Positions 1 through 64,000 of a stretch of DNA of 64,000 nt are shown here, in pieces. Each line of letters starts with the position of its first letter. Positions within the stretch are counted from its first letter, which is position 1. A program made the position numbers and the translations under genes. This DNA is from Balneola sp. Its GTDB lineage: Bacteria > Bacteroidota > Rhodothermia > Balneolales > Balneolaceae. The notes beneath the pieces are model-generated. The model had not been told where the DNA came from. It did no database searches and saw only the letters and a program-made list of their open reading frames with translations. Where the stretch lies: the NCBI GenBank assembly GCA_002696035.1, contig NZQV01000015.1, positions 1 through 64,000 on the forward strand, written 5' to 3'.

Positions 1-787
1 CGAGCACCCGTTGGCTCAGGCCATTGTTGCCTACGGGAAAGAAAATGAGATTACCCCCGCCCCGATAACCGGCTTCCAATCATTAACCGGAGCGGGAGCG
101 AAAGCAACCATCGACGGACAAACCTGGTATATTGGCAGTCCCGGCCTGTTCGAGTGCCAACTGGGGGTATCCCTGGGTGAGTACAAAGCGACCATAAGCC
201 GTCTGCAGGAAGAGGGAAAAACCGTAGTACTGGTCGGCCATGAACAATCGGTACTGGGATTGATTGCCATCCGCGATACCATTCGCCCCATGGCCAAAAC
301 CGTAATTCACGAGTTGCATCAAGCCGGCATCGAAAAGGTGGCCATGCTTACCGGCGATAATGAACGTACGGCCCGGGCCATTGCCGGGGAACTGGGCATC
401 GAAGAGGTGTTTGCCGGGCTTAAGCCGGAAGACAAATCGAATATTATACGAGAACTCACTGAGCGCTATGAACACATCATCATGGTTGGTGATGGAGTGA
501 ACTACGCCCCGGCGCTGGCCGAGGCTGCCGTAGGTGTAGCCATGGGCGCCGCCGGAACCGATGTGGTGCTGATGGCAGACGATCTGGAAAAACTGGTCTA
601 TGCGTTAAAACTGGCAAAACGGAATCAACGAGTCATCAACCAGAATCTGGGGCTTTCTGTTGTGGTTATTACTGCATTGATTATTGGCGCCGTTACCGGC
701 TATTTTACGCTCCCCATTGCTGTAATCGGCCACGAGGTAAGCGAGTTTATGGTGAACGGAAACGGGCTGCGCATGCTGCGTTCCTGA
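1..787 (+). CDS. Heavy-metal P1B-type ATPase, C-terminal part (5' truncated by window edge)
   Basis: This is an ATP-driven metal exporter of the inner membrane, of which only the last part of the catalytic loop and the final membrane segments are present. The reading frame is open to the window edge and begins with Glu-His-Pro (codons 2-10), the conserved SEHP locus of the P1B nucleotide-binding domain, so the gene starts upstream. TGDN of the P-domain lies at 350-361. The hinge motif reads GDGVNYAPAL (491-520) instead of GDGxNDAPAL: the second Asp is Tyr (codon 503-505). The last helix carries HEVSE (731-745) followed by NGNGLRML, closer to the HEGGT helix of the P1B-4 (Co/Zn/Fe) group than to CopA, so the metal is uncertain. 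It belongs to the metal cluster that follows. Family assignment is firm; activity is doubtful because of the Asp-to-Tyr change. Confidence 0.9.
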   Translation, partial: EHPLAQAIVAYGKENEITPAPITGFQSLTGAGAKATIDGQTWYIGSPGLFECQLGVSLGEYKATISRLQEEGKTVVLVGHEQSVLGLIAIRDTIRPMAKTVIHELHQAGIEKVAMLTGDNERTARAIAGELGIEEVFAGLKPEDKSNIIRELTERYEHIIMVGDGVNYAPALAEAAVGVAMGAAGTDVVLMADDLEKLVYALKLAKRNQRVINQNLGLSVVVITALIIGAVTGYFTLPIAVIGHEVSEFMVNGNGLRMLRS

Positions 788-890
788 AAAAAATTCAATG
801 CGATCATATAAGTTCACGGTACTTTTATTATGACTCAGGTATTATTAACTTGGCGCTGGGTTATCTCAAGCAATTAACTTAGTAATTTAG

Positions 891-1328
891 TTGAACTCAG
901 ATTTCAAAAAATATCGTATAACGGCATTTGCCCTGCTTACGGTGCTGGGCATCCATGTGGTTTTGCCTGCGGCTGTTCTGGCAGCAGGCTACTGCAACGT
1001 TGAATCAAATGTACCCGCTGACGCCGGAATTCTGATTGAAGGCTGTTGCGATACAGAACTTAACAGTGCCGCCGGAGATCAGGATATCCTGGGTAACTGC
1101 ACCTTCGAGAGGGTCTGTAATACTTTGCCTGCTCATTCTTTTGGAGAACACAAAAGCTTGATGCCGGAAAAAAAACAAATGAGTCCTTTGCCGGCGATAT
1201 CCGGTTTCGTTCATACCCTTTATTCTGGCGATAGGAACCGGGAAACGTTCAACCGCATTTCCTTGGATACTTTATTACTCTATCCCACCCCGCCCGTCTT
1301 TTTACTGAACAGCACCTTTCTGAATTAG
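891..1328 (+). CDS. Small Cys-rich exported protein, HYC_CC_PP-like
   Basis: This is a 145-aa protein with an N-terminal signal peptide (residues 1-32, KKYR followed by a hydrophobic run ending in Ala-rich sequence). It has Cys residues in the pattern GYC, a CC pair, and two later Cys, and it ends in PTPPVFLLNSTFLN. This layout (YC, CC, then Pro-Pro and a hydrophobic terminus) resembles small exported proteins often found beside heavy-metal efflux genes in Bacteroidota, recalled as the HYC_CC_PP family; the assignment is tentative. The start is a TTG at 891 directly after an in-frame stop, with no clear ribosome binding site and no ATG that would retain the signal peptide. It lies 103 bp after the ATPase and 125 bp before ccmF. 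A periplasmic metal-binding role is only inferred from Cys content and context. Confidence 0.55.
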   Translation: MNSDFKKYRITAFALLTVLGIHVVLPAAVLAAGYCNVESNVPADAGILIEGCCDTELNSAAGDQDILGNCTFERVCNTLPAHSFGEHKSLMPEKKQMSPLPAISGFVHTLYSGDRNRETFNRISLDTLLLYPTPPVFLLNSTFLN

Positions 1329-1453
1329 CCGGCGTTCTGAACAGGTCATAAACCTTTTCCAAGGCCTGTAACTGATTTGAAATAATCAATACCCAAAATA
1401 TTCTACACAATACGGCTTTCATTAATTTTTTTTCATTCCTAATTCAAATTTAC

Positions 1454-3964
1454 ATGCTTGGCACTATCGGTAAAATTTTTATCAACATTGCTTTTTTATC
1501 GGGAATTCTATCCCTGATCGGCTATTTCCTGTATTCAAAAAAGGGAAATACACGATTTCTTACCCTGTCAAACTGGTTGTTTGGCCTCAAAGGACTATTG
1601 ATTCTTGCCGCTTCAGGGATTCTCATCTACCTGATTCTTGGTCACCAGTTTAACTATTACTACGTTTATAATTATACCAGCAGCGATCTGCAGCTCAAAT
1701 ACCTGATCTCAGCTTATTGGGGTGGCCAGGAAGGCAGTTTCATGCTCTGGATCTTGCTTTCCGCACTTATGGGATTAGGCCTGATGAAATGGGTGCGCGA
1801 GCCCTACCACGGCCCGGTACTGTTTTTTCTGACGCTCAACCAGCTGTTTCTGCTGTCAATGATTCTGGGCCTTGATTTTGGTGCCTTTAAAATCGGGGCG
1901 TCTCCTTTTCGAACCCTGGCTGAGGCCATGCCCAATGCCCCGTTTATCCAATCGAATCCCGATTTTGTGCCGGCCGACGGCAAGGGGCTTAACGACCTGC
2001 TCAAAAGCCCGTGGATGATTATTCACCCGCCGGCGTTGTTTCTTGGCTTCTCCCTGATGGCCGTGCCCTACTACTTTGCCATGGCGGCCCTCTGGAAACG
2101 CAAATACCACGCCTGGGTCAATGCGGCCCTGCCGTGGACGCTCGGGGCCAATTTGTCGCTGTTTACTGCGATCTTTCTGGGTGGTTACTGGGCCTACGTA
2201 ACCCTCTCGTTCGGCGGCTACTGGGCATGGGACCCTGTTGAAAATGCCTCCTTCATTCCCTGGCTGATCGGCACGGCCGGCATCCATACCATGCTCATTC
2301 AGCGCAAAAGTTCTACTTCTCAGAAAGCCTCCATTATTCTGGCCATGCTGGCCTACGCGGCTGTAGTCTATGAGACTTTTCTGACCCGCTCGGGCGCGCT
2401 TTCCGATTCTTCAGTGCACAGTTTTGTAGATTTGGGATTATATAATCAGCTTTTACTTTTTATGGTAGTTATTCTGGGTGCTGGTATCGGAATGCTGATC
2501 TATCGGTATAAAGATTTGCCCTCGCAGCAGAGTGAGTCCAGGTTCCTCAGCCGGGAATTTATGACCTTTGCCGGGGCCATGGTGTTGTTCCTTATCGGGA
2601 TGGTGATGGCCCTCGGTACCAGCTCTCCCATCATTGGTCGATTGTTTGTAGAGAATCCGACGCCTCCGGAAATCAGTTTTTATAGCGAATGGACTATGCC
2701 GCTGGCTATACTTGCGGCCATTATGACTGTCATCGGTCAATACTTATTCTGGAAACGCCACAGTGCGGAATCATTGGCTGAAGAACTTTTATGGCCGGTA
2801 ATAGGTGCCTCTATTGGTGCAATTGCCACTATTGTCATTGGAAACATCCGGGATTTATACTACATGATCTACCTACTATCGGCCTGGTTTGCCCTTTTTG
2901 GTAACGGCTTTGTCATGTTCCGATTGGCCCGTAAGAAGCCCCTGTTAATCGGTGGGACGCTTAGTCACATTGGTTTCGGAGTACTGTTGCTGGGATTCCT
3001 GGGTTCTTCGGCTTATCAGAGTAATCTGCTGGATATGCAAACAAGAAATTACAATGCTGCTGTCAAAGAGGGCAAAATCACAGACAAGGAGGGTTTCACA
3101 GTTTGGCAGCCGGTCAACATTCTGGAGCTTAAGCTCAATGAACCAAAAATGGTTAACGGCAAATACCTGGTAACCTATCAGGGCTATACCCTTCGTAACC
3201 AGGATCGGCCCGGCCAGCAGGAATACAAGATCAAATTCGAAAACGTCAATCAAAATGGAAACCGAAACACTTTCTACCTATATCCGCAAGTGTATCCGAT
3301 GTCATCGGCCGACGAAATTCAGTGGTCGGTGGATGTGGACGTAAAAGCCGGATTATTGAGCGATGTGTACTTATATGCAGCCGGCAGTTCATACGTGGAA
3401 AGCAAAAATGAAGAGTACAATAAAATAATGGAAAGCCGTAACGGGAACGTCATGCAGCCGGCCTCTCAGGGTGTAAAAGAAGCCGAGCAGGATACTTTGC
3501 CGACTCAGAAAATTTCCCTCGCACGGGGAGATTCGGTTCGGATGGGGAATTATACGTTTATCTTTCAGAATTACAGCTCCGTGGATGAATCCCGGCTTCC
3601 CGACAGCACCTCTATTGCTGTACGAGCACTGGTGGATATAAGGTATGATGCCAACCAAACCCCATACCGCACCAAACCTTTATTCGTGCTCTATGCTGAA
3701 GAAGGAAAAAACTGGGTGTATTCACCTCCTGCCAAACTTCCGGAACATAATATTGAAGTTCAGTTTACCAGCATAGAGCCGGAAACCGGAAAAATTGAAT
3801 TAACCATTAAGGGCATCAGCGAAAAACCTAAGGAAGAGTGGGTATTGTTGATGGCCGAAGAAAAACCGTTTGTGTCGCTGGTATGGCTGGGTACCTTTGT
3901 GCTGATGGCCGGATTCAGCGTATCCATCCTCCGGCACTGGGACCGCGAACGGAAAAAATCCTAA
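1454..3964 (+). CDS. ccmF: CcmF/NrfE-type cytochrome c haem lyase subunit
   Basis: This is an 836-aa polytopic membrane protein of the cytochrome c maturation system, which helps attach haem to apocytochrome c on the periplasmic side. Visible family marks are WGGQEGS in an N-terminal segment (residues about 92-98) and the tryptophan-rich WWD-like haem-handling loop GGYWAWDPVENASFIPWL (about 255-272). The TRSG...SSVHSF segment (about 316-328) follows, with a final transmembrane helix near the C-terminus after a roughly 300-residue soluble region. The length is close to Bacteroidota CcmF proteins. No other ccm genes are visible in this window. It is followed 21 bp later by a DUF411 gene and then by cupredoxin, TlpA and multicopper-oxidase genes on the same strand, which suggests one transcription unit. 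It may be a second, island-borne copy; that cannot be tested here. Confidence 0.88.
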   Translation: MLGTIGKIFINIAFLSGILSLIGYFLYSKKGNTRFLTLSNWLFGLKGLLILAASGILIYLILGHQFNYYYVYNYTSSDLQLKYLISAYWGGQEGSFMLWILLSALMGLGLMKWVREPYHGPVLFFLTLNQLFLLSMILGLDFGAFKIGASPFRTLAEAMPNAPFIQSNPDFVPADGKGLNDLLKSPWMIIHPPALFLGFSLMAVPYYFAMAALWKRKYHAWVNAALPWTLGANLSLFTAIFLGGYWAYVTLSFGGYWAWDPVENASFIPWLIGTAGIHTMLIQRKSSTSQKASIILAMLAYAAVVYETFLTRSGALSDSSVHSFVDLGLYNQLLLFMVVILGAGIGMLIYRYKDLPSQQSESRFLSREFMTFAGAMVLFLIGMVMALGTSSPIIGRLFVENPTPPEISFYSEWTMPLAILAAIMTVIGQYLFWKRHSAESLAEELLWPVIGASIGAIATIVIGNIRDLYYMIYLLSAWFALFGNGFVMFRLARKKPLLIGGTLSHIGFGVLLLGFLGSSAYQSNLLDMQTRNYNAAVKEGKITDKEGFTVWQPVNILELKLNEPKMVNGKYLVTYQGYTLRNQDRPGQQEYKIKFENVNQNGNRNTFYLYPQVYPMSSADEIQWSVDVDVKAGLLSDVYLYAAGSSYVESKNEEYNKIMESRNGNVMQPASQGVKEAEQDTLPTQKISLARGDSVRMGNYTFIFQNYSSVDESRLPDSTSIAVRALVDIRYDANQTPYRTKPLFVLYAEEGKNWVYSPPAKLPEHNIEVQFTSIEPETGKIELTIKGISEKPKEEWVLLMAEEKPFVSLVWLGTFVLMAGFSVSILRHWDRERKKS

Positions 3965-3985
3965 CAAATAAATCATTCTATATTT

Positions 3986-4477
3986 ATGCACTATTCAAAA
4001 TTTCTTATGGCTGTAAGCTTTGTTTTAACTGCAAGTATCGGACTTTCAGCCTGCTCTCAGAAAAATCAGGATAAAACCAAAACAGATGAGGCGTCTCTCA
4101 CCCAAAACGACCCGATCAGCGTGACCATGTACAAAAACCCCAACTGTCAATGCTGTTCTAAATGGGCAACGTACTTGGAAAATAATGGGTTCTCAGTTGA
4201 AGAAATACCGACAGATACTCTTGCTTCCGTCAAGAAGCAGAAAGGGGTCCCTGATCAATTAGGGGCATGCCATACCGCGCTAATCGACGGATATGTGGTG
4301 GAGGGCCATGTGCCGGTTGGGGCGATCAACAAGTTGTTGAACGAGCGCCCCGAAACCAAAGGCATTGCCGTACCGGGCATGCCGGCCGAATCTCCGGGCA
4401 TGGCAGAAAATCCCGGTTCGGTGGATGTATATTTCTTTAATGGACCGGATCAGGTGGCCTATTTTGACAAGTTCTAA
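3986..4477 (+). CDS. DUF411 metal-binding lipoprotein
   Basis: This is a 163-aa lipoprotein: a signal peptide ends in a lipobox with Cys at residue 23 (LSAC). The mature part matches DUF411, with the metal-site motif NPNCQCCSKW near residues 48-57, a later conserved GACHTALIDGY segment, EGHVP, and a PGMPAESPGM stretch. DUF411 proteins are linked to copper and other metal resistance and have a thioredoxin-like/CopZ-like CxCC metal site. The gene starts 21 bp after ccmF and is followed 48 bp later by the cupredoxin gene, so co-expression is likely. A role in binding or passing copper in the periplasm fits family and context; the exact function of DUF411 is not settled. Confidence 0.88.
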   Translation: MHYSKFLMAVSFVLTASIGLSACSQKNQDKTKTDEASLTQNDPISVTMYKNPNCQCCSKWATYLENNGFSVEEIPTDTLASVKKQKGVPDQLGACHTALIDGYVVEGHVPVGAINKLLNERPETKGIAVPGMPAESPGMAENPGSVDVYFFNGPDQVAYFDKF

Positions 4478-4525
4478 GGAACGAAAGTTTTACTACTCAT
4501 CTAACTCCACAAAAGGAAGTGTTCC

Positions 4526-5287
4526 ATGACATGCAAAAACAAACTTAAATACCTGTTTCTTTTAGCGGTGCTGATTGCCGCCGGCTTTGCCCTGGCGGAT
4601 TCCCTGGGTTTTTTCAACCCGAAACCCTACACGGCGGTAAACCACGGCTCGCATAATCACTATGTGCCGGACAACCGGGATCCCGGTGTCGGCATCAACC
4701 GATTTCCCATGGAAAAGCCCGGACCCGGAGAGATGATTACCCCAACGGGACAGATCGTAAGGACAACCGAGTGGAAACAGCAGCAACAAAATATGGCCTC
4801 TGAAAGCTCTGAAAATCTAAATTCTGCCGGCGATAACATCCGAACCATTGACCTCATCGGCACCGACCAGATGAAGTTTGTGGTTCAAGAGACAGGAGAA
4901 CGGCTTACTGCCGGAAGTTCTATCAAAACCTTTAACGGTAAATCGTATCTGATGCTGAATCAAATACAGGCCAAACCCGGGGAGCAACTTAGGATTCGCC
5001 TGACGACCCTGAGCCAGATCCAGCCCGAGATGATGTCCCACAACTGGGTGCTGCTGGACCAGGGCGTCGATGCCCAGGCGTTTGTCAACGCGGCCAACCG
5101 CGAAAACGACTATATCCCTCCCGGCGGGGAAAAAGACATCATCATCAATACCGGCCTGGCTGCCGATGGTGAAACGGTAGAAATTACGTTTTCCGTCCCG
5201 GAAGAGCCCGGCCAATATGAGTATGTGTGCTCGTTTATGGCTCATTTTGCCGCCGGAATGCGTGGGCAATTAATCGTTCAATCATAA
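4526..5287 (+). CDS. Azurin/auracyanin-like cupredoxin
   Basis: This is a 253-aa exported blue-copper protein. A hydrophobic leader (about residues 9-24) is followed by an unusual roughly 100-residue extension with a His-rich patch (VNHGSHNHYVPDN) and a PGPGEM stretch. The C-terminal half is a cupredoxin domain. Type-1 copper ligands are visible as His in MSHNWVL and as C235, H240 and M245 in CSFMAHFAAGM. The C-x4-H-x4-M spacing is as in auracyanin-like proteins, one residue longer than in azurin. It probably carries single electrons or holds copper in the periplasm. An AAAGGAAG ribosome-binding site precedes the ATG. It sits between DUF411 and TlpA genes in the island's copper cassette. The fold call is firm; its redox partner is unknown, though the linked multicopper oxidase or a c-type cytochrome is plausible. 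Confidence 0.88.
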   Translation: MTCKNKLKYLFLLAVLIAAGFALADSLGFFNPKPYTAVNHGSHNHYVPDNRDPGVGINRFPMEKPGPGEMITPTGQIVRTTEWKQQQQNMASESSENLNSAGDNIRTIDLIGTDQMKFVVQETGERLTAGSSIKTFNGKSYLMLNQIQAKPGEQLRIRLTTLSQIQPEMMSHNWVLLDQGVDAQAFVNAANRENDYIPPGGEKDIIINTGLAADGETVEITFSVPEEPGQYEYVCSFMAHFAAGMRGQLIVQS

Positions 5288-5301
5288 ATTAAATAGATAT
5301 T

Positions 5302-5886
5302 ATGAAATACTTTATACTTTCAGGTTTACTGATTTTACTGACCGCTTGTGGAGCAAAGGATAACGAATCAACACAACAGCAGATGAAACAAAGTGAAAGT
5401 GCTTCAGCCCAGCGCGTGGAGCGGCTTGATCCGGCTTCCGCGCCACTATATGCCGCCCAAAAAGAGGCACCGGCTACAGATTTTGAAGTGACGCTTTTAA
5501 GCGGCGAAACATTCCGGCTTTCTGATCAAAAAGGAAAAGTCGTGCTGATGAATATCTGGGCCACCTGGTGCCCGCCCTGCCGGGAGGAAACTCCCGACCT
5601 GATGGACCTCTACCAGAAATACAAAAATGAGGGATACGTCACCCTCGGGGTTTCCATCGACGAGCAGGGTGAATCGGTAGTACGTCCGTTTATGGAGGAG
5701 TTTAACGTCACCTACCCGATGTACATCGATACCGATGGAACCGTCATGGATAAATACGGCCCTACTATGGGCATCCCTACGACTTATATTATCGGCCGGC
5801 AAGGCAAGTTGCGCTATTTTGCGGTCGGAGCGGTTTCGAAAAAGGAACTGGAACCGCGAATTAAGGAATTGTTGGCAGAGAGATAA
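5302..5886 (+). CDS. TlpA/ResA-family thiol-disulfide oxidoreductase lipoprotein
   Basis: This is a 194-aa lipoprotein (lipobox LLTAC, Cys16) with a thioredoxin-like AhpC/TSA-Redoxin fold. The redox motif is WCPPC within NIWATWCPPCREE (about residues 89-101), and the cis-Pro region GIPTTYIIG is near 156-164. TlpA/ResA/CcmG proteins keep periplasmic Cys pairs reduced, for example in apocytochrome c before haem attachment or in CuA/copper-site assembly. It starts 14 bp after the cupredoxin gene, and the same cluster carries ccmF. Either apocytochrome reduction or reduction of copper-binding Cys (DUF411, cupredoxin) is therefore possible. Family assignment is firm; the specific substrate is inferred only from context. 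Confidence 0.9.
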   Translation: MKYFILSGLLILLTACGAKDNESTQQQMKQSESASAQRVERLDPASAPLYAAQKEAPATDFEVTLLSGETFRLSDQKGKVVLMNIWATWCPPCREETPDLMDLYQKYKNEGYVTLGVSIDEQGESVVRPFMEEFNVTYPMYIDTDGTVMDKYGPTMGIPTTYIIGRQGKLRYFAVGAVSKKELEPRIKELLAER

Positions 5887-6039
5887 TTTTTAAAAACGCA
5901 TCGTTTTAAAAACTATGAGTGTCCAATAAAGTTGCTGTTCCGGGTTCGTAGATGCTGAGGAATTTTTGAAGCGAATGCCTGAATAAAGGATTGAAAATTA
6001 GACAAGAAACAAACACAGAAAATTAAATACAAAGCCGTC

Positions 6040-7587
6040 ATGAAACGTAAAGAATTCCTTAGACTTGCAAGTATCGGAACCGGAATAGCAACACTTTCAC
6101 CGGCCCTGCTGGCCTGTAGCCCGGAGGGGAAAAACAGCATCATCCTTCCGGAGGATGCCTTTAGCCGTCCACTGGCATTTCCGGAAGAGATTCGTGCCAC
6201 CGATTTTGAGCTGGTTGCCGAAACCGCCCGGAGAACACTGGCCGGAGATACCGCCTCGGATGTCTATACCCTGAACGGCTCGCTGCCCAGCCCTACTATT
6301 CGTGTGAAACGGGGTGAAACACTGGCCATCGACTACCAAAACCGGATCAACCAGGAGAGTATCATTCACTGGCACGGGCTGATCGTCCCGCCCGATATGG
6401 ACGGACACCCCAAAGATGCCGTCCAGCCCGGACAAACCTACAACTACCGCTTCGATATTAACCAGCGGGCCGGTACCTACTGGTACCATCCCCATCCCGA
6501 CAAGCTGACCGGACCGCAGGTGTACCACGGACTGGGCGGATTTTTCATCATTGAAGATGAGCAGGAACAGTCGTTCAATTTACCGTCCGGTGATTACGAA
6601 CTGCCTTTAATCGTTCAGGATAAACGCATCAACGACCGGGGACAAATGACCTACAGCCTGAACAGGATGGACCGTATGATGGGCTTCTTTGGTAATTCCC
6701 TGCTCGTGAACGGTATGCAAGCACCCTACCACGAAGTAAGCAATCGCTTTTACCGGCTGCGCCTGCTGAACGGCTCAAACGCCCGCATTCTGGATTTCTC
6801 CTTCAGTGATAACAGCTCGTTTTATGTAATTGGAAGCGACGGCGGGCTGCTCGACCAGCCGCATGAAATACCGTCTGTCACCTTGGCACCCGCCGAACGG
6901 GCCGACCTGCTGGTGGACTTCAGCAGCTATAACGTGGGAGAGAAGATTCGTATGACCGCCGAACCCCGAAACGGTATGGGCGGGATGATGGATGGCATGA
7001 TGAATGGTGATGGCGGTGGCATGATGGACGGGAGAGGGATGATGAGAGGCTCCGAAAACAGGAGGGGGATGCGGGAAATGATGGGTAGAAACAGACGTAA
7101 TTCTCCCAATGACGAAGCCTTCCTGGAATTTCGTATCACCAAAGAGGAAGAAGATTCCTTTCGCCTGCCACAAGCGCTCACAGAGCTTTCATTCCCCAAC
7201 GAAGCTGATGCCGACCGTACCCGCCGCATCGACCTGACCATGGAGATGATGCAGGGACCGGCTATCGACGGAAAGTTTTTCGAGATGCTGCGGGTGGATC
7301 AAAAAGTTCAACAAGGCGCCCTGGAGGTTTGGGAGTTCAATAACCGCACCATGATGCCGATGCCGCATCCCATGCACCTGCACGCCACCCAGTTTAAGGT
7401 ACTGGATCGCAGCGGAGGCAGCCTGGCCCCGCACGAGCGCGGCTGGAAAGATACCGTCCGCGTCGATGCCGGAGAAACCGTGCGGGTGCTTACCAAATTC
7501 GATGCCGAAAAAGGACTCTACGTTTTTCATTGCCACAACCTGGAACATGAAGACAACGGCATGATGGCTAATTTTGAGCTTGTATAA
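6040..7587 (+). CDS. Multicopper oxidase with Met-rich loop (CueO/CopA-like)
   Basis: This is a 515-aa three-domain periplasmic multicopper oxidase, probably oxidising Cu(I) or other substrates with reduction of oxygen to water. All four copper motifs are present: HWHG (H110, H112), HPHP (H150, H152), HPMHLH (about 442-447) and HCHNLEHEDNGMM. In the last, C498, H503 and M508 form the type-1 site. Residues about 311-350 form a Met/Gly/Asp/Arg-rich insert (GGMMDGMMNGDGGGMMDG and similar), the kind of loop that binds Cu(I) in CueO/CopA. The N-terminus has KRKEFLRL followed by a hydrophobic run ending LLAC26: a Tat-like signal lacking the strict RR pair, with a possible lipobox. It lies 153 bp after tlpA. 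The family and copper sites are clear; physiological substrate is inferred. Confidence 0.94.
   Translation: MKRKEFLRLASIGTGIATLSPALLACSPEGKNSIILPEDAFSRPLAFPEEIRATDFELVAETARRTLAGDTASDVYTLNGSLPSPTIRVKRGETLAIDYQNRINQESIIHWHGLIVPPDMDGHPKDAVQPGQTYNYRFDINQRAGTYWYHPHPDKLTGPQVYHGLGGFFIIEDEQEQSFNLPSGDYELPLIVQDKRINDRGQMTYSLNRMDRMMGFFGNSLLVNGMQAPYHEVSNRFYRLRLLNGSNARILDFSFSDNSSFYVIGSDGGLLDQPHEIPSVTLAPAERADLLVDFSSYNVGEKIRMTAEPRNGMGGMMDGMMNGDGGGMMDGRGMMRGSENRRGMREMMGRNRRNSPNDEAFLEFRITKEEEDSFRLPQALTELSFPNEADADRTRRIDLTMEMMQGPAIDGKFFEMLRVDQKVQQGALEVWEFNNRTMMPMPHPMHLHATQFKVLDRSGGSLAPHERGWKDTVRVDAGETVRVLTKFDAEKGLYVFHCHNLEHEDNGMMANFELV
6967..7091 (+). other. Sequence encoding the Met/Gly-rich insert of the multicopper oxidase
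   Basis: Within the oxidase gene this stretch is dominated by ATG and GGN codons (atgatg, ggcgg blocks) and encodes about 40 residues with some 14 Met. It is internally repetitive (MMDG/MMNG/MMRG units), so it can vary in length between strains. Confidence 0.75.
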
Positions 7588-7591
7588 AGTC

Positions 7592-8809
7592 ATGCCCGTT
7601 TTGACTGTTAATCAATGCTTCATATACAAATACAAAATGTTCTGCATCCTGCTGGCAATATTTTTTGGGGTTTCAACTGCCCCGATTTGGGCACAGCAGG
7701 CACAGCTTTCGTCTGAGACCAAGGTAAGCCTTATCACAGCCTCACCGGGCAATGAACTCTATACAATTTTTGGTCACACAGCGCTGCGACTCGTTGATCC
7801 GGTCAGCAACATCGACCGCACCTACAACTACGGTACCTTCGATTTTGATACCAACGGCTTTTACCGGAAATTTACCCTCGGCGACCTGCAATATTTCCTT
7901 TCGGTGAACAAGTTTGAAAATGCAAAAAAAGCATATCTGAATGACGGCCGCATTATTACTGAACAGCGTTTAAATCTAACCGAGAATCAAACCAAACGCT
8001 TGTATGATTTTTTGGAGAATAACGCCCGGCCCGAAAATCGATATTATTCCTACGAGTTCTTCTATGATAATTGTACCACCCGGGTCTATGAGGCCCTCAA
8101 AGCGGTAGCTGGTGACTCGCTCCGGTTTAAAAAGCCGCTAAATCCGGCAAAAAATAGTTTTCGGCAGTTTATTAATCCTTACCTGAAATCCGTTTCCTGG
8201 GTAAAATTTGGGATTAACTTGCTACTGGGTACTCCCGCAGACCGCATTCCATCCGGATCGGAGGCCATGTTCTTACCTGACCTGTTAAAAAAGGGTTTTT
8301 CTGACGCCCGGATACAGCGAGCTGATACAAGTATTACCTTAGTTGCTGGACAGACTTTTTATGCTCCCCAAAACCAGGCCGTCATGAGTCCTACGAGTGT
8401 TAGTCCTGCCTTAACCTTTTGGTTTCTACTGTTTGCAAGCCTGCTTGCCGGGTTTTTCTATAGAAAAAATCAGGCATTCTGGCTTTGGTTCGACCGGTTG
8501 CTATTCGGGGTAACTGGGTTGATTGGAGTGCTGATCTTTTTATTGTGGCTTTTTTCTTCGTATCCCTCAACCAAATGGAATTGGAATATCCTATGGTCTG
8601 CTCCTGCATTCTTCGGTTTCATATTATCTTTTATAGACAGTAAACTAATTTCAGCACATTATAAGACGTTTAAGATTATGTATACAGCTATACTTTTTAT
8701 CTTTGTGCTAAGCTGGCCAATCATTCCTCAACAAATCCCCTATGCAGTTTTACCGCTCCTCTTGTTGTTGGGATTTCAAAGTATCAAAAAGCCAATCCGA
8801 AACACTTAA
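7592..8809 (+). CDS. DUF4105 (Lnb N-terminal periplasmic domain-like) membrane protein
   Basis: This protein has about 405 aa, with a signal peptide (YKYK followed by MFCILLAIFFGVS...WAQQ). A soluble region of about 230 residues matches DUF4105 (SPGNELYTIFGHTALRLVD, YNYGTFDFDT, YYSYEFFYDNCTTRVYEAL). It ends with four or five C-terminal transmembrane helices. DUF4105 carries a conserved His and Cys (FGHTALR, DNCTTR) that make it look like a papain-like/NlpC-related hydrolase domain; its function is not established. I chose ATG 7592, 4 bp after the multicopper-oxidase stop; the open frame extends to a TTG at 7574 and an ATG at 7637 is also possible. Translational coupling with the oxidase is likely. 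It is common in Bacteroidota and not specifically a copper gene, so it may simply be a passenger. Confidence 0.82.
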   Translation: MPVLTVNQCFIYKYKMFCILLAIFFGVSTAPIWAQQAQLSSETKVSLITASPGNELYTIFGHTALRLVDPVSNIDRTYNYGTFDFDTNGFYRKFTLGDLQYFLSVNKFENAKKAYLNDGRIITEQRLNLTENQTKRLYDFLENNARPENRYYSYEFFYDNCTTRVYEALKAVAGDSLRFKKPLNPAKNSFRQFINPYLKSVSWVKFGINLLLGTPADRIPSGSEAMFLPDLLKKGFSDARIQRADTSITLVAGQTFYAPQNQAVMSPTSVSPALTFWFLLFASLLAGFFYRKNQAFWLWFDRLLFGVTGLIGVLIFLLWLFSSYPSTKWNWNILWSAPAFFGFILSFIDSKLISAHYKTFKIMYTAILFIFVLSWPIIPQQIPYAVLPLLLLLGFQSIKKPIRNT

Positions 8810-8835
8810 TCCGGAATGAACTGTGTTTATGCGTT

Positions 8836-9369
8836 GTGGGCTTGATAGTGAACTCCGGAACTGCCTTTCTATTTTATAAAGACCAAAAAAGTAACCTGAA
8901 TATCAAAGGAGCTTTTTTGCATATGGCGGCAGATGCCGGGGTTACTTTAGGGGTTTTGTTAGGAGGCTTAGCAATAAAATATACAGGCGTTACCTGGATC
9001 GATCCTTTGTTAGGTTTAGTGATTGTTATAGTGATTGTTATAGTGATTGTTTATGGTGCATGGGGCCTTCTGAGTGATTCTATTAAGCTGGCTCATGACG
9101 CCGTTCCAGAAGGAATTAACTTAGAAGAAGTGAAGGAATTTCTTGAGAATATTGAGGGAGTTGACAATGTACATGATCTACATATCTGGGCCATGAGTAC
9201 CACTGAAACGGCGTTAACGGCTCATTTGGTTATGCCTGGAGGTTATAAAGATCAGTTATTATACGACATTCGAGAAAAGTTACACGAAGAGTATGAAATT
9301 ACTCATACTACCTTACAAGTTGAGAGAGAATGGAGTGATGAGCAATATCAACCCTATAAGAATGAGTAA
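8836..9369 (+). pseudogene. CDF-family metal/proton antiporter (CzcD-like), 5'-truncated remnant
   Basis: The encoded 177 aa match only the C-terminal part of a cation diffusion facilitator: GAFLHMAADAGVTLG (the metal-site helix with His and Asp), WIDPLLGLVI, and the cytoplasmic domain ending with VHDLHIWAMSTTETALTAHL. The first three or so transmembrane helices are missing. The frame is open further upstream through the end of the DUF4105 gene, but nothing recognisable as a CDF N-terminus is seen there. The GTG at 8836 is not preceded by a clear ribosome-binding site. The helix before the cytoplasmic domain holds a VIVIVIVIVIV run made by a 12-bp tandem repeat. Its base composition looks more AT-rich than the copper genes. 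It is best read as a decayed Zn/Co/Cd exporter gene left at the inner edge of the island. Confidence 0.75.
9017..9052 (+). repeat. Three tandem 12-bp repeats inside the CDF remnant
   Basis: TAGTGATTGTTA occurs twice in full (9017-9028, 9029-9040), followed by a third unit with one change (9041-9052). In frame it encodes alternating Val-Ile and keeps the reading frame. Compared with usual CDF helices (about seven residues between DPLLGL and the Tyr-Gly), this one has eleven, exactly one repeat unit too many. Confidence 0.95.
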
Positions 9370-9463
9370 TTAGTTAATGAGCAAAACAGATCTAATAAAG
9401 CAAAGTAGTGCATTTAAGTGAAAATGTTTGCCGTATGTTGGCCGGCCTCAAAAACACAAAAGC

Positions 9464-9492
9464 CATAAGATATTGTAAGTAAATATCTTATG
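9464..9492. repeat. Perfect 11-bp inverted repeat
   Basis: CATAAGATATT (9464-9474), a 7-nt loop, then AATATCTTATG (9482-9492). It lies between the CDF remnant and the 3' end of the integrase gene, where it could be a weak terminator or a protein-binding site; there is no T-tract. Confidence 0.7.
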
Positions 9493-9657
9493 ACTCGGTG
9501 TTAGTACGTCTATGTACGCCCGGAAGGTAATAAGTACCATTAACTGAATAAAAGATCGAGCCTTAGAATCGAAATTTATGAACGTACTTTTCGGCCCATT
9601 GATACAAAAAAAGCAGCTTAACCCAAGTCGCCCCTTTTCAATCAACTTAGTTTTGAT

Positions 9658-10782
9658 TTACGTCCCAATCATGTTTGCCACATTCCGATAGTTGAGGGCA
9701 TCGGTATGGTCATAGAAACTTGCCGTTACCTGAACGCTGGAATGCGCCATGAGTTTACTCACCGAATAAATGTCGGCTCCATTTTCAAGCAGGTGCGTAG
9801 CGAACGAATGCCGTAGGCTGTGAAACTTAATTGTTTTAGGAATACCTACTTTTTTCTTAGCCCTGTTGAACATCGTTTGCATACCTCTTACGGTGTACCT
9901 GCCTCCCGTTTTTTCTTTCTGTACGACATAGCATTCCTTCAGTGGGATATCTTCATACTCTTCCGGATTGTACTTTCGGTCTTTCTTAGCCAGCGAATAC
10001 CAAACCTGCACAATGTTGAAGGCCTGATCATTGAGAGGCATGGTAAAGGGTTTGTTGCTTTTCATAATGCTGGCGGGGAAGTTGATGTAGCGCTCCTCGA
10101 AGTTGACCATCTTCCATTTCATATTGGAGATCATCCCGATTCGGGCTCCGGTGTTGTAGCCGAACCGGATAACCAGGCCAATCATTGTGCCCTCGGTTTT
10201 CTTTAGGAGTTTCTTTATCTGCTCCTTGGATAACTCTTCTCTGCGGTCATCCACTTCAAACATAAAATCGAGTCCTCTAAACGGATGTTTTTGCAGGTAC
10301 TCATTTTTGAGCCCCCAGTTAAAACCTGCTTTAATGCTTCGAAGCTCAATGTTGATGGTGGTTTTCTTAACGCCATCAATATTGAGCCGGTGCATTTTAT
10401 AATTCTGAATATCAGAGCGTTTGTAGTCGTTGATGTTCCGGTTGCCACAAATGTCTAAAAACCGGTTGAGCGCATTTATATAAATTCGCTCAGAATTCTC
10501 AGACATGTTATTCTTCACGTGCACAAAATACTTGTACTCCAAAAAATTGGATAGCTTTTCACTGCTTCGCTTTTTCTGCTGCCCTTTCGCTTTTACATCA
10601 AGCAGCATTTGCAGCCCAACTTTTTCAGCCTTCCTTTTGGCATCGGCTTGCTGTTTTTTGGAAGCTTTGAGGGGATAACTGATTCCGGTAGACAGATTTC
10701 GCTTTCTTCCATTGGGCTCTTTATACCGAAGGTAAAGCTTGTAACTATTTCCGCGTTTGTAAGGGTAGATTTTGTAATCCAT
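9658..10782 (-). CDS. Tyrosine recombinase / integrase
   Basis: This is a 374-aa site-specific DNA recombinase. The N-terminal part (about 1-80) is a basic arm-binding-like region rich in Lys/Arg, and a SAM-like core-binding domain follows (about 80-180, SENSERIYINALNRFLDI). The C-terminal catalytic domain shows the first Arg in NTGARIGMISNMKW (about 213), HSLRHSFATHLLENGAD (His and Arg near 323-326), a His in LMAHSS and the nucleophilic Tyr in TASFYDH (about 357). The gene starts with ATG at 10782 and reads leftward into the island. Its 5' end lies about 190 bp from the tRNA-Met fragment and 126 bp from two direct repeats, as expected for an element integrase next to its attachment site. All catalytic residues are present, so it is probably active or recently active. 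Confidence 0.95.
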   Translation of the reverse strand: MDYKIYPYKRGNSYKLYLRYKEPNGRKRNLSTGISYPLKASKKQQADAKRKAEKVGLQMLLDVKAKGQQKKRSSEKLSNFLEYKYFVHVKNNMSENSERIYINALNRFLDICGNRNINDYKRSDIQNYKMHRLNIDGVKKTTINIELRSIKAGFNWGLKNEYLQKHPFRGLDFMFEVDDRREELSKEQIKKLLKKTEGTMIGLVIRFGYNTGARIGMISNMKWKMVNFEERYINFPASIMKSNKPFTMPLNDQAFNIVQVWYSLAKKDRKYNPEEYEDIPLKECYVVQKEKTGGRYTVRGMQTMFNRAKKKVGIPKTIKFHSLRHSFATHLLENGADIYSVSKLMAHSSVQVTASFYDHTDALNYRNVANMIGT

Positions 10783-10908
10783 GGTATCTGCTATTTTTTG
10801 GTTGAAGAAGCAGAGGAAAACTCGCTACCATGGCGGATTTTTATCCCGCTGGAGGGAATAATTCACTAGCGGAAAAAGGGTAAAAGTAGTACGAAAAGTT
10901 GTGCGAAA

Positions 10909-10928
10909 TTGGTAACTACTTGGTAACT
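10909..10928 (+). repeat. Two direct TTGGTAACT repeats, candidate integrase arm sites
   Basis: TTGGTAACT occurs at 10909-10917 and 10920-10928, a repeat spacing of 11 bp (one helical turn). They lie between the integrase start and the presumed crossover in the tRNA-Met anticodon stem-loop, where arm-type binding sites for the integrase or an excision factor are expected. The role is inferred. Confidence 0.65.
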
Positions 10929-10972
10929 GTTGCTGAAAAACGCTGTCCCAGCGCTCTGAAGGGCGATTTGAA

Positions 10973-11015
10973 ACGATTATGAGTCGTGCGCTCTAACCAT
11001 CTGAGCTACCACGGC
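10973..11015 (-). pseudogene. tRNA-Met(CAT) 5' fragment, attachment-site junction
   Basis: Read on the minus strand this is the first part of an elongator-type tRNA-Met: acceptor strand GCCGTGG, TA, D-arm GCTC...GAGC with AGATGGTTA loop, anticodon arm CACGA-CTCATAA-TCGT with anticodon CAT at 10979-10981. After TCGT the match stops: there is no variable loop, T-arm or CCACGGC acceptor strand. The break sits in the 3' side of the anticodon stem, a known crossover place for tyrosine integrases (the stem acts as inverted core sites, the 7-nt loop as overlap). I read it as the chromosome half of one att junction, with the island to the left; the intact tRNA may be rebuilt at the other, unseen end. 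Confidence 0.8.
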
Positions 11016-11198
11016 GTGGTTTATTTTTTTCAACTTTCAAATAACAAACACCGAGTTTGGCATCTGTTTTTTCAAAGGCCTTAAATATACGGCATTATAT
11101 ATCAAAGGGTAAAACATTTTTTCGCATTCCTCTCCTTAATCTCTACGCTACATTTCTTAACTTCCATGGTTCATATAAAACCAAATTAAAACAGGTTC

Positions 11199-12665
11199 AT
11201 GGCTAAAAACATAACAACGCAGGAAAAAGATTATTCACAATGGTATCTGGACGTTATCCGGGAGGCTAAACTGGCAGAGCATTCCCCCGTGCGCGGAAGC
11301 ATGGTGATTCGCCCGAATGGAATGGCTTTATGGGAAAATATGCGCAACGCCCTCGATCAGATGTTCAAAGATACCGGCCATGAAAATGCCTACTTCCCCC
11401 TGTTCATCCCTAAATCATTTCTCTCTAAGGAAGCACAACACGTGGAAGGCTTTGCCAAGGAATGTGCGGTTGTTACACACAGCCGGCTCAAAAGCGTGGA
11501 TGGCGGCGTGGAAGTGGATCCCGAATCGAAGCTGGAAGAAGAGCTGATCGTTCGGCCGACTTCAGAAACCATTATCTGGGATACGTACCGAAACTGGATC
11601 CAATCTTATCGTGACCTGCCTATTCTGGTGAACCAATGGGCCAATGTGGTTCGCTGGGAAATGCGAACGCGGTTGTTCTTGAGAACCATGGAATTTCTAT
11701 GGCAGGAAGGTCATACGGCGCACGCCACAAAAGAGGAAGCCATTGACGAGACCCGACAGATGCTGGATGTATATGCAACTTTTGCTGAAGAGTGGATGGC
11801 TATGCCGGTTCTTAAAGGCATGAAAACAGCGAGCGAGCGTTTTGCCGGAGCCGTTGATACTTACTGTATTGAAGCCCTGATGCAGGATGGAAAAGCCCTG
11901 CAAGCCGGAACATCTCACTTCCTGGGACAGAATTTTGCCAAAGCTTTTGACGTTAAATTCCAGGACAAAGACGGCGAACATAAACTCGTGTGGGCTACAA
12001 GCTGGGGCGTTTCAACCCGCCTCATTGGTGGATTGATCATGACGCATTCTGATGATCAGGGATTGGTGCTTCCTCCAAAATTAGCCCCAACTCAGGTTGT
12101 TATAGTTCCTATTTACCGAAGCGATGAGCAGCGCGAAGCCGTGCTCGAATATGCTGACGGTATTTTTGATGAATTGAAGGAACTTGGCGTTCGCATCAAA
12201 GTGGATGACCGTGATAATTATAACCCCGGTTATAAATTTGCCGAGCACGAAGCAGCCGGTATTCCATTGAGAATTGCCGTTGGGCCTCGTGATCTGGAGA
12301 ACAATAATGTTGAGCTTGCCCGGCGTGACCTCAAGACCAAGAATATTGAAAGTCGTGAAGGACTGGGTTCCCGCGTCAAGAAATTGCTGGACGATATTCA
12401 GGATGAGCTGTTCGAGAAAGCAAAAACCCGTCGCGATGAGATGACCTCTGAAGTGGATTCGTATGACGAATTCAAAAATGTGATCAAAGAGAAAGCCGGA
12501 TTTGTATGGGCTCACTGGGATGGCACTCCGGAAACTGAGGAGAAGATCAAAGATGAAACCAAAGCCACCATCCGCCTCATTCCTCTGGGAGAAGGTGAAG
12601 AAGGCAAGTGCATGGTAACCGGAAAACCTTCTAAGCAAAAAGTACTTTTTGCAGTGTCATATTAA
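11199..12665 (+). CDS. proS: Prolyl-tRNA synthetase, archaeal/eukaryotic type
   Basis: This 488-aa cytoplasmic enzyme charges tRNA-Pro with proline. It is the short, insertion-lacking class IIa form: an N-terminal catalytic domain with [17 protein letters not shown], a TSETIIW segment, motif 2 [20 protein letters not shown] (about 153-172) and HFLGQNF. An anticodon-binding domain (about 285-390, [12 protein letters not shown]) and a C-terminal domain ending KVLFAVSY follow. The ATG at 11199 gives a typical N-terminus ([23 protein letters not shown]). It is the first intact housekeeping gene to the right of the tRNA-Met junction and is transcribed alone. Confidence 0.96.
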
Positions 12666-12699
12666 TTAATTTTTTCAACTTAGATTCACAATATTCTAT

Positions 12700-12845
12700 T
12701 GTCATCCTGAGCGTACATTTAATACACTAGGATTCAAATGTCTTCCGCGAAGGATCTCAAAATATATTACATGCTGTTTTTAATTTGAGATCCCTCGTGT
12801 TATACACTACATCCCCGTTAATTTAATTAAGCACTCGGGATGACA
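12700..12845. repeat. Intergenic palindromic repeat element (GTCATCCTGAG type)
   Basis: The element is bounded by GTCATCCTGAG (12701-12711) and CTCGGGATGAC (12833-12843), near-perfect inverted ends. It has a second nested pair, CGAAGGATCTCAAA (from about 12748) and TTTGAGATCCCTCG (12784-12797). It has no coding capacity. This kind of small folded repeat is scattered in many Bacteroidota-like genomes; a shortened relative occurs at about 51,029-51,060. Confidence 0.75.
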
Positions 12846-12876
12846 ACTTTGGAGATAATGAATCATTATATAGTAA

Positions 12877-14376
12877 ATGCTAAAAATCCCACATCCATAT
12901 TATTTGTGTAATGCCGAACAATCCCGGTTCATGGATGAAAAGACCATCAATGAATTTGGGGTCGATGGTTTTACTTTAATGGAAATTGCCGGAACCCGGG
13001 CAGCTGATTTCATCCTGTCAGAAATTCCCTCCGGCTCTCATGGAATTTTCTTTTGCGGGAAGGGCAACAATGGCGGCGACGCATTAGTAATAGCTCGACT
13101 GCTTTCACAACAAGATTATAACATCACCGTGTGTTTTCTATCGGGAACCGGGGAGCTGAGTACAGATGCAGACAAAAATCACCGTCTTCTTCAAAAGCTC
13201 GATACCGAAATCGAGATCCTGGACTGGGATGATTTCACCCCAAAAGAATATGACTTTGTGGTAGATGGCATGCTGGGAACGGGATTGAATTCCTCCGTTC
13301 GTGCTCCCTATTCGGATGCCATCGAGTGGATCAATAACCAACGATCTCCGGTGTTTTCCCTGGATGTGCCCACTGGTTTGAATGCGGATTCTGGACAAAT
13401 TATGGGAACTGCGGTTCAGGCAGATTTCACCTTAAGCTTCGGAGCTTTAAAAACCGGTTTTTATTTGAATGAAGGTTTTGACATTACCGGAGATGTTATT
13501 TTGTGTGAGCTTTCCTTCCCGAATAAATACAAAAATCCTACTGCGTATCTGATCGACAAAAGCTGGGTTGAGGCAAATTCTTTTTCACCCCAAAAAAGAG
13601 ATCACAAATATGCAGAAGGAGTCCTATATATTATAGCGGGTTCAGAAGGTTTAACCGGGGCAGGAATTTTAGCTGCGAAAAGTGCTTGGTCGGCCGGATT
13701 GGGAGCGGTGGTGCTCATCACCCCAAAAGGCTTGCTCAATATTTATGAGAAGCAGCTGGAGCAGATCATCAAAAAGCCGGTTGGTGATCGGGACGACATG
13801 GTCTTCAAGGAATCGCATCTTGAAGAAGTCATGGAGGTCTTGAATGAAAAGCCCGGAAAATTATTAATAGGCCCGGGGCTTGGCCGACATTCCGAAACCA
13901 TCACCTTCACCCAAAAATTTTTAAAGCAGTTTGGCGGTGATGCAGTGATTGACGCAGACGCTATTTTTGCACTTTCTGAATTAGATCATTGGGAAAAACC
14001 GGAATCGGCAACATGGATCTTAACGCCTCATCCCGGAGAACTTAAAACCTTGGTGAAAACCGATCTGAATGACGGCTTAGCACGTCTGCAGGCAACAAAA
14101 AAATTAAGTACTGAAAAGGATCTCACTTTACTTTCAAAAGGAATGCCCTCAATGGTTGGAACAGAATCGGGTGATGCGTATTTAACCGGGTATGATACCC
14201 GCGTATTTTCCCGCGCCGGATTTGGTGATGTACTGGCTGGCAAAACAGCTGCTTTCTGGTTGAAATTTTCTTCAGCTGAAATAGCTTGCTGTCACGCTTT
14301 GCTAAACGGCCACACACGATCAATACAATATTATTCCTCAAATTCCGGTTCTTTAGAGCCCAACGATATCATTTAA
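12877..14376 (+). CDS. nnr: Bifunctional NAD(P)HX epimerase/dehydratase
   Basis: This 499-aa enzyme repairs hydrated, inactive NADH/NADPH. The N-terminal YjeF_N-like epimerase half (about 1-215) has CGKGNNGGDALVIARLL and GTGLNSSVRAPY. The C-terminal ribokinase-like dehydratase half (about 225-490) has AGSEGLTGAGILAAKSAW, IGPGLGR, TPHPGELK and GFGDVLAGKTAAFWL, ending in the ATP/ADP-site region. The ATG at 12877 is preceded by the repeat element. Its stop codon is immediately followed by the ATG of the VanZ-like gene, so the two are probably co-transcribed. The C-terminus is a little unusual: the expected HG...GD of the last helix reads CHALLNGHTRSIQYY. Confidence 0.95.
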   Translation: MLKIPHPYYLCNAEQSRFMDEKTINEFGVDGFTLMEIAGTRAADFILSEIPSGSHGIFFCGKGNNGGDALVIARLLSQQDYNITVCFLSGTGELSTDADKNHRLLQKLDTEIEILDWDDFTPKEYDFVVDGMLGTGLNSSVRAPYSDAIEWINNQRSPVFSLDVPTGLNADSGQIMGTAVQADFTLSFGALKTGFYLNEGFDITGDVILCELSFPNKYKNPTAYLIDKSWVEANSFSPQKRDHKYAEGVLYIIAGSEGLTGAGILAAKSAWSAGLGAVVLITPKGLLNIYEKQLEQIIKKPVGDRDDMVFKESHLEEVMEVLNEKPGKLLIGPGLGRHSETITFTQKFLKQFGGDAVIDADAIFALSELDHWEKPESATWILTPHPGELKTLVKTDLNDGLARLQATKKLSTEKDLTLLSKGMPSMVGTESGDAYLTGYDTRVFSRAGFGDVLAGKTAAFWLKFSSAEIACCHALLNGHTRSIQYYSSNSGSLEPNDII

Positions 14377-14784
14377 ATGACGAAACCTTCCCACATTTTA
14401 CCTCGCTCGGTTAAGCTGTATTTAACCCTGCTTATTATCTCAACAGGATTAATTCTGTATGGAACCCTCTTTCCGGTTGATTATGATGTCCCCAAGCAAC
14501 TACTCGGGCTCGACAAAGTTATTCATATCCTCATGTTCGGCGCCTGGTCGTTTTTTTATGGATTGGTTCGTTTCTTGAAACAGAAATTTTCACTCCTTCC
14601 CGTATTCCTGGTTAGTTCTTTCTTTGGATTGGTTATTGAAGTACTTCAATATGTCTTGCCTACCGGACGCTCATTAGAGTTGATGGATTTTGTTGCAGAT
14701 CTTACCGGCATCGGGCTTGCAGTATTTGTGCTTTATCTCCTTACAAAAAGAGTTTCTGAATTTCGTACCGAAGCCTCCTCCTGA
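14377..14784 (+). CDS. VanZ-like family membrane protein
   Basis: This is a 135-aa inner-membrane protein with about four transmembrane helices and the VanZ-family signatures TLFPVDY, DKVIHILMFGAWSF, EVLQYVLPTGRSLELMDFVAD and a final helix. VanZ-like domains are widespread; the name comes from teicoplanin resistance, but most chromosomal copies have no known role, so no resistance is implied. It starts on the base after the nnr stop codon, suggesting translational coupling. Downstream, after about 100 bp, come three TonB-family genes on the same strand. Confidence 0.88.
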   Translation: MTKPSHILPRSVKLYLTLLIISTGLILYGTLFPVDYDVPKQLLGLDKVIHILMFGAWSFFYGLVRFLKQKFSLLPVFLVSSFFGLVIEVLQYVLPTGRSLELMDFVADLTGIGLAVFVLYLLTKRVSEFRTEASS

Positions 14785-14882
14785 TATTTTTACTCTGTGT
14801 GCAATAGGAACGTGCACATTTCCTCTTTTTTACTATTTTAATAGGGTATTTGTGCGGAACTCACCAAAACACGGAGGAGCAC

Positions 14883-15539
14883 ATGGCCCTGAAAAACCCG
14901 GAAGCAGATTTACGCTTGAGCTATCCCTTGTTTGTAGAAACAGGGCTGATCCTTGCATTGTTGATCATGATCTTAAGCATTAAGTTAGAGCTGCCTGAAA
15001 TCAATACTTCCGATGTGTTTTTTGTGGAAGGAGATGAAACAGCACTCATCCTGCCGCCCTCTGCTTCTGATCACATCTCTGTTATCAAACCACCTCCTCG
15101 TCCTCAGATCCCGGTTCATATTCCAAGCGACCTCCCGATAGAACCCGAGCCTCTTGAGCTTGATGAATTTGACCGCTTCTCACATTTGATGATACCGCCC
15201 CTTCCACAGGAAATTGTTGTGGAACCCACTTATGATCTGTTTAAAGACATTGAGCAATTACCTGAAATGATTGGAGGTGAGCAAGCTTTCCGAAATAGTA
15301 TTACCTATCCATTGCTTGCGAGAAAAGCCGGGGTTCAGGGCATAGTTGAAGTTGAGTTCACAGTATCAAAAAGTGGCAAAGTGCTGGACCCGGTAATTAT
15401 AAGCGGGCTCGGATATGGATGTGATAAAGCGGTTTTAAATGCCATAAAACTGCAACGCTACAAACCTGGCAAAAAAGCCGGAAAAGCATCTTCATTCCGG
15501 ATCAAGGAAACGGTTCAATTTATTTTATTGAATTCTTAG
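14883..15539 (+). CDS. TonB-family energy transducer (first of three)
   Basis: This protein of about 218 aa is anchored by one N-terminal transmembrane helix (VETGLILALLIMILSIKL). It has a short Pro-rich linker (KPPPRPQIPVHIPSDLP) and a C-terminal TonB domain of about 95 residues (YPLLARKAGVQGIVEVEFTVSKSGKV, ending near IKETVQFIL). TonB passes proton-motive-force energy from ExbBD to outer-membrane receptors. I chose ATG 14883 because a GGAGGA ribosome-binding site lies just upstream; the open frame extends to a TTG at 14850. It is more divergent than the next two copies and its acidic linker is shorter. No exbB/exbD or receptor gene is nearby. Confidence 0.88.
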   Translation: MALKNPEADLRLSYPLFVETGLILALLIMILSIKLELPEINTSDVFFVEGDETALILPPSASDHISVIKPPPRPQIPVHIPSDLPIEPEPLELDEFDRFSHLMIPPLPQEIVVEPTYDLFKDIEQLPEMIGGEQAFRNSITYPLLARKAGVQGIVEVEFTVSKSGKVLDPVIISGLGYGCDKAVLNAIKLQRYKPGKKAGKASSFRIKETVQFILLNS

Positions 15540-15669
15540 AAGTACCGTCACACTAAAACCTGATCCTGATTGTTAAAATAATTGTAAGTGTACTTGCACA
15601 CGACTTAGAAAATCACGTTCTTTTGCACTTACTCATCGAACCCTATTTAAAAAATTGTATTTGAGTATT

Positions 15670-16323
15670 ATGAGAAACCAAAGAAAAACACCGAAGGCAG
15701 ATCTTAAAAGATCATACACGGTTTATCTGGAAGCAGGATTGATTGTTGCTCTGCTTGTTATGATCACTGCCGTAAAAGTAAATCTGGAAACGAAGCCAGC
15801 CCAGGCGATTGCTCTTGATGAGCAGGAAGTAGTGGAAATGGAAGAAGTTGTTCAGACCAAACAAATTGAAACTCCACCTCCACCACCACGTCCACCGGTC
15901 CCGGTTGAAGTTCCCAATGATGAGATCATTGAAGATGAAATGATCGACCTTGATGCGGAACTTGATATGGATGCGCCCATGGATCTTCCACCCCCTCCTC
16001 CTGAAGAAGAAGAAGAAGAAGATTTCTTTGTAGTAGTAGAGCAAATGCCTCAATTAAAAGGTGGCATGGCTAAACTTCAGGGAAGTGTAAAATATCCTGA
16101 AATGGCTCGACGAGCCGGTATTGAAGGCCGTGTAACCGTTCAGTTTATTGTGAATGAACAAGGGGAAGTTGAAAATGCCCGTGTTGTTCGCGGTATTGGC
16201 GGTGGTTGTGATGAAGAAGCACTCAAAGCCGTACAAAAAGCAGAATTTGCGCCAGGTATGCAACGCGGTCGTCCGGTTCGTGTACAGTATGCTCTTTCAA
16301 TTAACTTCCGCTTAGAGAACTAA
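15670..16323 (+). CDS. TonB-family energy transducer (second of three)
   Basis: This 217-aa protein has an N-terminal segment (NQRKTPKADLKRSYTVYLEAG) and one transmembrane helix. A Pro-rich stretch (TPPPPPRPPVPVEVP) and a very acidic segment with PPPPPEEEEEED follow. The C-terminal TonB domain includes EQMPQLKGGMAKL, YPEMARRAGIEGRVTVQFIV, RGIGGGCDEEALKAV and the terminal strand VQYALSINFRLEN. ATG 15670 is preferred over the TTG five codons upstream. It is closely related over its whole length to the next gene, a clear tandem duplication. A hairpin terminator follows its stop codon. Confidence 0.92.
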   Translation: MRNQRKTPKADLKRSYTVYLEAGLIVALLVMITAVKVNLETKPAQAIALDEQEVVEMEEVVQTKQIETPPPPPRPPVPVEVPNDEIIEDEMIDLDAELDMDAPMDLPPPPPEEEEEEDFFVVVEQMPQLKGGMAKLQGSVKYPEMARRAGIEGRVTVQFIVNEQGEVENARVVRGIGGGCDEEALKAVQKAEFAPGMQRGRPVRVQYALSINFRLEN

Positions 16324-16351
16324 GCACTAGAGTATTTATCAGTATCTATTT

Positions 16352-16388
16352 TTAAAAAGGTGAAGTCATATAGGCTTCACCTTTTTTA
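16352..16388 (+). terminator. Rho-independent terminator after the second tonB-like gene
   Basis: AAAAAGGTGAAG (from 16355) pairs with CTTCACCTTTTTT (to about 16387) across a short loop and ends in a T-run, about 30 bp after the stop codon. Confidence 0.9.
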
Positions 16389-16597
16389 TTTCTACAGTTT
16401 TCTCCCTCACTTTTCTTATTCCAAATCTTCATTTCCCTTCTCCTGAATTTTTCGTGAAACAATTTCCCACTTCACCAGTTAGTATTAAGTATGCTAACAC
16501 CTAAGCAAATAACACTATACACCTTAGACCACTATACAAACGATTTACGAGTTTCATGTGTTCTATCCCTATAATCGCGAACTAAATCTGCCTAGCC

Positions 16598-17254
16598 ATG
16601 AATAATAAAAGAAAAAATCCTGACGCTGATTTAAAACGCTCATATACAATCTATTTACAGTTCGGCCTCATCGCGGCTCTTCTGATCATGATCGGAGCTG
16701 TAAAAATGAACTTAGAAACGGAACCTCCTCAGCAAGTGGTTCTCGATGAACAGGAGGTCGTAGAAATGGAGGAAGTCGTCCAGACCGAGCAAGTTGAAAC
16801 GCCTCCACCTCCGCCACGTCCACCCGTGCCCGTTGAGGTTCCAAATGATGAGATCATTGAAGATGAAATGATCGACCTTGATGCGGAACTTGATATGGAT
16901 GCTCCCATGGATATGCCTCCTCCGCCAGAACAAGAAGATGACGGCGAAGAAGATTTCTTTGTTGTGGTAGAACAAATGCCCCAACTGAAAGGAGGCATGG
17001 CTGAATTACAGCGAAACGTAACCTATCCTGAAATGGCTCGGAATGCAGGAATTGAAGGTCGTGTAACCGTTCAGTTTATTGTAAATGAACAAGGTGACGT
17101 TGAGAACCCCCGTGTTGTTCGTGGTATTGGCGGTGGTTGTGACGAAGAAGCTTTAAAAGCAGTAAAGCAAGCGGAGTTTGAACCTGGCATGCAACGAGGC
17201 CGGCCGGTTCGTGTTCAATATTCCCTTTCCATTAATTTCCGACTCGATAACTGA
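16598..17254 (+). CDS. TonB-family energy transducer (third of three)
   Basis: This 218-aa tandem paralogue of the preceding gene has the N-terminal NPDADLKRSYTIYLQFG, a transmembrane helix, TPPPPPRPPVPVEVPNDE, and an acidic block (EQEDDGEEDFFVVVEQMPQL). Its TonB domain has YPEMARNAGIEGRVTVQFIV, RGIGGGCDEEALKAV and VQYSLSINFRLDN. The long linker between the Pro-rich and acidic parts is identical in the two copies, while the ends of the acidic block differ. It has its own upstream gap (274 bp after the previous stop) and its own terminator, so the copies can be expressed separately. Partner ExbBD proteins must be encoded elsewhere. Confidence 0.92.
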   Translation: MNNKRKNPDADLKRSYTIYLQFGLIAALLIMIGAVKMNLETEPPQQVVLDEQEVVEMEEVVQTEQVETPPPPPRPPVPVEVPNDEIIEDEMIDLDAELDMDAPMDMPPPPEQEDDGEEDFFVVVEQMPQLKGGMAELQRNVTYPEMARNAGIEGRVTVQFIVNEQGDVENPRVVRGIGGGCDEEALKAVKQAEFEPGMQRGRPVRVQYSLSINFRLDN

Positions 17255-17279
17255 TCGATCGGAGCAAGAAGTATCAACA

Positions 17280-17311
17280 GGCATGATCGAAAACGGTCAT
17301 GCCTTTTTTTA
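17280..17311 (+). terminator. Rho-independent terminator after the third tonB-like gene
   Basis: GGCATGA (17280-17286) and TCATGCC (17297-17303) form the stem, followed by seven or more T. The convergent Nudix gene ends at 17309, so it may serve both directions. Confidence 0.88.
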
Positions 17312-17734
17312 TGTGGTGAATTTTCTCAGCACCTTTTTGAGGTTCTCATAGCCGGCTTTATTTCGGGCTTCCGAAACAGGCATCCATTCTACAGCCTCAA
17401 TGCCCTCTGCTTTTTGTGGAGTAAAGGTCTCCGGGGTTGTAAAGATCATGGAATACCAGTAGGTAGTCTTCCCCATTATCTTCTTCCCTTCAGGATATTC
17501 ATGATAGGTCGTATCGATTTCACGGACTATGGCAGGAAGACTGCTTCCAACTTCTTCCGCCACTTCGCGGACAGCACACATAGGAATACTCTCCCCGGGT
17601 TCCAGCTTTCCTTTTGGCAGGTCCCAGACTCCATTCCTGAAGATCATTAGCACTTTTGGTTCAGAATTTCCTTCAGAATAACGAAATACTACACCGCCGG
17701 CCGCTGCAATCGGCTCTATTTCCGGCTTAGTCAT
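17309..17734 (-). CDS. Nudix hydrolase
   Basis: This cytoplasmic pyrophosphohydrolase of about 141 aa cleaves a nucleoside diphosphate linked to another moiety. The Nudix box is complete: GKLEPGESIPMCAVREVAEEVG (shown here in two parts: GKLEPGES and REVAEEVG), preceded by GVWDLPKGK. The frame is open to 17791, but the ATG at 17734 (MTKPEIEPIAAAGG) overlaps the end of the upstream DUF1844 gene by eight bases (ATGACTAA), a typical coupled start, so I chose it. The substrate cannot be told from the sequence; the AAGGVVF...WDLPKGK form is common in MutT/diadenosine-polyphosphatase-like members. Confidence 0.92.
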   Translation of the reverse strand: MTKPEIEPIAAAGGVVFRYSEGNSEPKVLMIFRNGVWDLPKGKLEPGESIPMCAVREVAEEVGSSLPAIVREIDTTYHEYPEGKKIMGKTTYWYSMIFTTPETFTPQKAEGIEAVEWMPVSEARNKAGYENLKKVLRKFTT

Positions 17735-18065
17735 TTTCTTTTTCGGCGTCGCCTGAACCTGAATCTTTTGCCTTCTTAGATTCTTCCGCATAGTTCAACC
17801 TAAGATTGGTCAGTGTTTGCTCAAGATATCCCGAGGCCTCGTTAGAAAGGTTTCCTTTGGTATATTTTTTTAACATTCCCAGTGTATCGATGGCATACTT
17901 TGCAGAAGACAGATCTTTTTCCATCTCTTGCGTAGCAGGATTTTGAATTTTACCCAGGCCCATCATCGCAATTTGCTGGTGCTGCTGTATCAGCATCATG
18001 AACAACAGTTGTTCTTGTTGCTCTTCATTCAAATTCTCACCGTTCTTATTCATCTCTTCTTTCAT
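17727..18065 (-). CDS. DUF1844 family protein
   Basis: This 112-aa, mostly helical, charged protein matches DUF1844 by its central part: FMMLIQQHQQIAMMGLGKI, then AKYAIDTLGMLKKYTKGNLSNEASGYLEQTLTNLRLNY. The ends are hydrophilic (KEEMNKNGENLNEEQQEQ at the start, KKAKDSGSGDAEKEND at the end). DUF1844 has no known function. It is first in a two-gene leftward operon with the Nudix hydrolase, whose start overlaps its stop codon. It is divergent from the DUF1015 gene, 108 bp away. Confidence 0.88.
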   Translation of the reverse strand: MKEEMNKNGENLNEEQQEQLLFMMLIQQHQQIAMMGLGKIQNPATQEMEKDLSSAKYAIDTLGMLKKYTKGNLSNEASGYLEQTLTNLRLNYAEESKKAKDSGSGDAEKEND

Positions 18066-18173
18066 ATTATGTTCAATAATTATTGGCTGAAACTGTCAGG
18101 TTTCAAATTTAATAAAGTTCAATTTTATGTACATTATCGACCTTGAAGGATAACCAAAATTGCACACATTTTT

Positions 18174-19385
18174 ATGGCCATAGTAAAGCCTTTTAAAGCC
18201 TGGAGACCAAAACCTGAATTCGCCCCAAAAGTAGTCAGTGTTCCTTATGATGTCATCAACACCACCGAAGCCCTGGAACTTGCAGAAGGTAAACCCAACA
18301 GTTACCTGCATGTGATCCGACCAGAGATAGACCTCCCCAAAAACACTTCTGTCTACGACGAGAGCGTGTATGTAAAGGGAAGCGAGAATCTCAGCAAATT
18401 GCTGCAATCGGAGGTTATGCTTCAGGAAGATAATGAGGCCTTATACATTTATCGGCTTGAGATGGATGGCCGTACCCAAACCGGCTTTTTTGGATGTGTG
18501 AGCGTAGAAGATTATAACAACGACCGAATTGTAAAGCACGAGCTTACCCGCCCCGATAAAGAAGATGACCGAACCAAACACATCATCACACAAGAAGCCC
18601 ACCCGGAACCGGTGATGCTGACTTTCCGGGATTCTGAGAATATCTCTTCTTCCATTGATGAGTTTGTGGAAGGGAGTGAACCGATTTACGACCTCACCAC
18701 AGAAGACGACATCACCCATACCATTTGGAAAGTGGAGAAAACATCTTCCTACGTTGAAGCCTTTGCCCGCATCCAAAACCTCTATATAGCCGATGGTCAC
18801 CACCGTTGTGCAAGTGCTGCCCGGGCTGCCGAGAAATTTGCTTCCCAAAATCCGGAGCATACTGGAAATGAAAGCTACAATTTTTTTCCCGCTGTGATCT
18901 TCCCCACTGAACAGCTTCATATCCTGGCCTACAACAGAGTTGTGCTTTCAATCCCGGATAATTTCCTGGAGTTGCTTGGGGAAAAATTCGAGATTCAAAA
19001 GAAGGCCAAACCTACTCCTCCCAAAAAGGGAATGATCTCATTGTATCTTAACGACAATTGGTATGGCATTAGCTTAAAAGCTCCAAGGAATGATGATCCC
19101 GTTTCAGAACTGGATGTCTCTCTGCTGCAAGATCAGATCCTGGAACCCATGCTGGGCATCAAGGACCAACGTACCGATCCAAATATCGATTTTGTGGGAG
19201 GAATTCGCGGTACCGATGAACTTGAGAAACTGGTGGATAACGGCGAGGCGGCAATGGGTATCAGCATGTATCCCACAAGTATTGAGGAGCTGCTTGCAGT
19301 TTCTGATGCCGGACAGTTGATGCCGCCTAAGTCCACCTGGTTTGAGCCCAAACTTCGTTCCGGATTTCTTATTCATACTTTTTAA
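18174..19385 (+). CDS. DUF1015 family protein beside serC
   Basis: This 403-aa cytoplasmic protein matches DUF1015 (PFKAWRPKPEFAPKVVSVPYDVI, LTRPDKEDDRTKHI, NLYIADGHHRCASAARAAEK, GGIRGTDELEKLVD). The ADGHHR motif (about residues 205-210) resembles the DGHHR active-site motif of ParB/Srx-fold proteins, including the free-serine kinase SerK; the link to that fold is my inference. It lies 24 bp upstream of serC on the same strand, an arrangement that suggests work in serine or phosphoserine metabolism. Function has not been shown by anything in this sequence. Confidence 0.88.
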   Translation: MAIVKPFKAWRPKPEFAPKVVSVPYDVINTTEALELAEGKPNSYLHVIRPEIDLPKNTSVYDESVYVKGSENLSKLLQSEVMLQEDNEALYIYRLEMDGRTQTGFFGCVSVEDYNNDRIVKHELTRPDKEDDRTKHIITQEAHPEPVMLTFRDSENISSSIDEFVEGSEPIYDLTTEDDITHTIWKVEKTSSYVEAFARIQNLYIADGHHRCASAARAAEKFASQNPEHTGNESYNFFPAVIFPTEQLHILAYNRVVLSIPDNFLELLGEKFEIQKKAKPTPPKKGMISLYLNDNWYGISLKAPRNDDPVSELDVSLLQDQILEPMLGIKDQRTDPNIDFVGGIRGTDELEKLVDNGEAAMGISMYPTSIEELLAVSDAGQLMPPKSTWFEPKLRSGFLIHTF

Positions 19386-19409
19386 TTCACCACTCATTCA
19401 CTCATCACT

Positions 19410-20489
19410 ATGAAACGTGTTCACAATTTTAGTGCAGGTCCTGCTGCCCTTCCTACCGAAGTACTTGAGATCGTTAAAGACGAACTTCTGGATTACCAGA
19501 AAACAGGTACTTCCATCATGGAGAAAAGCCACCGTGGCAAAGAATACTCCGAAGTGGATGCTCAAGCAAAGGAACGTCTTACTCGTATCCTCGGCCTCAA
19601 AGACGATTTTCATATTATGTTTTTGCAAGGAGGCGCAAGTGCACAGTTCATGCAAGTTCCCATGAATTTTTTGGGGGAAGGTGAAACAGCCGATTACATC
19701 AACACCGGTGTTTGGTCGAAGAAAGCCATCAAGGAAGCTAAATTATTTGGAAATGTTCATGTCCCTTTTTCTGATGAAAGTGAGCAGTTCTCCCACATTC
19801 CTGATGACAGTGAACTTCAACTTTCGGAAAATCCGCGTTACGTTCACTTCACCTCCAACAACACCATCTACGGAACACAATTTCAGGCTGAACCGAAATC
19901 AAACGGGGCGCCTTTGGTTTGTGATGCTTCTTCCGACTTCCTTTCCCGTGAAATTGATATCGATCGGTATGGAGTGATCTATGCCGGAGCCCAAAAAAAT
20001 CTGGGGCCGTCGGGTGTCACTGTAGTCATCGTTCGTAAAGATCTTCTCAACACAGCTGATAAAACCGGGATTCCCACCATCCTGGACTATCACACACACG
20101 CTGAACGAATCTTTAATACGCCCCCCACTTTTGCGGTATATATGGTGAATTTGGTGCTGCAATGGTTTGAAGAAAAAGGCGGAATTTCCTATTTCAAAAA
20201 GCTAAATGATCAAAAAACTGAGCTACTTTACGGCAGTATCGACTCGGATGACTTTTATCGTGGCACTGCTCGATCCGATTCTCGTTCCAAAATGAACGTC
20301 ACCTTCCGGTTGCCCTCCGAGGAGCTGGAATCAAGATTTCTGAAAGAAGCAGGAGAAAATGGTATGGTTGCTTTAAAAGGTCACCGAAGTGTGGGTGGAA
20401 TCCGGGCGAGTATCTATAATGCGTGTCCACTAGGATCGGTGAAAGCTTTGACTGATTTCATGAAGCACTTCCGGGATAAAAACGGGTAG
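19410..20489 (+). CDS. serC: Phosphoserine aminotransferase
   Basis: This 359-aa PLP enzyme converts 3-phosphohydroxypyruvate plus glutamate to phosphoserine (serine biosynthesis; also used in pyridoxal phosphate synthesis in some bacteria). The N-terminus VHNFSAGPAALPTEVLE is typical. Others are SIMEKSHRGKEY, LQGGASAQFMQVPMN, and the PLP-lysine in IYAGAQKNLGPSGVTVVIV (about 190-208). HRSVGGIRASIYNACP near the C-terminus binds the phosphate of the substrate. It follows the DUF1015 gene by 24 bp. No serA or serB gene lies nearby. Confidence 0.96.
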   Translation: MKRVHNFSAGPAALPTEVLEIVKDELLDYQKTGTSIMEKSHRGKEYSEVDAQAKERLTRILGLKDDFHIMFLQGGASAQFMQVPMNFLGEGETADYINTGVWSKKAIKEAKLFGNVHVPFSDESEQFSHIPDDSELQLSENPRYVHFTSNNTIYGTQFQAEPKSNGAPLVCDASSDFLSREIDIDRYGVIYAGAQKNLGPSGVTVVIVRKDLLNTADKTGIPTILDYHTHAERIFNTPPTFAVYMVNLVLQWFEEKGGISYFKKLNDQKTELLYGSIDSDDFYRGTARSDSRSKMNVTFRLPSEELESRFLKEAGENGMVALKGHRSVGGIRASIYNACPLGSVKALTDFMKHFRDKNG

Positions 20490-20611
20490 CTAAGTAACCT
20501 CAGTTCGATATAAAATATCCTCATAGTGCGTAAAAAATAACATTGGGGCATTTCCGTACAGACTGGAAACTAAATATTACCAAGAGTTGATTTCATTTCT
20601 TGATTGAATAA

Positions 20612-20640
20612 TAAGATTCCCACCTTCGCGGGAATGACCT
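20612..20640. repeat. Short palindromic repeat (ATTCCC...GGGAAT)
   Basis: ATTCCC and GGGAAT flank ACCTTCGC at 20616-20635, followed by GACC. It lies between convergent serC and rhomboid genes and may act as a terminator stem or belong to a dispersed repeat family; no T-tract. Confidence 0.6.
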
Positions 20641-20663
20641 TATACTAAATGCGGGAATAGAAA

Positions 20664-21257
20664 TTAGAGTAACCCGAATACCGTCAGAAAATGGTCGATA
20701 GTGTTGGGGACGAAGAGGATGAGGTATAGAAATCCCCAAACGGCGCCGGCAATATGGGCTTCGTGGTTGATCCTTCCTCCTTTTTTACTGGCATAAACAC
20801 TATAGGCCAAAAACAGCCCTCCAAAAATAATGGAAGGAATACCAATGGGGATAAACATAATGTATATCGGTTGCAGAGGAAAAAGCAGAATAAAGCCGAA
20901 CAGCACAGCTTCCACGGCTCCAGAAGCACCCACCGTTGCAAACTCCGGATTGTCTTTATGCTGATATACTGAAGGCAGGCTCGATATGATCAACCCTGAA
21001 AAATAAAGCAGCAGCAAATGCAGCGGACCTATGCTTTGCTCCAAAACAGGACCAAAGAAAAAGAGCACGAACATATTCAGGAACAAGTGTCCCATTCCGG
21101 CATGTACAAATCCGGAGCTTACCAATTCGTGCCAGGTATTCTCGCGGACAACACGATGCGGCATCAGCATAAATTTATCAAATAGCTGTGGAACCGCGTA
21201 TAAAGCAGCGAGTGAAACTACTACATTTGCAATGATCAGGGAAAGGGTTACCAACAT
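20664..21257 (-). CDS. Rhomboid-family intramembrane serine protease
   Basis: This is a 197-aa inner-membrane protease with about six transmembrane helices. The rhomboid marks are WHELVSSGFVHAGMGHLFLNMFVLFFFG (the L1 loop and the HxxxN helix), the catalytic Ser in VGASGAVEAVLFG (about 122-134), and the catalytic His in HEAHIAGAVWGFLYL near the C-terminus. It is the minimal six-helix form without extra domains. It is transcribed alone, convergent with serC. Its substrate is unknown. Confidence 0.94.
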   Translation of the reverse strand: MLVTLSLIIANVVVSLAALYAVPQLFDKFMLMPHRVVRENTWHELVSSGFVHAGMGHLFLNMFVLFFFGPVLEQSIGPLHLLLLYFSGLIISSLPSVYQHKDNPEFATVGASGAVEAVLFGFILLFPLQPIYIMFIPIGIPSIIFGGLFLAYSVYASKKGGRINHEAHIAGAVWGFLYLILFVPNTIDHFLTVFGLL

Positions 21258-21350
21258 AGGTTTTTTTGTTTTAAATGAAGGTAAGATGATAACTGTTGTG
21301 TTGCAGAATAATTGAAAAGAATCGTAACTTAAATCTCAGATTTTCTTAAT

Positions 21351-21422
21351 GCCGAAGTAGCTCAGGGGTAGAGCAATTCTCTCGTAAAGAATAGGTCGTC
21401 GGTTCAAATCCGATCTTCGGCT
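21351..21422 (+). tRNA. tRNA-Thr(CGT)
   Basis: A complete 72-nt cloverleaf: acceptor GCCGAAG/CTTCGGC, D-arm GCTCAGGGGTAGAGC, anticodon arm ATTCT-CTCGTAA-AGAAT with anticodon CGT, variable AGGTC, T-arm GTCGG-TTCAAAT-CCGAT, discriminator T, no encoded CCA. A strong hairpin terminator follows within 10 bp. Confidence 0.95.
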
Positions 21423-21428
21423 CATAAA

Positions 21429-21466
21429 AAAAGCCCCCGCACATAGTTTACGTGCGGGGGCTTTTA
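21429..21466. terminator. Bidirectional terminator between tRNA-Thr and the S74-domain gene
   Basis: GCCCCCGCAC (21433-21442) pairs with GTGCGGGGGC (21452-21461), flanked by an A-run on the left and a T-run on the right. It can end both the tRNA transcript and the leftward gene. Confidence 0.93.
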
Positions 21467-21485
21467 AGTTTTAGTTCGATTTACG

Positions 21486-23918
21486 TTACTTCTTTACACT
21501 TACACCGTTTGGTGATTTAGAAACTGAACTATTCTGGCCTAATAACTTTTCGATCTGTGCCAGTCTGTTTTCGAGCTCATTTTGCTTATCAGCGTTGGCC
21601 TGAAGTGCTGCATTCTCATTTTGCAGATTCAGGATCTGAGTATTCAGCTCTTTCACTGCTTCGATGAGTACGGCAGTCATCTGTGCATAGTTGACCGATT
21701 TCATACCATCTTCATCGGTGTAAACGAACTCAGGGAATACTTCTTCAACTTCCTGAGCGATCAAACCCGTTTGCTGTTCACTGGATCTTTTTTCGTCCTT
21801 CCAGTTATAGGTTACTCCACGCATTTGAAGTGTTTTCTCTAGCCCTTCTTCCAATGTTTCGATATTGGTTTTTAGACGACGGTCTGAAGTTTGGTTTACA
21901 GAAGTTGCAGTAATGGTTCCACTATTTCCACTGATATTAATGGTCTGATTCCCTCCGGAGTACATTTCAAAAATAGAACCACCATTAGAGTCATGATTTA
22001 ACACAAAACCATTTGTATAAGACTCTTGTCCACCACTGATACTACCTGCAGAAATCTGGTTATATTGGTCTTGGTTGGTATCTCCTGATATAATCAAGGA
22101 ACCGCCATTAGAGACGATATTTCCGCTTTCACCATCCAGGTTAATCATTTCTTGCGATGTTTGACCAGTGATGTTGGTTTTTAGCAGAGAAAGTGACGCC
22201 CATTCGTCGGTACCGTTACTTGCTACTCCTAAGAAAGCGTTGTTTAGGTACCAGCCATTGCCATCTTCAGTACTGCCAAAAAGCTGAAAAAATGGAAGAT
22301 CGGTATTTTCCCATTGTTGTCCACCCATTTGAATATTTGGAGTGGAATTTCCGTACAGCATCATTTCTACAGACTCTCCCGTTGGATCGTTGCCGGCAGG
22401 ATCGTTGGCTACATTAATGTCAAAAATATTTCCCTTGCCATCAATTCCTCGCTGTGTAGTTTGCAGGTGGAAGAAAGGTACTTCATTCTCGTTATCATTC
22501 TTACGGGCACCGAAATTCACCAACTGTACATAAGGATCCGCAGAAGACCCTTCCATAAAGAAGTAAGGAAGACCATCATTCCAGGCTGCAAATCCGGTTA
22601 ACGTTGCGCCGGTAAATTCCCCTGCCTCATCGTAGCCAACGATCTGCATGAAACCACCTTCGTTATTGGTACCGAACCATCCAATATTATTGTCATTGGT
22701 GTCGTAGTAATACATGTTACCTTTGCCATTAGTATTGGTAGCCATAACTGCTGCTCTGTTTCCATCAGCATTGTTTAACTGAAGTCTTCTAACATCTGTG
22801 AGGTTAGTAATATCACCGCCGGCTAATGGTTCTCCATTCACCGTAAAATTACCGTTAACATTTACATCCCCATCAAAATAACCGGCGTAATTTTCAACAC
22901 CGTCCCAGGCTGCTCCATACACTCCATAGTTAATTCCAGGTCCCCATGCTCGTCCTGCAACTCCATAGTTTTTTGTTGAATCTGTAGAACCTGCATGAGA
23001 CAATCCTGCAACTCCGTAATTCACTTTTCCGGCATCTCCGAAAGCTTCAGCCTCAAGACCGGAGTTATTCCAAGTATTTCCTGTAGCACTTCCTCTGACT
23101 CCAAAATTTATGGAACCTTCTCCATAGCCTTCACCTTCGTCACCATTGCCTTCACCAAAAGAGTAACCTAATGCTCCATAGGTGTATTTTGCTTTAGATG
23201 CCGCTTGTCCATAAATACCATATCTGCTTCCGGTAGTAGCCTCTCGATTTATTGCTGAGCCGAGTACACCTAATTGTGCTCCCGTTCCAATACCGGAGGC
23301 AACTCCATACATACCATACATATTGTTTGAATTCGTTGCTGTGGAAGTTGCGGTCCCAGTCACTCCATAGTTTACTCCATCGGTACTTGCATTCCCACGA
23401 ATGGCTGTTAGCCCTTCAGTTCCTGTAGCATTTACGATAAAGGATGTATCGCCTTCACTCGAGTTGAGTTCAATATTTGTCAACAATCCGCCACCACCGG
23501 AGCCATTCACCACATCCTGAGCCACCAATGCATAAGGCACGGAAAGCAATCGGGTGGTTCCCAGTTCTTCATATTCTTCTCCGCCGGCAGGGTCTATCTC
23601 CAGCTTCACATAGTAGTTGTCGGATGCCCAGTTGATACCTGAAAAATTATCTTCAGAAGTTCCTTCTCCGATCACGATCTGGAATGAACCCACTCCGGAT
23701 GTGGTAGGATTCTGAACCTCAGTATATACTGCTGTGCCATCTTCGGCACCCTGGATCACGCTTACGCGCACACCCAATTCGGTATTGGTGATCAGCTCAC
23801 CATTGGCATCTCTGGCTACCGCCTGGAAATTGAAACCTTGCGGCACCTGGGCCATAACATCTGTTGCGAATAAAAGTATCGCAACCAAAAACATCATTTT
23901 TGTAACTAACTTATTCAT
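21486..23918 (-). CDS. Secreted protein with C-terminal S74 (endosialidase chaperone-like) domain
   Basis: This is a protein of about 810 aa with a signal peptide (KLVTKMMFLVAILLFATDVMAQ). An N-terminal domain (VPQGFNFQAVARDANGELI, about 25-150) is typical of Bacteroidota surface proteins. A long Gly/Asn/Ala-rich repetitive region follows (NYGVTG, NYGVAG, NYGVYG units). The C-terminal intramolecular-chaperone domain begins TSDRRLKTNIETLEEGL (about 695) and ends in a Leu/Asn coiled coil (LNTQILNLQNENAALQ). S74 domains trimerise phage tail-spikes and usually cut themselves off at the Ser-Asp junction; SD is present. ATG 23918 is chosen because AAGGA sits 9 nt upstream; the frame also has an ATG at 23933. 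It follows a small T9SS-sorted gene by 19 bp in a leftward operon. A trimeric surface fibre is likely; ligand unknown. Confidence 0.85.
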   Translation of the reverse strand: MNKLVTKMMFLVAILLFATDVMAQVPQGFNFQAVARDANGELITNTELGVRVSVIQGAEDGTAVYTEVQNPTTSGVGSFQIVIGEGTSEDNFSGINWASDNYYVKLEIDPAGGEEYEELGTTRLLSVPYALVAQDVVNGSGGGGLLTNIELNSSEGDTSFIVNATGTEGLTAIRGNASTDGVNYGVTGTATSTATNSNNMYGMYGVASGIGTGAQLGVLGSAINREATTGSRYGIYGQAASKAKYTYGALGYSFGEGNGDEGEGYGEGSINFGVRGSATGNTWNNSGLEAEAFGDAGKVNYGVAGLSHAGSTDSTKNYGVAGRAWGPGINYGVYGAAWDGVENYAGYFDGDVNVNGNFTVNGEPLAGGDITNLTDVRRLQLNNADGNRAAVMATNTNGKGNMYYYDTNDNNIGWFGTNNEGGFMQIVGYDEAGEFTGATLTGFAAWNDGLPYFFMEGSSADPYVQLVNFGARKNDNENEVPFFHLQTTQRGIDGKGNIFDINVANDPAGNDPTGESVEMMLYGNSTPNIQMGGQQWENTDLPFFQLFGSTEDGNGWYLNNAFLGVASNGTDEWASLSLLKTNITGQTSQEMINLDGESGNIVSNGGSLIISGDTNQDQYNQISAGSISGGQESYTNGFVLNHDSNGGSIFEMYSGGNQTINISGNSGTITATSVNQTSDRRLKTNIETLEEGLEKTLQMRGVTYNWKDEKRSSEQQTGLIAQEVEEVFPEFVYTDEDGMKSVNYAQMTAVLIEAVKELNTQILNLQNENAALQANADKQNELENRLAQIEKLLGQNSSVSKSPNGVSVKK

Positions 23919-23937
23919 AGGGTTGTCCTTCATTCAA

Positions 23938-24447
23938 TTATTTAATTAATAGCATTTTTTGAGTAGCGATCACTTTTCCATCAGCCAGGAAACGATAGAA
24001 ATACATTCCACTGGCTAAATGTGAAGCATCAAACCGAACCGTATAGGAACCGGCCGGCTTACGGTCGTTGGCAAGTACAGCAACTTTTGCCCCAATTGTA
24101 TTATACACCTCCAATTTCACATCAGCGGCTTTAGGTAAATCAAACCGGATGTTAGTAGAAGGGTTAAAGGGATTTGGGTAGTTTTGGCTGAGATCGAACC
24201 TGGTGGGTAAGTCCAACTTTACATTTTCGTTGGAGGTATACACCAGATCAAAACCATTACCAAAGCCACCGGTAAGCTGCATCGAGGGACTTTCAAAAGT
24301 ACCGGCAACAACTTCACCTGCTGAAAAAGCAAGCGACATACCGGAACTCTCCAGGGTTCCACCCGCAAACGAGATTACACTTTGTGCCTTAATGGACGGA
24401 TAAGTAAAGAGGCCCATCAGCACAAGAACTATAGTAGCAATACGCAT
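23938..24447 (-). CDS. Small T9SS type A sorting-domain protein
   Basis: This 169-aa exported protein has a signal peptide (RIATIVLVLMGLFTYPSIKAQ) and about 60 residues of Gly/Ser-rich sequence (SFAGGTLESSGMSLAFSAGEVVAGTFES). A C-terminal type IX secretion sorting domain follows (LSQNYPNPFNPSTNIRFDLP, then YNTIGAKVAVL, GSYTVRFDASHLASGMYFYRF, ending QKMLLIK). The sorting domain directs export through the type IX machinery and attachment or release at the cell surface. It is first in a leftward pair with the S74-domain protein, which lacks such a domain. It may help carry or anchor its partner, but this is inference from neighbourhood only. Confidence 0.88.
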   Translation of the reverse strand: MRIATIVLVLMGLFTYPSIKAQSVISFAGGTLESSGMSLAFSAGEVVAGTFESPSMQLTGGFGNGFDLVYTSNENVKLDLPTRFDLSQNYPNPFNPSTNIRFDLPKAADVKLEVYNTIGAKVAVLANDRKPAGSYTVRFDASHLASGMYFYRFLADGKVIATQKMLLIK

Positions 24448-24642
24448 AGGTAGGTAATTTATAAGTTAAACTGAGGCGTGTTTGGGTACAAGCCCCAGAT
24501 CTGTTCGATGCGATATTACGTTTTTTCCCGGTAATTTAAACTACATAGACAGGTGTTTTTTTTGTTGAACACCATCCTGCTTAATTATAGCATTTCAACC
24601 TTAAGCAGGATATATTTTAGCCACTTAAATCAATTCATCTGC

Positions 24643-25302
24643 ATGCTATATCTAAAAAAAATAATTTTTATTGCCCTCGCCGGATTCCTACTTACCTCCT
24701 GTGGCGTTAGCAAACGCAGCGCCGATTTCTCCGTTAGTGAAGATACCCGCGTTATAGAAAACGGAGTTGCCAGCTGGTACGGTCCCAACTTTCACGGCAA
24801 GTTAACGGCCAACGGAGAAGTGTACGACATGGACGGTGTTACGGCCGCACACCGAACGTTGCCATTTGAAACCATACTGCTGGTTGAAAACCTCGACAAT
24901 GGCAAAACCGTACAGGTTCGTATAAACGACCGTGGCCCCTACGCCAAAGACCGTATCATCGACCTTTCAAAGGGAGCAGCTGAACAAGTGGATATGCTGG
25001 GGCCTGGAACCGCGCGGGTACGCTTGTATTTACTTGAAGGAGATCTCGAAAATTCCCGCATTACAGATATCAAAGTACCTACCTATACTGTTCAGCTTGG
25101 TTCTTATCAGGATAAAGGCGAAGCCGAAAAACACTCGGAAGAAGTGGACGGCAGCTTTGTGGAAACCGTCAAAGTTGATGGAAACACTTTTTATCGCGTA
25201 TATAAAGGCACCTACACCGATCCCGAAGATGCCAAAACTGAGATGGGTCGCCTGAACCGCCTGGGACATGCCGGTTTTGTGAAGCAGATCGAAAATAATT
25301 GA
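24643..25302 (+). CDS. rlpA: RlpA-family lipoprotein with SPOR domain
   Basis: This 219-aa envelope lipoprotein (lipobox LLTSC, Cys20) has a double-psi beta-barrel domain (about 45-135). That domain shows [41 protein letters not shown] and [23 protein letters not shown]; the conserved His and Asp of lytic RlpA proteins are visible. The C-terminal SPOR domain (about 150-219, [16 protein letters not shown]) binds denuded septal peptidoglycan. RlpA cuts glycan strands lacking stem peptides during daughter-cell separation. I chose ATG 24643, which directly gives the lipoprotein signal; the open frame starts 90 bp earlier without one. It is transcribed alone. Confidence 0.9.
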
Positions 25303-25366
25303 GTTTGCCGGGATTGATTTTCCCGAGTTTTCCGTTGTCCGCACAGAATCAAAAAGCAATTTACCC

Positions 25367-26845
25367 ATGAAAAAAAAGATCATTGTTATAGGAAGCGGAT
25401 TTGGCGGACTTGGTGCCGCATCACGATTACTATCAGACGGACACGACGTCACCATCCTCGAAAAAAGAGACAAGCTGGGCGGGCGCGCCTACGTCTATGA
25501 AATGGACGGTTTTAAGTTTGATGGCGGACCTACCGTCATCACTGCTCCCTTTATGTTTGATGACATTTTTGAAGCCGCCGGTAAAAAGCGTGAGGATTAT
25601 GTTGAGTTCGTCCCATGCGATCCCTTCTACCGAATTTTTGATGCCGAGGGTAATCATTTCAATTATAACAACGATCACGAATTTACCCTGGAGGAGATCC
25701 GAAAGCGAAACCCCGGCGACGTGGAAGGCTATGAGAAATTCATCAAAACCACGAAGGCTATTTTTGATAAAGGGTTTGTGGAACTTGCAGACAAACCTTT
25801 CCTGAAGTTCACTGATATGCTGAAGGTGGCGCCGGACCTTATCAAACTTCAGTCGTATAAAACGGTTTATAAATATGTTGAGCAGTTCATTGATGATGAG
25901 TTTCTAAAGCGATGCTTTTCATTCCACCCGCTTCTGGTTGGGGGAAATCCATTTGATACCACTTCTATTTACGCCATGATCCACTACCTGGAGCGTGAGT
26001 GGGGCGTCCACTATGCAATGGGCGGAACCGGGGCTATCGTAAATGCCCTGGAAAAACTGATCCGCGAGCAAGGTGGCTCCATCCATACCGAAACAGAAGT
26101 TGATGAGATCATCGTGGAAAATGGGAAAGCAACCGGAGTCCGCCTTAAAAACGGAGAGAAACTCCAGGCCGATGAAGTGGTTTCCAATGCTGATGTAGCC
26201 TTCACCTACAAGAACCTCATCAACCCAAAACACCGCAAGAAATATACCGACCGTAAGATAGAGCGGACCAAATACAGTATGTCGCTTTTTGTGATCTACT
26301 TTGGAACAAAGAAACGTTATCTGGACTCAGGACTCGCGCATCACAACATCATTCTGGGAGAACGATATAAAGGTTTGTTGAAGGACATCTTCCATAAAAA
26401 ACACCTGTCAGATGACTTCTCACTGTATCTGCACATGCCAACTATCACCGATCCATCGATGGCGCCGGAAGGACATGAAGGGTTTTACGTACTCTCTCCT
26501 GTCCCTCACCTTGATGCTGATGTAGACTGGAATGAAATGGCTCCAAAATATCGTGATGCTATCATGAACTTCCTGGAGGAGAACTATTTACCTAACCTGC
26601 AGGAAAATATTGTAGCTGAGCATTATATCGATCCGCTGCATTTTCAAAATGTACTGAACAGCTATAAAGGGTCTGCCTTTTCGGTGGAGCCGATCCTGAC
26701 GCAATCGGCATGGTTCCGTCCTCATAATAAATCGGAAGATGTAGATAACCTCTATTTTGTTGGGGCGGGAACGCATCCCGGAGCAGGATTACCGGGCGTG
26801 TTAAGTTCATCCATCATTGCACAAAATCTGATCGGTAAAGCCTGA
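25367..26845 (+). CDS. crtI: Phytoene desaturase / CrtI-family carotenoid dehydrogenase
   Basis: This 492-aa FAD-dependent membrane-associated enzyme inserts double bonds into phytoene on the route to lycopene. The N-terminal dinucleotide-binding site is [18 protein letters not shown], followed by [11 protein letters not shown] and FDGGPTVIT. The middle part carries [24 protein letters not shown] and [13 protein letters not shown], and the C-terminal FAD motif is [21 protein letters not shown] (split here to keep it short: [17 protein letters not shown]). No crtB or other carotenoid gene is adjacent, so the pathway is dispersed. A related saturase or desaturase (CrtD-like) role cannot be excluded without a tree. 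Confidence 0.93.
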
Positions 26846-26962
26846 TCAATTGAAATATCATTTTTTGGCTTTCGATCTGCGGTTTAAATAATTCCGTTTT
26901 GTCTGCCAACTGCCAAACTCCTATTTTTAGTCTCTGGAAGGATTTACAAGAGGTCAAAATAC

Positions 26963-29347
26963 GTGAGCATTTACAATTTCATTCGATATATATTTTACGG
27001 GCTGCTCTTCAGTATTATACCCTTTATGGGAGATCTGCAGGCTCAGTTTTCCGGCGGCTCCGGTACTTCGGATGACCCATATCAAATTTCTACGCTTACG
27101 CAGCTTCAGTCCATAGAGCAACATCTAGACAAGTATTTTGTGCTCCTGAATGATATTGATGCTTCCGAATCCATATACTGGAATGCAGGAAAAGGGTTCG
27201 AGCCCATTGGCAACGAAAACACTCCTTTTACCGGTGTCTTTGACGGCAATGGTCAGGAGATCTTAGGGCTTAGTATTCAACGAAATTCTGGTGAATTTAT
27301 AGGCCTTTTCGGTCATACAGATGGAGCCATCATCAAAAGCCTGTCTCTCATCAATGTGAACATCCGTGGAGCCAACGAAACCGGAGGACTGGCAGGTAAA
27401 GTAACCGGAGGAGAGATCTCCCTGATCAAAGTTACCGGAGATATTCGGGGTCGTACCCATACCGGAAGCATAACCGGCTTTAACCGTTCGGGACGCATTG
27501 AATTTGTTATCGCAGAAGCCATTGTATCCGGTCGTTCCTACGTGGGGGGACTTGCCGGTATTAATCGTGGCAGAATCATACAATCCTCTTTTGATGGACA
27601 AGTAAAAGCAACCGGACATAACCTGGGCGGTATTGCAGGAAATAACTACGACGGCTTGATTGCTGAATCCTTTTCAAGAGGATCTGTTACCGGAGAAAGC
27701 GTTTCATCCGTGGGCGGCGTTGCCGGCAGTAATGGCGGAAATATCTTTCGTTCCTACTCAGAAGCAAGCGTTACCGGGCGCGCATACGTTGGTGGATTGG
27801 TTGGCAACAATCATCAAGGCATAATCTCCTGGTCGTACTCCACCAGTGCTGTAGAAGGGTTCAATCTTGTTGGCGGGCTGGCCGGTGTAAATCACCGAAA
27901 CGGAGAGATCACTGAATCATACACCACAAGCCCGGTAACAGGTGTTGTGGACTACGGAGGTTTTATTGGGGTGAACCGTGACCCGGTTGAGTTTAGCTAC
28001 TGGAACAAGGAAAGTTCACCCGGAATGAACGCCGTCAGTAAAGGAGTAGAAGATGGCATCACAGGATTATGCGACAACAAAATGAAAGGATACCAAAGCA
28101 TGGAAAGCATGCATGGACTTTCCTTCAACCAGATCTGGGGATATGTGGAAGATACCCCTCCTCAACACCTCTGGGAAATGTCTTATTTTGCTATCACTGA
28201 CGTAGAGGCCGTTTCAGGCATCATAAGTGGGGATATCGTGAATGTGGAAATTACGTTGAAAAATGTGGGAAGCATGGCCGATATCAGTGATCTCGTACTC
28301 AGGCATCCCAATGGAGAGATCATAGACCGAGCCGAGCAGATCTCCCTTATGCCTGGTCAGTCATTCAAAACAAATTTTAACTGGCAAACGGAACTGGATG
28401 ATCACGGGGTATTCACGTTGTTGGCAGAAACCAAGCACTACAAGAAAAACATCCCGATTCAAGTCGCAAAACTTCCGGACCCTGTTGATCTCGATCAGCC
28501 TTATGTGCTGGAAGAACATGTAAGCCTCACCCCAACTTTTTCGTGGGAAAAAGCCTTCCTTGCTGAATCCTATGACCTTCAGATATCCAAGAACGAAGAT
28601 TTTATCTTTACCGATGTTGAGATCACAGACATCGATACCACGAATTACACCTTAACCCAAAAGCTTGATCACCACACCTATTATCACTGGCGGATTCGGG
28701 CTGCCAATTCCGATACCACCGGACCCTGGAGCAATATCTCGGAATTTACCACCATCATTGAAAAACCTGCTCCTGTACGTCTGAAAGCCCCCGATTCAGG
28801 TAAGAAAAACGCCTCTACGCAGCCCGTTTTTGCATGGACAACCGCCAACAGGGCTGAAGAATATTTCCTTCAAATTGCCGCTGATGAAGATTTTGAAAAC
28901 GTCATGTTTGATACAACCGTAGTCGCCACCGATTCCAGTTTAGCCATGAGCCGGCCCCTCCCCCAAAAGCAACAAGTGTATTGGAGAATGAGAGCTCAAA
29001 ATATGGGTGGTGAGTCGGCATGGTCGGATGCCTGGAGTTTTGTGCCACTTATTCCCCCACCCAAGAAGTCCGGTGTAAATACCCTCGATTATGCGTTGGG
29101 ACAAAATTATCCGAATCCCTTCAATCCCGTTACTTACATTCCATATAGCCTTCCCGAGCCGGGTCGCGTACAGCTGGAAGTACTCAATATGCTGGGACAA
29201 ACCGTAGCCACGTTGGTTGATGGATATAAATCTGCCGGGTGGCATACCGCTGTTTTCGATGCCTCCGAACTTTCAAGTGGGTTTTACATCTATCGGATCA
29301 AAGCCAAAAATTTTGAAAACACTAAAAAGCTTTCCTTGGTTAAATAA
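26963..29347 (+). CDS. Large GLUG-repeat surface protein with T9SS sorting domain
   Basis: This is a 794-aa exported protein. A signal-like N-terminus (IRYIFYGLLFSIIPFMGDLQA) is followed by GGSGTSDDPYQISTLTQLQ, typical of GLUG/beta-helix proteins. Multiple GLUG-type units follow (ETGGLAGKVTGGEI, SYVGGLAGINRGRI, YVGGLVGNNHQGII; about residues 130-340). After that come a CARDB-like segment (about 405-495), two fibronectin-III-like modules (about 515-700, YDLQISKNEDF and YFLQIAADEDF), and a sorting domain from ALGQNYPNPFNPVTYIPYSL to KKLSLVK. The start is GTG at 26963 with AGAGGT upstream. GLUG repeats are associated with cell-surface adhesion and IgA-peptidase-type proteins; a surface adhesin is likely, its target unknown. 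Confidence 0.88.
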   Translation: MSIYNFIRYIFYGLLFSIIPFMGDLQAQFSGGSGTSDDPYQISTLTQLQSIEQHLDKYFVLLNDIDASESIYWNAGKGFEPIGNENTPFTGVFDGNGQEILGLSIQRNSGEFIGLFGHTDGAIIKSLSLINVNIRGANETGGLAGKVTGGEISLIKVTGDIRGRTHTGSITGFNRSGRIEFVIAEAIVSGRSYVGGLAGINRGRIIQSSFDGQVKATGHNLGGIAGNNYDGLIAESFSRGSVTGESVSSVGGVAGSNGGNIFRSYSEASVTGRAYVGGLVGNNHQGIISWSYSTSAVEGFNLVGGLAGVNHRNGEITESYTTSPVTGVVDYGGFIGVNRDPVEFSYWNKESSPGMNAVSKGVEDGITGLCDNKMKGYQSMESMHGLSFNQIWGYVEDTPPQHLWEMSYFAITDVEAVSGIISGDIVNVEITLKNVGSMADISDLVLRHPNGEIIDRAEQISLMPGQSFKTNFNWQTELDDHGVFTLLAETKHYKKNIPIQVAKLPDPVDLDQPYVLEEHVSLTPTFSWEKAFLAESYDLQISKNEDFIFTDVEITDIDTTNYTLTQKLDHHTYYHWRIRAANSDTTGPWSNISEFTTIIEKPAPVRLKAPDSGKKNASTQPVFAWTTANRAEEYFLQIAADEDFENVMFDTTVVATDSSLAMSRPLPQKQQVYWRMRAQNMGGESAWSDAWSFVPLIPPPKKSGVNTLDYALGQNYPNPFNPVTYIPYSLPEPGRVQLEVLNMLGQTVATLVDGYKSAGWHTAVFDASELSSGFYIYRIKAKNFENTKKLSLVK

Positions 29348-29461
29348 TAGCGTATGTTGGCAGCCATTTCTATTTTCCATTTATATATGTTGATCGCTTA
29401 TTTTAGAATATTATGAGCTTATTAGGTTTCACACGGTTTTTCAAAAATTCAGATTTCAATA

Positions 29462-30550
29462 ATGGATGATCATAGATCTGCCAGCAATATAAAAGGATAC
29501 TCCCTTAAGCCTTTTTTTGACCAAACACGCGATCTGTTATGCATTGCTGGATTTGACGGATATTTCAAAAAAGTAAATCCGGCCCTTTGCACCCTGTTGG
29601 AATATTCTGAAGATGAATTACTTTCCCGTCCCGTGAATTCTTTCATATACTCCGAAGATCAGGCTCTTACTGCAAAACAGCGCCAGAAAATTCATAAAGG
29701 GAAACCGCTACTCAATTTTGAAAACCGATACATTAAAAAATCCGGAGAGATTGTATGGTTTTCCTGGACCTCCATTCCCAAGCTGGATCAGGAACTGGTA
29801 TATGCTATCGCAAAAGATGTGACTCATCAAAAAGCACAGAATCAAGAGCGTGACAGGTTACTTTCTAAATTGACTCGGGAAAATGATCAGCTTAAAAAAT
29901 TGAATTATACCACCTCTCACGACCTGCGCTCTCCAATTTCAGGCTTACTTGGGGTATTTGACATGATCGATCTTTCCACCATAGACGATGCAGAAACAAG
30001 GTCGTTAATTGCACTCCTGGAAACATCTACTGCAAACCTCAAAAAGACCCTTGATACCTACATTGATGGCTTTCAACAAAACGAATCACTTGTCATTGAA
30101 TTAGAGCCTGTACATATTCCTTCCTATTTAAAGGATGTGCAGTTATCTCTGGGTAAACTTCTTGATGATACCAATGCAGCCATTCAAACTGATTTTTCTG
30201 CCTTTGAGACCATCCCCTTCAACCCGGATTTTATGAAAAGCATACTGCTCAATCTGCTTTCCAACTCTATTAAGTATGCCCATCCCGACCGAAGCCCTGT
30301 TATCACCATTGCGACGAAGGCTGAAAATGGGCTCAGGAAACTTACTTTTTCTGATAACGGAATTGGCTTTGACAGCTCAAAGAATAAAGACAAGATCTTT
30401 GGGCTATACCAAACTTTTCATGATCAGTATGACAGCAAGGGCATCGGGCTTTATCTGGTTCACAGCCATATCACCGATTTAGGGGGAAGCATTTCAGCCG
30501 AAAGCACCATAAACCAGGGAACGACTTTTACCATTAGCTTTAAAGATTAA
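29462..30550 (+). CDS. PAS-domain sensor histidine kinase
   Basis: This 362-aa cytoplasmic signalling protein has no transmembrane segment. The N-terminal PAS/PAC domain (about 15-125, LLCIAGFDGYFKKVNPALCTLLEYSEDEL...VYAIAKDVTHQK) probably senses a small ligand or redox state. A short coiled segment leads to the HisKA phospho-acceptor in YTTSHDLRSPISGLLG (about 150-165). The C-terminal ATPase domain shows the N box LLNLLSNSIKYAHP, FSDNGIGFD and the G box SKGIGLYLVHSHITDLGG. There is no linked response regulator, so it is an orphan kinase; its partner cannot be predicted. Confidence 0.93.
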   Translation: MDDHRSASNIKGYSLKPFFDQTRDLLCIAGFDGYFKKVNPALCTLLEYSEDELLSRPVNSFIYSEDQALTAKQRQKIHKGKPLLNFENRYIKKSGEIVWFSWTSIPKLDQELVYAIAKDVTHQKAQNQERDRLLSKLTRENDQLKKLNYTTSHDLRSPISGLLGVFDMIDLSTIDDAETRSLIALLETSTANLKKTLDTYIDGFQQNESLVIELEPVHIPSYLKDVQLSLGKLLDDTNAAIQTDFSAFETIPFNPDFMKSILLNLLSNSIKYAHPDRSPVITIATKAENGLRKLTFSDNGIGFDSSKNKDKIFGLYQTFHDQYDSKGIGLYLVHSHITDLGGSISAESTINQGTTFTISFKD

Positions 30551-30607
30551 TATTCATCCAATCTACATTTTTCGCAGATATACTAAAGTGAACTAACTTT
30601 GGTATGC

Positions 30608-30937
30608 ATGAAAATTATTCTAACCATTCTTCTCACTTTTCATGGTCTGATCCATTTAATGGGTTTTATAAAAGGTTTTGGCCTTGCTGAGATTCCGGAA
30701 TTGACACTTCCTATTTCACAAACAGGCGGTATCCTTTGGCTGCTTTCCGCTGTACTTTTCATCATTTCCACCTTATTTCTACTCACCGAATATATGATAT
30801 GGTGGAAAATTGCATTGGCCGGTCTCATCCTTTCACAATCGCTTATCATCTACTCGTGGCAGGATGCCAAATTTGGTTCAGCTGCTAATATTTTTATTGG
30901 TCTGGCTATACTGGTTGTTCTTTTTAGTGCCGATTGA
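30608..30937 (+). CDS. Small four-helix membrane protein, function unknown
   Basis: This protein of about 109 aa has roughly four transmembrane helices (IILTILLTFHGLIHLMGF; GILWLLSAVLFIISTLFLL; WWKIALAGLILSQSLIIY; AANIFIGLAILVVLFS). The conserved-looking FHGLIHLMGFIKGFGLAEIPELTLPIS at the front is known from small Bacteroidota inner-membrane proteins of unknown role. I use ATG 30608, since the earlier TTG at 30599 adds only three residues. I do not recognise a function. It lies alone between the histidine kinase and the amidase. Confidence 0.75.
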   Translation: MKIILTILLTFHGLIHLMGFIKGFGLAEIPELTLPISQTGGILWLLSAVLFIISTLFLLTEYMIWWKIALAGLILSQSLIIYSWQDAKFGSAANIFIGLAILVVLFSAD

Positions 30938-31034
30938 TCCCCATCTCGGAAAATCCCTCTTCCGTGTGGAAATGCCCTCTCCCCCTTGTATATTCTTGAC
31001 CTAATTACGGATCAAAACCTCACTGTATTATATT

Positions 31035-32582
31035 ATGAAACGATTACTATTCTTTATGGCACTCCCTTTTTTGCTGACAGGTTGCCAAACCCAATCAAGT
31101 TACGACCAACTCAACCTTGAGGAGATCACGATCACTGAACTTCAACAAGGATATGAAAACGGAGATTTCACTATTGAGGATGTAACCGCGGCCTACCTTG
31201 AACGCATCGCTGAAAAAGACCAAAGCGGACCAAAACTGAATTCCATGCTTTACATCAATCCGCTGGCACTGGATATTGCTAAAGAGCAGGATGCTGAACT
31301 CCGTGATGGACAAACACGCGGACCTTTGCACGGCATTCCTGTAGTGCTAAAAGACAATATTGACACTGACGATATGCCTACCACAGCAGGAGCAAATATC
31401 ATGGCAGAGTCGGTGCCTGATCAGGACGCCTTCATCACTCAGAAATTACGAGATGCGGGAGCCATCATTCTTGGGAAAGCCAATCTGAGCGAATGGGCCA
31501 ATTTCCACAGCAGTTTTTCATCAAGTGGTTGGAGCGCACTGGGCGGACAGGTACATAACCCCTACGATCTTACTCGAAATCCATGTGGTTCCAGTGCTGG
31601 CTCCGGGGCTGCAGCTTCAGCTAATATGACTGTTTTTGCCATCGGGACGGAAACGAACGGATCTATCACTTGTCCTTCTTCCGCAAATGGACTGGTCGGG
31701 ATCAAACCTACCGTCGGACTTTTAAGCCGTTCAGGCATTATTCCCATCTCTCATACTCAGGATACCCCCGGTCCCATGGCGCGCACCGTCACAGATGCTG
31801 CCATCGCTTTGGGCACGATGGCGGGTATCGATTCTTCAGATGCCAAAACTTTTGAAAGTGAAGAACATTATCACACCGATTACACCCAGTTCCTGAACCC
31901 AGACGGCTTACAGGGAAAACGCATTGGACTCTGGACCGGCTCTCTCGGCGGACATTTTCGGGTTGATACCTTGATGCATGAGACGGCTCGTTTCCTGGAA
32001 AGTCAGGGTACTACCGTGGTTGAGATCGACCAGATCACACAAGAAAATGTAGGTAGTGCTTCCTTTCAGGTGTTGTTGTATGAATTTAAGGATGGCCTGA
32101 ACAAATACTTTGCTTCTCTGGGGGATGACGCCCCGGTCAAAAACATGCAGGAGCTGGTAGATACCACCCTGAGTGATCCCGAAGAAATGCGCTATTTCGA
32201 TCATGACCTTTTAATTCAAGCCAGCGAAAAAGGCAGCCTCGATTCCGAAGAATATCAGGATGCACTGGAGCGAATGTTGAGAATTACAAGAGAAGAAGGC
32301 ATCGACCGGGTGATGGATGAGCACGAACTGGATGCCATCATTGGTCCTACCGGCGGACCTGCCTGGAAAACCGATCTCACCAATGGCGATAACTTTGCAG
32401 TTTCTTCGAGTTCGCCGGCGGCACAATCCGGATATCCCAACATCACCGTGCCCATGGGCTATATTGATGGTTTACCCGTTGGTATCTCCTTCTTTGGAAG
32501 AGCCTGGAGTGAACCTGTACTTCTGGAGATAGCTTACGGATTTGAGCAGGCATCCAAGGTGAGAAAAGCGCCTCAGTTTTAA
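31035..32582 (+). CDS. Amidase-signature family lipoprotein
   Basis: This 515-aa hydrolase is exported as a lipoprotein (lipobox LLTGC, Cys17). The amidase-signature Ser-cisSer-Lys triad is present: Lys in GIPVVLKDNIDT (about 105-116), a Gly/Ser-rich loop NPCGSSAGSGAAASAN (about 182-197) and the Ser in GTETNGSITCPSS. It should cleave an amide bond in the periplasm; family members act on short peptides or on varied carboxamides, and this subgroup is often annotated as a secreted amidase or 6-aminohexanoate-cyclic-dimer-like hydrolase. It is not GatA, given the signal peptide and lack of gatB/gatC nearby. It is transcribed alone and followed by an inverted-repeat region and a terminator. Confidence 0.9.
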   Translation: MKRLLFFMALPFLLTGCQTQSSYDQLNLEEITITELQQGYENGDFTIEDVTAAYLERIAEKDQSGPKLNSMLYINPLALDIAKEQDAELRDGQTRGPLHGIPVVLKDNIDTDDMPTTAGANIMAESVPDQDAFITQKLRDAGAIILGKANLSEWANFHSSFSSSGWSALGGQVHNPYDLTRNPCGSSAGSGAAASANMTVFAIGTETNGSITCPSSANGLVGIKPTVGLLSRSGIIPISHTQDTPGPMARTVTDAAIALGTMAGIDSSDAKTFESEEHYHTDYTQFLNPDGLQGKRIGLWTGSLGGHFRVDTLMHETARFLESQGTTVVEIDQITQENVGSASFQVLLYEFKDGLNKYFASLGDDAPVKNMQELVDTTLSDPEEMRYFDHDLLIQASEKGSLDSEEYQDALERMLRITREEGIDRVMDEHELDAIIGPTGGPAWKTDLTNGDNFAVSSSSPAAQSGYPNITVPMGYIDGLPVGISFFGRAWSEPVLLEIAYGFEQASKVRKAPQF

Positions 32583-32605
32583 ACCTATAATAAATAAACC
32601 TGGTT

Positions 32606-32704
32606 CAAGCGTCCGCTTGGACCATTGTTGTTTTAGCTTCTTGCCCAAATTCAGTATCGCACAAGCGGACGCTTGCGCTAGTTGTCGTTGACACCAGCGC
32701 TGGT
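32606..32704. repeat. Inverted repeat pair and palindrome after the amidase gene
   Basis: CAAGCGTCCGCTTG (32606-32619) and its exact reverse complement CAAGCGGACGCTTG (32662-32675) form a perfect 14-bp stem around a 42-nt loop. A 12-bp palindrome ACCAGCGCTGGT follows at 32693-32704. Probably a mobile or dispersed intergenic repeat; it has no coding capacity. Confidence 0.8.
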
Positions 32705-32743
32705 TTGTGGGACCAACCAAGGATCAAAAAATTAAATAACACA

Positions 32744-32776
32744 AAAAAGGCCCATCAAATGATGAGCCTTTTTAAA
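32744..32776. terminator. Bidirectional terminator between amidase and transaldolase genes
   Basis: AAAAAGGCCCATCA and TGATGAGCCTTTTT form a 14-bp stem with one mismatch and a very short loop, flanked by A-run and T-run. It sits between convergent genes. Confidence 0.88.
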
Positions 32777-32797
32777 TTTTTGAATGAAATCCTGCAA

Positions 32798-33457
32798 TTA
32801 AGACTTCAGGCTTTTCTGAAGATCATCCCAATCTGCAAGAAAACGCTCGAGACCACTATCAGTAAGTGGATGCTTAAGCAGGCTCTTGATCACGCTCAAT
32901 GGCATGGTTGCTACATCAGCACCTTCTTTGGCGCATTCGAGCAAGTGCATTGGGTGGCGGATACTTGCTGCAAGTACTTCCGTTTCGTATCCGTAATTAT
33001 CATAGATCGTTACAATGTCACGGATGAGTTGCATTCCGTCGGTGGAAATATCATCAAGTCTTCCCAGAAATGGAGAGATGTAAGTAGCACCGGCTTTGGC
33101 AGCAATTAAGGCCTGCGTTGGAGAAAAGCAAAGCGTACAGTTTGTTTTAATACCTTCCTCAGTAAAGGTTTTGATAGCTTTGATGCCGTCTTTGATCAGC
33201 GGCACCTTTACAACAACATTATCGGCAATAGCTGCAATTTTGCGGCCTTCTTCCACAATTTCTTCGTATTCCGTAGAAACCACCTCGGCAGAAACATCGC
33301 CGTCAACAATGTCACAGATCTTGGCGATGTGACCTTCGAAGTCTTTCACTCCAATTTTTGCACACAGACTTGGGTTGGTGGTTACTCCATCAAGAACACC
33401 CATGTCATTGGCTTCTTTAATTTCGTCGAGATCAGCAGTATCAATAAAAAATTTCAT
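32798..33457 (-). CDS. Transaldolase / fructose-6-phosphate aldolase family
   Basis: This 219-aa cytoplasmic enzyme is of the short transaldolase (TalC/FSA) subfamily, which transfers or cleaves a dihydroxyacetone unit through a Schiff-base Lys. The N-terminus [18 protein letters not shown] is typical. GVTTNPSL follows, the catalytic Lys is in [12 protein letters not shown] (about 80-91), and [29 protein letters not shown] and [13 protein letters not shown] complete the barrel. I chose ATG 33457; the open frame starts 33 bp earlier with unrelated residues. Length and motifs do not distinguish transaldolase from F6P aldolase. Confidence 0.94.
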
Positions 33458-33613
33458 GATTGAGCAAAAGTTTGGTTCAGATTTAAGCATCTATTGCGCA
33501 AAATAAGGATAAGTAAGGACTCATTCAGCGTAAATCACAATTATATTGTTTCTTTTTTTTACAAAAACAAAGGTTTTAAACTAAAACTTTATCCCGAACT
33601 TTCTCGTTCAAGA

Positions 33614-33642
33614 AAAAGCTTTTTGCTAAACGTATATATAAT
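33614..33642 (+). promoter_or_regulatory. Candidate promoter of the RND efflux operon
   Basis: TATAAT at 33637-33642, about 18 bp before the GTG start of the adaptor gene, with a T-rich TTTTTGC segment upstream at -35-like distance. The 204-bp gap between the divergent transaldolase gene and this operon should carry the promoter; the match is by eye only. Confidence 0.3.
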
Positions 33643-33660
33643 CAAGAAAAAACAAATCAA

Positions 33661-35019
33661 GTGAAGAAATTTTTAACGCCCATTTTATTGATCAGCATAG
33701 TTTTCGCGGGCTGTGGTGGAGACGATTCAAACAATAACAACTCATCAGGATTCGGGGGATTTGGCAGTGGCAACTTTGGCCAGAGAGCTACCAGCGTGGA
33801 AACCTCAGACATTACCATCGGATCCATTTCGGAACAAGTGCGCTCTTTTGGAAATGTAAAGGCGCAAAATGTCATCTCTGTTGTTCCCCAGGTGAGCAAC
33901 AGAATCACCGATATGTATGTTGATCTGGGCGATACCGTACGACAGGGACAAACCCTCGCCAAGATTCATGATGTAACTTTTCGGGATCAATTGGCTCAGG
34001 CTCGCTCTCAACTTCAGCAAAGCCGAATTGCTGTAGTTCGTGACAGTTCAGAATATGCACGTCAGCAAAGTTTGCGAGAAAGAGATCTCACCAGCAGTGC
34101 GGATCTTGAAATTGCAGAGGCCAATTACCAGAGTTCATTGGCGCAATATGAGTCAGCCCGTTCTTCACTCACCCAGGCGCTCGAGAATTTCAACAATACG
34201 GAAGTGAAAGCACCTGTAAGCGGCGTAATAACCTCACGATCACTGGAAACCGGAGATCTTGCTACAACAGGAACAGAGATCTTTCAGATCGCCAGCACTA
34301 AAGGATATGAATCCCGCATTTTTCTTCCGGTAAGTGACTGGCGTGCTGTTAAAATTGGCCAGGATGTAAATTTGCGTATCAGCAACGAAAGTAATGTAAG
34401 TGCTCGCGGTATCGTATCCCGAAAGAGCCCACAACTGGATGAGACTACCGGCCTTGGAGAAGTAGTGATCACGCTAACAAGTATTGGCAGTGATATATAT
34501 CCCGGAGTTTTGGTTGAAAATATTATCAACATCACCACCAAAGAACGTGCTATGATCGTTCCCCGGAGCGCCTTGGTGGAACAGGTTGAGACCGTCATCA
34601 ACCCGGAAACAAATACCATAGACCTTGAAAGAACATACTCTGTTTTTGTTTCTAAAGGTGATTCTATAGCTGAACGCCGTGAGCTTGATCTTGGAATTGA
34701 GCAGGGAGACCGTATTGAAGTGCTGGGCGGATTACTGCCAAGCGATGATATTATTGTAACCGGACAAAGCGGACTGGATGACGGGTCGCGCATACAGGTT
34801 GCTTCCGGAGAACGCTTTCAAGCTCCTCAGGAACGACAAATTGGACAAGAAGGAAGATCCCCAGTTAATAACCGGCAAGATATACTCGCAAATATGAGTG
34901 AGGAAGAACGTGCTGAAGCCCGTGAAAAAATGCAGGATATGAGCCGTGAGGAACGCATGCAATACTTACAGGAACTGCGAGCACAGCAGACTTCATCTGC
35001 AGATTCAACTTCAAACTAA
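33661..35019 (+). CDS. RND efflux periplasmic adaptor (membrane-fusion lipoprotein)
   Basis: This is a 452-aa HlyD/AcrA-type adaptor linking inner-membrane RND pumps to an outer-membrane channel. It starts at GTG 33661, with a lipobox at Cys18 (VFAGC), then an Asn/Gly-rich linker (DDSNNNNSSGFGGFG). Further along are the lipoyl-like domain (VVPQVSNRITDMYVDLGDTVRQGQTLA), a coiled-coil hairpin (QLAQARSQLQQSR...NYQSSLAQYESA), VKAPVSGVITSRSLETGD, and beta-barrel and membrane-proximal domains. A charged tail (MSEEERAEAREKMQDMSREE) that is not typical of AcrA closes the protein. It is the first gene of the operon, 9 bp before the first permease. The substrate is unknown. Confidence 0.93.
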   Translation: MKKFLTPILLISIVFAGCGGDDSNNNNSSGFGGFGSGNFGQRATSVETSDITIGSISEQVRSFGNVKAQNVISVVPQVSNRITDMYVDLGDTVRQGQTLAKIHDVTFRDQLAQARSQLQQSRIAVVRDSSEYARQQSLRERDLTSSADLEIAEANYQSSLAQYESARSSLTQALENFNNTEVKAPVSGVITSRSLETGDLATTGTEIFQIASTKGYESRIFLPVSDWRAVKIGQDVNLRISNESNVSARGIVSRKSPQLDETTGLGEVVITLTSIGSDIYPGVLVENIINITTKERAMIVPRSALVEQVETVINPETNTIDLERTYSVFVSKGDSIAERRELDLGIEQGDRIEVLGGLLPSDDIIVTGQSGLDDGSRIQVASGERFQAPQERQIGQEGRSPVNNRQDILANMSEEERAEAREKMQDMSREERMQYLQELRAQQTSSADSTSN

Positions 35020-35028
35020 AGGGATATA

Positions 35029-38000
35029 ATGGCTTCGTTATCCAAACTGGCGGTAGATCGTCCAATTACATTTTTAATGGGTACCCTGATCCTTCTGGGA
35101 TTTGGTTTATATGGATTGCAGAATCTCAGGCTAAATTTATATCCCGATGTATCTTTCCCCACTATCACTGTTTACACCAGCTACGAAGGCGTAGCTCCGG
35201 AAGATATCGAAACGCTGGTAACCCGCCCCATCGAGGAATCTGTTGGAAGTATCAGTGGTATTCGTAAGGTGCGTTCGCTTTCCAGTCAGGGAGCATCGGT
35301 AGTTAAACTTAATTTTGAGTGGGGAACCGATCTCTACCAAGCCGAAAATGACGTGCGCAAGGAACTCGGTTTTGTGGAACGACAAATTCCCGATGATGCC
35401 GAAACACCGCTTGTATTCTCTTACGACCCGAATCAGGAACCTATAGTAGTGCTGACGGTGACTTCCAATGCCCGTAGTGCCCGAGAGTTGCGCACCTACT
35501 CAAAACAGGTGCTGGAGCAGCGCATTGAGCGTATTAATGGGATTGCATCTGCAGAAACTTCAGGCGGGCTTCAGCGGCAGATCAACGTCCGTATTGATAA
35601 CAACCAGATGCGGCTCTACAACATCACCATTGCTGAAATTGCCCAAAAACTTCAGCAAGAAAATATTCAGGTGCCGGCCGGGCAACTTACTGAAGGCAAC
35701 ACCAATTATTCGCTGCGAACCATTGGCGAATTCAAAAATGTAGATCAAATTCGAAATACCATCATTACCGTACGGGATGGTCAGCCCCTGTTACTTAAAG
35801 ATGTAGCCGATGTGGAAGATGGCATTCAGCAACCTATAGGAAATGTCCGTGTGAATGGCGAGGATGGCATTGTACTGAATGTATATCGCCAAAGTGATGC
35901 AAACGTAGTGACAGCCGCTAATGCTGTGGTGGGTGGGCTGGAAGAAATACAGCGCAGTCTCCCTTCGGATGTAAAAGTATCTGTGCTCACCAACAAAGCC
36001 GACTTTATCGAGCAATCCATCAGTAACCTGCTATGGACAGGCGTTCAGGCCATTATCCTTGTGATCTTGATCCTGCTCGTATTTTTGAGAAGCGGTCGCT
36101 CCGCCACCATTATTGCCATATCTATTCCGGTATCTATAATTACCACATTTATGGTCATGGATATGGCAGATCTAAGCCTGAACATCATCTCGTTATCAGG
36201 ACTTACCCTTGCCGTTGGCTTGGTGGTAGATAACGCCGTGGTAGTTTTGGAGAATATCTTCAGATTTCGGGAGCAGGGAGCCGATCGCGATTCAGCTTCG
36301 GTAGATGGAGCCAAAGAGGTTGCCGTCCCCATTATTGTTTCTACCCTTACAACCCTGGTGGTTTTTCTCCCTATACTATTTGTACCGGGCATTGCCGGAT
36401 TTCTTTTCAGAGATCTCGCGTTAACGATCTCATTTTCGCTGATCGTTTCTACCCTGGTGGCTCTCACCCTCATTCCACTGATGGCTTCCCAATTCTATAA
36501 AGCCTCCACACAAAACATAGGAGCAACTAACAAGATCGCTCTTTTCTTTGGGAACCTGCTCGAGAAGGTTGAGACCACCTACAACGAACAACTTCAAAAA
36601 GTGATCGGAAAAAGTGGATGGGTAGTGTTGGCGGCTTTCTTATTCTTCGGAGCCACGATTCCCATCTTTTTCATGATCGGTGGTGAATTCTTTCCCCGTG
36701 TAGATGAAAATGCCTTTGTACTGGAAGTTCAGCGGGAACCCGGTGTGAATTTATTTGAACTGGAACGATCGATGGGACAAGTTGAATCCATCGTTCGGCA
36801 GGAAGTACCCGAAGCCCGGCTTATCGTTTCAGATTATGGCGATAAGGAAGGCATTGAAGGAGCAGATGACCCCGGAGGATTCACAGGAACCGTTCGGGTT
36901 GAACTTGTTTCACAAAATGAACGAAACCGCTCACAGGCCCAGATCACCTCATCGCTGATGCGTGAGCTGCAAATTGTGCCCGGCGTACAAATTCAGGAAG
37001 TGATCATCGATCCGCTAAGTCCCGATGGCCAAAACGGCCTGATCGTACAGATTTTTGGATACGATCCTGAAATCAAAAAAGAATTGTCAGAAGGCGTTAA
37101 AGAGCGCCTGCTACAGATCGATGGCATCAACAACGTATTCAGCTCTGCCGATCAGGGTCGCCCAGAATTAAGGCTGATCATGGATCGTGAACGGATTTCC
37201 CGAGTAGGGATGAACACGAATCAGGTTGCAAGTGCCGTCAGCAATGCCGTTAAAGGAAATATTGCCACCGCATTTGTAGATCAGGGTGTGGAATACGAAG
37301 TAGTGGTTGAACTGGCCGCCAGCGACAAAGCCCAATCGGTTGACCTGTCCAATATTCAGGTTCAAACTCCGGCCGGAGAATGGATGCCGCTGAAAAACCT
37401 GGCTCGCATAGAACGCTATACCGGCCCCACCAACGTGCTCCGTATCGATCAGGAACGAGTGACTGAAGTGACCGCCGAGCTTAATGATACCGATCTGGCA
37501 ACGGCTTCTGTACAAGCTCGTAAAACCCTCGATCAGGTAAACTGGCCCGATGAATACCGATACGAAATTTCAGGAACGGCCGAAGAGCAATCTGAATCCT
37601 TTGGTTTTTTGATGATCGCATTCATGATCGCAGGAATTCTTACTTATATGGTAATGGCCTCCCAGTTCGAAAGCCTTGTTGAGCCATTTATCATCATTTT
37701 AACCATCCCATTAGCACTATCAGGCGTGTTATTGATGCTTTGGTTTACCGGCACTTCCATTAGTGTAACTTCTATGGTGGGGCTGATCCTGCTTACCGGA
37801 ATTGTTGTAAACAACGGAATTGTGATGATCGATTACATCAAGATATTACAGGCCCGGGGAACGACTCGCGAGAAAGCTATTGTTGATGGAGCGACCCGCC
37901 GTTTACGCCCTATCTTGATGACCGCCTTCACCACCATCCTTTCGATGGTACCGCTGGCCCTTGAGTTGGGCACCGGCTCCGAAACCTGGAGTCCCATGGC

Positions 38001-38157
38001 CCGAACCGTAATTGGCGGCCTGACCATGAGTACCTTGCTGATGCTGTTTGTAGTACCTTGTTTTTATAACATCATAAACGGATTGGTTGAAAAATTCGGC
38101 TTTGATGCTGTTCATAAAGTAGATCCTTTAGCTAAATCACAAGAGGCCCTGGCATGA
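35029..38157 (+). CDS. RND-family inner-membrane efflux permease (first)
   Basis: This 1042-aa pump of the HAE1/AcrB-like RND superfamily has 12 transmembrane helices in two homologous halves, with large periplasmic loops. The N-terminal helix starts LAVDRPITFLMGTLILLGFG. The TM4 proton-relay region reads GLTLAVGLVVDNAVVVLENIFRF, with one Asp where AcrB has two. The second half shows SMVGLILLTGIVVNNGIVMIDYIK and TRRLRPILMTAFTTILSMVPLALELGTGSE. It uses proton flow to expel a substrate (drug, dye, metal or lipid-like compound). It is co-transcribed with the adaptor upstream, and its stop overlaps the start of the second permease (ATGA). Heavy-metal CzcA motifs are not evident, so a general drug/solvent role is more likely than metal export. 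Confidence 0.94.
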   Translation: MASLSKLAVDRPITFLMGTLILLGFGLYGLQNLRLNLYPDVSFPTITVYTSYEGVAPEDIETLVTRPIEESVGSISGIRKVRSLSSQGASVVKLNFEWGTDLYQAENDVRKELGFVERQIPDDAETPLVFSYDPNQEPIVVLTVTSNARSARELRTYSKQVLEQRIERINGIASAETSGGLQRQINVRIDNNQMRLYNITIAEIAQKLQQENIQVPAGQLTEGNTNYSLRTIGEFKNVDQIRNTIITVRDGQPLLLKDVADVEDGIQQPIGNVRVNGEDGIVLNVYRQSDANVVTAANAVVGGLEEIQRSLPSDVKVSVLTNKADFIEQSISNLLWTGVQAIILVILILLVFLRSGRSATIIAISIPVSIITTFMVMDMADLSLNIISLSGLTLAVGLVVDNAVVVLENIFRFREQGADRDSASVDGAKEVAVPIIVSTLTTLVVFLPILFVPGIAGFLFRDLALTISFSLIVSTLVALTLIPLMASQFYKASTQNIGATNKIALFFGNLLEKVETTYNEQLQKVIGKSGWVVLAAFLFFGATIPIFFMIGGEFFPRVDENAFVLEVQREPGVNLFELERSMGQVESIVRQEVPEARLIVSDYGDKEGIEGADDPGGFTGTVRVELVSQNERNRSQAQITSSLMRELQIVPGVQIQEVIIDPLSPDGQNGLIVQIFGYDPEIKKELSEGVKERLLQIDGINNVFSSADQGRPELRLIMDRERISRVGMNTNQVASAVSNAVKGNIATAFVDQGVEYEVVVELAASDKAQSVDLSNIQVQTPAGEWMPLKNLARIERYTGPTNVLRIDQERVTEVTAELNDTDLATASVQARKTLDQVNWPDEYRYEISGTAEEQSESFGFLMIAFMIAGILTYMVMASQFESLVEPFIIILTIPLALSGVLLMLWFTGTSISVTSMVGLILLTGIVVNNGIVMIDYIKILQARGTTREKAIVDGATRRLRPILMTAFTTILSMVPLALELGTGSETWSPMARTVIGGLTMSTLLMLFVVPCFYNIINGLVEKFGFDAVHKVDPLAKSQEALA

Positions 38158-41100
38158 AACAATTTTCTGTAGCCGGAAGTATTCTCAAACGCCCAATTAC
38201 GGTCATCATGATGACGCTGATCGTGATCGGGTTTGGGGTGTTTTCACTCACCAACTTAAAGGTCACACTTTATCCCTCGTTCAACATTCCGGTGCTGGCA
38301 GTATCCACCGGATATAACAATGTAGCCCCAGAAGATATCAACCGGATCATTGTGAATCCTATTGAAGGTGCATTATCTGCAATTGAGGGAATCGAGACGC
38401 TGGAAGCACGCGTAAATCGCGGAAGTGCGTTCATCATACTTCGTTTGCGGGAAGGCTCCGACATCAGAAAAACAGAATTAAAGGTTCGAAAAGCCATAGA
38501 TCAAATTAGAGGAGAACTGCCCGACCAGGCTCAGGAACCCGTCATTTTTCAGTTTGATCCGGAAAACAGGCCCATTATGCGGCTCAGTATAGATGCTGAA
38601 AATCGCGGATTGGATGAACTCCGAAACATTGGCCTTGAACTGGTTGAAACCCGGCTGGAACGTATCGACGGACTCGCTTCAGCTGAAACACAAGGCGGGC
38701 TGGAACGCCGTATTTATGTGGACGTCTCTCCAATGTCACTCGCACAATACAACCTCTCTCCATCTGATATTGAAAATGCGCTACGCTCTAATAACGTACA
38801 GTTACCCATCGGTAATGTTGTATCAGAAAAGATCAACTACAGCATTCGGGCAGAATCTACCTATCAAACCGTAGAAGAAATACAGAATACCATCATCCGG
38901 ATGTCGGAAAATGAAATTCCCATTCGCGTAAAAGATGTAGCCGATGTAAGTGATGGCTTTACTGACATCACCAGCCTGGTGAAAGTAAATGGCAAGAACA
39001 GCGTGTCAGTAGAAGTTCAAAAGACCTCTGATGCCAACACTCTTGATGTTGTAAATGCTGTGAAAGCCTTGGTTCCGGAGATCAACGATGTAATGCCACC
39101 CGGCGTAACATTGCGCGTACTATCTGACGAAGGCAAGACCATTGAAGATTCAATAAATAATCTTTCACAATCGGCCCTTGCTGCTTTAGTAGTTGTTATT
39201 TTAGTGATACTGATCTTTATGGGTGGATGGCGCATTTCGCTGGTTGTTGCTTCAACCATACCCGTTTCCATCGCCGCTACCTTTGCTGCCATGTACGCTG
39301 CCGACCTGACACTCAATATCCTCACCATTTCAGCCCTTGCCCTGGCCATTGGTTTACTGGTTGATAATTCCATCGTGGTAACCGAAAGTATTGCCCGTAA
39401 ACTCGAAGAAGGCAAATCCCGCTTTGATGCTGCCCTTCAGGGTACCAATGAGGTAATCGGAGCCCTGCTCGGTTCAACCCTGACTACATTGGGCGTATTC
39501 ATTCCCATCATTTTGATCTCGGGAACGCAAGGTGCATTCTTCAGGGAATTTGCCTATGCCATCTGTTTTTCGATCGCCTTTTCGTTCCTTTCGTCCATCA
39601 TTCTGGTACCCGTTATTGCGCTGCTTACACTCGATGCCAAACAGTTCAACACCAAGAACTTTGCTTTTAAAGGAATCTCAAAACTTGAACGCGGTTATAC
39701 CAAAGCGCTGGGATGGTTATTTCAGCATAAATGGATCCCGTTGCTGGGAATGGTTGTTATAGCAGCAGGGACCTTTTTACTGTATAGCAACATCACCAAA
39801 GAAGGGTTTCCGGAAGCAGACTCCGGACAGATCGACATCAACATCAGCCTTCCTGAGGGAAGTCAGCTTATTAAAACGGCCGATGTACTGGAGGAATTCA
39901 GCCGCCGTGTAGATGAGATGCCGGAGGTCGAAACCATGATCACCAACATTGGACGAAGCCGGTGGAATAACTCCAGCAACCGTGGAGAGATCAGCCTCAC
40001 CCTTGTTCCTGAAACTAAACGAGAGATCAGCAGTACCGATTTTGCAGCACAACTTCGCCAAAACCTTACTGCACCCGGCGTGGATGTTCGTGTTCGGGTT
40101 GAGGGCGGCGGACTGAGCTTTGGACGTGGCTGGGATTCAGGAGGGAACTCAATTCGTCTCAGTTTGATTGGCCCTGAGATTGAAGAATTGCTGGCTATCT
40201 CGCAAAAAATCGAAGCCAACCTGATGGATGACCCCACCGTCATTGATGTTGATAACGGACGAACCGATCCTACCCCGGAACTTCATTTTATGGCCGATCG
40301 CGAACGACTGGCACGCCTGGGAACCAGCATGAATGCCATTGCTTCCAATCTTCGCACCCAAACACTAGGCAACACTGCCGGATACTTCATCAGCGAAGGC
40401 CGCGAGATCCCCATTGAAGTTCGTACCCAAAAACAAGCTTTGACCAGCCGCGAAGAATTATTCGACCTTGAAGTATTTCAATATGAAGATCAGAGAATTC
40501 CCGTTTCAGCAGTCGGGGAGTTTGTACCGGTTCGCGGGGTTGATTCCTTTCAGCGCAGAGATCGCGAAACCGTTCTCGATGTAAACATTCAGATACAGGG
40601 AAATGCACTGGAGTACGAGCAAGTGGTTCGCGATTTCATAGAATCCGAGATCGTACTTCCCGATGGCTACCGCTATGAATTTACCGGCGGCACACGCGAG
40701 ACCCAGCAAGGCCAATCCGAGTTTGGTTTTGCCTTACTTGCCGCCCTCATTTTGATGTTTATGATCATGGCCTCCCTGTTCGAAAACTTCCGTGATCCCT
40801 TTGTGATCTGGCTCTGTATTCCGCTGGCCATGTTCGGAGCCCTCGCCTTTTTGTACCTGATCGGAGACCCGCTGACCACAACCGCTAATATTGGCGTGTT
40901 TATGCTGGTGGGCATCATCGTAAACAACGGCATCGTACTGGTCGACTATATGCACCTATACACCAAAGGCGTTGAATATGATATGCTGAATCGAAAATCT
41001 GTTAGCTGGAAGAATTTATTCATCCCGGTTTTCTTTTGGAAAGAAAAACCAACAGTCAAAGATTCCATGCTACTGCAGAACATTCAGGAAGCTTGCCGGC

Positions 41101-41345
41101 GACGAATGCGCCCCATTTTACTGACAGCCATCACCACGATCTGCTCTATGGTTCCCCTCTCTCTGGAATTAGGTTCCGGGGCTGAAACGTGGTCGCCACT
41201 GGCAAAATCTGTTATTGGCGGGTTGATGTTCGGCTCAATTCTCACTCTTTTCATCACCCCTGTCCTTTCGGTTTCATTAAGTATGACCATTGAATGGTTC
41301 AAGGAATTATTTCGCAGTAAACAAACACAATCGGCTGAGGCTTAA
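38154..41345 (+). CDS. RND-family inner-membrane efflux permease (second)
   Basis: This 1063-aa RND pump is paralogous to the preceding gene (VAGSILKRPITVIMMTLIVIGFG; ALALAIGLLVDNSIVVTESIA; GVFMLVGIIVNNGIVLVDYMHLY; RRRMRPILLTAITTICSMVPLSLELGSG). It has an extra loop of about 25 residues after the last motif (RKSVSWKNLFIPVFFWKEK) before the final helices. Its ATG overlaps the stop of the first permease by 4 bp, so translation is coupled. Two different permeases sharing one adaptor recalls MdtABC, where MdtB and MdtC form a mixed trimer; that is a reasonable hypothesis here. No TolC-like gene is present in the window. Confidence 0.94.
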   Translation: MKQFSVAGSILKRPITVIMMTLIVIGFGVFSLTNLKVTLYPSFNIPVLAVSTGYNNVAPEDINRIIVNPIEGALSAIEGIETLEARVNRGSAFIILRLREGSDIRKTELKVRKAIDQIRGELPDQAQEPVIFQFDPENRPIMRLSIDAENRGLDELRNIGLELVETRLERIDGLASAETQGGLERRIYVDVSPMSLAQYNLSPSDIENALRSNNVQLPIGNVVSEKINYSIRAESTYQTVEEIQNTIIRMSENEIPIRVKDVADVSDGFTDITSLVKVNGKNSVSVEVQKTSDANTLDVVNAVKALVPEINDVMPPGVTLRVLSDEGKTIEDSINNLSQSALAALVVVILVILIFMGGWRISLVVASTIPVSIAATFAAMYAADLTLNILTISALALAIGLLVDNSIVVTESIARKLEEGKSRFDAALQGTNEVIGALLGSTLTTLGVFIPIILISGTQGAFFREFAYAICFSIAFSFLSSIILVPVIALLTLDAKQFNTKNFAFKGISKLERGYTKALGWLFQHKWIPLLGMVVIAAGTFLLYSNITKEGFPEADSGQIDINISLPEGSQLIKTADVLEEFSRRVDEMPEVETMITNIGRSRWNNSSNRGEISLTLVPETKREISSTDFAAQLRQNLTAPGVDVRVRVEGGGLSFGRGWDSGGNSIRLSLIGPEIEELLAISQKIEANLMDDPTVIDVDNGRTDPTPELHFMADRERLARLGTSMNAIASNLRTQTLGNTAGYFISEGREIPIEVRTQKQALTSREELFDLEVFQYEDQRIPVSAVGEFVPVRGVDSFQRRDRETVLDVNIQIQGNALEYEQVVRDFIESEIVLPDGYRYEFTGGTRETQQGQSEFGFALLAALILMFMIMASLFENFRDPFVIWLCIPLAMFGALAFLYLIGDPLTTTANIGVFMLVGIIVNNGIVLVDYMHLYTKGVEYDMLNRKSVSWKNLFIPVFFWKEKPTVKDSMLLQNIQEACRRRMRPILLTAITTICSMVPLSLELGSGAETWSPLAKSVIGGLMFGSILTLFITPVLSVSLSMTIEWFKELFRSKQTQSAEA

Positions 41346-41477
41346 ACTAAATAGTTCTTACTAACAGTTTAACTTCATCCGGCACAGGTAGCAATAGTGA
41401 TAAAATTTAGTTTCACTCTTGGAAATTGGAACTTGTTCTCGCTATACTTGTTTTAAATAACAAAAAGGAGAAATATT

Positions 41478-41786
41478 ATGAGTAAATCATCAGATTTTGT
41501 ATCAGGAATTATTTCAGGAGCTCTTGTTGGTGCAGCAATAGCATTGCTTTACGCACCCGATACGGGTAAGAACACGCGTGACCGTCTTTCATATCAACTG
41601 AGCAATTATTACGACGAGCTCAACGACCTTATCGATCAGCTTCGGGAGGAAAAAGAAATTCTCGTATCCGATGCCAAAGAAAAAGGCGATAAAGTAGTAT
41701 TGGACGCCAAAGAAAAAGCTGAAGATCTAATTAAGGAAGCTGAGAACTTATTGGAGTCTATTGAAACGGCCAAGAAAAAAACCTGA
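41478..41786 (+). CDS. YtxH-domain protein (first copy)
   Basis: This 102-aa protein has an N-terminal Gly/Ala-rich membrane segment (FVSGIISGALVGAAIALLYAPDTGKNTRDRL) matching YtxH, followed by a long charged helix (DLIDQLREEKEILVSDAKEKG...DAKEKAEDLIKEAENL). YtxH proteins are general-stress-type small membrane proteins with unknown mechanism. A clear ribosome-binding site AAGGAGA precedes the ATG. A hairpin terminator follows. A second YtxH gene lies 3 kb away. Confidence 0.88.
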   Translation: MSKSSDFVSGIISGALVGAAIALLYAPDTGKNTRDRLSYQLSNYYDELNDLIDQLREEKEILVSDAKEKGDKVVLDAKEKAEDLIKEAENLLESIETAKKKT

Positions 41787-41805
41787 AGCTAAGTAATTAC
41801 ATCAT

Positions 41806-41843
41806 TTAAAGCCTTGTACTTTCATTAGTGCAAGGCTTTTTTA
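41806..41843. terminator. Terminator after the first YtxH gene
   Basis: AAAGCCTTG (41808-41816) and CAAGGCTTTTTT (41831-41842) form the stem with T-run; AAAGCC on the left arm lets it work for the leftward decarboxylase gene as well. Confidence 0.92.
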
Positions 41844-41849
41844 TATCGA

Positions 41850-43190
41850 TCAAAGATGGGTTTCAATTCGGTGTAGCAGCGTTTCCACAAAATTTTGCTG
41901 CTCGGGTTTCATAAACACGCTCCGCAAAATGGTAACATCTTCTGAGTTTATCTCATATTCCGGATGCAGCCTTTTAAAGGATGTTGCAGGTACGCGATAC
42001 AAAGACAAATAAAACGTTCGCTCACGCATTCCCACATTGAACACAGCTTTCACTTTTTCTGAGATTTCAGCTGTGGTGGTAGCCTCAGATGGGAAATATC
42101 CCAGGATATCGAGTTCAGGATATTTATAGGCTTTCAGTTTCTTTGAGGTACCGATCTTCTCAAACATCTCTTTTGCTGCAGTCAGGCAACTTCGCAAAAT
42201 TGGTCCAAACCCTTCCGACTCCTTTAAAGGAAATAATTGAAGGGTAGCCCAAAATGCCACCGCTGTAGCTCCCGCCCGAGAGCACTCTAAGCTAATCTCT
42301 CCAAGATGCAGATCCTCAGATGTAAAATACGTGTAAGGCGAGTCGTGCTTATAAAATTTTCCCACAGCGGGATCTTTAAAAAGCACACACCCACAACCAT
42401 AGGGCTGCAAGCCGTGCTTGTGTGGATCCACTACAATGCTGTCTGCTTCTTCCATTAAATTCCATGCTGTTTCCTCTGCCAGATCAGCATCCTTTAACGC
42501 TCTGAAAAATCCTCCGTAAGCGGCGTCAATATGAATTCGAATGCCATGCTCCCTTGCCCAGAGTAAAACCTGCTGAAGGGGCTCTACCTCCCCCAGCCCG
42601 GTTGTACCAAGCGTAACCACGACAGTTCCAATTTCTTGTGGGTTGATAGCATCCAGGTCAAAATCTCCATTTTCGCGAACCGGAATTTTTGTGCCTTCAA
42701 CCTGAAGAACGGAACACATACGCTCGTGAGTGTAATGGGCATTTTCAGAAAAGGCGATCTTCTTCTTAGGATGAGACTCTCGGGCTATCCAAAGTGCTTC
42801 CAGGTTTGCTATGGTTCCGCTTGCAGTAAGATGACCAAGGAACTCATCCCCATAACCAAAAAAACGGGCAAGTTCGGCTACCGCTTCTTTTTCCATTTCT
42901 GATGAAGGAGGGCCGCCATCAAGGGCATGGTTGTTTGGGTTGATGGTCATGGCCATGGCATAAGCCGCCCAGGTTAATGGATGGGGTGGTTTCAGCATTT
43001 GTCCCGCATAAACGGGATGATGAAATGGAAAGTTTCCTTTCAGGCGTCCAGCAAGTTCATTAAAAACATGCTCAGCTTTCTCCTGAGAAACAGAAAGCGC
43101 CGGATGTTGATCCCATGCACCGTACGATTCTTTCCACTCTGAGATCTGATCCAGAGCAGTGTCCAGAATATGCCTCGCCTGTTTATCCAT
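41850..43190 (-). CDS. Group II PLP-dependent amino-acid decarboxylase family
   Basis: This 446-aa PLP enzyme is of the aromatic-amino-acid/glutamate/diaminobutyrate decarboxylase fold. HLTASGTIANLEALWIARE and SENAHYTHERMCSVL (His stacks on PLP) are followed by GTTGLGEVEPLQQVL, HIDAAYGGFF (Asp to pyridine N), and the Schiff-base Lys in VVDPHKHGLQPYGCGC (about 247-262). The N-terminus retains PHPLTWAAYAMAMTINPNNHALDGGP. The start codon overlaps the stop codon of the upstream DUF3078 gene by one base. The substrate is not clear; the residue context and lack of pathway genes leave open whether it is a decarboxylase or an aldehyde-synthase/lyase-type relative. Confidence 0.88.
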   Translation of the reverse strand: MDKQARHILDTALDQISEWKESYGAWDQHPALSVSQEKAEHVFNELAGRLKGNFPFHHPVYAGQMLKPPHPLTWAAYAMAMTINPNNHALDGGPPSSEMEKEAVAELARFFGYGDEFLGHLTASGTIANLEALWIARESHPKKKIAFSENAHYTHERMCSVLQVEGTKIPVRENGDFDLDAINPQEIGTVVVTLGTTGLGEVEPLQQVLLWAREHGIRIHIDAAYGGFFRALKDADLAEETAWNLMEEADSIVVDPHKHGLQPYGCGCVLFKDPAVGKFYKHDSPYTYFTSEDLHLGEISLECSRAGATAVAFWATLQLFPLKESEGFGPILRSCLTAAKEMFEKIGTSKKLKAYKYPELDILGYFPSEATTTAEISEKVKAVFNVGMRERTFYLSLYRVPATSFKRLHPEYEINSEDVTILRSVFMKPEQQNFVETLLHRIETHL

Positions 43191-44065
43191 CAGTATAAGC
43201 TGACAGAAATACCGGCAGAAAGCACCTGTTTGAGCTGAATTTCACTGGAAAAGTCATTGTCGTACCGAAGTTCAAACTGAAAAGAGGCACTCACCAGGCT
43301 ATTGATCTGACCGACCACTTCGTTGCTCCATTTCACGTCCGTTTCAGAAACGGGAATCAGGAAATTAGTGAAGGTCTCGAGTGCACTGGTATAAAAAATG
43401 CTTTCAAAAACCTCCTTCTCAAAATTGATACCGGTTGTTAAACCACCTTCACCACGCACTTCTTTATCCTGGGCTACACCGTAGAGAGGTTTGAGATCAT
43501 CATCGGTTACTATTGTTTGTTTAAGCGCCAAACCCGTCTCGAATGTAAAAGCATCACTTGGTGCATAAGCCACACCAACCCCTTCCATAACATAAGCCGG
43601 AGCAAAAAGATCTGAGATCAAGACATCAGGCACGCCATCTTCTGTACTGTATTCATACCCTTCATCAAACTGTGTTCTGAAATTTATATTACCGTATCCT
43701 GAAAAGTTACCATCTTCAGTAAATCTATAATTGAACCGATTTATGACCTCTATCACATCATCGGTTTTTATAACGCCTTCTCCCTGCACATTTGACTGAC
43801 CGTATTTAAGATTGGTTCGAAAGCCATAGCTGAACAATCCCTGTCGGTATTTCATCGTAAAAATGGACGAAGCCGTTCCACTGATGGAACTTACCCCACC
43901 CTGGGCCCAATTGCTGTAGGCGGCTTGTGATCCATTTAGGTTGGCAACCCAGCTTTGGTCCCAGCCAGCCAGGGTATCCGGGATGTTAATAGATTGAGCA
44001 ACTGCAGGGGTAGCTGTCATCATTAATAGAATTAATAAAACGTAGTTCTTCAGTGTCTTATACAT
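43190..44065 (-). CDS. DUF3078 outer-membrane-like protein
   Basis: This 291-aa exported protein has a signal peptide (KNYVLLILLMMTATPAVAQ) and is predicted to be rich in beta strands. The DUF3078 mark is the N-terminal WDQSWVANLNGSQAAYSNWAQGGVSSISGTAS. Alternating amphipathic segments (YSYGFRTNLKYGQ, FNYRFTEDGNFSGYGNINFRTQFD) lead to a terminal hydrophobic/aromatic strand (QVLSAGISVSLY), consistent with an outer-membrane barrel. It lies 5 bp after the PyrR-like gene and overlaps the decarboxylase start by one base, forming a leftward three-gene operon. Function unknown. Confidence 0.87.
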   Translation of the reverse strand: MYKTLKNYVLLILLMMTATPAVAQSINIPDTLAGWDQSWVANLNGSQAAYSNWAQGGVSSISGTASSIFTMKYRQGLFSYGFRTNLKYGQSNVQGEGVIKTDDVIEVINRFNYRFTEDGNFSGYGNINFRTQFDEGYEYSTEDGVPDVLISDLFAPAYVMEGVGVAYAPSDAFTFETGLALKQTIVTDDDLKPLYGVAQDKEVRGEGGLTTGINFEKEVFESIFYTSALETFTNFLIPVSETDVKWSNEVVGQINSLVSASFQFELRYDNDFSSEIQLKQVLSAGISVSLY

Positions 44066-44070
44066 GTCGG

Positions 44071-44583
44071 TTATTTATTTTTAAAAAGTATTGCTTGATC
44101 GAGTGCACCTTTTTTAAGCATCACTTCGATATGTTCTCCTAATTTTGTTGGAACTTTTATTCCAGTCAGGTCAGAACCCAAGGGGTATTTTCGATGTCCC
44201 CGGTCGATCAAAGTTGCGATCTCAATGGTATTGGGTTCATAGATGTTACAAATGGCAGAAAGTGCCGAGAACATCGTTTTGCCCGAGAAAATCACATCAT
44301 CAACAAGCAGTACGAATTTTTCGTTGCAGTCAGGTACATTTCTACTCGCTGCTTTATCATGTACATGATATTGATGTGGAGTTGTCTTTATATCCGCGAC
44401 TTCATCCAGATACTGCGCGATCTTCTGGGCTGTTGCATACCCTCTTTCATTTAATCCGATCAATATCAGGTTGTTCCCGGGTTCTTTTTCTTTGAGTTTT
44501 TCCCACACTTGTATAGCCATTCGTCGTAAAGTCCGGTCAATCCGGGCCTGACTCATAAGTACGATTTGCTTATCCATATTCAT
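44071..44583 (-). CDS. PyrR-like phosphoribosyltransferase
   Basis: This 170-aa cytoplasmic type I phosphoribosyltransferase has the PRPP loop FVLLVDDVIFSGKTMFSAL (about 91-109). LTRIA-like DRTLRRMAIQVWEKL at the start and the PyrR-style C-terminal segment LIDRGHRKYPLGSDLTGIKVPT complete the match. In other bacteria PyrR binds pyr mRNA to control pyrimidine genes and has weak uracil phosphoribosyltransferase activity. Here it heads a leftward operon with DUF3078 and a PLP decarboxylase, not with pyrimidine genes, so its role may differ. The exact start (44583 or the ATG two codons later) is not clear; no strong ribosome-binding site is seen. No pyr attenuator was noticed upstream. Confidence 0.85.
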   Translation of the reverse strand: MNMDKQIVLMSQARIDRTLRRMAIQVWEKLKEKEPGNNLILIGLNERGYATAQKIAQYLDEVADIKTTPHQYHVHDKAASRNVPDCNEKFVLLVDDVIFSGKTMFSALSAICNIYEPNTIEIATLIDRGHRKYPLGSDLTGIKVPTKLGEHIEVMLKKGALDQAILFKNK

Positions 44584-44708
44584 AATATTGAGTTCCGACT
44601 AAGGTACTCTTTTATTGAGAGAAAGTTAAAAAAATTCAGAAAATTTTTCTCGTAAATTCTTATCTTAACAGTGTTAACCAAAATCTATAAATCTAACGCA
44701 GAGAGACC

Positions 44709-45020
44709 ATGAAACAAGGATTTGGAACATTATTACTGAGTTCCGCTGCATTTGCAGGTGGCGTTGTTGCCGGGCTTTTATTGACCCCAAGATCTGGAAA
44801 AGAAAACCTTCAGGTCCTTAACGAGTACAGCAAAGAAACAAAAAGCTGGCTGCAAGATCAGGGCCAAAAAATAATATCAGACAGCGAAAAAAGGATCGAC
44901 AAAGTATCGCAAGGGATACGCAAAACAGTAAAAGATGCGGTTCCTGATCTTTATGAAGCTACCGAAGATCTGCATTTTACGGAAGAAGAAGGCATAGAAG
45001 AGATCAATAAACGTGGCTGA
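44709..45020 (+). CDS. YtxH-domain protein (second copy)
   Basis: This 103-aa protein has the YtxH N-terminal membrane segment (FGTLLLSSAAFAGGVVAGLLLTPRSGKENL) and a long charged helical tail. AGAGAG lies just before the ATG. It is divergent from the PyrR-like gene and overlaps the DUF2851 gene (GTG 45013) at its 3' end. It is related to the YtxH gene at 41,478 only over the membrane segment; the tails differ. Its function is unknown. Confidence 0.85.
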   Translation: MKQGFGTLLLSSAAFAGGVVAGLLLTPRSGKENLQVLNEYSKETKSWLQDQGQKIISDSEKRIDKVSQGIRKTVKDAVPDLYEATEDLHFTEEEGIEEINKRG

Positions 45021-46182
45021 TACAAGTTTCAGACATTCTGAAGCTTTTTTACAGTGGATCTGGCAAAACGTGTTATTCGACATAAACAGTTTAAGAACCA
45101 CTGATGGAAAAAAACTGCGTGTTATAGATCCGGGAACTCAAAATGCAACTGACGGGCCTGATTTTAATCATGCAGCCATTGAGATAGAAGGTATCACCTG
45201 GCACGGCGATGTAGAATTGCATATCGAGAACAGTGGCTGGAAATCTCACAGGCATCATCTAGATGCAAATTATAATACTGTTGTACTTCATGTGGTTACA
45301 AATACACCGGAAAAGACCGTCCGTACTAAAAACGGTCACCGGCCGCACACCCTCAACATTCTTCCTCACCTTTCGCCGCAAATACATCGTTTCCTGAATA
45401 GCTTTGAAACGTCGGGTTCCCTGAATTGTGCATCCGGGCTGAATTTTATATCTGAAGAGGCTTTCTACAAGCAGCTTGCTAAAGCGCACCTTGAGTATTT
45501 TGATCAAAAGGGAAATGATTTCCTGCAGTTTTATGATCCGGAACTGCTGCCTTCCGACGCCTGGAAGCAAGCACTGATAATCTCGCTTTGGGATGGGCTT
45601 GGTATCTCTCACAATCGGGAGGCTATGCAAATAATTGCAAAATCCTGGATGCATGAATTTCGAAAAAAAGGATCAGCCCTTACCGTTTCTGAAACGCTCA
45701 AGCTATCCGGGTTGCGTAATAATTCAGATAAAGACCCTGGCTGGAATTTTAAAGCCGTCCGTCCTGCAAATCACCCCAAAAAAAGAATTACCGAGGCCGT
45801 AGCTGTTAGCAATGCCATACTCAAACTTCCATTTAACACTTTTCTGAACCCGATTTCCGTTTCCCTCTGGGATCAGCTCCTTCAGGAAGCTGAAATCAAA
45901 AATACAGGACGCTATAAAATTTTATTCGGAACCGTATTTCTTCCCGCTCTGTATATGCTCGGGAATTTATTTGCGCACAAAAAACTCTCAGAATCTGCCT
46001 TTTCATCATGGAAGGATTTAAACACTCCGGTTCCAAAAAGTATTCTTCATTCATTTAAATCACTTTCGCTCAAGAATCAAAGCTATCAAAGAAAGCTTGG
46101 GGCTGTACATCAGTTAAAGGCTTATTGTAAACCCGGAAGATGCTCTGAATGTTTTGTTTTAAAAAAAGCAATTCAGTCTTGA
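45013..46182 (+). CDS. DUF2851 family protein
   Basis: This 389-aa cytoplasmic protein is typical of Bacteroidota. DUF2851 marks are HSEAFLQWIWQNVLFD, LRVIDPGTQNATDGPDFNHAAIEIEGITWHGDVELHIENSGWKSHRHHLDANYNTVVLHVV and a C-terminal Cys cluster (AYCKPGRCSECFVLK). The early part (GPDF, E, GDVELH) resembles a PD-(D/E)xK nuclease-like core, with D, E and K-like residues; this is inference. It starts at GTG 45013 and overlaps the YtxH gene by 8 bp. Its 3' end is followed by a tRNA-Gln. The role is unknown. Confidence 0.88.
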   Translation: MADTSFRHSEAFLQWIWQNVLFDINSLRTTDGKKLRVIDPGTQNATDGPDFNHAAIEIEGITWHGDVELHIENSGWKSHRHHLDANYNTVVLHVVTNTPEKTVRTKNGHRPHTLNILPHLSPQIHRFLNSFETSGSLNCASGLNFISEEAFYKQLAKAHLEYFDQKGNDFLQFYDPELLPSDAWKQALIISLWDGLGISHNREAMQIIAKSWMHEFRKKGSALTVSETLKLSGLRNNSDKDPGWNFKAVRPANHPKKRITEAVAVSNAILKLPFNTFLNPISVSLWDQLLQEAEIKNTGRYKILFGTVFLPALYMLGNLFAHKKLSESAFSSWKDLNTPVPKSILHSFKSLSLKNQSYQRKLGAVHQLKAYCKPGRCSECFVLKKAIQS

Positions 46183-46230
46183 TTGCTTTTTATGCGCTTC
46201 CTATCTTTGGGGTCTGTCAACGAATGCAAT

Positions 46231-46301
46231 TGCCCGGTCGTCTAATGGCAGGACAGCTGGTTTTGGTCCAGTCAGTGGGGGTTCGAATCCTCCCCGGGCA
46301 A
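46231..46301 (+). tRNA. tRNA-Gln(TTG)
   Basis: A 71-nt cloverleaf: acceptor TGCCCGG/CCGGGCA, D-arm with GTCTAATGGCAGGAC, anticodon arm CTGG-TTTTGGT-CCAG around TTG, T-arm GGGGG-TTCGAAT-CCTCC, discriminator A, no CCA encoded. A hairpin with T-run follows at 46312-46340. Confidence 0.96.
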
Positions 46302-46311
46302 CACAATCAAG

Positions 46312-46342
46312 AAAGGATGACTGAAGAGCCATCCTTTTTGTT
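46312..46342 (+). terminator. Terminator after tRNA-Gln
   Basis: AAAGGATG (46312-46319) and CATCCTTT (46330-46337) make the stem, followed by TT. Confidence 0.87.
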
Positions 46343-46403
46343 TATAAATTAAAGAATTGATTCGCGCAATCAATTCAAAATCTGAACTGTAGGCCCGCTA
46401 TAC

Positions 46404-47336
46404 GTGGATACTCCTCTGGCGATTTTTTCCGGTACAAGTAATCCGGCTTTAGCAAGAGCAATTGCTGAAGAATATGGCACGTCATTAGGTGATGTGACCA
46501 TAAAGAAATTCTCGGACGGGGAGCAATATGTGAAGTACGAGCAAAGCATCAGGGGCGAAGATATCTTTGTTATTCAGTCTACTCCGCCTCCCGGTGATAA
46601 TATCATTGAGCTGTTACTTTTATTAGATGCAGCAAAACGTGCTTCCGTAAAACGGGTTACTGCAGTAATTCCATATTTTGGATACGCCCGGCAAGACAGA
46701 AAAGATCAGCCTCGTGTTTCCATTGGCTCAAAACTGATGGCAAACTTGTTGGTAAAGGCTGGAGCCGATCGTATTTTAACTATGGATTTGCATGCCGCTC
46801 AGATCCAAGGATTTTTTGATATCCCGCTTGACCATTTATATGCAAGCCGGGCTTTTATAGATCATTTTACTTCGAACCCAATTGACAACCTGGTTGTAGT
46901 AGCTCCTGATGTGGGCAGCCTTAAAATGGCTCGTGCCTATTCAAAGAAATTAGGAGCCAGTCTTGCGTTTATTGATAAGCGCCGGCCGAAAGCCAATCAG
47001 TCTGAGATCATGAATCTCATTGGAGAAGTAGAAGGAAAGAATGTGTTAATTGTCGATGATTTGATCGACACCGCCGGAACATTGACGAATGCTGCTGCTG
47101 CTCTTAAGGAGCGAGGCGCTTTAAATATAATCGCCATTTGTACACACCCGATTCTGTCGGGTCCGGCATTTCAGCGAATAGAAGATTCGCCAATTGATGA
47201 AGTATTGGTAACAGATACCGTTCAGCTTCGACAGCCTTCGGATAAGATCAAGGTGTTGAGTGTAGCAAATATATTTGCCGAAGCTATTCAACGTATTCAT
47301 ACCAACGACACTATCAGTGCACTGTTTGATAATTAA
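46404..47336 (+). CDS. prs: Ribose-phosphate pyrophosphokinase (PRPP synthase)
   Basis: This 310-aa cytoplasmic enzyme makes PRPP from ribose-5-phosphate and ATP. It shows LAIFSGTSNPALARAIAEE, KKFSDGEQYV, VIPYFGYARQDRKDQPRVSIGSKL, TMDLHAAQIQGFFDIPLDHLY, and the PRPP-loop NVLIVDDLIDTAGTLTNAA (about 212-230). The start is GTG at 46404. It is followed by rplY 19 bp later, then pth and hppA. The prs-rplY-pth order is widely conserved in bacteria and supports both annotation and operon structure. Confidence 0.96.
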   Translation: MDTPLAIFSGTSNPALARAIAEEYGTSLGDVTIKKFSDGEQYVKYEQSIRGEDIFVIQSTPPPGDNIIELLLLLDAAKRASVKRVTAVIPYFGYARQDRKDQPRVSIGSKLMANLLVKAGADRILTMDLHAAQIQGFFDIPLDHLYASRAFIDHFTSNPIDNLVVVAPDVGSLKMARAYSKKLGASLAFIDKRRPKANQSEIMNLIGEVEGKNVLIVDDLIDTAGTLTNAAAALKERGALNIIAICTHPILSGPAFQRIEDSPIDEVLVTDTVQLRQPSDKIKVLSVANIFAEAIQRIHTNDTISALFDN

Positions 47337-47355
47337 TGATTAATGTAAACGCATT

Positions 47356-48069
47356 ATGGCATACCCAGATTTAGTACAACTTGAAGGAAAATTAAGAGAG
47401 ACCAGCAAACAAGCTAACAAAGCGCTGAGGAAAGAACTCCGCGTGCCTGCTGTTCTCTACGGTCCAGAAGTTGAAGAAAATGTTCACTTCTCTATTGATG
47501 AGCTGGAGTTGGAAAAAATATTAAGAACTCCACAAACCAAGATTCAGGAGCTCAAGGTTGACGGAAAAACCTACAATACCCTTCTTAAAAGAATGGAATA
47601 TGATCCGGTAACCGACCGTCCTCTGCACGCTGATTTTTATGTATTGGCAGATGGACAACCTGTAACACTTCGCGTTCCGGTTAAAATCACCGGTAGTGCA
47701 AAAGGTGTTGTTGAAAACGGTGGACGTGTATTCCAGCCTTTGAAATTCGTTCGCGTGCGGGTGTTGCCTAAAGACATTCCTGCTGAATTTGAACTTGATA
47801 TCACCCCGCTTGGAATCGGTCAGTCTCTCCACATTTCAGACATTGAGCTTGAAGGAATCATTCCTCTCGATGACATGGGACGTACCATTGTGACTATCCG
47901 TCCTCCAAAAGGAGCCGACTTCCTCGAAAATCTTGTTTCCGGTGTTACCGATGAAGCAGAAGAAGAAGTTGTTGCAGAAGGCGAAGAACTTGCAGAAGGC
48001 GAAGAGCTTGCTGAAGGTGAAGAGCCAGAAGAAGGTGATGAAGATTCAGAAGAATCTACCGAAGAATAA
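47356..48069 (+). CDS. rplY: 50S ribosomal protein L25/CTC family with acidic tail
   Basis: This 237-aa protein of the long L25/TL5 (CTC) family binds 5S rRNA in the large subunit. The N-terminal L25 domain (about 1-100) has LREKTSKQ-type start (RETSKQANKALRKELRVPAVLYGPEVEEN) and the domain boundary HADFYVLADGQPVTLRVPV. The C-terminal CTC domain runs to about residue 190. The last about 45 residues are almost all Glu/Gly/Ala, with three AEGEEL repeats and a run ending EESTEE. It lies between prs and pth, the classical neighbours. Confidence 0.95.
   Translation: MAYPDLVQLEGKLRETSKQANKALRKELRVPAVLYGPEVEENVHFSIDELELEKILRTPQTKIQELKVDGKTYNTLLKRMEYDPVTDRPLHADFYVLADGQPVTLRVPVKITGSAKGVVENGGRVFQPLKFVRVRVLPKDIPAEFELDITPLGIGQSLHISDIELEGIIPLDDMGRTIVTIRPPKGADFLENLVSGVTDEAEEEVVAEGEELAEGEELAEGEEPEEGDEDSEESTEE
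47967..48063 (+). repeat. In-frame repeats encoding the acidic L25 tail
   Basis: GCAGAAGGCGAAGAACTT-like units occur three times in tandem (about 47,977-48,022), giving AEGEEL repeats, and continue into further GAA-rich codons. Such repeats often vary in number between strains. Confidence 0.7.
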
Positions 48070-48109
48070 AATTTATCCTTTTTAACGTGAACGCGACCCT
48101 GAACTGATC

Positions 48110-48667
48110 ATGTCCCTTATTGTAGGATTAGGAAACATTGGGACTGAATACGAAGGAACGCGTCACAACATAGGATTCGAAGTTGTTGATGCGCTTGCAG
48201 AAACTCTTTCTATCACATTTGGCCCGGGCGACGGGCCTTTTGTGGTTGCAGAGGGTAGGCACAGAGGGCGAAATATTGTACTGATAAAACCAACTACTTT
48301 TATGAACAAAAGTGGAGTTGCCGTCAGTAAAGCGCTCTCAAAATTTAAAACCAGCCAACAAGACTGCCTGATCATTTATGACGACCTGAACCTTGATGTC
48401 GGAGATATACGGCTAAGGCCTAAAGGCAGCGCCGGCGGACACAACGGAATACAAAGTATTATAGATCAGTTGGGAAATCGGGATTTTCCTCGTCTTCGAT
48501 TCGGGATCGGGAATGATTTCCCCCGGGGCAGGCAGGTTGATTTTGTGCTCTCCCCTTTCAACAATTCTGACCAAAAATATTTGGAAGAGGGCATTCAAAA
48601 AGCCCATGATGCTTCCCTCCACTTTGTTCGGGAAGGCATCCAAAAAACTATGAATCATTTTAACTAA
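48110..48667 (+). CDS. pth: Peptidyl-tRNA hydrolase
   Basis: This 185-aa enzyme recycles tRNA from peptidyl-tRNA dropped by ribosomes. The N-terminus is [25 protein letters not shown], with the catalytic His in TRHNIGF (about residue 22). [17 protein letters not shown] and [27 protein letters not shown] follow. It is third in the prs-rplY-pth-hppA run, 40 bp after rplY and 47 bp before hppA. Confidence 0.96.
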
Positions 48668-48714
48668 CCAACCCTTTACGGGCAAAGCAAATCATAACTA
48701 ACGCAATCGGAACT

Positions 48715-50940
48715 ATGCAAACAATCATGTATTTAATACCGGTGGCAGGGGTGCTTGCGCTCTTGTACACTATATTTAAGACCTCCTGGGTTTCCAAGCA
48801 GGAAATCGGGACTGAAAAAATGGAACGCATCAGTAAGCACATCGCTTCTGGGGCCATGGCATTCCTTAAAGCGGAATATAAAGTACTTTCTATCTTTGTA
48901 GCTGTTGTAGCCGTTTTATTAGCTTTTAGTGCCGACCCAACTACCTCAAGCTGGATGGTTGCCATTTCCTTTATTGTAGGTGCAATTTGTTCCGGTCTTG
49001 CCGGGTTCATTGGAATGAAGGTTGCTACCAAAGCCAATGTTCGCACCACTCACGCCGCACGTACCAGCCTTGGAAAAGGCCTTGAAGTTGCGTTCGCCGG
49101 TGGTTCTGTTATGGGGCTTGGTGTTGTTGGTCTTGGTGTTCTGGGACTTAGTTTGTTGTTCATTATCTTCGGAATGCATTTTGGTCTTGAAGGAGCCGGG
49201 GCAGTGAATAAAGTACTTGCTGTTGTAACCGGGTTTTCTTTCGGAGCTTCCTCTATTGCTCTTTTTGCTCGTGTAGGCGGTGGTATTTATACCAAAGCTG
49301 CTGATGTTGGAGCCGACCTTGTAGGAAAAGTTGAAGCAGGTATCCCGGAAGATCACCCCCTAAACCCTGCAACTATTGCAGATAACGTTGGTGACAACGT
49401 AGGTGATGTAGCCGGTATGGGTGCTGACCTTTTTGAATCTTATGTGGGTTCTATTATTGGTACTATGGTATTGGGTGCCGCTTTTATAGCTGGTGCCACT
49501 ATTGACGGAGCTGTTTGGGCAGATGCCTTTAACGGACTTTCTGCTGTGATCCTTCCGCTTGTTCTTGCTGCTGTTGGAATCCTGACTTCTATACTCGGTA
49601 CGTTCTTTGTACGTGTGAAAGAAGGCGGTGATCCTCAAAAAGCCTTGAACTTGGGTGAATTTGTTTCAGCTGCAGTTATGTTGGTTGCTTCTTATTTCAT
49701 TATCACGTGGATGCTCCCTGAAACATGGACATTCAACGGAGAAGTTTATAACAGCACCGGAGTTTTCTGGGCTACCATCTTTGGATTGGCTGCAGGATTG
49801 TCTATCGGGCTTATTACCGAGCATTACACAGGAACAGGAACCAAGCCAGTTTGGTCTATCGTAAAGCAGTCTGTTACCGGATCTGCAACCAATATTATCG
49901 CCGGTTTAGGTGTAGGTATGATCTCAACCGCGATTCCTATCATCATTATTGCTGTTGCCATCATGGGCGCTTATGAATTTGCCGGACTATACGGTATTGC
50001 CATCGCTGCTGTTGGAATGCTATCAAACACAGGTATTCAGTTAGCTGTTGATGCATACGGACCTATTTCTGATAATGCCGGTGGTATTGCTGAAATGGCT
50101 GAACTTCCCGGTGAAGTACGTGAGCGCACCGATAAACTTGATGCAGTTGGTAACACAACCGCTGCTATCGGTAAAGGTTTTGCGATCGGTTCTGCTGCCT
50201 TGACCGCACTCGCTCTTTTTGCTGCCTTCATCACTGCTTATAACGCAACACACGAAACCCAATTGATGGGAATTGATATTACTGCCCCTTCAGTAATGGC
50301 GTCTTTATTTATTGGAGCTATGTTACCATTCTTATTCTCTGCTCTTTCTATGAACGCAGTAGGCCGCGCAGCAATGAGTATGATCGAAGAAGTTCGTCGT
50401 CAGTTCAAAGACATTCCTGAATTGACTGAAGCTCTTTCTGCGATGAATCGTAACGAAGGCAAAAAGCTTAAAGACTGGTCTGATGAAGACCGTACAATTT
50501 TTGAAGCTGCCGACGGTAAAGCTGAATATGAAAAATGTGTTGAGATCTCGACGCAAGCTTCTATTCGTGAAATGGTAGTTCCCGGACTTTTAGCCGTTAT
50601 CGTTCCTGTACTGTTCGGTTTTGTACCAGGATTTATCAGCGACAGCCCAACGCTTGGTGCTGAAATGCTTGGTGGACTTCTAGCAGGTGTAACTTCTGCC
50701 GGTGTTCTTATGGCCCTCTTCCAGTCTAACGCTGGTGGTGCATGGGATAACGCCAAGAAGATGATCGAAGAAGGCGTAACCATCGACGGTGTTGAATACG
50801 GAAAAGGCTCAGAGCCTCATAAAGCCGGTGTTGTGGGTGATACGGTTGGAGATCCATTCAAGGATACTTCCGGTCCTTCCCTAAACATCCTGCTTAAGCT
50901 GATGTCCGTAGTTGCCCTTGTAATTGCAACTATGATCTAA
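48715..50940 (+). CDS. hppA: Membrane-bound ion-pumping pyrophosphatase, K+-dependent type
   Basis: This 741-aa inner-membrane pump has about 16 transmembrane helices and uses PPi hydrolysis to pump H+ or Na+. Substrate-site motifs are [11 protein letters not shown] (Dx7KxE, about 199-209), [20 protein letters not shown], and a second acidic set near the C-terminus ([19 protein letters not shown]). [21 protein letters not shown] (about 478-498) has Ala where K+-independent enzymes have Lys, so it is expected to need K+. Whether it moves H+ or Na+ is not decidable by eye. It ends the prs-rplY-pth-hppA run; a hairpin terminator follows. Confidence 0.95.
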
Positions 50941-50963
50941 GCTTTAGAACTTAGTATTTTCAA

Positions 50964-50998
50964 GCCTCGTACTTAAATGAAGTGCGGGGCTTTTTTGT
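50964..50998 (+). terminator. Terminator after hppA
   Basis: AAGCCTCGTACTT and GAAGTGCGGGGCTT form an imperfect stem (G-T pairs allowed) with a T-run at its right side. Confidence 0.85.
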
Positions 50999-51252
50999 TT
51001 TTAGAAACCTACAAATAATTTAATCGTCATTCTGAGGGTACCCCCGAAGAATCTTAAAGTCTTTGATTTGATAGTGATTTACTAAACTGGCCTTAGAAAA
51101 AAGAACGTTAAGAAGAAGACGAAATGAAGCGTTAAAAAAGAAATCATACCGCTGAAAATCTAAGAAACAAGCAACTCCCGTGAAGGAGCATTGATTTCTT
51201 TTAGCGAAATGTAGTCAGCTTTAGCTCTTTTTTCGCCCGCCTTGATCTTTTG

Positions 51253-51278
51253 TTACTTTTGTATCAAGACAAAAGTAA
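51253..51278. repeat. Perfect 10-bp inverted repeat
   Basis: TTACTTTTGT (51253-51262), 6-nt loop, ACAAAAGTAA (51269-51278), preceded by GCCTTGATCTTTTG. This resembles a short sequence block found between genes in many Bacteroidota; recalled, not searched. Confidence 0.75.
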
Positions 51279-51414
51279 GAGAAAGTATGGCGGCTTGATG
51301 GAATTTTGACTCCGATCTACGGTCATAGATTTCGAGTCTTAAAGATAGTAGATTAGCAAATCTGTCATTTCCTCAAGGTTGTTTCCCACTTTTAGGCAAA
51401 ATTAATAGCTCAGA

Positions 51415-52119
51415 ATGACTTACTCACGAATAACAGTTTCCCAGATGAATAACTCAACCGACATCTTCAAACTCATTTTCCAGCACGATCAGCGACTCGA
51501 TAAGCTCGCCGAACGGAATACACGCGAGAATCCCAAAAAAATGGAGTCTACCCTGGAAGATTTCATGACCCCGGACCCCACCTACTCAAAAATCTATCTT
51601 ACGGGAACCGACTTGGCAAAAGAGCGCTTTGGACTGAATATGCTCTCCGCTTATGATGAAGTCATCGCAGCGCTGGAGATCGCATTTCCTGATAAAAACA
51701 TCTTCACCCATAAAACGCAGTTTCCTTCCATCCAAAAGGCTATACAAGACCTGGAGCTGGGTGAAGTTTTTATCCTGACCGATAGTGATGAGGTCTCCCT
51801 GGATATCAGTTCACTTCACATTGACATCAATTCCAATGTTGGACACCTGAAGGAGGAATTGAAGGAAGCGCTTGAAGCCGGGCATATTGTGGTCTATAAA
51901 GAACAAGCCAAAGACGGTTTTGACCTTCACCTGTTTTCTGAAAAGAATGTGTATAAAGACCTGTTCTTTCCCCTGCAAAAATTAGTACCTGGTCACTTTC
52001 GCTTTTTTAGTATCAATGGGAAGAAATTCAGGTCAGAGCGCCATTTCTATTTCGAGACCTGGACGCTTGATAAACCTCCCCACGGATTTGAAGAAGTACA
52101 CCCTGAGAGTGTGATATAG
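51415..52119 (+). CDS. Uncharacterised 234-aa protein
   Basis: I do not recognise this protein. It is soluble-looking and mildly acidic, without signal peptide or membrane segment. It has a helical N-terminus (FKLIFQHDQRLDKLAERNT), then YSKIYLTGTDLAKERFGLNMLSAYDEVIAALE and TDSDEVSLDISSLHIDINSN. The C-terminal half has LKEELKEALEAGHIVVYKEQAKDGFDLHLFSEKN and ends RSERHFYFETWTLDKPPHGF. Two ATG starts are possible (51415 and 51445). The codon pattern and length support a real gene. It is convergent with the propeller/amidohydrolase gene, and its stop codon lies in one arm of a 20-bp inverted repeat. Confidence 0.72.
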   Translation: MTYSRITVSQMNNSTDIFKLIFQHDQRLDKLAERNTRENPKKMESTLEDFMTPDPTYSKIYLTGTDLAKERFGLNMLSAYDEVIAALEIAFPDKNIFTHKTQFPSIQKAIQDLELGEVFILTDSDEVSLDISSLHIDINSNVGHLKEELKEALEAGHIVVYKEQAKDGFDLHLFSEKNVYKDLFFPLQKLVPGHFRFFSINGKKFRSERHFYFETWTLDKPPHGFEEVHPESVI

Positions 52120-52191
52120 TGATTTGGTGAAGGGTGATATAATGTAGATTTACAATAGCAGCCCCACTATATCACCAAATCACCATATCAC
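52111..52191. repeat. 20-bp inverted repeat spanning both stop codons of a convergent pair
   Basis: GTGATATAGTGATTTGGTGA (52111-52130) and TCACCAAATCACCATATCAC (52172-52191) are reverse complements with one mismatch, separated by 41 nt. TAG of the rightward gene (52117-52119) and TGA of the leftward gene (52188-52190) are inside the arms. It can act as a shared transcription stop, though no T-tract is present. Confidence 0.88.
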
Positions 52192-55100
52192 TTCTCAACT
52201 CCGGGCACATTCTGCGGCTCATTATTTTGCCACCAGAACGTCGGTAATTCCTTTTGTTTAGGGAATACTTCATCCAGGGTTTCGGCTTCGTACATATATC
52301 CGTTCTTCAGGATGAATTCCAGGTCTTTCGAGTTACGGATATCATCTAAAGGATTTGAATTCAAGATCAAAAGATCGGCCAGTTTACCTTCCTCAATAGT
52401 CCCAAGATCGGTATCAAGGCCAATGGCTTCGGCGCCCTGAATGGTAGCCACTTTCAGAATATCATGCTCTGAGATTCCTCCGGACTGCATTGCCCAAAGC
52501 TCCCAATGATAACCAAGTCCCTGCAGCTGGCCATGACTTCCAACACCTGCACGTCCACCGGCTTCAAACAGATCTTTTACAAATACAGATTGCTCTTCAA
52601 ATACATGCTCTTCTTTCATGAACCAGCCGGAGGTACGTCGACGGGTACGCTCATCTAAATTGTTATGTGGCATGAACCGCTGAAGTTTTAGATCATCATG
52701 GGGACGCTCTGTGGCGTAGTAGTAATTCTCCGCCCACGGACCGCCATATGCCACCAGCAAGGTTGGTGTGTACACCGTTCGAGAAAAAGCGACCAGGTCG
52801 ATCACATCCCTGTAAAGCGGAAAGACCGGAAAGGAGTGCTCATGTCCTGGATAACCATCAATTACCTGCGTCAGATTTTCTTTGAAATCGAGGGCGCCTT
52901 CCGTAGTTGGCATCAGTTCCATCTCTTTGGCAGCCTGAATGATCCACTGCCGCTGCTCACGATTACCGGCTCCATACATCTTGATGGTTTTGGTGTCGTA
53001 ATAATCGCTGTAGCGCTTCATGACCTCTCTGGCGTGGTCGAGGTCTTCAATATTCTCGCTGCTGAAAACACCCGGGCCTGTTGAATACACTCTTGGGCCC
53101 AGCAGTTCTCCGGCATGAACCAGATCCTGATACGTCAGCACATCCGTAGTCGCCGTTTGCGGATCTCTTGTGGTGATAACGCCATACGCCAGATTCGTCA
53201 GGTAGCTCCAAAACTCACCCCGATGCAAATTCACCGGATGGCGGAAATGCGCGTGCGTATCTACAAAACCGGGAATGATGGTCTTGCCGGAAACATCTTT
53301 GATATCTGCACCGGAGGGAATCTCCACTTCACCGCGAGCGCCAACTCCAACTATGCGATTGTTACGAATCACCAAGTCTGCATTTTCGATGATCTCATCA
53401 CCATCCATGGTAATAACGGTAGCACCTCGAAGTACCAGTTCTCCCTCAGGAATGTCGCGATCGGCCATCACACTGATCTTGATCTCCTGAGGTTTATAGC
53501 CTTCATCTTCCTTCTCTTCTTCTTTGGCTTCATCCGCTTCTTCCCCACTTTCTTCTTCAGGATCGGACTCCTCTTCCTCCTCCGCTTCCATTTCTTTTGC
53601 AGCTTCTACGCTGTCTTCATAAGCTTCAGCTGCCTCAAGATCATAGATCACATGGGCATTACCAATAGACCAGTGCGCACGATCGGCATCCCAGCTCCAG
53701 GCCGGAAATTGTCCACCTATATCCGTAAGCTTTTTAGTGGGGAAAGAACTTGAAGATCCGCCAACACGTATGCTCGGAGCCTCACCCCCCACCTGCGGAA
53801 CCGTAACCACAAACAGATCGGTACCAACCTGAGCCAGCGCCTGATCTCCTTCCGGAGCCATACGGATCCACGAAGCTCTGCCGCCTCCACTTCGGGTTAC
53901 TTCCAGATGCTCTTTCTCATCGGTTCCATCCCAGCGAATAGAAACCAAACCACTCCAGCTTGAGAGGTAAATTCGATCCGATCCCTTCACAAAATGAGGA
54001 TTGGAACGGCCGTTCGTGTACGAGATGAAATTATTCTCACTTCCATCCGCATCAATCCAAATCAGGTCACTTGTACCTTGGAACGCAGAACGTCGCGTGG
54101 CATTTCGGAAATCCTGCGGCTGCCCTTTTATCACCACAATACGATCTCCGTCAGTATTCCACACCGGATCTTGAAATACGCCTTCTTCTTCATTCAGCTG
54201 CTGCAATCTTCGACCGTTCGGGCGGACTTTATACAGTTTTCCACTCTCAGGAGTCCACGTCACAAATGCGATCCATTCTCCATCGGGAGACCAAACCGGC
54301 TGCGCCTGCGTTTCATCCAGATCTACCAGTTTCTGTGGTTCCCCGTCAGGGAGCTTCATCGTATAAATTTCATTTAGTGCGGTAAACGCGATCTGGCTTC
54401 CATCAGGAGAAGGAACGGCATCGCGAATTTGCGTGATCTCAAACTCCGGAGTGTCTTCTATCGGATAATCAAAATCCAGTTCGGGTCCCAGATCAATACT
54501 TCCACTCACACGGAATGGAATTTCTTCGGCATCGCCCCCATCAATAGGCAGCTTCCAGATCTTGCCACCGTAAGAAGTCACTACAAAATTATTATCCGGG
54601 GTGAAGGACATTCCGGGCAGTACATCTCTCGAAGCCCGTGATTCCTGATCATCATGCTGAACCGGATAAGCCAGCCAGCTTTCGTTACCTGTTTCCAGAT
54701 CTCTTTTCACCAAACCGGTGTGTTCATCATGGCGCGTTCCATACACCAGCCATTTTCCATCATTGGAGAGCGTTGAACGGAATGAAGATCCGTATCGATC
54801 GCTTTGCGTTGTGATCTCGCCCGTTTCCCGATCATAGGTAGCGATCTGATACTGCGGAAGAGATGCATTGTAATTCCAGGTTCCTGATCTTCTTGAAAAC
54901 CAAACATATCTCTCATCGGCACCAAAAGCTCCTTCGGTCATACGGAGATTCCCGGGTTCATCCACCAGCGGTGTTCCAGAACCTCCTTCAATATGATACA
55001 TCCAGATCTTGTGGTTCCCCGGATCATCTTTGGAGGCAATAACATAAGTGCCATCGGGTGTCCACTCGGGCGATTGATATTCATTGTCTTTGCCTTTGGT

Positions 55101-55523
55101 TAACTGCTCGGTTTCTTCGGTGTCTATATCATAGATCCAAACGCCTTCTCCTCCCGAAGCATCCGATATAAAGGCAATTTTAGTTCCAGCCGGGCTATAG
55201 CGAGGCTGACTATCGAACTGCATTCCTTTCGTGATCTGTGTAGCTTCTCCACCTGAAACAGGGATGGTGTACAGGTCTCCCAAAAAGTCGAATACAATGG
55301 TTTCTCCGTCCGGACTCACATCCAGCGAGATCCACGAGCCTTCGGTCAGATCAAAAGAAAACTCCCGGCCGGGCTCCAACGGTAGCTCATTGAGCTCTTC
55401 GGTTTCGGTAGAATCGGATTCGGTTTCCTCATCCTGAGCTATCACCAGATCTGAAGTGAACGAAAGAATGAAAACCGTCAGGAATAATTTCCAAAAGGTC
55501 GATGCAGTATCTAAAAATCGCAT
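52188..55523 (-). CDS. Secreted TolB-like beta-propeller / amidohydrolase fusion
   Basis: This is a 1111-aa exported protein. The signal peptide (FWKLFLTVFILSFTSDLVIAQ) is followed by WD40-like PD40/TolB propeller repeats up to about 640 (SPAGTKIAFISDASG, SPDGSQIAFTALNEI, SPDGEWIAFVTW). Next comes a Glu-rich linker of about 50 residues (EEEEESDPEEESGEEADEA). The C-terminal metal-dependent amidohydrolase (about 690-1090) has ENADLVIRNNRIVGVG, the metal site FVDTHAHFRHP (about 755-765), GHEHSF, GVGSHGQLQGLG and GTIEEGKLADLLILN. Such fusions are annotated as amidohydrolases or prolidase-like dipeptidases in Bacteroidota. The substrate is not evident. It is transcribed alone, with both parts well preserved. 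Confidence 0.92.
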   Translation of the reverse strand: MRFLDTASTFWKLFLTVFILSFTSDLVIAQDEETESDSTETEELNELPLEPGREFSFDLTEGSWISLDVSPDGETIVFDFLGDLYTIPVSGGEATQITKGMQFDSQPRYSPAGTKIAFISDASGGEGVWIYDIDTEETEQLTKGKDNEYQSPEWTPDGTYVIASKDDPGNHKIWMYHIEGGSGTPLVDEPGNLRMTEGAFGADERYVWFSRRSGTWNYNASLPQYQIATYDRETGEITTQSDRYGSSFRSTLSNDGKWLVYGTRHDEHTGLVKRDLETGNESWLAYPVQHDDQESRASRDVLPGMSFTPDNNFVVTSYGGKIWKLPIDGGDAEEIPFRVSGSIDLGPELDFDYPIEDTPEFEITQIRDAVPSPDGSQIAFTALNEIYTMKLPDGEPQKLVDLDETQAQPVWSPDGEWIAFVTWTPESGKLYKVRPNGRRLQQLNEEEGVFQDPVWNTDGDRIVVIKGQPQDFRNATRRSAFQGTSDLIWIDADGSENNFISYTNGRSNPHFVKGSDRIYLSSWSGLVSIRWDGTDEKEHLEVTRSGGGRASWIRMAPEGDQALAQVGTDLFVVTVPQVGGEAPSIRVGGSSSSFPTKKLTDIGGQFPAWSWDADRAHWSIGNAHVIYDLEAAEAYEDSVEAAKEMEAEEEEESDPEEESGEEADEAKEEEKEDEGYKPQEIKISVMADRDIPEGELVLRGATVITMDGDEIIENADLVIRNNRIVGVGARGEVEIPSGADIKDVSGKTIIPGFVDTHAHFRHPVNLHRGEFWSYLTNLAYGVITTRDPQTATTDVLTYQDLVHAGELLGPRVYSTGPGVFSSENIEDLDHAREVMKRYSDYYDTKTIKMYGAGNREQRQWIIQAAKEMELMPTTEGALDFKENLTQVIDGYPGHEHSFPVFPLYRDVIDLVAFSRTVYTPTLLVAYGGPWAENYYYATERPHDDLKLQRFMPHNNLDERTRRRTSGWFMKEEHVFEEQSVFVKDLFEAGGRAGVGSHGQLQGLGYHWELWAMQSGGISEHDILKVATIQGAEAIGLDTDLGTIEEGKLADLLILNSNPLDDIRNSKDLEFILKNGYMYEAETLDEVFPKQKELPTFWWQNNEPQNVPGVEK

Positions 55524-55689
55524 AATAGGTGGTTTGGTTTTTGTGAATGGGTGAAGCTAAAAAAATCAGTCCAACTGCCCAACGCTTTTACAAGTATATA
55601 CAAGATTGCCACAAATACTAAGGCATTAGATACTATCGAATGGAATCCCAAAATTATTAATACTCGTTACGAACCAGTGGTTCAGGCAC

Positions 55690-55714
55690 ACATTCCCAAC
55701 GGGACGTTGGGAAT
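55690..55714. repeat. Perfect 10-bp hairpin
   Basis: CATTCCCAAC, a 5-nt loop, and GTTGGGAATG, in the 284-bp gap before pyrF. Possibly a dispersed repeat or a regulatory stem; no T-tract follows. Confidence 0.7.
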
Positions 55715-55807
55715 GAGAATTAAGATCATTCTTTCCTGTTTTCGAGATTTCTGAGCAACCCCAAACATTGGATTTCAGAAATGTTATCTTTCTCAAAAAT
55801 TTCATCT

Positions 55808-56647
55808 ATGACTTTCCCTGAAAAACTAAAAAACGCTGTTTCACATACCGGGTCGGTATTATGTGTGGGATTAGACCCTAACCTCGATCTTCTTCCCCAG
55901 CCCATAAAAGATCAATTTGATTCGCCCGAAGAACAAGTAACCTATTTCTGCAAATTAGTGATCGATTACACTTCAGAGTACTGTGCGGCTTTTAAACCTA
56001 ATCTTGGATTTTTTGAAGCCCTGGGTTCTAACGGACTCTCTGTTTTTGAAGAAGTGATTGATCACATTCCGGATGATAAGATCATCATCGCTGATGCTAA
56101 ACGAGGCGATATCAGTTCTACAGCCGAGCATTACAAAAAAGCATTTTGGGATGAATTTAATGTGGACGCGATCACCTTGAATCCACTTATGGGATTCGAA
56201 ACCTTACAGGCATTTTCAAAAGACGAAACCAAAGGCATTTATGTACTTACCTTAACGTCCAACCCCGGAGCTGCAGATTTCCTGAAAAAGCCATTTTCCG
56301 GTTTTGACATGATGGCACAATACATCGCCGATCAGTTAGCCCAAAAATCAGCTCATTCAAGTTCTCATTTAGGGATGGTTATTGGAGCAACCCAAGCTGA
56401 AGAAGCCGCATCCGTGCTATCACTTCATCCTGAAGGCGCACTATTGATTCCCGGTATTGGAGCACAGGGAGGCTCTATTTCTGAGTTAGCAAGATCACTC
56501 AAAGGTCACCAGGGAATTCCGCTTATCAATTCGAGTCGTGGTATTACGTATGCCGGCAAAGATGAAGGCGACTGGCCAGAACATGTTGCCGAAGCCGCAA
56601 AATCAATGAAACAAAAACTCAATCAGATCACACAGCAGTATGTCTAA
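55808..56647 (+). CDS. pyrF: Orotidine 5'-phosphate decarboxylase
   Basis: This 279-aa cytoplasmic enzyme catalyses the last step of UMP synthesis. It belongs to the longer PyrF subfamily: SVLCVGLDPNLDLLPQPIKDQF near the start, AAFKPNLGFFEALG, the catalytic Asp-Lys-Asp segment IIIADAKRGDISSTAEHYKKAF (split: ADAKRGDI), NPLMGFETLQ, and PGIGAQGG with INSSRGI. I chose ATG 55808, which gives the standard start MTFPEKL; the frame opens 27 bp earlier. Its end overlaps the start of rnhA by 8 bp. Confidence 0.95.
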   Translation: MTFPEKLKNAVSHTGSVLCVGLDPNLDLLPQPIKDQFDSPEEQVTYFCKLVIDYTSEYCAAFKPNLGFFEALGSNGLSVFEEVIDHIPDDKIIIADAKRGDISSTAEHYKKAFWDEFNVDAITLNPLMGFETLQAFSKDETKGIYVLTLTSNPGAADFLKKPFSGFDMMAQYIADQLAQKSAHSSSHLGMVIGATQAEEAASVLSLHPEGALLIPGIGAQGGSISELARSLKGHQGIPLINSSRGITYAGKDEGDWPEHVAEAAKSMKQKLNQITQQYV

Positions 56648-57083
56648 GAAACCGGAAGTTATTGTTTATACCGACGGAGCTTGCAGTGGAAATCCCGGGC
56701 CTGGCGGATGGGGAGCCGTTCTCATCTGGAATGGAAAGGAAAAAGATCTCTCTGGTGGCGATCCTCAAACCACGAACAACCGTATGGAAATGCAAGCGGT
56801 TATAGAAGCATTAAATGCACTAAAAAAACCGTGTACCGTTAAGATCCACAGCGATAGTGCGCTGATCATAAATGCATTCACGCAGGGCTGGATCAAAAAC
56901 TGGCAAAAGCGAGGCTGGCGAAAATCCAATAAGAAGCCGGTTGAAAACAAGGAACTCTGGCAGGAGATGCTAAAAGCCATGGAACCGCATGAAGTAATTT
57001 GGGTGAAAGTGAAAGGGCATTCCGGCATCGAATTAAACGAACGTGCTGACCAACTGGCTGTCGCTGAATCTCAGAAATTTTGA
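56640..57083 (+). CDS. rnhA: Ribonuclease HI
   Basis: This 147-aa cytoplasmic nuclease removes RNA from RNA-DNA hybrids. The acidic catalytic residues are seen in VYTDGACSGNPGPGGWGAVL (first Asp), TTNNRMEMQAVIEAL (Glu) and KIHSDSALIINAF (Asp), with the last Asp in ERADQLAVAE. The RNase HI basic protrusion region (WIKNWQKRGWRKSNKKPVENKELW) is present. The ATG lies within the last codons of pyrF, so the genes are coupled. Confidence 0.96.
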   Translation: MSKKPEVIVYTDGACSGNPGPGGWGAVLIWNGKEKDLSGGDPQTTNNRMEMQAVIEALNALKKPCTVKIHSDSALIINAFTQGWIKNWQKRGWRKSNKKPVENKELWQEMLKAMEPHEVIWVKVKGHSGIELNERADQLAVAESQKF

Positions 57084-57087
57084 ATTG

Positions 57088-57152
57088 GAAATGTTGAATT
57101 TTGAATTATGCCAGAGCTAATTCAAAATTCATAATCCAAAATTCCCAATTTC
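57088..57152. repeat. AT-rich inverted repeat between rnhA and tsaD
   Basis: TTGAATTTTGAATTATG and CATAATCCAAAATTC with flanking GGAAAT/ATTTCC are nearly complementary across a short loop. It sits between convergent genes and may be a shared terminator or a dispersed AT-rich repeat. Confidence 0.6.
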
Positions 57153-58136
57153 CTATAAAGAGGAAAAAGGCACCAGATCCAGATCATCGAAATGTCCCAG
57201 GTCTGCTTTCATTTTTCCGGTGATGGCGATCATAGCAGCATTGTCGGTGCAGTAGCTTAATTTTGGGGAATAAAGCTGTATGCCCATCTCATTCGCCATT
57301 TTTTCGGATTTTTCACGCAACATGGAATTGGCAGAAACTCCTCCAGCCAGTAAAACCGTTTTCACTCCCGTTTGTTTAACGGCTCTTTTCAATTTTTTCA
57401 CCAGCACTTCCGAGATCGCAAAAGACACACTTGCGCAAATATCATTCAGGTGATTCTGGATCCATTCTTCTTCTTTGTCCTGTAAATAATAAAGTACACT
57501 GGTTTTCAATCCGGAGAAACTAAAATCGAGTCCTTCCCGGAGTAAAGCCTGGGGAAATTTATGGAAGCCCGGATCTCCCTCCTTCGCCAGCTGATCCATG
57601 TGCGGACCTGCAGGATATGGAAGTCCCAGTAGTTTCCCGATCTTGTCGAAGGCCTCGCCAGCTGCATCATCGCGTGTTTCGCCAATTACCTCTTGTTCAA
57701 ATGGTGAAGTTACATGAACCAGCTGCGTGTGTCCGCCAGAAACAGTAAGTGCGATAAGCGGAAAATCGGGTTGATGATCAATGAAATTGGCATAAATATG
57801 CGCATCCATGTGATTCACTCCGATCAGCGGAATATTGCGGGACAGAGCCAATCCTTTTGCAAAGCAGATTCCTACTAAAAGAGATCCCAGTAGTCCGGGA
57901 CCTTGCGTTACAGCAATAGCTTCAATTTCATCAAGGGAAATATTCCCTTCTTCAAGTGCCTGCTCTACCGTTTGGGTGATCGTTTTTTGGTGAGCTCTTG
58001 AAGCTAGTTCAGGTACTACTCCTCCAAATTGCAGGTGCACCGACTGGGAAGCAATGATATTGGATCGGACTCCCTCACTCGTTAAAACTGCAGCTGAAGT
58101 ATCGTCACATGATGATTCAATGGCTAAAATATTCAT
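57153..58136 (-). CDS. tsaD: tRNA N6-threonylcarbamoyladenosine transferase
   Basis: This 327-aa ASKHA-fold enzyme transfers threonylcarbamoyl to A37 of ANN-reading tRNAs with TsaB and TsaE. The N-terminus ILAIESSCDDTSAAVL, VVPELASRAHQKTI, AVTQGPGLLGSLLVGICFAKGLA, the metal-binding NHMDAHIYANF (HMxxH-type, about 108-118) and LAGGVSANSMLRE are all present. It runs leftward, convergent with rnhA. Its start is ATG 58136; no tsaB gene is close. Confidence 0.96.
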   Translation of the reverse strand: MNILAIESSCDDTSAAVLTSEGVRSNIIASQSVHLQFGGVVPELASRAHQKTITQTVEQALEEGNISLDEIEAIAVTQGPGLLGSLLVGICFAKGLALSRNIPLIGVNHMDAHIYANFIDHQPDFPLIALTVSGGHTQLVHVTSPFEQEVIGETRDDAAGEAFDKIGKLLGLPYPAGPHMDQLAKEGDPGFHKFPQALLREGLDFSFSGLKTSVLYYLQDKEEEWIQNHLNDICASVSFAISEVLVKKLKRAVKQTGVKTVLLAGGVSANSMLREKSEKMANEMGIQLYSPKLSYCTDNAAMIAITGKMKADLGHFDDLDLVPFSSL

Positions 58137-58660
58137 GCTCCAAAGATACGAATGTTGGGCTTGAAAGACATGCGGGAATGGAACAGAGATGCAGCAGGCC
58201 GGATAGCTTGTACGTCCGTTTTTAGTTCAGCTCAATTGTATCCTGACAAACAAGAACGGAAAGGCTGTCTGCCCTAAGTGCTTGTGGAGTACATCTAATG
58301 GAACACGGATGACACGGATTGGGCAGGTTTTCGCGGAAGTGTTGTTTTTTTTAGTAGACTATATAGCCCTTTTCAACACAACCCTTTCTCTGTCTCTTTC
58401 CCTACCGCTCACCTTTAGTAATTTACTAACTTTGTAAGAGGATCTCCTTCCTTGGGGCAATTTGCCCGGCTTTTTATAGTTTCAACAAATCTATCCTATC
58501 GAAATGGGCGGACAGGCTGTCCGCCCTACGTTTGGACTATATCCGAATGGGATACGGATCGGGCTGATCTTCGCTAATCAATGATCCTATTCTGCGTAGA
58601 TCTGTCAGAAACAATGATCGCACCAGAGGGGTTCTTAATCGGAGTTTCTAAGGACTCAAG
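58137..58660. other. Intergenic region with two copies of a dispersed repeat
   Basis: This 524-bp gap carries two related blocks, around 58,255-58,345 and 58,506-58,570 (GGCTGTCTGCCCTAAGTG and GGCTGTCCGCCCTACGT cores followed by ACACGGAT-type sequence). Related sequence occurs again at 62,535-62,610. No coding gene is seen. Confidence 0.75.
58506..58530. repeat. GGCGGACAGGCTGTCCGCC hairpin, dispersed repeat copy
   Basis: GGGCGGACAG and CTGTCCGCCC form a near-perfect palindrome at 58506-58526, then TACGT. Related blocks: 58262-58278 and 62535-62560. Confidence 0.8.
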
Positions 58661-61600
58661 TTACCAACCGGGCGATATCTGAAAACCGAATACGCCCGTT
58701 TTATCAGGGCGCTGTAGCGGGAATGCATAGTAGAACTCCGTGATCAGATAGCCGAGTATGTTTACCCTCATGCTTAATCCTGTACTAAAAACGGAAACAT
58801 TTGCTGAACTTTCGTCGGTAGTCCATTTGAAATCCGGTGCACGGTCATTGCTCCATGCTATTCCAGCATCAAAGAAAGCCGAAAGGGTACTCGGAAACAT
58901 TCGTGAGCGAAACAAGGCAAGTTCCTCAATGCCAAGCACCGGCAATCGGAGTTCTACATTGGCCACACCAATACGGCTTCCAAACAACCGTTCGTATTCC
59001 GGACAGCCATCTCCCGGCGAGTCGCTGCATTCCTGGGCAGAGAATGTATTCAAACTGTATCCTCGTATCAGTCTTGGATTTCCAATAAACGAGGGATTGA
59101 GTCGGTTATCATCAGAATCCTGAAAATATCTTCCGCTATGTAAAGCCCTGAATCCCAATGTCACAGGCTTCATATAAAAGTATTTCCGGTAATCTGCCAG
59201 CGCCTGTACAAATGTCAGCGAACCCGTTGTCGGTTCAACCTCTAAGCGCATACGGTGTCCATCTATAGGTCCCGTAAAAGTGGCTATCGAGTTATCCTCA
59301 ACATAAGCTGCAGAGGCATTGAAAAGATTCGACGGAGAAGGCTCTGCGCCTTCAGCATCAGAAATATCTCGCTTAAAGGGCTGACCGAATTCATTCAAAT
59401 AGACCTGTCTTCGTTCTGTTCTGTACCATAAGTGTGTGTAACCAGCTGAAAACTCAAGCCGCTGAATATTGGTAAGTGGATACAATCCTAACGCAGAAAT
59501 TCTTTCCCTGAATACGCGTTGCCTCAGGTTGATTACCGAAACCGGGGCAATTACTTGTTCACCATTAAAAGAGGTAGTGTCGTTTCGACTAATTCCTCTT
59601 CGTGAACTTCTGAAAACTTGGTGACTCAAAGATCCCCCCCAAACAAAACGATTATCTCTGTTCAGATAACCAACTTGTCCGGCTGCATCCTTAATACGCC
59701 CTTGTATTCTCAGGGTTGTAAACAGCTGGTGCTGATTCAGCATATCGCTAAAGCTTGCGCTCACACCACCGGCCATTCCAGCTCCAAACTGACTGGAAAC
59801 ACCTACTCCACCCCCACCGGAAATATAATCGAGCGTTAAAGTGGGTTTGTAGTCCCGGAGTCCGAAAGAGGTATCGGAAGGGAGATTCGTCATCGGGTTT
59901 TTCAAGTATGATGACACTATTTGATTGCCGGATACACCACTCCCGGGCAGAATATCTGAAGTCATCATCGCGGAGCGTTCATCTATTAGTTCGCCTGCTT
60001 TTTTGTCTTCACTGATACTGTAAACACTGTAGTTTGACTGGTCAAAGACCGTAACCATCAGCTCACCGGTATTTGGTGTCACCGTGATCACCGGAGATAA
60101 TTTACTGATGCCGGATATTCCTGTTGAAACACTCGTCACCCGATATCTGATTCCCTCTGTAAGATCATAGCGATACACATCACTAAAACCCTCATGGTCC
60201 GATACATAATAGATCGAACTTCCATCTTCGTTATACTGCGGGTTGATATGTTTAGAATCTTCGAAGGCAGGCAGTAACTCAATTTCGGAGGACTCAATAT
60301 CCATCACTGCGATCTTTGTTTCACCGAAGGTCATATCATCTAGGCTCGTGTCTGTTCCCCGGTCTGTGATAAACGCTAAATTTTGCCCGTCAGGCGACCA
60401 CGTGGGCTGAAGATCTGAATAACTGTCCTGCGTCAGGTTTCGTAGAGAATCCTTTTCAAGATCATAAATATACAGGTCGGTATATCCTCCATCGGCTCCT
60501 GAGAAAGCAATTTTCTTTCCATTGGGTGACCATGCAGGATTGGTGATGGCATCCACCTCCCCAAATTTAAGACGCCTGTTTATTTTCCCGTTGTTCACAT
60601 TTATGATGGCGATCTGATTATCTCCTTCCGCAAAAACGACTACTGCAAACCGCTTACCATCAGGCGACCAGCTTCCTGAGGACTCCACAAAACGAAGTGC
60701 ACTCAGGTGTGGATCCATGCTTGTGGAAGTCAGCTTACGGATGATCTCTCCGGTCTCGGCATCAGCCAGAAAAAGTTCGATCGAAAAAATATTCTTTTCA
60801 GAAATAAATACTACATATTCCCCATCGGGGCTCAGCGCCGGAGACACATTGAGGGTCCCGGTGTTTTTCTTTTCACCTAATATCAATGTTCCCACATCGG
60901 CAGGTTTGGTTCGAGTCTCTATATCCTCTTCATATCTCTCCCGAATGGATTGCTGCCAAAGGGTTGAAACAGAATCTCTTGAAATCCCCAGTGTATTCTT
61001 GAATCCCTTTTTAATGCCTTTTTTTGCAGAATTAACGTACAATTCTGAAACCTTATCATCTCCCCACTCTCCTGCAATAAAGGTCCATACAGAATGTCCG
61101 TACCGATATGGAAAATATTCACGGGAATTGTTGAGGTCTTTTATGGAAGGTAGGTCATCATTCTGAAGAGCATCCCGCAACCACATAGCAGTATGGCTAT
61201 CTTCAGGACCTACGGATAAATACTCTGCCATCCCCTCAATAAACCAAAGAGGTAACTGACTGGTAGCACGAATTCCGCCAATTTCATCCTGGCGGGCAAT
61301 GTCATATTGAAACGCATGAACCAGTTCGTGACCTAATACATGATTGGTACTTTGGTTGGCTTCTGCGAAAGGCATCACCACCCGGTTGCGTATTCCTTCG
61401 GTAACCCCTCCGGTGCTCACTCCCACCCTTGGAACAATACTATTTTGCTGAAAGTCGGCATGGTTGGCATAAATGATAAGTGGATTGGGCGAGGAAAAAC
61501 TGTGATTCAACATCGCCGAATGCCGTTGATACCACCTCTCCGAGAGTTTCCCAAGGTCTTTTACTGCCTTTGCTTCCTGAGGGTAATGATAGATATTGAA

Positions 61601-61738
61601 ATGTTCTGTTTCCAGGATCTGGAAATCAAAATCCTCATACTGAACCGGATATCTTCCAAAATATTGAGCTTCAGAAACAAAAGGACACAGGGTTAAAATT
61701 ACGGCTAAGAAGCTTAGAGATAATTTCCTCGAACACAT
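58661..61738 (-). CDS. Exported zinc-protease / beta-propeller / Omp85-like barrel fusion
   Basis: This is a 1025-aa outer-membrane protein with three parts. After the signal peptide (SLSFLAVILTLCPFVSEAQ) comes a gluzincin-like domain (about 30-280) with the zinc motif GHELVHAFQYD (about 135-145) and the third ligand in IEGMAEYLS (about 168). PD40/TolB-like propeller repeats follow (about 290-600: SPDGEYVVFISEKN, SPNGKKIAFSGADGG, SPDGQNLAFITDRG). The C-terminal 16-strand-like barrel (about 640-1025) has GGGGVGVSSQFGAGMAGG, the Omp85 loop motif LIRGYSLNTF, and a final strand TGVFGFQISPGW. This architecture is found in Bacteroidota-related and Gemmatimonadota-type genomes, usually annotated by only one of its parts. 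Protease activity and the object it handles at the outer membrane are inferred only. It has no companion genes. Confidence 0.9.
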   Translation of the reverse strand: MCSRKLSLSFLAVILTLCPFVSEAQYFGRYPVQYEDFDFQILETEHFNIYHYPQEAKAVKDLGKLSERWYQRHSAMLNHSFSSPNPLIIYANHADFQQNSIVPRVGVSTGGVTEGIRNRVVMPFAEANQSTNHVLGHELVHAFQYDIARQDEIGGIRATSQLPLWFIEGMAEYLSVGPEDSHTAMWLRDALQNDDLPSIKDLNNSREYFPYRYGHSVWTFIAGEWGDDKVSELYVNSAKKGIKKGFKNTLGISRDSVSTLWQQSIRERYEEDIETRTKPADVGTLILGEKKNTGTLNVSPALSPDGEYVVFISEKNIFSIELFLADAETGEIIRKLTSTSMDPHLSALRFVESSGSWSPDGKRFAVVVFAEGDNQIAIINVNNGKINRRLKFGEVDAITNPAWSPNGKKIAFSGADGGYTDLYIYDLEKDSLRNLTQDSYSDLQPTWSPDGQNLAFITDRGTDTSLDDMTFGETKIAVMDIESSEIELLPAFEDSKHINPQYNEDGSSIYYVSDHEGFSDVYRYDLTEGIRYRVTSVSTGISGISKLSPVITVTPNTGELMVTVFDQSNYSVYSISEDKKAGELIDERSAMMTSDILPGSGVSGNQIVSSYLKNPMTNLPSDTSFGLRDYKPTLTLDYISGGGGVGVSSQFGAGMAGGVSASFSDMLNQHQLFTTLRIQGRIKDAAGQVGYLNRDNRFVWGGSLSHQVFRSSRRGISRNDTTSFNGEQVIAPVSVINLRQRVFRERISALGLYPLTNIQRLEFSAGYTHLWYRTERRQVYLNEFGQPFKRDISDAEGAEPSPSNLFNASAAYVEDNSIATFTGPIDGHRMRLEVEPTTGSLTFVQALADYRKYFYMKPVTLGFRALHSGRYFQDSDDNRLNPSFIGNPRLIRGYSLNTFSAQECSDSPGDGCPEYERLFGSRIGVANVELRLPVLGIEELALFRSRMFPSTLSAFFDAGIAWSNDRAPDFKWTTDESSANVSVFSTGLSMRVNILGYLITEFYYAFPLQRPDKTGVFGFQISPGW

Positions 61739-61873
61739 CAGATAAATAACTTATATACAATCGGTTAGATTTATCACGTAATTATATAAAAAGTTATCAG
61801 TGTCTTTGAGTTCCATAATATCTAAGGCTAAAGTAGAATAACTAAGCCTAGTGCATTTAAAACACCGCGTACT

Positions 61874-62062
61874 TTACTCTATAGTCCCATCTCTTTCGAT
61901 TCGATTTCGATCAGATAAGGCTTTGGCTATTCGTTCCGTATTATCTGCAATGCGCTCGTTGGATCGCACAAAACGTACCGCTAACCACACAATGAGCCCG
62001 ATAATAACCAGGTAAAGAATAACAGGAATAATAAAAGCAGCAGAGCTTACAGCATTGAACAT
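61874..62062 (-). CDS. Small single-helix membrane protein
   Basis: This 62-aa protein has one N-terminal transmembrane helix (AAFIIPVILYLVIIGLIVWLAVRFV) and a short charged, probably coiled tail (RSNERIADNTERIAKALSDRN). Similar small proteins with a helix and a charged tail are common next to other envelope genes, but I do not recognise a family. Coding is supported by length, composition and a plausible topology only; no strong ribosome-binding site is evident. Confidence 0.5.
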   Translation of the reverse strand: MFNAVSSAAFIIPVILYLVIIGLIVWLAVRFVRSNERIADNTERIAKALSDRNRIERDGTIE

Positions 62063-62700
62063 AACAGTATGAGATTATTTTGTTGGATGTTAGTTACCCT
62101 TTAAATAATCTTTCCCATTTTAAACTGCAAGAGGCAATGTAGAATTCACGTTATAAGGAAAAGAGGATGTCTTGAGTAAATCCTTTTTATAGAAATCATT
62201 TAAATCCCCGAATGGGGATTAATACGAATAACCACGGGTGGAGTAAACAAAGTTTACGCAACCCGTGGAAAGTATAAAAATAAAATACGGAATCCTGAAG
62301 GGGTTCAACTTTTGGGATAGTGCAACACTGATTGTCAAGCTCAAGCATCCGGTTCAACCCCTTCAGGGTTGCAGGTTTTGAGGTTTTCAGTTTTCTCCGG
62401 GTTCCGCAGGCTCCACCCGGAGTTATTCATGTTGTATCCTTTCAGGATGAGAAATGGGGAAATTTAAAAAATGACCCCGTAGAACGGGCAGCTCGTCCAT
62501 TTCCAGATCAAACAGGTAGTCAATTATCAAATATAGGCGGACAAGCTCTCCGCCCTACGTGCTTGTGGAATACATCTAAACTGAACACGAATAACGCAGA
62601 TGGTGCGGATAGTCACAGATCATAGTTAACATTAAAACCAGCGGACATCGACTCGATCTGTGTTCTATTCCATAAGACTCTACAGTATAAAACAAAAAAA
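62063..62700. other. Intergenic region packed with hairpin-type repeats
   Basis: This 638-bp gap has at least four palindromes: AATCCCC/GGGGATT (62203-62220), CCACGGGT...GTAAAC/GTTTAC...ACCCGTGG (62233-62267), CCTGAAGGGGTT/AACCCCTTCAGG (62291-62368) and CTCCGGGT/ACCCGGAG (62396-62423). A dispersed GGCGGACA/CTCCGCCC block follows (62535-62560). No gene is supported in it. Confidence 0.75.
62203..62425. repeat. Cluster of palindromic repeats (REP/MITE-like)
   Basis: Four to five separate palindromes within 220 bp, described in the region entry. They recur as sequence types rather than exact copies, and no transposase gene is present. Confidence 0.7.
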
Positions 62701-62730
62701 CCCCGCCTCGGAAAACCGAAGCGGGATCTT
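62696..62730 (-). terminator. Terminator of dnaK
   Basis: CCCGCTTCGG and CCGAGGCGGGG (minus-strand order) form the stem, followed by a T-run (the A-run at 62694-62700 on the plus strand). It directly follows the dnaK stop. Confidence 0.9.
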
Positions 62731-62762
62731 AAATTTATCGTCTGTAAGTGAGAAAACTCAGC

Positions 62763-64000
62763 TTACTTTTTCTCTTCGTCTTCGTCGTCAACGACTTCGT
62801 AGTCTGCATCGACGGCATCTTCGCCCTCATCCTCAGACTCTGAGGAAGCTTCCTCTCCGTTGGCTCCGGCTGCTGCACCCTGAGCTCCAGCTCCGGCAGC
62901 ACCGCCAGCGGCCGCTTCTTCTTGTGTCGCTTTATAGATCTCTTCAGAAGCACCGGACCAAGCCTGATTTACAGCTTCGATAGCTGCATCGATCTCGTCC
63001 ATATTTTCTTCTTTATGTGCTTTTTCAAGATCTTCAATAGCATCTTCGATGGCTTTCTTATTGTCATCGGAGATCTTGTCGCCGTATTCATCAAGCTGCT
63101 TCTTGGTTGAGAAGATCAGACTGTCGGCCTGATTTAATTTCTCAATGCGCTCTTTGACTTTTTTGTCTTCTTCGGCATGCTCTTCAGCAGCTTTCTTCAT
63201 TTTTTCGATTTCCTCTTCGGATAGTCCTGAAGAAGATTCGATTCGAATACTTTGCTCTTTTCCGGTTCCTTTGTCTTTCGCCGTAATGTTCAACACACCG
63301 TTTGCGTCAATATCGAAGGTAACTTCGATCTGAGGCACTCCGCGTGGAGCCGGAGGAATTCCATCTAAGTGAAAACGGCCAAGCGTTCTGTTATCCTGAG
63401 CTTTAGCGCGTTCACCCTGCAGTACATGAATTTCTACGCTGGACTGATTGTCAGCTGCGGTAGAGAATGTCTGAGACTTGCTGGTTGGGATCGTGCTGTT
63501 CGATTCAATAAGCGGAGTCATAACGCCACCCATTGTTTCGATACCCAGTGTAAGCGGGGTCACGTCAAGAAGTACAACATCTTCTACATCACCTGACATC
63601 ACACCACCCTGAATGGCAGCACCCACGGCAACAACTTCATCAGGGTTTACGCCTTTGCTTGGGTCTTTACCAAAGAAAGCTTTTACTTCTTCCTGAATTT
63701 TTGGGATTCGGGTTGAACCACCTACAAGAATTACCTGATCAATATCAGATTTACTCAATCCGGCATCATCAAGAGCTTTTTTACAAGGGTCGATGGATCG
63801 TTTTACGAGGTCATCAACAAGCTGCTCAAATTTAGCGCGGCTCAAGTCGATGTTCAGGTGTTTTGGTCCTGCATCGGTAGCCGTCACAAATGGCAGATTG
63901 ATATTCGTTTTCTGTGAACTTGAAAGCTCGATCTTGGCTTTCTCAGCAGCATCTTTCAGTCGCTGCATGGCCATTGGATCTTTGCGAAGGTCGATGCCTT
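62763..64000 (-). CDS. dnaK: Chaperone DnaK (Hsp70), C-terminal part (truncated by window edge)
   Basis: Only the last about 412 residues are present; the gene continues beyond the right edge (codons through 63998 read GIDLRKDP before the first Met). It holds the end of the ATPase domain ([20 protein letters not shown]-type segment, [39 protein letters not shown]), the linker [14 protein letters not shown], the substrate-binding domain ([31 protein letters not shown]), the helical lid, and an acidic C-terminus ending DDEDEEKK. DnaK folds and refolds proteins with DnaJ and GrpE. A hairpin terminator lies just downstream. No grpE or dnaJ is in the window. Confidence 0.96.

Follow-up and report, generated by a model that had tools for sequence, protein, structure and literature searches.

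A predicted gluzincin peptidase, a TolB-like propeller and an Omp85-like barrel in a single Balneola chain

Proteins in which a propeller precedes an Omp85 barrel have been named before. Heinz and Lithgow (2014) called this barrel-propeller class "WD40-Omp85" and likened it to a BamA-BamB fusion; the available portion of their paper mentions no peptidase for the class (PMC4104836). That portion also gives an "Omp85-metalloprotease" class, defined by PF00149 (PMC4104836). This entry is Metallophos in Pfam, and its six matches in the genome analysed here do not include the gene studied below, which we call the barrel-protease gene. The name metalloprotease-Omp85 would thus appear to derive from a Metallophos domain. 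Judging from catalytic residues read in sequence, peptidase-Omp85 proteins with an intact site probably sit in the WD40 class.

Two better-studied systems serve as precedents, described here from the accessible parts of the papers cited. BepA, a zinc peptidase that probably works at the BAM complex, has either of two effects on LptD, promoting it or degrading it (PMC8423444). It acts on late-stalled clients, and BamB is a propeller at BamA; according to a 2026 review, neither how BepA cleaves nor how it recognises a stalled client is known (PMC13067283). The second precedent is PlpD, whose enzyme domain was first read as self-secreted and later found to be periplasmic, and whose barrel is said to have no lateral gate (PMC11116518). 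In 2024 its authors still counted Omp85 proteins whose N-terminal domains are metalloprotease or WD40-like among those not well characterised (PMC11116518).

We found no functional study of a peptidase-propeller-barrel architecture in the literature covered, which takes in few subscription papers and preprints. WD40 occurs nowhere in PMC12611786 or PMC12578637, and their accessible passages show no Omp85-peptidase fusion. An earlier reading of the DNA, made from its letters without database searches (the sequence-only reading), had likewise known of no such study; this stands for function, but the barrel-propeller architecture had already been described as WD40-Omp85 (PMC4104836, as far as its text is available).

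A minus-strand gene for a three-part chain

We analysed a window of 64,000 nucleotides, the first part of contig NZQV01000015.1 of a Balneola sp. assembly. The barrel-protease gene (58661-61738, minus strand, as are all features below) is a single intact frame of 1025 aa, with an ATG start and its stop codon at 58661-58663. The sequence-only reading gave these coordinates exactly, leaving the strand unstated, and described a zinc protease, a beta-propeller and an Omp85-like barrel in one chain. Models and fold comparisons show the same three parts, and we regard the architecture as near certain. Full-chain structure prediction, proposed at the outset as a check, was run with AlphaFold2 on 60 sequences (pLDDT 89.1, pTM 0.86). 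Such a pTM over 1025 residues would fit one rigid assembly.

The chain begins with a Sec signal peptide assigned by eye (residues 1-24, 61667-61738), ending SEA before Q25, in which no lipobox was seen. The mature N-terminus (residues 25-34, 61637-61666) has the consensus QYFGxNKVQY in the alignment of class A, the group of close relatives to which the window protein belongs, and class-A rows have a leader preceding (Q)YFG. Every one of the 101 class-A proteins has Q25, F27 and G28; in this set two members are clipped by contig ends (L072 and L100) and two are identical (L090 and L143). This N-terminal segment has low to middling confidence in the AlphaFold2 model.

The peptidase domain (residues 25-285, 60884-61666) was assigned by profile and fold comparison as Peptidase_MA_2, with an M9/M30/M1-like fold. 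Taken in isolation, it scores 35.8 bits against the Peptidase_MA_2 cut-off of 32.4 and misses that of the M9 collagenase profile PF01752 (22.4 versus 26 bits). In the full-length chain it appears as BSP (24.4 bits, cut-off 23.8), and a Pfam scan of the entire protein, run up to E 1, lists neither Peptidase_MA_2 nor Omp85 PF01103. Among 60 relatives scanned at E 0.01, all 60 match BSP and 40 match Peptidase_MA_2. A search of the PDB by sequence with the peptidase profile yielded no meaningful match, the top one being a DNA polymerase at E 0.8; the structural relatives surfaced through fold comparison only. With the domain predicted alone (pLDDT 90.3), Foldseek placed M9 collagenases first and M1 aminopeptidases next, and a second fold comparison gave a Z of 17.1 (229 residues) for the Vibrio/Grimontia collagenase and of 16.5 for the M30 peptidase lugdulysin.

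The active site follows the expected order. TGGVTE (residues 109-114, 61397-61414; alignment and model) forms the strand preceding the HExxH helix, and may be the edge strand that binds substrate. HELVH (residues 137-141, 61316-61330) supplies the expected zinc ligands H137 and H141 and the general base E138, and EGMAEY (residues 168-173, 61220-61237) the expected third ligand E168, all by alignment. FPYRYG (residues 209-214, 61097-61114) places Y211 at the spacing of the catalytic tyrosine, by alignment and comparison with lugdulysin: 73 residues separate E138 from Y211, as they do E242 from Y315 in lugdulysin, the pair named in the title of its PDB entry. The motifs picked out by the sequence-only reading, HELVHAFQYD (residues 137-146), EGMAEY and RGY, are all present and, by profile scores, beyond chance. 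Its term "gluzincin" is supported by the fold, by the HExxH with its glutamate and by the tyrosine at lugdulysin spacing. The predicted product retains all of its expected catalytic residues and would be a zinc-dependent protease.

H137, E138, H141, E168 and Y211 occur together in all 101 class-A proteins. Because 80 of these were fetched by patterns that contain the zinc motif, the count is biased for that part, and the unbiased figure is 21 of 21, from the proteins collected without a motif filter.

A TolB-like beta-propeller follows (residues 284-576, 60011-60889), with six blades by strand count, on the evidence of Pfam, the model and fold comparison. PD40 scores 83.3 bits (cut-off 20.9). 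The closest structure is TolB (Z 26.1 over 248 residues), and the matches include DPP4 and S9 peptidases; the cut-off of the TolB equivalog TIGR02800 was missed (123.4 versus 343.15 bits). In the model, a short linker of 58 residues with two helices (residues 577-634, 59837-60010) joins propeller to barrel. No POTRA was found at the gene, either in the Pfam scan or in a search that gave nine POTRA matches elsewhere in the genome.

The chain closes with a 16-strand Omp85/BamA-like barrel (residues 635-1025, 58664-59836) ending in PGW, assigned by model, fold comparison and profile. The barrel did not fail in the full-chain prediction: the model has 16 long strands between residues 635 and 1023, and 314 residues align on Deinococcus BamA (Z 23.4). 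Structures of BamA, TamA and Sam50 occupy the barrel rows of the fold comparison at Z 20-23. A search of the genome with Omp85 PF01103 scores the gene at 59.5 bits (cut-off 24); in the full-length chain the barrel is visible only as NCBIfam BamA (41.5 bits, cut-off 297). Several BamA and Sam50 rows have model ranges that start within the peptidase; as these rows give range ends only, they are a weak hint that the peptidase may be positioned under the barrel.

Three motifs mark the barrel: RGY in loop 6, between strands 11 and 12 (residues 892-894, 59057-59065; alignment and model), E929 in strand 12 (58952-58954), and FFDAG, an FxDxG motif in strand 13 (residues 955-959, 58862-58876; alignment). 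Together we take these to be the Omp85 loop-6 lock. Among the 101 class-A rows, R892 is kept in 97 (His in the other four), G893, E929 and D957 in all 101, and G959 in 100. The 16 strands and these motifs support "Omp85-like", as the barrel had been called.

The order on the minus strand is dnaK upstream, a terminator-like hairpin, a gap of about 1 kb, the barrel-protease gene and then tsaD downstream. The hairpin, with 15 pairs, lies 3' of dnaK (62697-62730; 11 such sites were found versus 6.0 by shuffling), so the gene is probably transcribed as its own unit.

We clustered neighbours over 81 loci (80 relatives and the window), many of which end near the gene. The commonest neighbour family, MlaD-like by eye, occurs downstream in 15 of the 81 loci and on the opposite strand; we rejected it as an operon partner. 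Among seven loci of the family, just L141 and L142 have common neighbours (hisF/hisE-like by eye). Set against the final 24 kb of the window, the neighbours in these seven loci gave a single match, that of a gene in L147 to an efflux-pump gene of the window at 26%. A search for conserved neighbours, also suggested by the sequence-only reading, thus came back empty in the loci examined; many flanks are short, and a client could be encoded elsewhere.

The genome has seven Omp85 matches, the barrel-protease gene included, an Omp85-barrel protein with five POTRA matches, and four matches to Peptidase_M48, none of them the barrel-protease gene. We therefore rejected the idea that the gene substitutes for a missing BepA or BamA. 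It appears to be an accessory that fills no visible gap.

Relatives, lineages and a protease-dead clade

Matches at E 1e-30 occur in 70 of 118 genomes of the phylum. Near-full-length class-A proteins number 14 in these 118 genomes, the window's included; the other matches mostly end near residue 545, because their barrels have diverged. The best 80 of 566 relatives include proteins from Gemmatimonadota, Bacteroidota, Balneolota, Rhodothermota, Acidobacteriota, Zixibacteria and Calditrichota. Viral carriage of the gene was considered and rejected: a single-protein scan confirmed no relative on viral contigs, and PHROGs gave no family at E 0.001.

Class A is patchy within Balneolaceae. It occurs in 9 of 92 family genomes, counting the window's own and one fragment, and at E 1e-120 in none of nine other genomes of the window's genus. 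One family member (G122) carries a class-A protein identical to that of Fodinibius roseus. The class-A proteins of two others (G160 and G163) branch with Rhodothermia-type proteins, which suggests that class A was gained more than once.

A tree of 63 rows, built without the catalytic columns, places class A, class B, class C and a protease-dead group each on one side of a branch (support 89 for class B and 100 for the other three); class D is one long-branched row. The window's genome itself holds a class-A, a class-B (L118) and a class-D protein (L119). Of six paralogues scanned, all have PD40 and all match Peptidase_MA_2, five of them above cut-off; Pfam Omp85 is above cut-off in two of the six, neither being L118 or L119. 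L118 aligns over its length, at 43%, with L121, which passes the Omp85 cut-off; the barrel of L119 is putative. Of the 28 active class-B rows, 18 have RG[YFWL] and 27 have FxDxG; FxDxG also occurs in three of six class-C rows and is absent from the one class-D row (these barrel-motif counts omit the duplicates L173, L177 and L178 and keep L168).

A Peptidase_MA_2 match that is near full length and above cut-off is present in every one of the 39 family genomes that are at least 90% complete. The frames carrying it are of about 1100 codons, all but two, and are, when assigned as a set, of the class-B type.

Outside class A the catalytic site is not universal. Among 46 different paralogues (omitting the duplicates L168, L173, L177 and L178), 34 have all five catalytic residues and 12 lack H137, E138, H141 and Y211 jointly; the glutamate at position 168 is present in three of these 12. 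Conservation of the zinc ligands, on which the sequence-only reading had staked its interpretation, therefore holds within class A and breaks down beyond it. That the four are missing jointly supports the view that they form a single catalytic unit, and suggests a use of the scaffold without cutting.

The 12 protease-dead paralogues form a single group in the tree and appear, by full-length similarity, nearest class B. The clade is much diverged: three of the 12 exceed the Pfam cut-off for PD40, and none exceeds that for Omp85. Given these weak scores, the case that the scaffold is retained rests on one alignment and two short motifs. The alignment is that of dead L132 with the active class-B protein L121, from residue 11 to the end with the barrel included (25%, E 7e-85); the motifs are RG[YFWL] and FxDxG, both kept in 12 of 12 (shuffled letters gave 18% and 22%). 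The N-terminal motif FG-x-x-R or a close variant is also present in all 12. Since the site is intact in all other paralogue rows and in outside gluzincins, we infer for this unrooted tree that the active site was lost in the dead clade and not primitively absent. Two genomes (G037 and G064) carry a dead protein and an intact class-A protein together.

The sequence-only reading had raised the question whether the HExxH is needed. It is kept throughout class A; in the related clade the active site is absent, and the alignment of L132 with active class B implies that cutting is unneeded for the role of the scaffold there. From sequence comparison, the scaffold would appear to serve some purpose in addition to proteolysis.

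Possible roles at the outer membrane

As the sequence-only reading proposed, the protein would be a protein-handling machine at the outer membrane. Our own proposal, tentative and somewhat short of probable, is that it acts as a triage factor facing the periplasm and does in one chain the work of BepA, BamB and BamA. The BamA-like barrel would sit in the outer membrane, and propeller and zinc peptidase would form a single body on its periplasmic side. Unfolded or stalled outer-membrane or exported proteins would be bound by the propeller together with the barrel seam, and a client could then either be helped into or across the membrane via the seam or be cut by the peptidase. The periplasmic side, the type of client and the triage step itself are each putative. 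Precedents are found in BepA, a peptidase that probably works at the BAM complex, and in PlpD, a fusion whose enzyme is periplasmic. On the other side stand the lack of any client or conserved partner in our searches, the other Omp85 and M48 proteins of the genome, the absence of class A (at E 1e-120) from nine other genomes of the genus, and the missing POTRA.

The main rival makes the barrel a mere anchor. The chain would then be a peptidase tethered to the outer membrane on its periplasmic side, with the propeller gating access of substrates in the manner of S9/DPP4-type enzymes; it would process peptides, lipoproteins or proteins linked to the cell wall. We regard this as possible but doubtful, and our analysis is not decisive between it and triage. 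Omp85 barrels do not have to act as insertases: PlpD, which comes nearest among the Omp85 enzyme fusions studied, reportedly has no lateral gate (PMC11116518, in its accessible part). The DPP4 and S9 matches of the propeller, the intact catalytic residues of every class-A row and the absence of a POTRA point the same way. However, the protease-dead clade keeps its loop-6 and strand-13 motifs in 12 of 12 proteins, which a simple anchor would not need, and within class A the zinc ligands are only slightly more invariant than the residues of the Omp85 motifs.

A type Vd-like self-secretion, in which the barrel exports peptidase and propeller to the surface and the protease feeds the cell or attacks its neighbours, is improbable. 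M9 collagenases are secreted, and the patchiness of class A and its changing neighbourhoods would suit such a role. It was also how PlpD was initially read, but the PlpD domain proved to be periplasmic (PMC11116518, in the text available). Moreover, a folded part of about 550 residues would have to pass a 16-strand barrel, and the whole-chain model is confident as a single unit. Still less credible is a dedicated secretion and maturation system for one client, trimmed by the peptidase during export: one-client Omp85 transporters of the TpsB type exist (PMC11116518, accessible part), but no neighbour is conserved (two of seven family loci share any, and the commonest occurs in 15 of 81, on the opposite strand), with flanks that are often short.

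Extended to the relatives, the triage proposal would describe a widespread Omp85 branch in which a single chain either folds or destroys outer-membrane clients. An M9/M30-like peptidase and a propeller would there take the place of POTRA domains, and one branch would have turned into a protease-dead assembly factor. This wider version is a conceivable but rather doubtful generalisation. If it is true, a single chain with both folding and destroying activities, together with its natural protease-dead relatives, would make the decision over a client testable in one protein, and the active classes A and B with their dead relatives would form a natural series on the role of a protease at a BamA-type barrel.

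Comparison with known systems

The window protein very likely belongs to the WD40-Omp85 group, with which it shares a TolB-like propeller ahead of an Omp85 barrel and the absence of POTRA. Three points are likely to be new: that proteins of this class contain an M9/M30-like gluzincin whose catalytic residues are intact, that the class splits into several lineages, and that one of these lacks the active site as a unit and keeps the barrel motifs.

With M9 collagenases and lugdulysin (M30) the protein shares its peptidase fold, and with lugdulysin also the Glu-Tyr spacing. Those enzymes are secreted proteases that are not known to carry a barrel. The propeller fold is that of TolB and BamB, which are separate proteins. 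PlpD is similar in having an enzyme domain N-terminal to an Omp85 barrel, but that enzyme is a lipase (patatin), and PlpD has one POTRA, forms a homodimer and has no propeller (PMC11116518, accessible part). BepA with BamA offers the same pairing of a zinc peptidase with an Omp85 barrel, there promoting or degrading a client (PMC8423444, accessible part). However, BepA and BamA are separate proteins and BepA belongs to M48, whereas the window protein has no M48 match and bears its own barrel.

Mature N-terminus

The predicted mature protein of the 58661-61738 gene, which encodes a gluzincin peptidase, a propeller and an Omp85-like barrel, begins with QYFGxNKVQY (window 61637-61666, minus strand). 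This is one of the best-conserved stretches among class A proteins, the full-length relatives with intact catalytic residues, and its start is modelled with low certainty in the predicted structure. The conserved stretch may serve in targeting, docking or regulation.

Neighbouring sequence

Upstream, a 62-aa ORF (61874-62062, minus strand) lies between this gene and dnaK; by eye it has a single hydrophobic stretch, and a Pfam search at 1e-5 returned no match. Intergenic sequence at 62180-62560, likewise between dnaK and this gene, contains, also by eye, a 12-base inverted repeat, CCTGAAGGGGTT / AACCCCTTCAGG. Nearby, a Pfam scan found a second propeller-enzyme fusion (52188-55523, minus strand), 1111 aa long, in which an amidohydrolase domain comes after a TolB-like PD40 propeller. 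An 815-aa protein (21486-23933, minus strand) ends in a Peptidase_S74 domain (chaperone of endosialidase). Phage tail spikes are known to carry this domain; here it sits on a bacterial contig.

Protease-dead relatives and a published label

Twelve relatives from other families of the phylum (L132, L160-L162 and L179-L186) jointly lack HExxH and the catalytic-position Tyr and keep the barrel motifs; a variant of QYFGxNKVQY also occurs in this group. Pfam detected PD40 in 3 of the 12 and the Omp85 family in none. The 'Omp85-metalloprotease' subfamily is defined, in Heinz and Lithgow 2014 (PMC4104836), by PF00149. Pfam names this domain Metallophos, and the subfamily is probably a phosphoesterase class.
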